A stretch of DNA of 30,745 nt, taken from positions 1 through 30,745 of the IMG/VR virus record IMGVR_UViG_3300042945_001072; one strand, written 5' to 3'. The notes under the pieces were generated by a model, which saw only the letters and a program-made list of their open reading frames with translations, made no database searches and was not told the DNA's origin. This document shows positions 1 through 30,745 of the stretch, one piece after another. The stretch comes from a virus. How positions within the stretch are numbered: the stretch's first letter is position 1; each line of letters opens with the position of its first letter. A program made the translations under genes and the position numbers.

Positions 1-385
1 CTAAACCAACATCAACATCCAACCATTGTGAAGTTGGTAGGTTAAGTAGTTTTCCACCATCACCATAATAAGTTACGATTCCAGATACAGAAGATGCGGT
101 TACAATTCCGCTTGATAAACTTAAACCTGCACCAAGAATACTATTTACAGATAAACTATTAATTGAAACATTAGTAGCAGTTAATGTAGGAGTATAAATT
201 TGATTTGCAGTTACCAATCCAACTACTTTTACAGTCGCTTGTGCTGGACTAATCCCACGAATGTCTAAGGTTTCTGTTGGAATTGTCGTGCCAATACCAA
301 CCAAACCAGCTGGACTTATAACTAAATTATCATCATCAACTTGTAGTCCATTGCGAAAGTTAAACTGCTTTCTAATATTTGACAT
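1..385 (-). CDS. Virion structural / tail-fibre-like protein, N-terminal part (cut by window edge)
   Basis: The reading frame opens at ATG 383-385 on the minus strand and is still open at base 1, so only about 128 N-terminal residues are visible. The protein starts MSNIRKQF and carries a VGIGTTIPTETLDIRG segment followed by beta-rich, Thr/Ser/Val-rich sequence. The VGIGT..P.E.LDI motif is common in bacterial and phage fibre or cell-surface proteins, often ahead of beta-structured stalks, and it also fits the repetitive style of the neighbouring 1850-residue protein. I infer a tail-fibre or baseplate-attached structural role in the late virion gene cluster. A late promoter lies about 20 bases upstream of the start. 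The exact T4 counterpart cannot be told from this fragment. Confidence 0.75.
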   Translation of the reverse strand, partial: MSNIRKQFNFRNGLQVDDDNLVISPAGLVGIGTTIPTETLDIRGISPAQATVKVVGLVTANQIYTPTLTATNVSINSLSVNSILGAGLSLSSGIVTASSVSGIVTYYGDGGKLLNLPTSQWLDVDVGL

Positions 386-404
386 CTTATATGGGATTTT
401 CTAG

Positions 405-414
405 TTATTTATCC
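405..414 (-). promoter_or_regulatory. T4-type late promoter, GGATAAATAA
   Basis: On the minus strand the sequence reads GGATAAATAACTAG, matching the T4 late consensus TATAAATA and the cyanophage variants ATAAATA/CTAAATA. It sits about 20 bases upstream of the structural gene starting at 385 and just beyond the stop of the gene ending at 424. The extension ATAAATAACTA recurs at 21394. No -35 box is needed for this promoter class. Confidence 0.7.
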
Positions 415-423
415 TTATACACA

Positions 424-2430
424 TCAATACAATATTGTGTTGATATCGCTAAGAGTTCTTCCAAATATTTGTCCATAGTTTTGAAGAGTAACAGAAACAC
501 CAGGAGCTGTTGTAATTGCTGCTCCATTTTCACCACCTGCTGCACCATTAGGACTTGCTCCGGGAGATCCTGGTCTTCCATTACCACCAGGGCTAGCATT
601 GGTTCCACCTCCACCACCAGATCCTCCACTACTTAATGATCCAACACCACCAGATCCTCCAGTAGTTCCACTTGGACCGTATGCACCTCCGCCAGCAGCA
701 CCACCAGTTCCCGCAGGATATCCTCTACCTCCACCTCCTCCACCACCGGTAGAGTAGTTTGCATATGTTGTACAACTAGTTACTGTTCTTCGATTTCTAC
801 CAGTACCAACTGTTCTTGATGTACAAACTTGTGTAGTGAAAGAAGCACCATTTCCACCACCACCTCCTCCATATCCTTGAACAATCAGACCATAATTTCG
901 AAGTGTGCAAGATGTTTGTGCTGAAAATGCACATCCTGCTGGTTCTCCTGATATTGCTGGACCAAAAGATCCACCACCTCTTCCCCCAATTCCACCATAT
1001 CCATATATTTGACCACTTGGACCAACATTAACTATTAATTCTGTACCAGAATCCCATATTCCTGTTCTAAACGCTGCTGTTGTAGTTCCTGTTCTTTGTG
1101 TGCTATTGTAAATTGTTGTATTAACATCTGCCCATACTTTTGTTCCAGAAGTTGAAGATGGTTTTCCTTTAAATCCACCAATAACTCGAGTTGAATTTGC
1201 TAGATTATTATATCTAGATTTTAATCCACATTTATCTATTGCCGATGATGATAATGATGGAGTGCTAGTTGCCGTATCAATTGTTAATGCAAAATAGGAT
1301 AAATTTCCCCCTGATATTGGACCATTTGGACCCTGACGGTATGTGACACGTATATCATAAGTTCCTGCTGATATGAAAGTTGTATTGTCGTAAGCATTGA
1401 ATATACCAGGAGAACCTATTGGATTAAATCCTGCATTAAAAGTAAATACACTACCAATAGTAATGGTTGCATTATCATCTACTACACATTTAATTCTATA
1501 ATAAGTATTTGATGGGAATGTTACTCTTGCATAAGTCCAGGTAAATTCACCAGCAGGTGTTGGATTATTAATTACAGCATAATTATTCGAAGTATCATAA
1601 ACATTATAATAAGTAACTGCATATCTGGACACAAAATTTGCATCTGATACTTCTGCGTTTGCTGGATAACGATAAGGATCTGGTTTATATGGATACAATT
1701 GTCGATCAGCAACTCTGGTATTGTTTCCACTTACAGCAGATGCAGTTCCAATTGTTATTTTTGTTTTGGCATCACTACCACCTCTATCTCTTAAAGCCAA
1801 ACCTTTCGCAAGATTTGGTAATGCACTATCTCCTGGTGGGGGAGATATTACCAAACTATTCTCAGTTACCATATCAAGAAATCTTAAATTTTCTATCAGT
1901 CCTGAAAAAGTAACTACTAGTGGAGAATCACTTATTTGAACATTAATAGTTGTATCTAGACCATTCGAAAAATTTACAGTGATGTTACTTGCATTATGTT
2001 GTTGAAATGTTATACTTCCAAAAGAAGATCCTTGAGATGATGGATCATCATTTATTCTAATTCTAATAGGAACAGTAGCAACACCAGATCCAAATGACTC
2101 CAAATATACTGTTGGAGTTGTTGATGAATTATCAACTCTAAACCATACATCTCTTAAACCAGTTTCAAGTGCTTGCATCGTGTCGAAATGAAACTGAGAT
2201 GGTATTGAACCAGAACTACTAAAACAATCGACAACCATATTAAGTTTTTTATTATAAAAATCACTAAAATTAATTCTACCAGATTGTGGAATTCCATCAT
2301 CAAGTGGCATATTTGTAAGTCCACTAAATGATTCACTAACTCGATAAGCCCCAATATTTCTATTTGGGGGAGTTCCAAATTCATTAGTGATATCAGAAAA
2401 CCTTATTGTGCCAGAGCCTTGTAAAGTCAT
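424..2430 (-). CDS. Virion structural protein with glycine-rich C-terminal tip
   Basis: The product has 668 residues. The N-terminal 65 residues (MTLQGSGTIRFSDI.NEFG...SGRINFSDFYNKK) look like an attachment module typical of cyanophage tail proteins. Residues about 70-440 are predicted beta-rich, with Thr, Asn and Ser abundant. From about 470 to the end the chain becomes extremely glycine-rich (GYGGIGGRGGG, GYGGGGGG, TGGGGGGGRG), resembling the polyglycine tips of phage adhesins such as those of the T-even gp38 type. A role in host recognition is therefore plausible but inferred. The start is supported by a GGAG Shine-Dalgarno sequence about 10 bases upstream, and the gene follows the 1850-residue gene by 17 bases, so the two are probably co-transcribed. 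Confidence 0.75.
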   Translation of the reverse strand: MTLQGSGTIRFSDITNEFGTPPNRNIGAYRVSESFSGLTNMPLDDGIPQSGRINFSDFYNKKLNMVVDCFSSSGSIPSQFHFDTMQALETGLRDVWFRVDNSSTTPTVYLESFGSGVATVPIRIRINDDPSSQGSSFGSITFQQHNASNITVNFSNGLDTTINVQISDSPLVVTFSGLIENLRFLDMVTENSLVISPPPGDSALPNLAKGLALRDRGGSDAKTKITIGTASAVSGNNTRVADRQLYPYKPDPYRYPANAEVSDANFVSRYAVTYYNVYDTSNNYAVINNPTPAGEFTWTYARVTFPSNTYYRIKCVVDDNATITIGSVFTFNAGFNPIGSPGIFNAYDNTTFISAGTYDIRVTYRQGPNGPISGGNLSYFALTIDTATSTPSLSSSAIDKCGLKSRYNNLANSTRVIGGFKGKPSSTSGTKVWADVNTTIYNSTQRTGTTTAAFRTGIWDSGTELIVNVGPSGQIYGYGGIGGRGGGSFGPAISGEPAGCAFSAQTSCTLRNYGLIVQGYGGGGGGNGASFTTQVCTSRTVGTGRNRRTVTSCTTYANYSTGGGGGGGRGYPAGTGGAAGGGAYGPSGTTGGSGGVGSLSSGGSGGGGGTNASPGGNGRPGSPGASPNGAAGGENGAAITTAPGVSVTLQNYGQIFGRTLSDINTILY

Positions 2431-2447
2431 TTGATATTTACTCCTAA

Positions 2448-5400
2448 TTATTTGGAAGATTTTAATTCTTCGATTTCTTTTTTAAGTTCTTTAATTGCCT
2501 CAATAAGTAGGGGAACCAACTTATCATATTTTACAGTAATATATTCAGAATTAATTGGAGCTGGTCCTGTTACTTCTGGAAGAACTTCATAAACCTCTTG
2601 GGCAGAAACACCGACGTGTGTTTCTTCTGTATTCAACCCAAACTGGCCAGCAAGATCATTGAATCTGTAGGTAAATCCATTTAAAGAACATACTTTTTCA
2701 AGAGCATTTGCAATTATAACTCTATCGGTTTTCAGTCTATCATCAGAAACAAATGCACTTATGTCACCAGTTGCTTGAATAGATCCATTAACTGTTAAAG
2801 GACCTACGGTAGCTGAACCTGAAATTGATAATGAAGATCCAGAGATAGATCCACTAATCGAAGCATCACCAGAAACTGTGATTCCAGAAGAAGATGTTTG
2901 AAGTCTAGAAACATTATCATAGTATAGTGCAACAGCATCATTTTCTGTTGCAGTAAGTAATGTTTCTGATCCTGCTGCGTTTTTGATTTGTAGAGCACTG
3001 GTGTTTATTTGTAGTGCTCCTGAACTAGATTCAGTAATATAACTGTTTGTATTATCAGTATAAATTTGAAGTTGCTGTGAATCTCCTAATATAATTTTTC
3101 GGTCAGTTTTGACGAAAATATCAGCGCCTACACTTAAAGTACTTCCTATGCCAACACCACCACTAACAACAAGCGATCCAGTTGTAATTGATGTAGATTC
3201 TGTTGTAGAGTTAAATTTAACGTCACCGCAAACATTTAATCTCTTTGAAATGCCAACTCCACCAGCAACAGTAAGAGCACCAGTTGTACAACTCGTAGAT
3301 TCTGTGTCATTTTTTACTTCAATGTGCCCAGAAACTCTTAAATTGTCATTGAGAATAAGTTGTTGATTCATTCTCACGTCACCATTAAATGTGACTGGTC
3401 CGTCAAATTGTGAAAGAATCTGACCAGAGTTTCCACCCTCTACAAGAATTCTTTCTTTAACGATAACTTCATCAAATACAACACTTAAACGATTTGGATC
3501 TTCACCAGTAATTGTTGGTGTAGGAACGTCAAAAGTTGTTTGCTCACCGGACTGTGCTGAATATTTGGTGTTTCCAATGTAGAAATCACCATCACTATTC
3601 ATACCAGTGTAAAGAACAGATCCGCACGATGTTTCTTGTGCTTGTGCAAGGAAATCTTCTTTTTCGCTTAAAGTTTTAACTTGAACTTGTGGAAGACCAG
3701 TTGAATAGTTACCAGGACCGTATCCAAGGTATTCGAATGTGTGACCAGAGGCACGAACAATCGATGGTCTGCGGAATTCGATTGGGGTTAGTCTAATTTT
3801 TTTAATTAATGCACCACTATTATGAGATTCAATAATAGTTCCCATTGAACCACGAATTACTTGAAGTTCATTTGAACCAGCACCAGTAAGAGTATTACTC
3901 TTAACTCGCATAATTTCATTGTCAATTTGAATATAAGAACCTAGTGGGAATCTTGCTGCAGTTCCAATACCAGCACCTGGAAGATCTACGATGAATTCTT
4001 CATCACTTGTAATTGTTTCACCAAGAATTAAAAGTTCATTATCATAAATTGCAAGAGATCTTACACCAAGATTTTCTCCAAGATTATCTGCACTTGCACT
4101 ATTTGCAGACATACCATGTTTTAATGACCATCTAGCGTCTGCCAATGAAATTGGTGTTTTTACTGTGAATTCATTAACACTATTGACGTTATTGACAATA
4201 TAATCACCTAGATTATTATTACTACTATCTAATATTCTAAGTGCATTACCAGCAAGCAGTCCGTGAGGAGAACTGAGTGATTGATAAGTTGCAATACCAA
4301 TTGTACTATCGTATTCGGTTTGTCTAATCGTAATTGCTGGACCAATATTAAGAGCATATTGATTTGCAACAATTAATGGATCACCTGCTGTTTTTGCGAT
4401 AGAAATTGCACTCTTGTTTGATGCAGAAGTAATTCTAAAATATCCACCAGCGGTCGTTCCAATACCAGTAACTTGAACATAATTATCAACTGCTGTTGAA
4501 ATACCGACACTATTAATTACAACATTTGCCTGAGGTGTTCCACCAATTACACTACTATCAAAATAAAGTTGTTCGCCATCAGTATATCCCGAACCTGCTT
4601 CAACAAGAGTTGCAGCAGTAACAGCACCACCACTAACTGTTACATTTGCAGTGGCTCCATCCCAAACTGCTGATGATGGTGCAGCATTACTATTAAATAA
4701 TCTTACATTATAATATGTACCATTTGTATGTCCAGATCCACCATTGAGTGTGGTGTATGCTTTAATACCACCAAGTTGATGCTCTCCATCAAATGTCAGT
4801 GTTGCAGCAGTTCCAGAATCTGAAACACCAGTAATTTTTCTACCGTGAGAGAATGTATCAACAAATTTATCAAGTGTTTCTCTTGTTATACTTCTCTTTA
4901 AATCATTTGTGGAAACATCTCCCTTTGGATGTCTTTTAGTAAAGCTTTTCGCTGCTGGTGGATTATCTTCGTGATTATCTCTATCTTGTTGTGGATATAG
5001 ATCAGATACTCTTTGTGAACATTTAAAATCTGTAAATTCAACAGGAATTGCAGTTCCAGAATTTAGGACATATAAGTAATAAACACCATCCTGAACATTG
5101 TAAATGTATGGTGTAACAACTTCTGATCTGTAAACATAGAAATTGTCAATTACATCAGATCTAGTGAATCTGGGAAGATCTTTTGTTCTGGTATTAGTAT
5201 TACTTGTAAATGTTCCAGGATTATGAGTTACTCCGAATATGTCGGTGGAGCTGTATGAGAAAGTTTTATCATCAGTAATTGCAGAAACTGCAAATGTTCC
5301 ATTATACCCAATATTCTTTGTTCCAGACGTATTAGTAGTGCTCTGGGCGTTTGTGACAATAATTTTATCACCAACTCTCAAATCGTGAGTGGAGTCTGCT

Positions 5401-8000
5401 CTAACAGTGACTGTTGCAGTTCCAGAATTAAATGTGCAAGTTGAAATAAATCTTGGATTACGATCATAATCATAATCTGATCTTGTCAGTGATGTTAAAG
5501 AGAAGTCGGAGTTTTCTCTAACCGAAGTAGAACTTGATTCTTGTATGACAAATCCTTCGCTAGGAGCTCTACCATTTGAAAGTTCTTTTGGAATTACATA
5601 ACGAAGTTTATAAATTTTTTCATCTAAACTTCTATCGTCTTCTTTTCTTAAAACATAAGAAATATCTGTTTCCGGAATTGTAAGACCATTAATATAAGTA
5701 TAAAGTTCACTATTAGCACTTACATGAACAAACCACTGATTTTGATTTGGATCCCACTGAATAGGATGACCTAGTTCCCCAGACTCTTTGTCAGAAACTC
5801 TACTTTCAATTCTAAGTTGTTGCCCACCATAAGCAGTAATTGTTAATGGTGTTTGTGATGATGCATTTGTTCTTGAAGAAGCAATTTGAATTTCAGTGGC
5901 ACCTAATGTGGTTTTCTTTTCCGAAGTTACTGCATAATATAACGTATTCTCTTCAATGCCTTCGGGTAGATCACCAGTTTCACTGAAAATACGAATGGAT
6001 TCACCGTTTCTCAGTGAATGTCCTGTGGGAATCGTATAAACTGTCCCGTTAGAAGTATTTGATAGTGTTGTTTTATAAACTTTGGCAGAACTATCTGATC
6101 CAGAAATCGTTGTAGCAGGAGAAACGATCGGACCATTGGTCATTAAAATATTTGCTTTATATGTTGAAACATATACAGCATCATTAACTCTTGCACCAAT
6201 TCTATAACCCTGAGAAATAATCGGAGGTGCAATATCTAGTTTGTTGTATCCTAATAAGTATAGATGATTGCTAATTCCAACTGATTTTGTTTTGCTTACA
6301 TCAAATTGAACCCATTCGATTTGGGATTCATCCTTAACAATTGCTCTTGGAGAAACAATTGATGTAATATATCCCTTGTTATCTTTTGTAAATGCTTCTG
6401 CTTTAAATCCATCAGCAAGAAGTGATACTTGACCAAAGTTAGAGTTAGAGTTTGTAATCGAAGCATCACCACCACTACGAGTATCGAAATGATAAGTAAA
6501 TCCAATAGCAAAGACGGAAACGATTTGAATAAACGCATCGTTTGACATCTTAATGTGACTAATCTCCCAACCTTGTCTATAAATTGCGTCGGGATCAAGG
6601 TGATAAACAAATGCCTGATTAATTGATGATGATTCTGATGAAAGAGCTTCACCAGTTACTTTTGTAATCCCAATGCTATCATACGTTCTATTTGATGGAT
6701 TATATTTTACAAAAGCACGGTCATCTTTTTGTAGAGATACAGCAGTAAACTGTGCGACGACCATTGAACGGAAACCTGATGCTTTTGCACCATCAGCGTG
6801 CATTCCATTCATACCCCATACAGAGCGTAAGGATACGTTGAATACGTATGGGGAAGCACCAGATACAGTGTCAGTTTCAATAATAACTGCTGCGGTTGGA
6901 CCAGGTGCCAATCCTGCTGCTGGACCTGCTGGTAAGTTCGCTCTTACGTTTGATAGTGAATAAGTGAATGTAGTGCTACTAATAACAGAAGAAACTTTTG
7001 TTGAAATATTATAATCATTAACGTTAATTCCACGGATCTTAATTGGAGTTCCACCAGTCAATCCGTGTGGCGTTTGTGTTGTAACTGTGACAACTGTTCC
7101 TGGTGTTGCACCATCACCAGAAATGATTGAAGAAATGGTAATTGGATCAGCAGCAAATGCTCCAACAATTTCCCATTCTGGTCTTTGCTTAGCAAATGAA
7201 TTTGGTTCAGATGGATATTTTTGATCAATTTCCCTTCCAGATGCTCTATTAAAAGCATTACCGACCTTGCTATAATACATATCAAGATCTGTAATGGCAT
7301 AACCACTTGGTAAATTTACACCATCAGCATATTCGAAACAAGTCAGCTTATGGTGTGAAAATGTTGGTCTGGACTGATTATTCGCAGAAAAATCAGACGG
7401 GTCAGTATAGACAAGACCAAGTTCATTTCCATCAAAAATAGAAAACTGCCAAAAATAACAAGCACCAGTAATTCTAAAAATGGCACTAGTCGGTGCGTTA
7501 GAATCCGTGGGATTTGGAACGTATTTTGGTCGAATTTTAGTCTTTCTTAAATCAAGACCAACGATTGAAGTTCCTCTTGGAACAACTGCTCCACCGTAAA
7601 TACTATTAAACTTATAGAGAATATTGTCCGATTGTGTAAGATCAAAGTTAGAATTAAGTGTTAAAGTTAATTCTGCACCAGCAAAAGATTCTGCACCTGT
7701 TGGAGAAACTGCCGTTGCAACTCCACCATTATCTTTGATTGCATAACCAGGTCTATTATCAACTAGGTGTTCGCCAGGAAATAAAAGAATTGTTGTTTTT
7801 TCTGTAATATCATTATCATTTCCTCTTAGATACGAGAATCTAGCAGACTCAATTAATGCTCTCTGAATCGTTTTAAATGGTTTTGTTAATGAGTTACCCT
7901 GATTCTCAATACCATCAGTAGCATCAAGATCATTGGGGTTAACATAAAGAATACGACCTTCTGTATTCTTGATAAAATTCTCTAGCTTATTAAGAGGCAT
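2448..8000 (-). CDS. Giant tail-fibre / baseplate protein with C-terminal Peptidase_S74 chaperone
   Basis: At 1850 residues this is the largest gene in the window. The N-terminus (ILYVNPNDLDATDGIENQG, then KPFKTIQRALIESARFSY) is a widely shared cyanophage module resembling the start of a pectate-lyase-like beta-helix. The centre is long beta-rich sequence. Residues about 1550-1640 hold two near-copies of a repeat (TGALTVAGGVGI / TGSLVVSGGVGI), typical of trimeric fibre shafts. From about 1752 the chain reads SDDRLKTD, a GVSAQEVYEVLPE segment and a final Lys/Glu helix. This is the Peptidase_S74 intramolecular chaperone, which in known members trimerises, assists fibre folding and cleaves itself at the Ser of the S-D dyad. 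It starts behind a late promoter at 8032-8041. Confidence 0.85.
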   Translation of the reverse strand: MPLNKLENFIKNTEGRILYVNPNDLDATDGIENQGNSLTKPFKTIQRALIESARFSYLRGNDNDITEKTTILLFPGEHLVDNRPGYAIKDNGGVATAVSPTGAESFAGAELTLTLNSNFDLTQSDNILYKFNSIYGGAVVPRGTSIVGLDLRKTKIRPKYVPNPTDSNAPTSAIFRITGACYFWQFSIFDGNELGLVYTDPSDFSANNQSRPTFSHHKLTCFEYADGVNLPSGYAITDLDMYYSKVGNAFNRASGREIDQKYPSEPNSFAKQRPEWEIVGAFAADPITISSIISGDGATPGTVVTVTTQTPHGLTGGTPIKIRGINVNDYNISTKVSSVISSTTFTYSLSNVRANLPAGPAAGLAPGPTAAVIIETDTVSGASPYVFNVSLRSVWGMNGMHADGAKASGFRSMVVAQFTAVSLQKDDRAFVKYNPSNRTYDSIGITKVTGEALSSESSSINQAFVYHLDPDAIYRQGWEISHIKMSNDAFIQIVSVFAIGFTYHFDTRSGGDASITNSNSNFGQVSLLADGFKAEAFTKDNKGYITSIVSPRAIVKDESQIEWVQFDVSKTKSVGISNHLYLLGYNKLDIAPPIISQGYRIGARVNDAVYVSTYKANILMTNGPIVSPATTISGSDSSAKVYKTTLSNTSNGTVYTIPTGHSLRNGESIRIFSETGDLPEGIEENTLYYAVTSEKKTTLGATEIQIASSRTNASSQTPLTITAYGGQQLRIESRVSDKESGELGHPIQWDPNQNQWFVHVSANSELYTYINGLTIPETDISYVLRKEDDRSLDEKIYKLRYVIPKELSNGRAPSEGFVIQESSSTSVRENSDFSLTSLTRSDYDYDRNPRFISTCTFNSGTATVTVRADSTHDLRVGDKIIVTNAQSTTNTSGTKNIGYNGTFAVSAITDDKTFSYSSTDIFGVTHNPGTFTSNTNTRTKDLPRFTRSDVIDNFYVYRSEVVTPYIYNVQDGVYYLYVLNSGTAIPVEFTDFKCSQRVSDLYPQQDRDNHEDNPPAAKSFTKRHPKGDVSTNDLKRSITRETLDKFVDTFSHGRKITGVSDSGTAATLTFDGEHQLGGIKAYTTLNGGSGHTNGTYYNVRLFNSNAAPSSAVWDGATANVTVSGGAVTAATLVEAGSGYTDGEQLYFDSSVIGGTPQANVVINSVGISTAVDNYVQVTGIGTTAGGYFRITSASNKSAISIAKTAGDPLIVANQYALNIGPAITIRQTEYDSTIGIATYQSLSSPHGLLAGNALRILDSSNNNLGDYIVNNVNSVNEFTVKTPISLADARWSLKHGMSANSASADNLGENLGVRSLAIYDNELLILGETITSDEEFIVDLPGAGIGTAARFPLGSYIQIDNEIMRVKSNTLTGAGSNELQVIRGSMGTIIESHNSGALIKKIRLTPIEFRRPSIVRASGHTFEYLGYGPGNYSTGLPQVQVKTLSEKEDFLAQAQETSCGSVLYTGMNSDGDFYIGNTKYSAQSGEQTTFDVPTPTITGEDPNRLSVVFDEVIVKERILVEGGNSGQILSQFDGPVTFNGDVRMNQQLILNDNLRVSGHIEVKNDTESTSCTTGALTVAGGVGISKRLNVCGDVKFNSTTESTSITTGSLVVSGGVGIGSTLSVGADIFVKTDRKIILGDSQQLQIYTDNTNSYITESSSGALQINTSALQIKNAAGSETLLTATENDAVALYYDNVSRLQTSSSGITVSGDASISGSISGSSLSISGSATVGPLTVNGSIQATGDISAFVSDDRLKTDRVIIANALEKVCSLNGFTYRFNDLAGQFGLNTEETHVGVSAQEVYEVLPEVTGPAPINSEYITVKYDKLVPLLIEAIKELKKEIEELKSSK

Positions 8001-8031
8001 CGGATTATATTCGCCAAGATATTTCTATGCT

Positions 8032-8041
8032 TTATTTATCC
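8032..8041 (-). promoter_or_regulatory. Late promoter GGATAAATAA overlapping a stop codon
   Basis: ATAAATA (8033-8039, minus) lies 32 bases upstream of the 1850-residue gene. The TAA stop codon of the preceding 100-residue gene (8036-8038) is inside the promoter element, so coding and promoter sequence are merged. Confidence 0.7.
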
Positions 8042-8338
8042 CATTAAATCCTCCTCATCATATTCAATAACATCATCAGGCATATCTTCTGGATTCTCTA
8101 ACTCAACTGGAAAAAAGCAAGGATGGACCTCTTCGTCTATCAAATAGAATGAGTTTCTGTATAAATCTTCGGGTTCAAATGTACGATTTTTATCTGCTGC
8201 TCTACAAAGATCTTGATCATATAAGTGACCATCTGGAAGTTCGTCAAACGTAAAAGGAATGTGATTGATAAAATACATCTTCACAATCATACTGCCATTA
8301 TTGTACCAGCAGTATGCGTGATCGATACGATAAGACAT
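8036..8338 (-). CDS. Conserved-looking acidic hypothetical protein, 100 aa
   Basis: I do not recognise this family. The start is set at ATG 8336-8338 (MSYRIDHAYCWYNNG), because a longer in-frame start at 8410 would run through the tRNA-Leu gene. The protein has an aromatic N-terminal half and a strongly acidic C-terminus (ENPEDMPDDVIEYDEEDLMG), giving a low predicted pI. No membrane segment or catalytic motif is visible. A GGGAAA stretch precedes the start, and a late promoter motif lies about 20 bases upstream at 8358-8364. It sits between the tRNA cluster and the giant fibre gene, so it could be a late gene of unknown function. Confidence 0.7.
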   Translation of the reverse strand: MSYRIDHAYCWYNNGSMIVKMYFINHIPFTFDELPDGHLYDQDLCRAADKNRTFEPEDLYRNSFYLIDEEVHPCFFPVELENPEDMPDDVIEYDEEDLMG

Positions 8339-8357
8339 AGGGTTTTCCCATATCTTA

Positions 8358-8364
8358 TATTTAT
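8358..8364 (-). promoter_or_regulatory. Probable late promoter (ATAAATA)
   Basis: The minus strand reads AAATAAATATAAG between the 3' end of tRNA-Leu and the start of the 100-residue gene. Motif and 20-base spacing match the other late promoters in the window. Confidence 0.55.
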
Positions 8365-8369
8365 TTTTA

Positions 8370-8453
8370 TGCGAGTAGGGAGACTTGAACTCCCACGAGG
8401 TTGCCCCCAACAGATTTTAAGTCTGGTGTGTCTACCGATTCCACCATACTCGC
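8370..8453 (-). tRNA. tRNA-Leu (anticodon UAA)
   Basis: The gene folds as a class II tRNA with a 7-bp acceptor stem (GCGAGTA/TACTCGC), an anticodon stem CCAGA/TCTGG with loop CTTAAAA giving anticodon UAA, a long variable arm, and a T-arm GGGAG-TTCAAGT-CTCCC. The discriminator base is A and CCA is not encoded. UUA is a common Leu codon in AT-rich phage genes but less so in many Synechococcus hosts, which is the usual explanation for phage-carried tRNAs. Confidence 0.93.
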
Positions 8454-8462
8454 TTGTTTGAT

Positions 8463-8540
8463 GCCGTGTGTTTGTGAGACTAAATCAAAACCGTTTGATA
8501 GATGCCCCACTGGATTCTATCATAAGTTATGAACCACGGC
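8463..8540 (-). ncRNA. Tentative: tRNA-sized structured element between tRNA genes (not a canonical tRNA)
   Basis: This 78-base spacer is closed by a 6-bp complement (GCCGTG/CACGGC), like an acceptor stem, and sits 9 and 3 bases from the flanking tRNA genes. Inside are two mutually exclusive perfect hairpins: TGATAGA/TCTATCA with a 13-base loop, and ATCAAA/TTTGAT with a 4-base loop. I could not find a T-loop or a valid D-arm, so it is not a normal tRNA on either strand. It may be a decayed tRNA, a processing spacer or an unrelated small RNA. The strand is assumed from the neighbours. Confidence 0.35.
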
Positions 8541-8543
8541 AAG

Positions 8544-8616
8544 TGCTCGTTGTGGGGAACGATCCCACCTATGCCGATTTATGAGATCGGTGCATTCACC
8601 AGATTGCTAAACGAGC
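8544..8616 (-). tRNA. tRNA with anticodon CAU (Met or lysidine-modified Ile2)
   Basis: The acceptor stem is 7 bp (GCTCGTT/AACGAGC) and the anticodon stem CCGAT/ATCGG has loop CTCATAA, giving anticodon CAU. The D-stem is GCA/TGC. The T-stem is GTGGG/CCCAC, but its loop ATCGTTC departs from the usual TTCRANY, lacking the expected A at position 58. CAU may mean elongator Met or, after lysidine modification, Ile(AUA). The sequence alone does not settle this. Confidence 0.85.
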
Positions 8617-8618
8617 AA

Positions 8619-8690
8619 TGGGAACACTGGGAGTTGAACCCAGACTAACCCGTTATAAGCAGGCCGCTCTGACCATTAAGCTATGCTCCC
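8619..8690 (-). tRNA. tRNA-Ile (anticodon UAU)
   Basis: The acceptor stem is GGGAGCA/TGTTCCC with one G-U pair, and the D-arm is GCTTAATGGTCAGAGC. The anticodon stem GCCTG/CGGGT has loop CTTATAA, giving UAU after the invariant U33, and the T-arm is CTGGG-TTCAACT-CCCAG. The discriminator is A and no CCA is encoded. UAU reads AUA, a codon frequent in AT-rich phage genes. The gene begins 7 bases after the stop of the Phd-like gene and is probably co-transcribed with it. Confidence 0.88.
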
Positions 8691-8696
8691 TTGCTT

Positions 8697-8870
8697 TTAT
8701 GATGCCTCGTTATTTAACTCAGTGTGTATTCGTATGAGGTCATCATCCGCAGGTATCATAACTGCTGCTTTACCATTTTCATCCACGATTCCTATATGCT
8801 CTCCGTTTTCCACTCTTTCAATCAGTTCATCAAATCTTTCTTGAAATTCTTGCACCGTGAAAATTTCCAT
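8697..8870 (-). CDS. Orphan Phd/YefM-family antitoxin-like protein, 57 aa
   Basis: The frame starts at ATG 8868-8870 and stops at 8697-8699. The sequence pattern F-T-V-Q-E-F-Q-E-R-F-D-E-L-I, then V-E-N-G-E-H-I-G-I-V, then N-G-K-A-A-V-M-I-P matches the Phd/YefM fold: an N-terminal strand and two helices that dimerise and bind operator DNA, then the hallmark G-(x)n-I...G-K-x-A-V turn. In ordinary toxin-antitoxin loci the C-terminus, here only about 15 acidic or polar residues, binds the toxin. No toxin ORF (RelE/Doc-like) is next door; the neighbours are tRNAs and an unrelated early gene. A GAAAGA ribosome site precedes the start. Possible roles are neutralising a host toxin or acting as a small transcription regulator. 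Both are inferred. Confidence 0.72.
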   Translation of the reverse strand: MEIFTVQEFQERFDELIERVENGEHIGIVDENGKAAVMIPADDDLIRIHTELNNEAS

Positions 8871-8884
8871 TGATTTCTTTCGGA

Positions 8885-8920
8885 TATTTATATTATAGCA
8901 TCACTCACCATAAATTGCAA
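8885..8920 (-). promoter_or_regulatory. Composite early (sigma70) and late promoter of the antitoxin-tRNA unit
   Basis: On the minus strand TTGCAA (8915-8920), a 17-bp spacer and TATAAT (8892-8897) form a sigma70-type promoter. The perfect T4 late element TATAAATA (8885-8892) starts on the last base of that -10 box (TATAATATAAATA). The unit downstream could therefore be read in both phases. The -35 box lies inside the end of the upstream 66-residue gene. Confidence 0.6.
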
Positions 8921-9101
8921 GATCAGCATACTCAATCTGCTCAGGATCAAGTTGAGCAGTGACAACTTCCAACACGTTCATAAACTCTTGAACAGTCTCA
9001 CACTCAACCAGGCGCTCACTGCCCTGATCACTGAGAAGGAGGAAAGTGCGGGTGCAGACATCAATCACAATACCCTGTACGGTTTCTTGTGCGGTGCTCA
9101 T
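8901..9101 (-). CDS. Hypothetical early protein, 66 aa
   Basis: I do not recognise this family. The protein (MSTAQETVQGIVIDVCTRTF, then a central SDQGSERLVECETVQEF segment and a LDPEQIEYADLAIYGE tail) is acidic and soluble, with no transmembrane segment. It is the first gene behind a perfect-consensus sigma70 promoter with a leader of only about 20 bases, so I infer strong expression right after infection. Such small, strongly promoted early proteins in T4-like phages are often host-takeover factors, but nothing in this sequence proves that. Its base composition looks richer in G and C than the tail genes beside it. The ribosome-binding site (CGGAAC) is weak. Confidence 0.72.
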   Translation of the reverse strand: MSTAQETVQGIVIDVCTRTFLLLSDQGSERLVECETVQEFMNVLEVVTAQLDPEQIEYADLAIYGE

Positions 9102-9126
9102 TTGGTGTTCCGTTGATTACCCCCAT

Positions 9127-9155
9127 ATTATAGGGGGTCTTGGGTCTGGTGTCAA
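9127..9155 (-). promoter_or_regulatory. Perfect-consensus sigma70 promoter (TTGACA-N17-TATAAT)
   Basis: TTGACA occupies 9150-9155 and TATAAT 9127-9132 on the minus strand with exactly 17 bp between them. The TGA stop of the upstream gene (9152-9154) is part of the -35 box. The -10 is framed by an inverted repeat, ACCCCC/GGGGGT (9119-9138). Predicted start of RNA is near 9120 and the ATG is at 9101. Confidence 0.88.
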
Positions 9156-9613
9156 GAGGGTGGCGTGGGCCAGTCTGGATGGTTTTTATCAAGCATTAAA
9201 GGTTGTGGATCTTCAATATTTTTTGGTAGATCTCTTAATTCTTGTCGATAAACTTTCCACTCCTCATCATTTTCAAGGAAAATATCTCTACACTGTGTCC
9301 AGTCTGTCATTTGTAAAATGTAATTTCTTCTATTTCTAAGTTCTCTCCAATAATCAACTTCTACTGGTTTTATTGTTACTCTTTCATATTCAATTCTTTG
9401 CAATTCTGTGTAAAAAACATCCACACATTGTTGAAAAATTTCAAATTCTGTTGTGTTTTCTTTCCTATCTTCATACTCTATTTCTCCATAGTCATTATAC
9501 CATTCTAAAGATATAATTCCAGAAGGAATCCAGGATAAATCCGTTTTTATATTTGAAAGATATTGACCATCTATTGAGATATAATTATCTTCAACTCTTA
9601 CGGTAATTCTCAT
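9152..9613 (-). CDS. Tail-fibre/tail assembly chaperone-like protein (Phage_tail_APC C-terminus), 153 aa
   Basis: The C-terminal 65 residues match the phage tail assembly chaperone pattern (Pfam Phage_tail_APC): W89-R..R-R-N-Y at 89-98, T-D-W-T-Q at 103-107, W119 and YRQELRDLP at 122-130, then a Pro-rich end W148-P-T-P-P. Known members are small proteins or C-terminal domains that help fibre or tail assembly. The N-terminal 80 residues are beta-rich (MRITVRVEDNYISIDGQYL) and I do not recognise them. The gene lies directly upstream of the early promoter and downstream of the Gly-rich tip protein, and it has its own late motif at 9632-9638. No clear Shine-Dalgarno sequence is seen. Confidence 0.72.
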   Translation of the reverse strand: MRITVRVEDNYISIDGQYLSNIKTDLSWIPSGIISLEWYNDYGEIEYEDRKENTTEFEIFQQCVDVFYTELQRIEYERVTIKPVEVDYWRELRNRRNYILQMTDWTQCRDIFLENDEEWKVYRQELRDLPKNIEDPQPLMLDKNHPDWPTPPS

Positions 9614-9631
9614 AGTAAGAAAATTTTTAAT

Positions 9632-9638
9632 TATTTAT
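9632..9638 (-). promoter_or_regulatory. Late promoter (ATAAATA)
   Basis: The minus strand reads AAATAAATAATTAA, 19 bases upstream of the 153-residue chaperone-like gene and just past the stop of the Gly-rich gene at 9649. Confidence 0.6.
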
Positions 9639-9648
9639 TTTTAATATA

Positions 9649-10467
9649 TTAATATTGATATGTAATTTTTACAACGATTAGTCCTGGCGATCCAGGTTGT
9701 CCAGGACCTCCTGATGAAGTATTTCCATCATATTCAGCACCGCCGCCGCCTCCACCGCCGCCTCCACCATATCCAAAACCACCATCTCCTCCTTCACCGC
9801 CAGTACGAATAGCATTTCCACCAGCACTGACTACGTAGTTTCCATTTGAACCTTTTGTACCCTGAACGAACGGTATTTCTGGTACTAAAGGTGCTGGTTC
9901 AGAAGTTGATTTATTAAAGGCAACTCCTCCTGCACCACCAAATCCACCATCTCCTGCAAAACCACCTTCACCGTAACCAGTTGCTGCTGTTGGAAATGTG
10001 TTTATACCATAACTAGAAAATACAGTTTTTATTGATTGTGGAACTGATAACACAGATCCTCCTGGTCCAGGATTTGGACCTGAGACAGGTGTTGGAAAAT
10101 TAGATCCAACACTTACTGGTATAGTTCCTGGAGAATATGGTGCTTTTGGAGCGTTTAAGTAAACTGTAATTGTTCCACTAGATCCACCAGTTCCACCCGC
10201 GCCCCCATCTGCTGACCTAGGAATTCCAGGAGCTCCAGAACCTCCACCGCCACCACCAGTAACTCCAAAAAAATCTATTCTTGATATCTTTGGATAGTAT
10301 GATGAAACATCAATTGATCCAGGAGAAGTAAAATAATGATATCTAGATTGAGTATCCCAATTTGAACTTCTATTTAAATATTCCTGAGAGAATAAATTAA
10401 AAATTCCCGATTGAGATAGTGCATTAGTTACTGAACTTCCAATCCGATTTCCTATAAATTTAACCAT
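9649..10467 (-). CDS. Glycine-rich tail tip / adhesin-like structural protein, 272 aa
   Basis: The first 65 residues are ordinary (MVKFIGNRIGSSVTNALSQS, YHYFTSPGSIDVSSYYP) and end in the strand IDFFGVTGGGGGG. From there to about residue 255 the chain is a glycine-rich array with runs of six to nine glycines (GGGGGGGGGAEYDG) broken by Pro, Asn and Ser. It ends in VVKITYQY, which may be a beta strand that closes the domain. This composition resembles the polyglycine-II sandwich adhesins of T-even phages and the C-terminus of the 668-residue protein here. A receptor-contact or tip role is inferred. It follows the 123-residue gene by 8 bases with no Shine-Dalgarno sequence, so it is likely part of one late transcript. 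Confidence 0.7.
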   Translation of the reverse strand: MVKFIGNRIGSSVTNALSQSGIFNLFSQEYLNRSSNWDTQSRYHYFTSPGSIDVSSYYPKISRIDFFGVTGGGGGGSGAPGIPRSADGGAGGTGGSSGTITVYLNAPKAPYSPGTIPVSVGSNFPTPVSGPNPGPGGSVLSVPQSIKTVFSSYGINTFPTAATGYGEGGFAGDGGFGGAGGVAFNKSTSEPAPLVPEIPFVQGTKGSNGNYVVSAGGNAIRTGGEGGDGGFGYGGGGGGGGGGAEYDGNTSSGGPGQPGSPGLIVVKITYQY

Positions 10468-10475
10468 ATTTTTTA

Positions 10476-10847
10476 TTACGATATTTCTTCATATGAAATG
10501 ATATATTTTAAATCAGAATTTGCTGATGCAAGACCTGTAATTGATCTATCTTCTTGTAAATAAATTGAAGAATCTTTTCCTAAAACAACTAATGTAGAGT
10601 CCGGTAAAACCGCAATTGTTGATGCAATTTCGTAATTATCTCCACCACCTTCCTCTGCGGTATTGTATGAGATTGTTACGTTAGCACTATTTGTTCCATC
10701 AACGTTTGTTACAATAATTGTATTTACTCTATATAACTTTCCACTAGAAGTCGCATTAGAAAGCAAAGAAACAGTTGATGTTGTTAATTCACCAGCAGTT
10801 GTCACACCATATATGCTGGTTGTAGATACAATATTAGGAGATGTCAT
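10476..10847 (-). CDS. Small virion structural protein, 123 aa (hypothetical)
   Basis: The protein (MTSPNIVSTTSIYGVTTAGE, then TIIVTNVDGTNSANVTISY, then PDSTLVVLGKDSSIYL) is Ser/Thr-rich and beta-rich with no membrane segment or catalytic motif. The TNVDGTNSANVTI pattern resembles small jelly-roll or Ig-like virion decoration proteins, but I cannot assign a family. It lies in a run of tail-tip genes and has a late promoter at 10872-10878, which makes a structural role likely. Confidence 0.65.
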   Translation of the reverse strand: MTSPNIVSTTSIYGVTTAGELTTSTVSLLSNATSSGKLYRVNTIIVTNVDGTNSANVTISYNTAEEGGGDNYEIASTIAVLPDSTLVVLGKDSSIYLQEDRSITGLASANSDLKYIISYEEIS

Positions 10848-10871
10848 TAGTTAAAAACAATGATATTTTTT

Positions 10872-10878
10872 TATTTAT
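10872..10878 (-). promoter_or_regulatory. Late promoter (ATAAATA) touching a stop codon
   Basis: The minus strand reads TAATAAATAA. The first TAA is the stop codon of the 78-residue gene (10878-10880), and the ATAAATA starts on its last base. It lies about 25 bases upstream of the 123-residue gene. Confidence 0.6.
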
Positions 10879-11114
10879 TAGGTGGATAAAATCCAAGTTA
10901 CTGCACTAAATCCACCATTAGATCCTGATGGTAAAGATCCACCTCCACCACCACCTCCTCCTCCACCACCAGAAGATGGAGAAAGTTGAGCGTTATTGTA
11001 AAATAAAGTTCCAGAAACTACAACGTTTTTGTAGAATCTGACATCTTCATTAAACCAAACTTCATCATTAAAAACTTTTAAATCTGATAAGTTTTCTGAA
11101 TCTGTAAATGCCAT
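10878..11114 (-). CDS. Small tail protein with an 11-glycine run, 78 aa
   Basis: The N-terminal 46 residues (MAFTDSENLSDLKVFNDEVW, then FYKNVVVSGTLFYNN) look like the attachment end of a cyanophage fibre protein, because VSG.L...N patterns also open shaft repeats in the 1850-residue protein. A run of eleven glycines follows, then a short tail GGFSAVTWILST. It may be a truncated fibre whose shaft is missing, or a small adaptor. A good AAGGAG Shine-Dalgarno sequence lies upstream of the start. The glycine run is built from mixed GGT/GGA codons. Confidence 0.65.
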   Translation of the reverse strand: MAFTDSENLSDLKVFNDEVWFNEDVRFYKNVVVSGTLFYNNAQLSPSSGGGGGGGGGGGSLPSGSNGGFSAVTWILST

Positions 11115-11125
11115 TTTTTAACTCC

Positions 11126-11668
11126 TTATAAGAAACCACCAAGAGTTCCTAACGCTTTATCTGCTACATAAGTTCCTCTAAACACACCATTCATAAAGGT
11201 TGCATTCTCTGGTGCCAAATTACCCGAAAGAGCATCACAGTTTGCAATATTTGATTTAAGATCTATTTTATTGCCTGCTTCAATTTTAACACTATTTCCT
11301 GCTTTTAACGTTAGATTTTCATCCGCATCTACTACAACATTTGCTCCACGAATTCTAACTTGTCCATTTTTCTCAGCAGTAATCCAGATATCACCATTTT
11401 TTCCAGTAATAATAATATCAACTCCAGTTGTGGTACTTTTTTGACCACCTATAATTTCAATCGATTGATCATTGTAAATATGAAACATTCCACCAAAAGA
11501 CATTCCTACAAGAGAAACATCTCTTTCATCATTTACACCATATAAATTATAAACATCACTACCATTTAAACCCATTTGAGGGTTACCAGTATCAATTCTG
11601 AAATGAGGACTAAAAGAATGATACTTTCTTCTTTGCCAATTTTGTTTTTCGAAAGGTCTTTGTGCCAT
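11126..11668 (-). CDS. Baseplate spike/needle-like protein, 180 aa
   Basis: Residues about 70-145 form short, regularly alternating strands (DIIITGKNGDIWITAEKNG, VRIRGANVVVDADENLTLKA, SVKIEAGNKIDLKS), as in the triple-stranded beta-helix of T4 gp5 and other VgrG-like needles. The N-terminus (MAQRPFEKQNWQRRKYHSFS) is basic and aromatic. The gene begins 1 base after the gp5-like gene ends (TAA-T-ATG), so translation is probably coupled. I infer that this protein supplies the membrane-piercing needle that in T4 is the C-terminal domain of gp5. Confidence 0.6.
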   Translation of the reverse strand: MAQRPFEKQNWQRRKYHSFSPHFRIDTGNPQMGLNGSDVYNLYGVNDERDVSLVGMSFGGMFHIYNDQSIEIIGGQKSTTTGVDIIITGKNGDIWITAEKNGQVRIRGANVVVDADENLTLKAGNSVKIEAGNKIDLKSNIANCDALSGNLAPENATFMNGVFRGTYVADKALGTLGGFL

Positions 11669-11669
11669 A

Positions 11670-13787
11670 TTACTTACCGATACAATCTATTTGTTGTTTA
11701 ACTTCACCTTGATATTGTTTTCTCGGTTTTAGTCTTGCTTTGAGAGTTGCTCCATAACCAGTTTCACTTATCACTTTAAGAACTGGCAAATCATTAACTT
11801 CTAAAACATTATTCAATTGACTATTTATTGGGAATACTTTAGTAATCTCTCCATTATCACCAACCTGTATTTTATATGAAATAGGACTCGTAGTGGAAAT
11901 ACCAACAGCATCAAGAGTAGATACATTTATAACTGTATCGGTATTCGTATATCCAGTTCCAGGTTCAATAATAACAATATCATCAATAACATACGGTGGT
12001 TCTGGACTCGTTGCTTCAACTGTTCCACTAACAGGATAATTTTCACCCTCAGAAACAATGTAAATTTCAATCACTTGTCCATAAGTTGGAGACTCTTCAT
12101 CATAATCTATGACTGATCTTGCCACAGCCCCATATCCTTGTTTGCAATCATCAATAATTTCTACAAATGGTGGGAAATCATAATTAGACCCACCATCATC
12201 TATTTCAAATCCAACAATACTTCCAGTTACAATTGGTCCATCACCAACTAATGAACCAATAATTGCTCTTGCAGATGCTCCTGATCCATTGCTTCCAAAT
12301 ATCTTAACTTTAACTCCTCCACAATTTAATGGTGGACCACCATAACAATCGGAAACGAGACCTTTGAATCCTGGATTTGAGAATCCTTTTCCTAAGAAGT
12401 CAAGAGATCCAACATCTTTTACAAAGTCATCTATTGCTTCTCCCGTATTGATGAAAGATTCTGCTATCGATGCTGCTAGATTAGCAGATTCTAAAATAGC
12501 GTTTATAGGAATACCAGGTTCTTCTTTTGCACCTTTGCCAATAACCCACTGATTTGTTGGGGAATTATAATTTGGAGCAATTTCATTACAAGAGCGTCTG
12601 AAATTTCTACTTAATAGTCCTTCTGCACTTGATCTCAAAAATGAAATTAGATTAAATCCCATTAAAATCTTTTCAACTCCACCAAGAAGAGGTGTAAGTA
12701 TTGAATCTATTCCACCAATGATATGATTTAATAACCCGCCAATAAATTGTTCTGAAATACAACTCACAAAATTAGCAACATTATCTGCAACTGAACTTAA
12801 AAGATTTTTAATTACATTACCAATAGATCCTAATATTGAATTGGCAATGCAAGGCAACGCTTCTTCAATTGCTTGAACTGGTGCGATCATTGCTGCTTGT
12901 GCTGCAACTCCTGCCTGATGTGCTATTGGATCATTTTGAGTTGCGGCAAAAACAATTGCATAAACTGTTTTATAAAGCAATTTCAATCCAGCGTTTAATA
13001 CTGGTTCTAATGCTTTATATAAATTGTTAATTACATTATTAACAATTCCACTTGCAATTTTTTGTATTTTTGCTGTTATGTTTGCAATTTCTGCGTTAAT
13101 TAATGCTTTTGTTTTTCCAATTGCTCCGGTTACATTATCAGAAATTGATTGTATTTTATTTACAAAGTTATCAACTTCAGTTGATATTTTTTCAATTGTA
13201 CTTGAAGTAGATCCAGTTGCTGCTTTTATAGTGTCTCCAATTGCACTATAATAAGATCTTTCATCTGGACCAATTTTCTTTGCTTGATTTGGTGATACGT
13301 GTCTTGGTGATTTTTGCGAATTCGCATTATTTTCATTTGCCTCATTTTTTATGAGGTTAGCACCATCATTATCAACCTTATTTGTATATCCAGTATAGGG
13401 TTGAAAAGGTGCTATGTATTGATTAGTTCCAACTAGTGATGTTCTGCCAAATACACCAAGGATTACTGGTAAACTATAATCTGGTGATCCATCTAAGAAA
13501 AATCCAAAAACCCAATCACCTGGCGAGATTGAGACAGTTGTTGCCTGGTTTGCTGCACCAGATCCAGCGGTTGTTGGGAGCATAACTTGCGCCCAACGAA
13601 GTTCATCATTTGAAAGTTCTGATGTTCTAGGAGAATCATATCCTAAAATGCGAACTTTATATCTGTGTCCCCAACCAGCACCATTAATTTGTCCTTGATG
13701 ATTTTCCTCTGGTGGAATTTGTCCAATCCACCATATAAATCCATCTTTTCCTATAAAATTACTTTTTATTAGAGACTGATCTAACAT
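11670..13787 (-). CDS. 5: gp5-like baseplate central hub protein (OB-fold, no lysozyme domain), 705 aa
   Basis: Residues 18-116 (IWWIGQIPPEENH, GHRYKVRILGYDS, then PGDWVFGFFLDG and LPVILGVFGR) fit the gp5 N-terminal OB-fold, which in T4 sits on the gp27 trimer. After it comes a low-complexity region of about 100-360 that is rich in Ala, Ile and Asn and has hydrophobic helices. Residues about 480-690 contain beta-rich repeats of the type DDGGSNYDFPPFVEI / EPGTGYTNTDTVINV. No T4-type lysozyme domain is visible. The gene follows the gp27-like gene by 3 bases, consistent with a stoichiometric hub complex. The assignment rests on the OB-fold motif and gene order, and the remainder of the protein is unassigned. 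Confidence 0.72.
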   Translation of the reverse strand: MLDQSLIKSNFIGKDGFIWWIGQIPPEENHQGQINGAGWGHRYKVRILGYDSPRTSELSNDELRWAQVMLPTTAGSGAANQATTVSISPGDWVFGFFLDGSPDYSLPVILGVFGRTSLVGTNQYIAPFQPYTGYTNKVDNDGANLIKNEANENNANSQKSPRHVSPNQAKKIGPDERSYYSAIGDTIKAATGSTSSTIEKISTEVDNFVNKIQSISDNVTGAIGKTKALINAEIANITAKIQKIASGIVNNVINNLYKALEPVLNAGLKLLYKTVYAIVFAATQNDPIAHQAGVAAQAAMIAPVQAIEEALPCIANSILGSIGNVIKNLLSSVADNVANFVSCISEQFIGGLLNHIIGGIDSILTPLLGGVEKILMGFNLISFLRSSAEGLLSRNFRRSCNEIAPNYNSPTNQWVIGKGAKEEPGIPINAILESANLAASIAESFINTGEAIDDFVKDVGSLDFLGKGFSNPGFKGLVSDCYGGPPLNCGGVKVKIFGSNGSGASARAIIGSLVGDGPIVTGSIVGFEIDDGGSNYDFPPFVEIIDDCKQGYGAVARSVIDYDEESPTYGQVIEIYIVSEGENYPVSGTVEATSPEPPYVIDDIVIIEPGTGYTNTDTVINVSTLDAVGISTTSPISYKIQVGDNGEITKVFPINSQLNNVLEVNDLPVLKVISETGYGATLKARLKPRKQYQGEVKQQIDCIGK

Positions 13788-13790
13788 TCC

Positions 13791-15158
13791 TTAATCTACC
13801 TTATTATTAGTTCCGAATTTTCCAAAAGTATCTCTAATTAGTTTCAAAGATGTATATGATCCAGTGGTATCAAAATGATGACACAATGCTTTAATCATAT
13901 ATAGACCACTTTGTTCCTGATCAAATTCTTTCTTTTTAGAAATAGTTGTTTTTGGAAACTGGCACTCAATAATATCTCCTGCTCTCAAATTTGTATTTGA
14001 TGGAATAGTTGCATTTAATACTTGCGTAAACAATGTATTATATCTCATTAGAGATTGTGCCTGATAATTTATTGAGTTTGCATTTTGATTTAATGAAACT
14101 TCTGGATCAAATGTTCCAATGTCTGCAATCGTTGCAACTATTCTTGATGTAGTTTCTCCGAGATCTAGATCAACCGCATCTGAAAAAGAAATCTTAGGAG
14201 GTTCTATCTTTGTTCCAAGATTTTTTGATTTTCCAGCATATTGATTTTTATCAAAGTTTATAATGGTTGTTCTAAAAGTTGAAGGATCAAAAACAATTCT
14301 TTCAGACGCAAATGCCCCCATTCTTAGATTTTCTAATAATTTTTGATTTTTACTTGTAGTATATGATAAGATATTAAAATCATTATTTCTTTCGGAAGAA
14401 TGTTTGTTAATTTCAGTATAAGTGTAAGATGCCTTTGGTTCTTGTGTAATTAAACTATCCAAGGATTTAAAAAAGAAACCGTCTTTTGTTTGAAAGAAAA
14501 CAAATCCAGCAGTTGAATTTTCTTTTGATATCTCTGGAACTGACTTTGATGCTAAAGTTACTAAAAGACTAAATGGTTTTTTTGAATTACCTACAAATCC
14601 ATACTTATTTGAGGTTTGATCAATTTGAACTGGTTTATTGGTTCTAATATATTCTTTAATTATATTTTCGGCAGATGCTGATATTGGGGATGAAGTTGGA
14701 TACTTTTTAGTAACATTTTGAGTTTCATTTATAATTGCTTCTTTTGAAGATAGGTATAAAACAAATGTCTCCCTTTGGTTTTCACTAATAACATTCCCAA
14801 TACTCGAAACATAAAGATTATCTTCTGGATTAGTTGCGAAATCTAATCCAGGATTAGTTGGAGAATTTCCTGCTATTTTAATAGAAACCTTTTCACCACC
14901 TCTTAGAGGAAGACCCTGATAAATTGATTGCATTTCACCATCAGGTGTCATACAAACGAGATCTGGATTGCCTTGATTATCTGATTTTGGAACAGAGTTA
15001 CCAGAGTTTGTAATCACTATTGTTGCGGTAACTGTTGGTGAAAAAATGTCCTCATAATAATCGATAGATACTGTTCCTAATCTAACATCGACAGTTTTTT
15101 TGCCATCTCTTGACTCGAGAATAAGTGTTTCGTATATTGACCTGTCGATTGCTGCCAT
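13791..15158 (-). CDS. 27: gp27-like baseplate hub protein, 455 aa
   Basis: The chain is beta-rich, without membrane segments or low complexity. It contains an RDGKKTVDVRLGTVSIDYYE segment near the start and a C-terminal SGLYMIKALCHHF..TGSY.SLKLIRDTFG segment. The pattern G-x-Y-x-I...H.....Y....L.L.RD is typical of the last domain of tube-like hub proteins of the gp27/gpD/VgrG group, which carry the spike complex on the tail tube. Its position directly upstream of the gp5-like OB-fold gene and downstream of the cell-wall hydrolase supports gp27. It starts 6 bases after the preceding stop with no evident Shine-Dalgarno sequence, suggesting translational coupling. Sequence similarity to T4 gp27 itself would be weak. 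Confidence 0.65.
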   Translation of the reverse strand: MAAIDRSIYETLILESRDGKKTVDVRLGTVSIDYYEDIFSPTVTATIVITNSGNSVPKSDNQGNPDLVCMTPDGEMQSIYQGLPLRGGEKVSIKIAGNSPTNPGLDFATNPEDNLYVSSIGNVISENQRETFVLYLSSKEAIINETQNVTKKYPTSSPISASAENIIKEYIRTNKPVQIDQTSNKYGFVGNSKKPFSLLVTLASKSVPEISKENSTAGFVFFQTKDGFFFKSLDSLITQEPKASYTYTEINKHSSERNNDFNILSYTTSKNQKLLENLRMGAFASERIVFDPSTFRTTIINFDKNQYAGKSKNLGTKIEPPKISFSDAVDLDLGETTSRIVATIADIGTFDPEVSLNQNANSINYQAQSLMRYNTLFTQVLNATIPSNTNLRAGDIIECQFPKTTISKKKEFDQEQSGLYMIKALCHHFDTTGSYTSLKLIRDTFGKFGTNNKVD

Positions 15159-15164
15159 TTATAA

Positions 15165-17087
15165 TTACGCTAGGGAAAGATACTGACTTTGTTCGATATA
15201 TCTATTTAATCCACTTTTATCAGAACTTGATCCACTTAAACCACTACCACCTCTGGAAGATGGTGCAGGTGCCTGTGCAACTTGTGTTGGTTCTTGCATT
15301 GGTACTAATATAGTTTGACCCTTTCTTTCTGGTGTGACTTGTGTTGCAGTTTGAGTCGATGCTGGTGTTGCACTAGCAATTTGTATTCCTGTTGGAGTTG
15401 CTGGTTTTGCAGCAGTTTGGGGTGCAATAGTCTGTCTTCCAATATCTAAGAGATTTAAATATGGTTTTGGATCAATTGGTCTTCCATTTGGGCGAACTTC
15501 ATAGTGTAAGTGTATTCCATAACCAGAACCAGTATTTCCAATTTCTCCAATCACTTCTCCATTATAGGGTCCAAGTTTAACAAAGATTCTTGCAAGGTGT
15601 GCAAAGTAATATTCAGTATTACCAGATTTAATGATGACTAGATTTCCATATCCACCACCTTGACCAGCATAGGTTACTACTCCAGATGATTTAAAACCAA
15701 CTAACCATCCTTTCTGTCCGCTAGTTCCTATGTCAATACCTGCATGACTTCTTGTAGATGATCTATATGCTCCATAATTACCACCACCTCCCGAAAGACC
15801 AACAGAGGGTGTTCCACCAGAAGGACCAGATACATTAATCTCATCCTTGACACGAGATCTTGGTAATGGAGTAGATGGTGTTGGTGTTGTTGCTGGTGTA
15901 GTAACTGCCTGAGAAAATGCTTTTCTTAGTCTATCAACAGAAATTGTCGATCTATTTCCATTATAACCTTGATAATAACTATCTCCGACTTTTCTTGCGT
16001 ATGGGCCTGAAACTTTCAACATTGGAAGACCTGCCCATTCAGCACTCAAACGAACCGATGCTTCTTCTGGATTATTCTTGATCATATCAAGAGTAACACC
16101 CCTTGATTTTATTAAGTGAAGTGCTATCTTATCTTGATTTTCTGGACTAAACAAATCTTTATCAGGATTTAGACCTGCTGCCCTTGCTTGACCTATTGGG
16201 TTTGTAAGTTGATATCTACCAATTGCACCTCTACCACCTTTAACACCAATTGCCTTATTTGCTTCTGCAATTGTCATTTTTGTAAGATTTGGATTATAAT
16301 CTCCGGGTGCAATTGCAGTATATCCCTTTCCAGGGGATTCTGCATCACCAATTACATCTAATATTGCCTGCATACCACCAGCACCAGTAGGAACATCTTC
16401 TGGTGCAGCAGGTGGTGCTTCACCCCTTTCTTCTGGAATATCTAGTTCATCAAATCCAAGATCAAGTGGTTGAGAAAGAAGATCTATTGCTCTATTAAAG
16501 TCCATTTCAATACCTAACATTCCATTTTGAATTGTAGACAAACTACTATCAATTAATTGCTTCTGAGTACTGAAATCAAAAGCAATTAAATTTCTAAAAG
16601 TTCCCGTTAAAAGACTTCCAAATCCAGAAAGTATAGTTGTAACGTTACCCACAAAAGATCTTAAAACAACATACAATTTACCCATTCTCGTTATGAGTTG
16701 TTCACCAAGTCTAATAATTGTTGGAAGATTATTTAATAACCAACCAACCATTAAAGTTCCAATAAAATCTAATATTCTACCAAGAAAACCTTTTGTGCTA
16801 GATGATATTACTTTACCCTGTCTTCTAATTGCCCCACTAATTCCAGATGCTTCAATTATATCTTCTCTTTCTCTTCTTCTAACTGCTTCTCTCCTTTTCT
16901 GAAAGTTGGATACGGAAAGTCTTATTGATTGTTGTTTTTGGCGATTACTATTTGACAGTGAAGTATTAATCTTCATTGCCGTTTTTTGAGTAGTGTTAAT
17001 ACTCTTATTAAAAGTCATTACAGACTTTTTAATTTTATCTACACCTATTGTTGATTTTATTAAAGTCCCTTGAAGATTTTGTGCCAT
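15165..17087 (-). CDS. Tail-associated peptidoglycan hydrolase: muramidase-like plus M23 endopeptidase, 640 aa
   Basis: The N-terminal 100 residues are basic and coiled (NFQKRREAVRRREREDIIEA). A hydrophobic stretch follows at about 103-155. A lysozyme-like domain lies at about 240-370 (AILDVIGDAESPGKG with candidate catalytic Glu250, then GAIGRYQLTNPIG). A complete LytM/M23 zinc endopeptidase lies at about 435-545, with ligand motif H448-A-G-I-D452, F-A-H497-L and H526-L-H528. The tail is Pro/Thr/Gln-rich. I infer that it digests the cell wall during DNA injection, doing the job of the lysozyme domain of T4 gp5. It lies between the tape-measure candidate and gp27-like genes (TAA-T-ATG junction upstream), fitting a hub location. 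Confidence 0.82.
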   Translation of the reverse strand: MAQNLQGTLIKSTIGVDKIKKSVMTFNKSINTTQKTAMKINTSLSNSNRQKQQSIRLSVSNFQKRREAVRRREREDIIEASGISGAIRRQGKVISSSTKGFLGRILDFIGTLMVGWLLNNLPTIIRLGEQLITRMGKLYVVLRSFVGNVTTILSGFGSLLTGTFRNLIAFDFSTQKQLIDSSLSTIQNGMLGIEMDFNRAIDLLSQPLDLGFDELDIPEERGEAPPAAPEDVPTGAGGMQAILDVIGDAESPGKGYTAIAPGDYNPNLTKMTIAEANKAIGVKGGRGAIGRYQLTNPIGQARAAGLNPDKDLFSPENQDKIALHLIKSRGVTLDMIKNNPEEASVRLSAEWAGLPMLKVSGPYARKVGDSYYQGYNGNRSTISVDRLRKAFSQAVTTPATTPTPSTPLPRSRVKDEINVSGPSGGTPSVGLSGGGGNYGAYRSSTRSHAGIDIGTSGQKGWLVGFKSSGVVTYAGQGGGYGNLVIIKSGNTEYYFAHLARIFVKLGPYNGEVIGEIGNTGSGYGIHLHYEVRPNGRPIDPKPYLNLLDIGRQTIAPQTAAKPATPTGIQIASATPASTQTATQVTPERKGQTILVPMQEPTQVAQAPAPSSRGGSGLSGSSSDKSGLNRYIEQSQYLSLA

Positions 17088-17088
17088 A

Positions 17089-18696
17089 TTATGTCATCGG
17101 TACATTGTACACTGAGTGAGCATAAACAACATAAAAATTATTATGATTTTCTGGATCAATACTTGGAACATTGTTTGCTGGTCCAGTATTTTGACCAGAT
17201 GCTCCTTGTTTTGCGGCAACTTGTGTTCCGCCCATTGGTAATGGAATAATTGTCGGTGCTGGTTCTGGTAAAGGACCAACACTTTCTGCCTTCATTGTTG
17301 CTTCCTGTTTTATTGGAGTTATATCAGCAATGGGAGTCTTTAATGTAGAAGAACTAAATGCATCTTGTAAGTTAATTCCTTCTACACCCATCAACTGAGC
17401 AACATTAATTTCTCCATATTGTGCTGGTTTGCTAAAATCTTGATTTTCAGATTGTGATGCAACATCGGAAGTTTGTTTTCCATCACCCATTAAATTATTA
17501 GATCCAAAAGCAATATTTGTAATTTTGTTTTGTGATGTTTGTGATAGTAAGTTTTTATCTACACCTGGACCACCAAATGCTCCACCACTAAACATTTCAG
17601 TTGACTTATCATAAAATCCTTTGAACAAATCTGTTGCTGGACCATAACTAAAAAATCCAGCAGCGAGAGCAGCGGGAAGTTTAAGAGGACCTGGTGCAAA
17701 TCTTGAGAATAGATTTGCTGCACCTGCTGCCATAGTGGCACCACCAAGATTACCTGCTGCTGCTCTTGCAGGATCTTCTCCTCCAGCAATGTCTAAACCA
17801 GTCCCTAATGCGGCACCAGTAAGTATAGAAGTCAATCCAAATCTGTTTATTCCTTGCCCCGAAACTCTTTGTTCTGCTTCTGCTACTGTTCTTGCTGGTC
17901 CAGCAGGAGGTGGATTTCCACCAGCAGGAGGTGGATTCCCCCCACCACCAGATCTTGAAAATCCAGGAAGAATATTTTTTATTTTAGGTATAATTCTATT
18001 TGCTGCACCTTTAACACCATCAAGAAGTGCTTGAACTGGTCTTAAAAATAATCCAACTGCAACAGCAGTTGTAACCCTAGCAGCAACTCTTGTTAGTATA
18101 TTGAATACAGAAGTTAATCCAAACCTAATTCCAGCATATACTCCACCAATAATGCCAAGATTTTTAATGACACTATTTTTAATTTCTTCTAACTTTTGCC
18201 TATTTCCGTCACCAAGAGCCTTGATAGTCTCTATACCTTGCTGCAATAACCAACCACCCAGAAGAGTGGTAAAAAATTGCATCAAACGAGAAAGAGTAAA
18301 TGATGCTTTCGCTGCAACTTTTTGTACAGGATATACAAGAGCATTTTGTATCTTTCTTTCAATAATACTCTCTTTTCCTTCTCTTAATTGTTGCTCAGCA
18401 AGTCTTCTTTCTTGATCTTGTTCCTGAGCAGTTTGTCTTCTTTCTAATGCAGCACTTTGGATAACATTCCCATAAACATTCTGCATCGCAACGTTTAATG
18501 AGTTAACTTGTTGCGTTAATGCAGATAACTGTTCAGAAACCGTGTTTAGTGCTAATGAGTTTCTTTGTATTAATGATGTTGTAACTGGATCTGGCTGAGC
18601 AGGAGGTGGCGCTGCTGCTGCTCTGAAAGCATCCGCAGACACCGTTTTTCTAGCAACTCTTAATCCTCCCGATAGTGGCGATTTTATCTCAGCCAT
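17089..18696 (-). CDS. Tape-measure candidate / internal tail protein with membrane segments, 535 aa
   Basis: Residues 40-120 form a Gln-rich coiled coil (SEQLSALTQQVNSLNVAMQN). Hydrophobic segments follow at about 136-158 and 181-218 (GIIGGVYAGIRFGLTSVFNI), then a GGGGNPPPAGGNPPPAGPA linker near 251-269 and further Ala/Gly-rich hydrophobic sequence to about 350. Coiled coil plus membrane-active helices is the usual make-up of tail tape-measure proteins, and the position just after the frameshifting chaperone gene is the classic place for one. In T4 the equivalent is gp29, but I see no clear sequence match. The start has an AAGGA Shine-Dalgarno sequence and overlaps the 57-codon chaperone extension by 8 bases. 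Confidence 0.6.
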   Translation of the reverse strand: MAEIKSPLSGGLRVARKTVSADAFRAAAAPPPAQPDPVTTSLIQRNSLALNTVSEQLSALTQQVNSLNVAMQNVYGNVIQSAALERRQTAQEQDQERRLAEQQLREGKESIIERKIQNALVYPVQKVAAKASFTLSRLMQFFTTLLGGWLLQQGIETIKALGDGNRQKLEEIKNSVIKNLGIIGGVYAGIRFGLTSVFNILTRVAARVTTAVAVGLFLRPVQALLDGVKGAANRIIPKIKNILPGFSRSGGGGNPPPAGGNPPPAGPARTVAEAEQRVSGQGINRFGLTSILTGAALGTGLDIAGGEDPARAAAGNLGGATMAAGAANLFSRFAPGPLKLPAALAAGFFSYGPATDLFKGFYDKSTEMFSGGAFGGPGVDKNLLSQTSQNKITNIAFGSNNLMGDGKQTSDVASQSENQDFSKPAQYGEINVAQLMGVEGINLQDAFSSSTLKTPIADITPIKQEATMKAESVGPLPEPAPTIIPLPMGGTQVAAKQGASGQNTGPANNVPSIDPENHNNFYVVYAHSVYNVPMT

Positions 18697-18862
18697 TTAT
18701 TCCTTGTTTTAGATTTTCCTCTTCAATATACTGTTTGAGAAGAGAAAGATAAATTTCTCTCTCCCAAGGTATCATATTTTCTAACTCTGTCAAGCTATAT
18801 TTATGATGTTGCATTAAGGCAAAATTAACCTTGTAGTATGACTCAAGATCTTCGTGAGCCAT
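18689..18862 (-). CDS. Frameshift extension of the gp26-like chaperone (57 codons), T-like
   Basis: This ORF is in the -1 frame relative to the gp26-like gene and overlaps the next gene by 8 bases. From ATG 18860-18862 it reads MAHEDLESYYKVNFALMQHH, then KYSLTELENMIPWEREIYLS and a helical Lys/Glu-rich end. The H-x-Y-S-L-x-E-L-E-x-M-P-W-E-R-E pattern resembles C-terminal parts of tail assembly chaperones, which contact the tape measure. No Shine-Dalgarno sequence precedes the ATG, and the ATG is buried in a 10-bp stem. I therefore infer that it is translated mainly as an extension, giving a fusion of about 298 residues: 238 gp26-like residues, then R-V-S, then these 57. Independent initiation cannot be excluded. 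Confidence 0.7.
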   Translation of the reverse strand: MAHEDLESYYKVNFALMQHHKYSLTELENMIPWEREIYLSLLKQYIEEENLKQGING

Positions 18863-18877
18863 ACTTACCCGAAAAAA
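18836..18877 (-). promoter_or_regulatory. Programmed -1 ribosomal frameshift signal
   Basis: Reading the minus strand, the slippery heptamer T TTT TTC occupies 18877-18871 in the correct X XXY YYZ phase (codons TCT TTT TTC). Six bases follow (GGGTAA, including the zero-frame stop TAA). Then comes a stem GTATGGCTCA / TGAGTCATAC (10 pairs, one G-U) with a 9-base loop, at 18864-18836. Site, spacer and structure have the geometry of known -1 signals. Confidence 0.75.
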
Positions 18878-19584
18878 GAAGTAAGTCCCTCCAATACAAC
18901 TTCACTTTCAACATCGGTTTTTGGATTTTTAACTTTAATAGTATGAGAAAGTTTTGGCATCGTGTCAAAGAAAGTTTCAATTTCTTTAAATTGTTTTGAA
19001 CTCAATTGTTCAATAAATTCTAAAAGTTCTTTTTTAGTACAATCTTTTGCAGACCAAGATTCTTCTTCAGAATAAACCTGTTCAATACAAGAAGCAATAA
19101 GATCAAAAGTTTCTGTTACACCAATTTCAGTTCCAGCAGTGAAATTACTCTTAATAAACTCATCCATTGAAGGATATTTCATTCTTAGGATTAGATTATC
19201 GTCTAGTTTAATATCTCTTGAATGATCATCAGAAACTTGAACTTTAATCTCATCAAGATTGATTAATGTGGGAACCTGAGTAATATTATCATCTGGACAA
19301 GTAATTAAAACTTCTACATCTTCACCAACAGATTTACCACGAATGTTTAGAAAAAGATATTCAATATCAAAAGTAGAAAGTTCTTCTACTTTTACACCTC
19401 TTGTTAAAATGCAAGCAGAAATAACTTCTTTAACTGCGTTTGCAATCTGCTTACTATCTTCACTTTCCATTGCAATAATTAAAACCTTTTCTTCTTTAAC
19501 AAGAAAAGGTCTATATTTAATCGTCTTTTTTGACGAAGGAATTTCCAACTCATAAGTTGGTGTGGAAATTTTGGGTAAAGGCAT
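18865..19584 (-). CDS. 26: gp26-like baseplate hub assembly protein / tail assembly chaperone, 239 aa
   Basis: The protein (MPLPKISTPTYELEIPSSKK, then KYRPFLVKEEKVLIIAMESE) matches my recollection of the Pfam T4_baseplate family, which holds the gp26-type hub assembly proteins of T4-like phages. The remainder alternates acidic helices and strands, with no membrane segment, and ends GLTSFFG. The gene has an AAGGA Shine-Dalgarno sequence and a late promoter at 19611-19617. It sits between the tube-initiator-like gene and the tape-measure candidate, the place of lambda gpG/P2 gpE-type chaperones. The 3' end carries the frameshift signal described separately. The number 26 is by family resemblance; gp51-like function is an alternative. 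Confidence 0.75.
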   Translation of the reverse strand: MPLPKISTPTYELEIPSSKKTIKYRPFLVKEEKVLIIAMESEDSKQIANAVKEVISACILTRGVKVEELSTFDIEYLFLNIRGKSVGEDVEVLITCPDDNITQVPTLINLDEIKVQVSDDHSRDIKLDDNLILRMKYPSMDEFIKSNFTAGTEIGVTETFDLIASCIEQVYSEEESWSAKDCTKKELLEFIEQLSSKQFKEIETFFDTMPKLSHTIKVKNPKTDVESEVVLEGLTSFFG

Positions 19585-19610
19585 AATAATCCTTACAATT
19601 CAGATAAAAA

Positions 19611-19617
19611 TATTTAG
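19611..19617 (-). promoter_or_regulatory. Late promoter CTAAATA containing a stop codon
   Basis: The minus strand reads GATCTAAATATTTTTA about 27 bases upstream of the gp26-like gene. The TAA of CTAAATA (19614-19616) is the stop codon of the gp54-like gene. Confidence 0.65.
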
Positions 19618-20492
19618 ATCACTCTTCTAGTTCCAATTACCGAATTAGTCGAACTTGATTTACTGGAACTGAAATATCCGTTTGAAATTCCTCCCGAAAG
19701 AGTATTATAAAGTTGACCAGTAACTATTGCTTCACCAGTTGAAACATTGACTGGTCTAAATCTAACTCCACTTGCAGACGCTGCACCAGGAGATACTGGA
19801 ACATAAACTGGTTTATTTAAATTTGTTTCATTTAAGAAATTAGTTGCCAACTCTGGTACTAAGTTATTATCTGCATTTCTAGCAATATCAATGCTATAAG
19901 TTCTCCCACAAACATATCTTTCATAACTGAAAGAAGCACTTGCCTTTAAAATTCCAGACGATTCATAAGATATAGCAGTAGAATTTAAAGTTAATGGAAA
20001 TAATCCATAGAAAGTATATTCAATATAATTTTTATAATCTCTGTCAAATTTTACAATTCTTGTTGCATTACATTTATATTCATCAGGATATCTCATTCTA
20101 AAATAATATCCATCTTGATATGGTTGTTCTCTTGATCCACTACTCACAAATTCCATCCAGTGCTCTAAAAATTTTATAGTTCTATAAGATCTGTCAACAT
20201 AAAATTCTAAATCAATTTGGGTAAATGTTCTGGTATGTGCCATTTTTTCGGCAACTCCAGTATAATTACCAACAATATCTGCTGTTGCAAAAGAACTTCC
20301 TGGCAAAGAAGCAGAATTGCAAAGCAATCCAACGGATTCTCCAATAAAACGAGAATCAACTCCTCTTAGTCTAAGATAAGATCTTAATGAACCAGATAAT
20401 CCACCAAAAATTACCTGATAATGTGAGGTTTGTGCAAGATTGGTAAAAAGTGGTTTAAACTCTGATATTTTCCTTGGTCTTGGTGCAGGCAC
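19614..20492 (-). CDS. 54: gp54-like baseplate tail-tube initiator (tube-fold), 292 aa, GTG start
   Basis: Residues about 15-185 resemble the T4 gp19 tail-tube family: a small N-terminal arm, NSASLPGSSF..A, NYTGVAEKMAHTRTFTQIDL, then EFYVDRSYRTIKFLEHWMEF. In T4 the baseplate tube initiators gp54 and gp48 share this fold and nucleate the gp19 tube. Because a gp48-like gene lies on the plus strand nearby, I assign this one as gp54-like. The Ser/Asn-rich last 70 residues are unassigned. The first codon is GTG (20490-20492); an in-frame TAG just upstream rules out a longer start, and there is only a weak AGG ribosome site. Confidence 0.62.
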   Translation of the reverse strand: MPAPRPRKISEFKPLFTNLAQTSHYQVIFGGLSGSLRSYLRLRGVDSRFIGESVGLLCNSASLPGSSFATADIVGNYTGVAEKMAHTRTFTQIDLEFYVDRSYRTIKFLEHWMEFVSSGSREQPYQDGYYFRMRYPDEYKCNATRIVKFDRDYKNYIEYTFYGLFPLTLNSTAISYESSGILKASASFSYERYVCGRTYSIDIARNADNNLVPELATNFLNETNLNKPVYVPVSPGAASASGVRFRPVNVSTGEAIVTGQLYNTLSGGISNGYFSSSKSSSTNSVIGTRRVI

Positions 20493-20493
20493 T

Positions 20494-20527
20494 CTAAATA
20501 CCTATTATGAGTATTTTAGTTATTTAG
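20494..20527. promoter_or_regulatory. Pair of face-to-face late promoters between divergent genes
   Basis: Plus-strand CTAAATA at 20494-20500 faces gp4, and minus-strand CTAAATA at 20521-20527 faces the gp54-like gene. Each element abuts the start codon of the opposite gene and points across the other, so the two transcripts are expected to overlap by roughly ten bases at their 5' ends. Together they form the inverted repeat CTAAATA-N20-TATTTAG. Confidence 0.65.
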
Positions 20528-20965
20528 ATGTCATACAAGGGAAAATATAAACCATCTTATCCACAAAAATACAAAGGAGATCCAACAAACATCATATATC
20601 GTTCTTTATGGGAAAGAAAGTTTTGTGTTTATTGTGATTTAAATGAAAAAGTATTAGAATGGGCATCAGAAGAGAAATGTATTCCATATAGATCACCAAT
20701 AGATGGAAAAGTTCATAGATATTTTCCCGACTTCATTATTAAGGTAAAAGAAGAAAATGGTTCAATTAAAAAATATGTGATTGAGATCAAACCAAAAAGA
20801 CAAACTGTTCCTCCACCAAAACAAAAAAGGCAAACAAAAGGATATATCAGTGAAGCATATGAATATGCTAAAAATCAAGCAAAATGGGAAGCAGCAAGAG
20901 AATGGTGTGCAGATCGTGGTTATGAATTTAAAGTTCTAACAGAAAACGAACTAGGTATCAAGTAA
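20528..20965 (+). CDS. 4: gp4 head completion nuclease-like protein, 145 aa
   Basis: The sequence follows the T4 gp4 (gp50/65) head-completion family: MSYKGKYKPSYPQKYKGDPT, YRSLWERKFCVYCD, IPYRSPIDGKVHRYFPDFII and YVIEIKPK. The pattern E29, D68 and E86-x-K88 is that of a TnsA-like PD-(D/E)XK endonuclease fold. In T4 the protein is needed to finish filled heads before tail joining, perhaps by trimming DNA. Length is close to the T4 protein. It opens the plus-strand unit and its TAA overlaps the next ATG (TAATG). No Shine-Dalgarno sequence is seen; the late promoter at 20494 leaves a leader of only about 20 bases. Confidence 0.88.
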   Translation: MSYKGKYKPSYPQKYKGDPTNIIYRSLWERKFCVYCDLNEKVLEWASEEKCIPYRSPIDGKVHRYFPDFIIKVKEENGSIKKYVIEIKPKRQTVPPPKQKRQTKGYISEAYEYAKNQAKWEAAREWCADRGYEFKVLTENELGIK

Positions 20966-21405
20966 TGGCAGAAAAGAGAGAGACTCTTCTCCAATCCCAA
21001 AAAAGAAAACTTGCCGAACAAAAAGCAAAGAAACAACCAACAGACACTGATAGCAATCAAAACCGAGTTCGTTCTGTTCTTAATGGAATCACAGGAAAAG
21101 AAAGCGGTGATGATTTAATGTTGGAACTTCTGGAAGTAGTTTCGGAAAGTGGAAAAGTTCCTCAGGCAGGTAAATTTTATATTTTTGTTTATAACGCGAA
21201 AACACCACAACTAAGATACGATCAAAATCCATTAGTTGCAGTAACGGATGTCTTTCAATGGGGATTCAAAGGGTTGAATATGCATTGGGGAGAAGTACGC
21301 CAATACACTTGGAATGAAGTGGTAGGGTCTTTGTATGAAGTTTACCCATCAGAAATAAAAGACTTACAAGCAATACCTTTTGCAAATTTCCGAATAAATA
21401 ACTAA
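20965..21405 (+). CDS. Conserved-looking phage protein of unknown function, 146 aa
   Basis: The N-terminal 45 residues are Lys/Gln-rich and probably disordered or coiled (LLQSQKRKLAEQKAKKQ). The C-terminal 85 residues look like a compact domain (GKFYIFVYNAKTPQLRYDQN, PLVAVTDVFQWGFKGLNMHW, RQYTWNEVVGSLYEVYPSEI). The G-x-F-Y-I-F-x-Y..K....L.YD..PLV pattern recurs in phage structural modules, but I cannot name the family. It is locked between gp4 and gp48 with an overlapping start, so a neck or baseplate role is a reasonable inference. Confidence 0.75.
   Translation: MAEKRETLLQSQKRKLAEQKAKKQPTDTDSNQNRVRSVLNGITGKESGDDLMLELLEVVSESGKVPQAGKFYIFVYNAKTPQLRYDQNPLVAVTDVFQWGFKGLNMHWGEVRQYTWNEVVGSLYEVYPSEIKDLQAIPFANFRINN
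21394..21400 (+). promoter_or_regulatory. Late promoter (ATAAATA) inside the end of the upstream gene
   Basis: GAATAAATAACTAA contains both the last codons and the TAA stop (21403-21405) of the 146-residue gene. It lies about 19 bases before the gp48 start and shares the extended ATAAATAACTA form with the promoter at 405. Confidence 0.65.
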
Positions 21406-21418
21406 AAAAGTATTATAA

Positions 21419-22420
21419 ATGCCACTCAATGTCGGGGCTCCAATAGGGAGTGAAGCATCTACTATCGCATCCACTCAAAATGCATATGCAAATGCTTATG
21501 CAGGTGCAACCACATCACAAAACAAAAGTGGTGGTAAAACAACTTTTAGATATCCACTAAAAAGATTAGATAATACTTCTGATTACTTAGAGATTAAAAT
21601 ATTTGATTATATTGGTGGTAGTTTTGAACTTGGTCCGCCAGTTCAAACAAAAACAATGCAGCAACGACAAAAAGCAAATAAAGTTAGTCCAACTCATTAT
21701 ATTATTTTACCAATACCACAGAATATTAGTGATACAAACTCAGTAACTTGGGGAGATGATACTATTAATCCTATTGAAGGTGCATTAATAGCATTGGGTG
21801 AATCTGGTATTAAGGAAGGACCATCAGCCGCTTTTACCAAAGCAGTTAACAATTTAAAAAATTTACCAAATATTACTACCGATCAAAAAAATGCTTTAAG
21901 CGCATATGTTACTGCCAGAGCAGTTAATGTGCTTGGCACTAACGTTAGTCCAGAATCTTTAATATCAAGAGCAACTGGCCAAGTTTTAAATTCAAACTTA
22001 GAATTGCTTTTTCAAGGTGTTAATTTAAGATCTTTCCCATTTATATTTGACCTTGCTCCTAGATCTAGACAGGAAGCAGAAGAAATCAAAGGTATAATTA
22101 AAGTTTTAAAGCAAACAATGTCTGCCAGAAATGGTGGTGCAGGAACGGGCAGTAATACAAATGCTGGTCTTTTTATTAGTGCTCCAAGCGTTTATCAACT
22201 GACTTATAAAACAGGACCTGCAAAACATAGTTTTTTAAATACATTCAAACCTTGTGCATTAACTGACATTTCTGTAAATTATACAGCATCAGGAACTTAT
22301 GCAACATATGAAGATGGAGCACCAGTTCATTTGCAAATGTCTTTAACGTTTAAAGAAATTAATCCTGTTTACAGTGAAGATTATGATCAACCAGAAGCAA
22401 TGGATGGAGTAGGTTACTAA
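21419..22420 (+). CDS. 48: gp48-like baseplate tail-tube cap/initiator, 333 aa
   Basis: The C-terminal half carries the gp48 signature, LLFQGVNLRSFPFIFDLAPR followed by SRQEAEEIKGIIKVLKQTMS, then HSFLNTFKPCALTDISVNYT and LQMSLTFKEINPVYSEDYD. T4 gp48 has the same R-S-F-P-F..F.P.S..EA..I..II....R/K pattern. gp48 sits on the gp27/gp54 hub and starts tail-tube growth. The N-terminus is Ala/Ser-rich, with sheath- or tube-type beta sequence at about 45-70. The gene follows a late promoter and ends 1 base before gp53 (TAA-A-ATG). Confidence 0.8.
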   Translation: MPLNVGAPIGSEASTIASTQNAYANAYAGATTSQNKSGGKTTFRYPLKRLDNTSDYLEIKIFDYIGGSFELGPPVQTKTMQQRQKANKVSPTHYIILPIPQNISDTNSVTWGDDTINPIEGALIALGESGIKEGPSAAFTKAVNNLKNLPNITTDQKNALSAYVTARAVNVLGTNVSPESLISRATGQVLNSNLELLFQGVNLRSFPFIFDLAPRSRQEAEEIKGIIKVLKQTMSARNGGAGTGSNTNAGLFISAPSVYQLTYKTGPAKHSFLNTFKPCALTDISVNYTASGTYATYEDGAPVHLQMSLTFKEINPVYSEDYDQPEAMDGVGY

Positions 22421-22421
22421 A

Positions 22422-23123
22422 ATGCCATATTTCAGAGAACTACCAGATTTAGAATATCAGTCTCCACTCCCTCATAAAAACTCTTCACAAGATTATGTAA
22501 GGGTTAAAAATTTATTTCGTAGAGTTAAACTTTTAGACTGGTTACAAGATAAAGCAACTCTGTTTAATAAATTTCAAATTCAAGAAGGTGGTAGACCAGA
22601 TACTGTTGCTCAATTAGTTTATGGTCAAGCAGATTATGATTGGGTTGTTCTGTTAACTGCTGGAATTATAAACGTTAGAGATCAGTGGCCACTATCAAAT
22701 CGTGATCTATATGTTTATGCAGAAAACAAATATACTACTCAAAATTTAAATGCGATTCATCATTATGAAACAATAGAAGTTAAAGATCAAAAAGGTAGAC
22801 TCATTCTACCAAAAGGACAAAAAGTTGACTCTAATTTTAAAATAACCGTTTCTTCTGGATCAACTTATATTGGTGTTGGTGCTTATGATAATCAAGTTTT
22901 TACACCAGACTCTACTGGAGAAATAAATCCAGTTATAGGAGTCACAAATTATGAATATGAAATAAATTTGAATGAAGATAAAAGAGAAATTTATATTTTA
23001 AAATCTGGATATTTACAACAATTCTTAAATGATATGAGAGTGATTATGCATTATGATAGAAGTTCTCAGTATGTTGACAAGAAACTAATCCGCACTGAGA
23101 ACACTCGTCTCATCGGTCCATAA
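22422..23123 (+). CDS. 53: gp53 baseplate wedge protein, 233 aa
   Basis: The region FRRVKLLDWLQDKATLFNKF, GGRPDTVAQLVYGQADYDWV and VLLTAGIINVRDQWPLSNRD matches T4 gp53 (R..Y...G..RPE..A..IYG....YWVLL..N...), the wedge subunit that completes the wedge and binds gp48/gp54 and gp25. The C-terminal QQFLNDMRVIMHYDRSSQYV also fits the family. Length is slightly above T4 gp53. It is the last gene of the plus-strand neck/baseplate unit, and its last 39 bases overlap the convergent Mom-like gene. No terminator is visible at its end. Confidence 0.85.
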   Translation: MPYFRELPDLEYQSPLPHKNSSQDYVRVKNLFRRVKLLDWLQDKATLFNKFQIQEGGRPDTVAQLVYGQADYDWVVLLTAGIINVRDQWPLSNRDLYVYAENKYTTQNLNAIHHYETIEVKDQKGRLILPKGQKVDSNFKITVSSGSTYIGVGAYDNQVFTPDSTGEINPVIGVTNYEYEINLNEDKREIYILKSGYLQQFLNDMRVIMHYDRSSQYVDKKLIRTENTRLIGP

Positions 23124-23702
23124 GAGTTTTAGATTCTTATCAAACATCATCACATATCGGTGCTTGCGGGAGCGTTCTCTCCACTCTCCTGCAGCACCTT
23201 TCATTTTACCTCTTGAATGTTTGGTGCCGTCTGCATAATAGAAATCTTTTTTTGCATCTGTAAGACCACAATACTTAAAGTTACAAGCGCGATAGATTGT
23301 GCCAGTATGAAAATCGTTATCAGCGTAAGAGATGATTGCTTTAACTTCTGTATCCTTTCGTAACTGTTTAATCGCTCTTGAAACGAACCAAGAAGTGATA
23401 TTATACTCTCCCTGTTGGGTGTCAGGGTGTATGCAAAGTCGTGAAAGTTCAAAGAGTCCTTCTTGTTCATTTCTTGCTAGTCCAAATGCTCCTTGTGCTA
23501 CTTCTGGAACTGGAAGTCCAGTAAAAATACAAACGCCGACTGGTCCTCCAATATTCAAGGGAGAAAAGTCATTCTTTCGGAACAAACCATAGTTATATCC
23601 TGATTTGTAACCTTTTGAAAAATCTTTTAGATAATGATAGGTCAGTAGAAGTTCTTTCGCATCCTTCTTAGAAATCCTATCAATATAGTAATCAGATTTC
23701 AT
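23085..23702 (-). CDS. Mom-like / GNAT-fold acyltransferase family protein, 205 aa
   Basis: The protein reads KELLLTYHYLK near the start, GPVGVCIFTGLPVPEVA, LFELSRLCIHPD, then NITSWFVSRAIKQL, AIISYADNDFHTGTIYRACN and FKYCGLT. The order L-x-R-L..., N-x-x-S-x-F-x-x-x-A-x-x-x-L, A-I-I-S-Y-A-D-x...H-x-G-T-I-Y-x-A-x-x-(F/W)-x-Y-x-G is the signature of Mu Mom-related GNAT proteins. Mom modifies adenines in phage DNA and thereby blocks restriction. I chose ATG 23700-23702, because the in-frame ATG at 23732 would place a terminator hairpin and its U-run inside the coding sequence. The longer start does have an AGGTG ribosome site, so it stays possible. The gene end overlaps gp53 by 39 bases. Confidence 0.6.
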   Translation of the reverse strand: MKSDYYIDRISKKDAKELLLTYHYLKDFSKGYKSGYNYGLFRKNDFSPLNIGGPVGVCIFTGLPVPEVAQGAFGLARNEQEGLFELSRLCIHPDTQQGEYNITSWFVSRAIKQLRKDTEVKAIISYADNDFHTGTIYRACNFKYCGLTDAKKDFYYADGTKHSRGKMKGAAGEWRERSRKHRYVMMFDKNLKLLWTDETSVLSAD

Positions 23703-23730
23703 AAAAAAAGAGGGGAGGTCCACTCCCCTC
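23703..23730 (-). terminator. Intrinsic terminator after gp32
   Basis: The minus strand forms GAGGGGAG-TGGAC-CTCCCCTC (8-bp stem, 5-base loop) followed by seven T residues. It starts 15 bases after the gp32 stop, and the T-run abuts the chosen ATG of the Mom-like gene. Confidence 0.88.
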
Positions 23731-23759
23731 ATTATAGCACCTGATCAGTCTTCTGCCAA
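23731..23759 (-). promoter_or_regulatory. Sigma70-type promoter (TTGGCA-N17-TATAAT) fused to the gp32 terminator
   Basis: TTGGCA (23754-23759) and TATAAT (23731-23736) on the minus strand have a 17-bp spacer and overlap the end of gp32. The predicted RNA start, near 23724, falls inside the terminator hairpin, so the new RNA would lack most of the 5' arm and escape termination. Confidence 0.62.
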
Positions 23760-24680
23760 GCGGGCGAAGTAACTGAGTGCATCATCGTCCTCATCTTCCT
23801 CAACCACAGGAGTAGAAACTCGGCGGGTGGGTTGAAGGTTGTTGAGTTCACTGCGAAGATCGTCATCAAGATCCTTGACAGAACCGCGAGTGTTATCTTC
23901 TTCATCAAGATCTTCAGGATCCTGATAACGAGGAGTGCCCTTGTTACCAACAACATAGTCTAGACGCTTTTTCAGTTCATCATAAGTCTTGAACTGATCA
24001 GCAGCAACAAGTTCAGCAAGAGAATATTGCTTCTTCCAGATTGCTTCCATTGCATCATCATCGTCTAGTAGAGTAGAAGCAGCGGCAAACTCACTGGAAT
24101 CATAGTTACGATAACCAGCAACGTTCTTTGCTTTCAGTTTGAAATTAGCACCCTGCCAAAAATCAAACGGATCAATTGCTTCCTCATCTTCAAACTCAGG
24201 TTGCATTGCAGCGGTGAGTTTGTCAAAGATCTTCTTACCATACTTAAACAAGAAGACTTTACCTTCGTTGGAGGGATTAGCAGGATCTTTCACAACGTAG
24301 ATGTTAGAAATGTAAGTCAGTTTACGCTTCTGCTTACGTGCCAGTTCCTTACCAGCATCGGTTCCGTTGTTCCACAGTTCGGAGTTCAGTTCCGAAACTG
24401 GATCCTTCTGACCCAGAGTAGTTAGAGAGTTCTCAATATACCAACCACCAGGACCTTGGAATGCGTGACTGTAAAGTTTCACGAATGGCAGGTCCTCACC
24501 ATTCGGAGCAGGCAGGAAACGGATAACGGCATAACCATTGCCACTCTTATCACATTCCAGTTTCCAGAGACGGTCATCAGAAGAACCGCCACCTGCATTA
24601 TTCATTTTTTCAACTTCTTTAACCAGTTTGGCAGTAAGATTGCCAAGTTTAGATTGCTTTTTAAGGTCGGAAAACGACAT
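23745..24680 (-). CDS. 32: gp32 single-stranded DNA-binding protein, 311 aa, without zinc cysteines
   Basis: The N-terminal basic LAST-type region (MSFSDLKKQSKLGNLTAKLV) gives cooperativity. The core reads WKLECDKSGNGYAVIRFLP, LPFVKLYSHAFQ..GGWYIE and ISNIYVVKDPANPSNEGKVF, closely following T4 gp32. The acidic C-terminus (PVVEEDEDDDALSYFARLAE) is the partner-binding tail. T4 gp32 holds zinc with His64, Cys77, Cys87 and Cys90. Here the His-like position (SHAF) remains, but the only cysteine in the whole protein is C43, so the zinc site is lost. Its role is to coat ssDNA and recruit gp59, gp41 and the polymerase. It has its own sigma70 promoter, a GAGGT Shine-Dalgarno sequence and a terminator, forming a monocistronic unit. 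Confidence 0.95.
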   Translation of the reverse strand: MSFSDLKKQSKLGNLTAKLVKEVEKMNNAGGGSSDDRLWKLECDKSGNGYAVIRFLPAPNGEDLPFVKLYSHAFQGPGGWYIENSLTTLGQKDPVSELNSELWNNGTDAGKELARKQKRKLTYISNIYVVKDPANPSNEGKVFLFKYGKKIFDKLTAAMQPEFEDEEAIDPFDFWQGANFKLKAKNVAGYRNYDSSEFAAASTLLDDDDAMEAIWKKQYSLAELVAADQFKTYDELKKRLDYVVGNKGTPRYQDPEDLDEEDNTRGSVKDLDDDLRSELNNLQPTRRVSTPVVEEDEDDDALSYFARLAED

Positions 24681-24682
24681 TT

Positions 24683-24715
24683 GGATTACCTCGGATTAAT
24701 TGGATTCGGGGGATT
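24683..24715 (-). promoter_or_regulatory. gp32 mRNA leader with four phased AATCC repeats
   Basis: The leader carries AATCC at 24711-24715, 24702-24706, 24693-24697 and 24683-24687, spaced 9, 9 and 10 bases apart, with the GAGG ribosome site between the last two. In T4, gp32 represses its own mRNA by cooperative binding to an unstructured leader. These repeats could be the cyanophage operator, which is an inference. Confidence 0.5.
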
Positions 24716-24723
24716 ACTCGGAT

Positions 24724-24752
24724 AGTATAACAGGGATTTCCTCAGCGGTCAA
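24724..24752 (-). promoter_or_regulatory. Sigma70-type promoter of gp32 (TTGACC-N17-TATACT)
   Basis: TTGACC lies at 24747-24752 and TATACT at 24724-24729 with a 17-bp spacer, each one base from consensus. The -35 box is part of the last codons of the DUF1825-like gene and shares three bases with a perfect palindrome CAATATATTG (24750-24759). Confidence 0.75.
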
Positions 24753-25074
24753 TATATTGCTTGAGGGATTCGATTGTTTTGTTCATACTACTGAATAAAA
24801 CTTGCAGATCAGTTTCTGGTGGAAAACCCATCAGGGCAACTGATTTGCGTAGATTCTCTTTCATTTCGACCGCTGTTGGGTCGTCTGAAAGGGATAACCT
24901 AGTATACATCACTCTCTGCTTTTCTAGCAAGAGCTCCAGTTTTTCAATATGTTCCAGTTTTGTTTCACGGTCCATCATACCAAAAGTGAGAATACTTCCG
25001 TAAATCTCCTCTTGCAACTTGTTGATTTCTTTCAGTTCTTCTTGAATAATATCGGAGTCAAAAAAGTTACTCAT
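24742..25074 (-). CDS. DUF1825-like protein between gp59 and gp32, 110 aa
   Basis: The protein reads SNFFDSDIIQEELKEINKLQ, then DRETKLEHIEKLELLLEKQR, YTRLSLSDDPTAVEMKENLR and an all-helical end. FFDS-x-I-x-Q-E at the start, with a central helix of E/K/L followed by R-x-x-L-S-(E/D)-D, resembles DUF1825, a family I associate with cyanobacteria and their phages. It is soluble and probably a helical bundle. Its function is unknown. It overlaps the gp59 stop by 8 bases, so it is translated with gp59/gp33, and the gp32 promoter is embedded in its last codons. A link to replication or to phage-modified transcription is possible by context only. Confidence 0.65.
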   Translation of the reverse strand: MSNFFDSDIIQEELKEINKLQEEIYGSILTFGMMDRETKLEHIEKLELLLEKQRVMYTRLSLSDDPTAVEMKENLRKSVALMGFPPETDLQVLFSSMNKTIESLKQYIDR

Positions 25075-25663
25075 CTATGATTTCCCGTAAAATCTTTTTA
25101 AAAGAGAACACATCAATATTTAGGAATGGCATATATTTTTTTAATTTCAAACTTACGGTTTCCCACACAGGATCATCAAGTTTCTTATCAAAAGTTTTTG
25201 AGAAACCAAATATTTTTTCGTATATTGTGAAAGTTTCTAGCGACAATTGCCCGCTTAGAAACTTTTTGAGAACTTTCGGATGTCCTTTGGAACAGTTGAA
25301 AACATCCTGTAATTCGTTCTCCGAGAACAATTCGTTGCTTTGTTCTTTGAACAAGTAAGTCAAACTCTGTTGTCTCCGCATCCATTCTGCGTAAGTTCTT
25401 TCGCCAGAATTGATAATTTCTCCAATCCATAAGTTACTAGGGGAATCTGATGCTACAAAGTTTGATACTAAAAAATCTACGACTTCTTTATCAGAATACT
25501 TGCGTGAAGTCTTTTCGAACCAGTATTTATCACGCCTTTTGTTAAAGGATGTAATACTGGCGCGAGTTTTCGCGCCATATTTAAAGAAGTCGTATTTTGG
25601 ATTTGTGAAATGATTTTTGAGTGACAAATAATGTTGATAAGTTTCAAATGGAGTCACAATCAT
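25067..25663 (-). CDS. 59: gp59 helicase loader, 198 aa
   Basis: The order MIVTPFETYQHYLSLKNHFT, KYDFFKYGAKTRAS, FNKRRDKYWFEKTSRKYSDK, VDFLVSNFVAS...LWIGEI and the C-terminal SLETFTIYEK..., WETVSLKLKKYMPFLNIDV tracks T4 gp59 closely (Y-D-V-I-K-Y, KRRDKYFFQKLSEKY, IGDI, SFETF, IKLKAYRKILNID). gp59 binds fork DNA and gp32 and loads the gp41 helicase during recombination-dependent replication. Length is near that of T4 (217). Its ATG overlaps the gp33 stop (ATGA) and its end overlaps the DUF1825-like gene. Confidence 0.9.
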   Translation of the reverse strand: MIVTPFETYQHYLSLKNHFTNPKYDFFKYGAKTRASITSFNKRRDKYWFEKTSRKYSDKEVVDFLVSNFVASDSPSNLWIGEIINSGERTYAEWMRRQQSLTYLFKEQSNELFSENELQDVFNCSKGHPKVLKKFLSGQLSLETFTIYEKIFGFSKTFDKKLDDPVWETVSLKLKKYMPFLNIDVFSFKKILREIIDE

Positions 25664-25920
25664 AAAGGCAATTTTGCTCTCGAAGTTCTCTTCATAAAGT
25701 TAAGACGAGTTGCGTCCCACTTTAACTTTTCTTTTAGTGGTTTTGAAATAAGTTTCGTAACCGATTCTACCTCAAGTGAATTGATTTCACAATAGTGGCA
25801 GATTGCATCAATATAATTAAAACCTTCTAATGCAACAATGTTCTCAATTTCAAGAGCAAATTTAGAAGGTGTTAAAAACTTATTTTCTATTGCCTGTTCT
25901 AGTTCTTTATTTGGTTCCAT
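25660..25920 (-). CDS. 33: gp33-like late transcription co-activator, 86 aa
   Basis: The start is set at ATG 25918-25920 (MEPNKELEQAIENKFLTPSK), which has a GGAA ribosome site and overlaps the upstream nuclease gene by 14 bases. The next in-frame upstream ATG would cost 113 bases of overlap. The core (FALEIENIVALEGFNYIDAI, CHYCEINSLEVESVTKLISK, then PLKEKLKWDATRLNFMKRTS) resembles T4 gp33 in order (IEKMVEEFGMSYLEA..., F..EN.IP...F..FI...I.EK...EA). gp33 bridges RNA polymerase and the sliding clamp for late promoters of the ATAAATA type seen in this window. Placement next to gp59 and gp32 also matches T4. Confidence 0.8.
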   Translation of the reverse strand: MEPNKELEQAIENKFLTPSKFALEIENIVALEGFNYIDAICHYCEINSLEVESVTKLISKPLKEKLKWDATRLNFMKRTSRAKLPL

Positions 25921-26587
25921 AGAGTTCCAGTTTATCTCTAACAAACTTTCTAATGTATTCTGTGAGAAGTTTGATGTACTTTGATTTGTCTCTTTCTTCA
26001 TAAACGACGCATTCTCCATTTTCGCAAGCCATAATGATTACAAGTTTTTTAACTGAAATACCAGTCAGTTCGTAAAGCATACATCCATATGCCATACATT
26101 GAACAAAATAATGTTCGATCCACTCTCGTGGTTTTGGTTTTTTAGAAGTTTTAAAGTCAATTATTGCTAACTCGCCGTCATATTCAGCGATACAATCAAC
26201 TGTCCCAGCAATACCTAATTGCTTACTATATAGGGACCCTTCTAGGGCGTAAATATTATTTATACGGTTCAGGTCTGTTTTTGCAATTTTAAAAAGAAAA
26301 TCTGAGATTGGTTGAACTTCTGGAAGACTTTCATTTTTAAGATGATGTTCTACTAGAAGGTGCATATCAGTTCCACGACTTGTTGCCGCTTTTGTAACAC
26401 GCTCTGCTTCTTCTTCTCCAACTTTTTTGCGCCAGTTAATAAAAATTTCTTTATTAAAATGACTGGTCACCGAAGTGATGGAGACCAGTCGGAGGAGTTC
26501 TTCTTCTGTGGGTACTTTGTAGTACCTTACACCATCAATTGTTTCACGCTCCAACTGAGGGAGATCAATATCAATGTGATTAAACAT
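25907..26587 (-). CDS. PD-(D/E)XK exonuclease (Cas4/RecB-like nuclease), 226 aa
   Basis: The RecB-type nuclease motifs are in order: R71-G-T-D-M-H76-L-L-V-E80 in the first helix, G128-T-V-D131 for the metal-binding Asp, I-I-D144-F-K146 for the D...(D/E)-x-K core, and Q163-C-M-A-Y167 for motif IV. The protein should be a Mg-dependent DNA exonuclease. It lacks the four cysteines of an Fe-S cluster, unlike true Cas4. The gene begins on the last base of the phoH stop (TAATG) and runs into gp33, so it is part of the replication/recombination operon. A role in processing DNA ends or degrading host DNA is inferred. Confidence 0.82.
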   Translation of the reverse strand: MFNHIDIDLPQLERETIDGVRYYKVPTEEELLRLVSITSVTSHFNKEIFINWRKKVGEEEAERVTKAATSRGTDMHLLVEHHLKNESLPEVQPISDFLFKIAKTDLNRINNIYALEGSLYSKQLGIAGTVDCIAEYDGELAIIDFKTSKKPKPREWIEHYFVQCMAYGCMLYELTGISVKKLVIIMACENGECVVYEERDKSKYIKLLTEYIRKFVRDKLELYGTK

Positions 26588-27345
26588 TAAAAACCAGCAT
26601 CCATTTTTGCAAGAATGTATTCTTTGACAAGTCCAGAACGAACAATATCATCTACACCAAATTCAATTATATCAAATGAAGGCATTTTACGCAACACTGA
26701 CATAAAGTCTATGATACCATTGCGCTCATTTGTTTTTTGTAAATCAGACTGAGAAGCATCTCCACAGAAACAAATTTTAGTATTTTCACCAACACGAGTA
26801 ATAATTGAATCTAGTTCGTGAAAGTTTAAATTCTGAAATTCATCTACAATAATAATTGAATTATCAAGAGTAGTTCCACGAAGGAATGAGGTGCTCCAAA
26901 ACTTGATAGTTTCTTGTGACTTTAAGTTACCATAAAGCATTTCAAAGTCTGCATCAGAAGGCATTTGGAACATATACTTCACCATATTCTTATAAGGAAT
27001 CTGGTAAATATCTGCTTTGTCCTCATGAGATCCAGGAAGAAATCCAATCTCACGAGTTGCTACAAGAGAACGAACCAAATAGATTCTTTCATAAGGAGAT
27101 TGTTCATCCAGAACATCTTGAAGGGCATTATAAAGAGTAATAAAGGTTTTACCAGTTCCAGCACAACCGTAAGCAACTAGATGCTTACCCTCAGTATAAG
27201 AATCAAAAAGTCTTTTTTGATTATTTGTAAGAGGTTCAATATCAATTAAGTAATCAGAACTCAGAGGCTTTCTCCTCTTCATTTGTTTTGCGGTCAAACC
27301 AACTCCGATTGGTTGATCAGTGTTGCCTCTTTTTCTTCTTGCCAT
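26587..27345 (-). CDS. phoH: PhoH-like P-loop ATPase, 252 aa
   Basis: Walker A is G60-C-A-G-T-G-K-T67 and Walker B is I164-I-I-V-D-E-F170 followed by QN. The NNQKRLFDSYTEGKHLVAYG lead-in, the sensor-like CFCGDASQSDLQ and the DIVRSGLV ending are all typical of the PhoH family (a superfamily 1-like ATPase/RNA helicase fold). phoH is a signature gene of marine cyanophages. Its name comes from phosphate-starvation control in E. coli, and its role in infection is unsettled. The N-terminus is basic (MARRKRGNTDQ). It starts 1 base after the FmdB-like stop (TAA-T-ATG). Confidence 0.94.
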   Translation of the reverse strand: MARRKRGNTDQPIGVGLTAKQMKRRKPLSSDYLIDIEPLTNNQKRLFDSYTEGKHLVAYGCAGTGKTFITLYNALQDVLDEQSPYERIYLVRSLVATREIGFLPGSHEDKADIYQIPYKNMVKYMFQMPSDADFEMLYGNLKSQETIKFWSTSFLRGTTLDNSIIIVDEFQNLNFHELDSIITRVGENTKICFCGDASQSDLQKTNERNGIIDFMSVLRKMPSFDIIEFGVDDIVRSGLVKEYILAKMDAGF

Positions 27346-27346
27346 A

Positions 27347-27595
27347 TTAGATCTTTTTTACTTTTGAACCAGGTGCTTTTGATGCTTTATGTAAAATGTC
27401 ATTCCAACCAGGATTTCTTGCAACGAGTTTATCCTTCCATTCACCAACTTCTCCTGCACTAGGGCAAGTTGATGGGTCGGACCAATCACGAGTCCAGTCT
27501 GGATTATCATTTTTCCACTGGTCCCAGTCGTGGATACTCATTTCCACTTCTTTCTGTTCACCAGTTTTTGTATTCACTACGGGGTACGTTGGCAT
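27347..27595 (-). CDS. FmdB-like small protein without zinc ribbon, 82 aa
   Basis: The opening MPTYPVVNTKTGEQKEVEMS resembles the FmdB/Zn-ribbon family (MPxYxYxCxxCGxxxExxxS), but both expected cysteine pairs are absent. The only cysteine is in SDPSTCPSAGEVGEWKDK. The rest is Trp-rich and charged (DWDQWKNDNPDWTRDWSDPS) and ends with basic SKAPGSKVKKI. I infer a derived FmdB-like protein that no longer binds zinc in the usual way. Function is unknown. A CTAAATA late motif lies 22 bases upstream, inside the thyX stop, and phoH follows at once. Confidence 0.62.
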   Translation of the reverse strand: MPTYPVVNTKTGEQKEVEMSIHDWDQWKNDNPDWTRDWSDPSTCPSAGEVGEWKDKLVARNPGWNDILHKASKAPGSKVKKI

Positions 27596-27616
27596 TGTTA
27601 TAATTTCAAGATATTT

Positions 27617-27623
27617 TATTTAG
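27617..27623 (-). promoter_or_regulatory. Late promoter CTAAATA containing the thyX stop codon
   Basis: The minus strand reads GGATCTAAATAAAATA. The TAA of the element (27620-27622) ends thyX. It lies 22 bases upstream of the FmdB-like gene and could give late read-through into phoH and the replication genes. Confidence 0.6.
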
Positions 27624-28255
27624 ATCCATTCAAGAGCTTCTGCAACTGTTGGGAATTGTTCGGAAAACACATTCTTACATTCCAGAGCAATGTCCATATG
27701 TTCTTTCTGAGTTCCGTTTGCAGAACGAAGATTGATATAATGTATCCATGACCTGCAAGAACCGGTCATATAGATACGTGTGGGCGTTGCTAAGGGCAAT
27801 ACAAACCTTGCACACTCCTTTGCCACTCCGTGAGAGAGAAGTTCCTTGTAGAGGCGCATACCTTCCGCAAAATGCTCTTGAATTTTGCTTTGAAGTGTTA
27901 GTTTTTCATAATCTCCAATATCATCAATCGAATTTTGTCGATTCTTTGTATCCTGACGACGAAGATCTGGAACTGGAATGTAATCTGCTAGAAGAGATGA
28001 ATCTGCATAGCGTTGCGAAAATTCCTGATATGTAAATGATCTATGACGCAAAATTTGAGCTGCTATACCACGATTTGTTTCAATTTCCAGCGTCATAAAT
28101 GCCTGCTCAAAAACAGACCAATGATTATGCTTAATACAATAACGCAGTAACCCTGCATAGTTCTCATTGTCTTGGTTACTAGGATTAGAGACCCTAGCAA
28201 CATATGCCATTGTTTGCTCAGCATCGGGTGTTACACTAATTAGTTTTACGCTCAT
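27620..28255 (-). CDS. thyX: Flavin-dependent thymidylate synthase ThyX, 211 aa
   Basis: The family signature RHRx7S is present as R70-H-R-S-F-T-Y-Q-E-F-S80, followed by QRYAD. Other ThyX features are VARVSNP near residue 20, HWSVFEQAFMTLEIE around 45-59, and the C-terminal LPLATPTRIYMTGSCRSWIH. ThyX makes dTMP from dUMP using FAD, NADPH and methylene-tetrahydrofolate. In cyanophages it boosts nucleotide supply for phage DNA. The start overlaps the preceding small gene by four bases (ATGA), so translation is coupled. Confidence 0.96.
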   Translation of the reverse strand: MSVKLISVTPDAEQTMAYVARVSNPSNQDNENYAGLLRYCIKHNHWSVFEQAFMTLEIETNRGIAAQILRHRSFTYQEFSQRYADSSLLADYIPVPDLRRQDTKNRQNSIDDIGDYEKLTLQSKIQEHFAEGMRLYKELLSHGVAKECARFVLPLATPTRIYMTGSCRSWIHYINLRSANGTQKEHMDIALECKNVFSEQFPTVAEALEWI

Positions 28256-28425
28256 TTACCAAATCCTTTTGAAGTTTTCTTTTCTAATTCTGCGATCTCT
28301 TCTTTAACTACTCGCAGTTGTGATTTCATCTCTATGATTTTTTCTGCTGTATAGAGATGCTCTTGTTTTACAAGTCTTTCAAGTAACTTAACAAGTTTTT
28401 TTGCTCTATTAATCCGGGTATCCAT
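28252..28425 (-). CDS. Small basic coiled-coil protein, 57 aa
   Basis: I do not recognise this family. The protein (MDTRINRAKKLVKLLERLVK, then LYTAEKIIEMKSQLRVVKEE and IAELEKKTSKGFGK) is a continuous Lys/Glu/Leu amphipathic helix, probably a coiled coil. I prefer ATG 28423-28425, where a GAAG sequence lies at a usual distance. In-frame ATGs at 28428 and 28449 would lengthen it by one or eight residues and increase overlap with the preceding gene. Its stop overlaps the thyX start (ATGA), so it is translated with thyX. Confidence 0.7.
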   Translation of the reverse strand: MDTRINRAKKLVKLLERLVKQEHLYTAEKIIEMKSQLRVVKEEIAELEKKTSKGFGK

Positions 28426-28582
28426 CATCGTCTTCAAAGATTTCGTCATAATCGTGGTGTAATCCTTTTTTTACTTCATCATAGTTAAGATAACTCTGTG
28501 TATCAGAGTAAATTTCTGCTTTCAGAGAATCTACCAAAAGTTCCAGATTACGGACGATGAGTTTTAGTTTGTCTTTGTCCAT
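28409..28582 (-). CDS. Small acidic protein, 57 aa
   Basis: The frame runs from ATG 28580-28582 to TAA 28409-28411: MDKDKLKLIVRNLELLVDSL, then KAEIYSDTQSYLNYDEVKKG and an acidic end (YDEIFEDDDGYPD). The first half is an amphipathic helix and the last fifteen residues are mostly Asp/Glu/Tyr. No family is recognised. It is the first gene after the terminator/promoter element at 28604-28641, has a GAGAG ribosome site, and overlaps the start of the next small gene. It therefore heads the thyX operon. Confidence 0.68.
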   Translation of the reverse strand: MDKDKLKLIVRNLELLVDSLKAEIYSDTQSYLNYDEVKKGLHHDYDEIFEDDDGYPD

Positions 28583-28603
28583 AAGATATTGTTCTCTCGA
28601 TCT

Positions 28604-28632
28604 ATTTTAACATAAAAAAAGGAGGGGATCAA
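28604..28632 (-). promoter_or_regulatory. Sigma70-type promoter (TTGATC-N17-TAAAAT) with its -35 in a terminator loop
   Basis: TTGATC (28627-28632) is exactly the six-base loop of the terminator hairpin. TAAAAT (28604-28609) lies 17 bp downstream, after the U-run. The promoter would start RNA near 28597 for the thyX operon. Confidence 0.5.
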
Positions 28633-28641
28633 CCCTCCTTT
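28614..28641 (-). terminator. Intrinsic terminator of the small-gene cluster
   Basis: The minus strand forms GGAGGG-TTGATC-CCCTCC, extended by A-T pairs on both sides, and ends in seven T residues. It lies 4 bases after the stop of the 33-codon gene. Confidence 0.87.
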
Positions 28642-28644
28642 ACT

Positions 28645-28746
28645 TCAAGCAACTTGTGGTTGCATTGCCATATTAATTTGAGCCGCTTTTAGAAGTTTTT
28701 CCTTCTTTGCTTTTGTTTTAAGATAACGCACAAAATAAGTATTCAT
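28645..28746 (-). CDS. Very small basic protein, 33 aa
   Basis: The frame ATG 28744-28746 to TGA 28645-28647 encodes MNTYFVRYLKTKAKKEKLLK followed by AAQINMAMQPQVA. It is strongly basic in the middle and probably one amphipathic helix. Support comes from an AAAGGAGGGG ribosome site inside the end of the preceding gene, a one-base TGATG overlap with that gene, and the terminator directly after it. No family or function is recognised. Peptides of this size are easy to over-call, but the context is unusually tidy. Confidence 0.62.
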   Translation of the reverse strand: MNTYFVRYLKTKAKKEKLLKAAQINMAMQPQVA

Positions 28747-28883
28747 CACTTATGCCCCTCCTTTACAAACTTAACACCACGATAGGTTTCGTTGTATTGT
28801 TGGGGTTGCTGCATCATCTGCTGTTGATACTCCAAACGCTTTTGCGTATCGTATTCAACGCCGCGATATACTACTTTAGACAT
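28746..28883 (-). CDS. DUF4278-like small protein, 45 aa
   Basis: From ATG 28881-28883 to TGA 28746-28748 the product reads MSKVVYRGVEYDTQKRLEYQ, a Gln/Met stretch (QQMMQQPQQ), then YNETYRGVKFVKEGHK. The two Y-R-G-V segments at start and end match DUF4278, a small family I know from cyanobacteria and cyanophages, whose function is unknown. A strong AAGGAG ribosome site lies 8 bases before the start. It is translationally coupled to the 33-codon gene. Confidence 0.72.
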   Translation of the reverse strand: MSKVVYRGVEYDTQKRLEYQQQMMQQPQQYNETYRGVKFVKEGHK

Positions 28884-28923
28884 TAGGTTTTCTCCTTAGG
28901 TTTTTAAATTAAAGAGCGTTCCT

Positions 28924-29079
28924 TCAGTCGGCTTTTGCGTCTATGAAACAACCTTTTTTTGTAACTTGCTTTACTTCCCAAACAATATCATTTTTTTGCT
29001 GGGCATCTAATCTTGGATGAGTAGTTACTCTTCCAATGATAAAATTAGCTTGAAGGCAAGTTAAAAAAAATGCTTCCAT
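28924..29079 (-). CDS. Small protein in a repeat-flanked cassette, 51 aa
   Basis: The frame from ATG 29077-29079 to TGA 28924-28926 encodes MEAFFLTCLQANFIIGRVTT, then HPRLDAQQKNDIVWEVKQVT and KKGCFIDAKAD. The N-terminus is hydrophobic and the rest is mixed. I do not recognise it. The gene follows a sigma70 promoter at 29151-29179 with a structured leader, and near-identical direct repeats lie just before its start and across its stop (AAGCCGACT...GGAACG). No clear Shine-Dalgarno sequence is seen. About 40 bases separate it from the DUF4278-like gene, which is probably on the same transcript. Confidence 0.62.
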   Translation of the reverse strand: MEAFFLTCLQANFIIGRVTTHPRLDAQQKNDIVWEVKQVTKKGCFIDAKAD

Positions 29080-29083
29080 AGAT

Positions 29084-29137
29084 GAACGGCTTCGTTCCGA
29101 GTCGGCTTACTTCCGTTCGCTATTCGCAAATAGCGAA
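29084..29137 (-). promoter_or_regulatory. Structured 5' leader of the 51-codon gene
   Basis: The predicted RNA begins near 29144 and promptly forms TTCGCTATT-TGCG-AATAGCGAA (9-bp stem, 29137-29116). The bases GAACGG (29118-29113), partly in that stem, can alternatively pair with CCGTTC (29089-29084), which ends 4 bases before the start codon. Two exclusive folds of this kind suggest control of translation or RNA stability. Confidence 0.5.
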
Positions 29138-29150
29138 TGAACGTAAGGTC

Positions 29151-29179
29151 ATTATAGACCTATTGAAAGTATATAGCAA
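29151..29179 (-). promoter_or_regulatory. Sigma70-type promoter (TTGCTA-N17-TATAAT) inside a GGTC/GACC palindrome
   Basis: TTGCTA (29174-29179) and TATAAT (29151-29156) are 17 bp apart on the minus strand. The -10 is exactly enclosed by GGTC and GACC (29147-29160). It should drive the small-gene cluster down to the terminator at 28614-28641. Confidence 0.68.
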
Positions 29180-29185
29180 GTTTAC

Positions 29186-29205
29186 ACTGTATAATGCGAT
29201 ACAGT
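29186..29205. repeat. Inverted repeat upstream of the small-gene promoter
   Basis: ACTGTAT-N6-ATACAGT is a perfect 7-bp inverted repeat lying 6 bp upstream of the -35 box. It is not followed by a T-run, so it is not a terminator. An operator or activator site is possible. Confidence 0.45.
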
Positions 29206-29225
29206 TTTATAAAATCTTATGGGGT

Positions 29226-29254
29226 AAAAAAATTGCCGGGATTTTTTCCCAGCA
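29226..29254 (-). terminator. Intrinsic terminator after the 112-residue gene
   Basis: The minus strand forms TGCTGGGA-AAAAA-TCCCGGCA (8 pairs, one G-U) followed by A and seven T residues, 10 bases after the stop at 29264. It separates the genes to its right from the promoter at 29151-29179. The rest of the gene-free stretch 29080-29263 holds only the leader, promoter and inverted repeat listed. Confidence 0.85.
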
Positions 29255-29263
29255 TTTTTGAAA

Positions 29264-29602
29264 TCACTTTCTCTTTTTCTTTTCGGGTGATTTATATCCC
29301 CAGAGTTTTGGATTGATTCTACCATATCCAAAGTCAATACTCTTCAAGTTCTCACGAAACTTATCCCAGTACATATCAAAAAGTTTAATTTTAGAACCTC
29401 GTGTAAGGTCAAAACAGATTTTATCTTCTACAAGATACTTAATAATGTATGCATCATTAGGTGCTTCTTTTGTACATACATCAGAATATGAACCATTTTC
29501 AATCATAATTTCGCAACCGTAACGTGACTTACAAGTTTCTTTTTCTGCTGATGTCCAATGATCCATGTGCTTTTCCTGTACTTTATCAATAACTTGATTC
29601 AC
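29264..29602 (-). CDS. Hypothetical protein, 112 aa, GTG start
   Basis: I set the start at GTG 29600-29602 (MNQVIDKVQEKHMDHWTSAE), because a perfect GGAGG Shine-Dalgarno sequence lies 6 bases before it and the codon overlaps the preceding TGA (GTGA). A TTG five codons earlier is less likely. The protein has mixed helices and strands (YGCEIMIENGSYSDVCTKEA, YIIKYLVEDKICFDLTRGSK, DMYWDKFRENLKSIDFGYGR) and a basic tail KSPEKKKRK. No family or membrane segment is recognised. It is the last gene before a terminator and is coupled to the DUF6433-like gene. Confidence 0.72.
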   Translation of the reverse strand: MNQVIDKVQEKHMDHWTSAEKETCKSRYGCEIMIENGSYSDVCTKEAPNDAYIIKYLVEDKICFDLTRGSKIKLFDMYWDKFRENLKSIDFGYGRINPKLWGYKSPEKKKRK

Positions 29603-30231
29603 GAACGTCCTCCCCAAATAATATCGGGGTATGCTTGTGAAGCAATTTCTTTTGTAATCTTGTATTTTGATTCCAGATTTTTATCTTTTACTAGACAAAT
29701 AATCTCTGCTTCTAGTGGATGTAGACCTTGAAGCAAGTTGATAAACATCGTTTCTCTACGAAGAGAACTCAGTCCATCGTTTCCACCTTTGATAAAGTTA
29801 TAAAACTTTTGATATTCCTTACGAATAGAAGAACGTCCTTGATCTTGTGATCCAAGTGAATTAGAACCAAGTTCTTCCATTTTTTCAACTGCATCAGCAA
29901 TCTTTTCACTCAAAGTTCCTTTGAATGAATCCATCTCATTTACAGCAGAGTATGGAACATCTCCAGGAGGAAGTGCTGATGTGATAGTCTCATCAAAATT
30001 CCAAATGAACAATGCTTTAAGAGCAGGATGAGAGTACTTTTGAAGAACCTCTACCTTCTTAGCATTAGATCTTTGCTTTGAAGCAGCATTAAAGATCTCA
30101 AAGATAAAAGGATTTGCAGGAAGTTCAGGAATCGCTTCTGCAATTACTTTTGCCTTTGGTGCTGCTGGTTTCTTTGTTGCGGTAGTTTTTGTTTTAGTCG
30201 TCGCTGCTGTCGTCTTCTTCGTCGTAGTCAT
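29599..30231 (-). CDS. DUF6433-like conserved cyanophage protein, 210 aa
   Basis: The start is ATG 30229-30231 (MTTTKKTTAATTKTKTTATK), preceded by a GAGAA ribosome site. The longer frame begins with an unlikely TTG. A Thr/Lys/Ala-rich flexible arm of about 35 residues leads into a helical domain (NPFIFEIFNAASKQRSNAKK, EVLQKYSHPALKALFIWNFD, then an acidic PPGDVPY region and RRETMFINLLQGLHPLEAEI). The pattern F-E-I...A..K..S..KK...L..Y..P.LK......F is what I recall for DUF6433 of T4-like phages, of unknown function. The Thr/Lys arm could bind nucleic acid. It overlaps the membrane-protein gene by 38 bases. Confidence 0.7.
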   Translation of the reverse strand: MTTTKKTTAATTKTKTTATKKPAAPKAKVIAEAIPELPANPFIFEIFNAASKQRSNAKKVEVLQKYSHPALKALFIWNFDETITSALPPGDVPYSAVNEMDSFKGTLSEKIADAVEKMEELGSNSLGSQDQGRSSIRKEYQKFYNFIKGGNDGLSSLRRETMFINLLQGLHPLEAEIICLVKDKNLESKYKITKEIASQAYPDIIWGGRS

Positions 30232-30424
30232 GATAGTTCTCAAAATTAAATGCAATTACTTCGTCAGGTATCAGGTTTCCCTGATGGTCAAACATCTCAG
30301 GATGTGGTCTTGGAATTTCCCGATAGTTCATCATATATTCTCTTGCCACCCAACCTGTTACAAGTCCCACTATAAGAAACAATATGGTTAGAAATGAACC
30401 GAATACTAAGCTAACTGCTAACAT
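30194..30424 (-). CDS. Small single-pass membrane protein, 76 aa
   Basis: Residues 2-25 are a strongly hydrophobic helix (AVSLVFGSFLTILFLIVGLV) followed by TGWVAREYMM, giving a probable N-out/C-in single-pass inner-membrane anchor. The rest is a soluble arm (REIPRPHPEMFDHQGNLIPD) ending in a very acidic tail (YHDYDEEDDSSDD). There is no signal-peptidase site. A GGAGA ribosome site lies about 9 bases before the start. No function is recognised; a role at the host membrane is inferred from topology only. Confidence 0.72.
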   Translation of the reverse strand: MLAVSLVFGSFLTILFLIVGLVTGWVAREYMMNYREIPRPHPEMFDHQGNLIPDEVIAFNFENYHDYDEEDDSSDD

Positions 30425-30686
30425 TTCTTTTTCTCCGGGAAACTACTTTTTTCTTCCTTGACTTTAAGGAAAATTCAAAATAGATAGTTACTTCCCGATT
30501 CAGAAAGCAAACTATCTTCTCAAAGATAATGTGGAATGGTTGAGTCTGCTTTCTTTTCCCTCCATTAAGAATAAGTTCAATGCCACGGTTAAAGTGGTCT
30601 TCTGGTTTATTTATGTTTGTGTCAGACGATTTTCTGTTCTTTGAGGAATTTGATTGTTTCGACTGATCCTCCGATTTTTTTGTCAT
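30411..30686 (-). CDS. Basic hypothetical protein overlapping glutaredoxin end, 91 aa
   Basis: The frame runs from ATG 30684-30686 to 30411. Its first 22 codons lie in another frame over the end of the glutaredoxin gene and are low-complexity (Ser, Lys, Asn, Gln). The remainder (HFNRGIELILNGGKRKQTQP, FHIIFEKIVCFLNREVTIYF, EFSLKSRKKKVVSRRKRNVS) looks like a genuine small basic domain. An AGGTAA ribosome site supports the ATG, but translation might begin inside the frame at a non-ATG codon. The start is therefore uncertain, while the C-terminal part is better supported by its 14-base overlap with the membrane-protein gene. Confidence 0.55.
   Translation of the reverse strand: MTKKSEDQSKQSNSSKNRKSSDTNINKPEDHFNRGIELILNGGKRKQTQPFHIIFEKIVCFLNREVTIYFEFSLKSRKKKVVSRRKRNVSS
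30608..30614 (-). promoter_or_regulatory. Possible late promoter (ATAAATA)
   Basis: The minus strand reads CATAAATAAACC 8 bases after the glutaredoxin stop, inside the 91-residue frame. Motif only; spacing to the next start is not informative. Confidence 0.35.
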
Positions 30687-30745
30687 TACAAATTACCTGT
30701 GGAAATGTTGATCCTTCCCCAAACTCTGCATAGAACTCTTCTCTT
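30622..30745 (-). CDS. Glutaredoxin, C-terminal part (cut by window edge)
   Basis: The last 40 codons before TGA 30622-30624 are visible. They read EEFYAEFGEGSTFPQVICND, then KKIGGSVETIKFLKEQKIV. The thioredoxin-fold glutathione-binding features are present: the cis-proline motif T-F-P-Q-V, N-D-x-x-I-G-G and the final helix. The active-site Cys pair lies outside the window. In T4-like phages glutaredoxin (as with nrdC) reduces ribonucleotide reductase, which fits a nucleotide-supply role beside thyX. Its end overlaps the start of the 91-residue gene in another frame. Confidence 0.85.
   Translation of the reverse strand, partial: REEFYAEFGEGSTFPQVICNDKKIGGSVETIKFLKEQKIV

Follow-up and report, generated by a model that had tools for sequence, protein, structure and literature searches.

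Organization of the locus

The window analyzed in this study, i.e., the whole 30,745-nucleotide stretch of viral DNA (IMG/VR record IMGVR_UViG_3300042945_001072, positions 1 to 30,745), belongs to a marine T4-like, cyanophage-type myovirus, and all elements of the locus lie on its minus strand. They are listed here from upstream to downstream, together with the neighboring genes.

20492-19614, minus strand: tail tube-like ORF (PF23849, phrog_45)
18865-19584, minus strand: gp26-like gene, zero frame, 239 aa, predicted short chaperone, TAC-N (PF12322, E=1.7e-74; phrog_150, E=1.4e-81)
18887-18892, minus strand: GGAGGG, Shine-Dalgarno-like candidate stimulator, 9 nt upstream of the heptamer
18871-18877, minus strand: slippery heptamer T TTT TTC, read from the sequence and kept in phase in all 221 distinct loci compared
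18865-18870, minus strand: 6-nt spacer GGGTAA, read from the sequence, containing the zero-frame stop
18836-18864, minus strand: 10-bp hairpin, candidate stimulator
18689-18870, minus strand: putative -1 extension, consisting of an R V S linker and the 57-codon gp51-like C-domain, TAC-C (phrog_634, E=3.3e-27)
18862-18689, minus strand: the 57-codon ORF itself, in the -1 frame relative to the gp26-like gene
17089-18696, minus strand: 535-aa ORF, tape-measure candidate by position only
17087-15165, minus strand: 640-aa ORF with endolysin-like and M23 peptidase domains (phrog_90; PF01551)
15158-13791, minus strand: tail protein (phrog_350)
13787-11670, minus strand: gp5-like hub protein

The gp26-like gene is matched by 679 phage records. 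Its upstream neighbor had been named a gp54-like tube initiator in the first-pass annotation, which was a weaker point of that reading, since the ORF matches tail tube families. On the downstream side, the first 8 nt of the 535-aa ORF are shared with the end of the C-domain ORF. No tape-measure family was matched by this ORF in the Pfam and PHROG family searches, and it is considered a tape-measure candidate on the ground of its position; in the records of HTVC008M and phiM12, the annotated tape-measure candidates are found two genes downstream. The 535-aa protein is fast-evolving, and the eight phage records that match it do so in the N-terminal part only. A hydrophobic stretch of some 135 aa in it recurs in the 640-aa ORF (27% identity; single comparison, E=7e-4), and the two ORFs are perhaps tandem tape-measure-like paralogs. 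The 640-aa protein, with its endolysin-like region and M23 domain, adjoins the hub genes.

The junction and its reading frames

In zero-frame codons, the 3' end of the gp26-like gene reads CTT ACT TCT TTT TTC GGG TAA, and the heptamer T TTT TTC sits in the X XXY YYZ phase. The hairpin that follows is formed by the arms GTATGGCTCA (18864-18855) and TGAGTCATAC (18845-18836), which make 10 pairs, one G-U among them. Read in the -1 frame, the same region is TTT TTT CGG GTA AGT ATG GCT CAC and runs into the 57-codon ORF, such that the fusion product would consist of 238+3+57 = 298 aa. Re-reading of the sequence bore out the earlier annotation of these elements: its coordinates were all correct, the in-phase heptamer, the 6-nt spacer with its stop and the 10-bp hairpin were all present where they had been placed, and the expected product of about 298 residues agreed with the sum given above. 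There are 17 in-phase A6/T6 heptamers in the 8854 codons of the likely genes of the window, and that at the junction is the sole one located within the last five codons of its gene; its position is thus more than chance.

Identity of the two domains

The 57-codon ORF matches phrog_634, the gp51 family, described as 'baseplate hub assembly catalyst'. In phrog_150, the profile of the gp26 family, it matches positions 239-278, just after positions 5-232, which are matched by the gp26-like gene; the profile thus already includes joined proteins. A C-domain profile was then built without T4 and compared with the T4-type proteins, the scores being given in bits; the E-values of this comparison cover four sequences only. 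This profile matched the C-terminus of T4 gp51 (20.8 bits) and gp51 of Aeromonas phage Aes012 (36.0 bits), with no match to T4 gp26, while the profile of the gp26-like domain matched T4 gp26 at 70.7 bits and gp51 weakly. As T4 gp51 carries the C-domain and gp26 lacks it, gp51 corresponds to the long form and gp26 to the short form, encoded by two genes. The earlier proposal that gp26 is a chaperone of the lambda G type was therefore right in outline, with the small ORF now recognized as a gp51-like C-domain of the kind found at the end of T4 gp51.

The AlphaFold model of the 239-aa protein (pLDDT 87.7) matched predicted gp26-type proteins of many phages. Among solved structures the model had no significant match, and a sequence search of solved structures likewise returned none; the listing of HK97 (2ob9) and YqbN (3klu) at E-values of 1.2-2.3 is taken as a hint only.

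Conservation of the junction

For comparison, gp26-like loci were gathered by protein similarity and not by the presence of the heptamer. They comprised 80 close and 159 more distant loci, to which annotated records of Sinorhizobium, Pelagibacter, Vibrio, Pseudomonas and cyanobacterial phages were added, and removal of duplicates left 221 distinct junctions from assemblies as well as isolates, including phiM12, HTVC008M, nt-1 and P-SSM2. The plus strand of each locus was scanned with a score cut-off, and T4-type loci fell outside the set; the counts below thus cover the gp26-like loci of the frameshift groups, not all T4-like phages, and, the loci being related by descent, they do not represent independent events.

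It was indeed found that all 221 junctions contained an in-phase TTTTTT with C, T or A as the next base, and all 221 had the C-domain in the -1 frame. This frame was free of stops over 50 codons from the heptamer at each of the 221 loci, whereas the zero and +1 frames were both closed within that distance in all of them. The alignment of the junction across phages, which had been suggested as a check, thus showed heptamer phase and small-ORF frame to be kept throughout; the opposite outcomes were also looked for, and at no locus did the small ORF lie in a frame other than -1, and no heptamer was broken by synonymous changes. The codon usage within the heptamer was equally constrained. The TTT codon was invariant (221/221), and the second Phe codon was TTC in 202 of 216 loci, against a background of 26% TTC among the Phe codons of these genes. 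The residue encoded by the codon before TTT varied (Ser, Asn, Asp, Ala and others), with a third base that was always T. The zero-frame stop was usually found one codon past the heptamer, namely in 194 of the 216 loci with a nearby stop (TTTTTTC at -10).

Five loci that first seemed to be without a heptamer were rejected as exceptions, since their zero-frame stop comes later and the heptamer was found further upstream. In these loci (L203, L206, L208, L226 and L249) the stop lies about eight codons later than usual, which gives the short form another C-terminal tail and leaves the -1 frame intact. It is also to be noted that the Ser codon at -9 before the heptamer codon was AGT in 126 of 149 loci, with a synonymous entropy of 0.87 bits where 2.02 were expected, which could be due to codon-family inheritance or to a further signal.

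Considering that T4 gp51 is a continuous gene with both domains, the small ORF might be the remnant of a formerly continuous gene that has decayed or been misassembled, through a frameshift mutation or a sequencing error. The same split, in the same phase, is however seen in 221 assemblies and isolates, among them the four phages named above, and there is coding constraint in the -1 frame. As the split is conserved across loci, this reading is refuted, and we assign it a negligible probability.

The start codon of the small ORF

Of 216 loci, only 111 have an ATG at the codon annotated as the start, and where it was absent the codon was mostly Leu; even among the 81 closest sequences, ten had CTC, CTA, CTG or TTG in its place. 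In many loci the first ATG is found only within the conserved domain, or there is none at all. Since it is missing in about half of the loci, the ATG is not the conserved entry point of the small ORF. The C-domain is encoded in a shifted frame that can be reached without a start of its own, the -1 frame being open in all loci. Moreover, the three codons between the heptamer and the ATG vary as codons of the -1 frame, as exemplified by the CGN codon of the linker Arg, in which the base entropies are 0.49, 0.68 and 1.82 bits. Judging from the alignment, this is the variation that a fusion would predict and independent initiation would not.

These observations bear directly on the view that the two ORFs are translationally coupled genes, in which ribosomes would reinitiate at the ATG 2 nt past the TAA and produce a free 57-aa gp51-like protein. 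The short distance between stop and ATG in the window, the retention of ATG in the 111 loci, and the separate gp51 gene that public records usually annotate would all fit such coupling. It does not account, however, for the other half of the loci, with mostly Leu at this codon and a first ATG often inside the domain or lacking, nor for the -1 coding constraint that already acts on the codons before the ATG, and it leaves the invariant phase of the heptamer and its codon bias unexplained; in the window, furthermore, the hairpin sequesters the ATG. As the sole explanation, coupling is thus regarded as highly improbable, while reinitiation in addition to frameshifting is possible in those phages that keep the ATG.

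Candidate stimulators

The Shine-Dalgarno-like (SD-like) GGAGGG at 18892-18887 was absent from the earlier reading. In 156 of the 221 loci the heptamer is preceded, at a spacing of exactly 9 nt, by this element in the form (G)GAGGG. Its Glu codon was GAG in 156 of 202 cases (77%), compared to a background of 28%, while the neighboring conserved Glu codon at -8 had 33 GAG versus 94 GAA (26% GAG). By this measure of codon choice, the SD-like element is kept by biased synonymous codons and is under selection, the contrast with the neighboring codons of the same genes being clear. The element lies at too great a distance from the ATG to function in initiation there, and in spacing it is similar to the stimulator of dnaX frameshifting.

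The RNA fold of the junction had an energy of -19.8 kcal/mol (z of -3.2 versus shuffles). Pairing in the hairpin was analyzed within the clade of the window (77 sequences, 73 distinct), where 81.5% of the cells of the 10-bp stem were paired; with the partner strand slid, this figure did not exceed 44.7%. Changes on both sides of the stem were found in 38 cells versus 13.7 in shuffles, none of 500 of which was as high, and the pair at columns 21-35, which ranked first for covariation in the alignment of the clade, occurred as U-A, G-C and A-U. The stem is not retained outside this clade, where different hairpins occur near the same place in some groups and none in others. RNAalifold on all loci together accordingly gave no common structure, as the hairpin is not common to all clades, and the clade-level pair count was used in its place. 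The expectation that the stem would be conserved with compensatory changes thus held within the clade of the window but not in other clades, and, for want of conservation beyond this clade, the hairpin may not be essential. An Rfam search of the junction yielded nothing credible, with two chance-level matches to eukaryotic RNAs. Overall, the comparison suggests that the SD-like GGAGGG and the downstream hairpin probably stimulate the slip.

A homopolymer T run of 6 to 8 is present at every locus, and transcriptional slippage on this run could in principle give mRNAs with a base gained or lost, to be translated normally. Such slippage favors longer runs, whereas most loci have exactly T6 and then a C, and it would need neither the X XXY YYZ phase nor an SD-like element at fixed spacing nor a covarying hairpin. 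We therefore consider slippage of the polymerase to be extremely improbable.

Proposed mechanism

Taken together, the conserved features make it very likely that the locus encodes a frameshifted tail assembly chaperone, in which a -1 slip would yield a 239-aa and a 298-aa form. Most ribosomes would read the gp26-like gene to its stop and produce the short chaperone, TAC-N, of 239 aa. A presumed fraction of the ribosomes would pause at T TTT TTC, slip back by one base and bypass the stop, and the resulting fusion of 298 aa, TAC-NC, would have the gp51-like TAC-C domain at its C-terminus. By analogy with lambda gpG/gpGT, both forms would have a putative chaperone function, coating the tape measure protein and recruiting tail tube subunits. 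In an extended version of this model, the T4-like cyanophages would possess a three-part signal of the dnaX type, made up of the SD-like element at 9 nt, the U6C heptamer and the hairpin, with the heptamer fixed and the hairpin turning over from lineage to lineage, and the clades that keep the ATG would make the free C-domain as a third product by reinitiation; we regard this version as rather unlikely.

Novelty and annotation of the locus

The frameshift trick is well known in phages, which limits the surprise of finding it here. The abstract of Vladimirov, Gautam and Davidson from 2022 reportedly describes frameshifting as a conserved feature of several T4-like groups, with T4 using the separate genes 26 and 51. 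In the PRFect paper (PMC10274946), Vladimirov et al. 2022 is cited for some T4-like phages having separate short and long genes instead of frameshifting, and in the phage Adele paper (PMC12846349) for poly-T stretches as known -1 signals in the TAC-N genes of T4-like phages. The suggestion that this arrangement was new for T4-like cyanophages consequently fails, since the work is cited for both the T4-like chaperone genes and the poly-T frameshift signals. As represented in these citing papers, the idea is a published one, and the present locus is a strongly supported instance of it; what may be new are the SD-like signal upstream and the fact that the hairpin turns over.

None of the annotated records examined joins the gp26-like and gp51-like parts, and the frameshift is annotated in none. 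The C-domain gene (gp51) is missing from the ACG-2014d record, and is truncated to 31 aa in that of P-SSM7 and to 45 aa in that of HTVC008M. If, as the extensive comparative evidence strongly supports, a very abundant marine phage group makes two chaperone forms from one gene, then most public gp26/gp51 annotations in these genomes would be wrong or incomplete, in that they lack the long form and often shorten gp51 or pass over it.

Comparison with known systems

Lambda (gpG/gpGT), P2 (E/E') and HK97 (gp13/14) each make a short and a -1 extended form at a single locus that immediately precedes the tape measure, and the predicted pair of the window, ahead of a tape-measure candidate, would resemble them in this; the slippery sequence of lambda is GGGAAAG. 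The frameshift of the lambda gpG/gpGT tail assembly chaperone is described in PMC5009743. The lambda, P2 and HK97 chaperones differ from the proteins of the window in having no detectable sequence relation to them, and no significant fold match.

With regard to the signal, that of E. coli dnaX consists of an SD-like element about 10 nt upstream, the heptamer, and a hairpin about 6 nt downstream, and this three-part layout is common to the window junction. The differences are that the window heptamer is a run of U, as opposed to A AAA AAG in dnaX, that a hairpin of the window type is replaced or absent in other clades, and that the stimulators at the present locus are candidates.

A parallel in domain content is offered by T4 genes 26 and 51, which encode hub assembly chaperones, proposed to be TAC-N and TAC-NC, and between them contain the same gp26-like domain (PF12322) and C-domain. 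In T4 the short and long forms are two separate genes on opposite strands, whereas the phage of the window would make both from one gene by a -1 slip. Frameshifting here and duplicated genes in T4 would thus represent two genetic solutions to one need, side by side.
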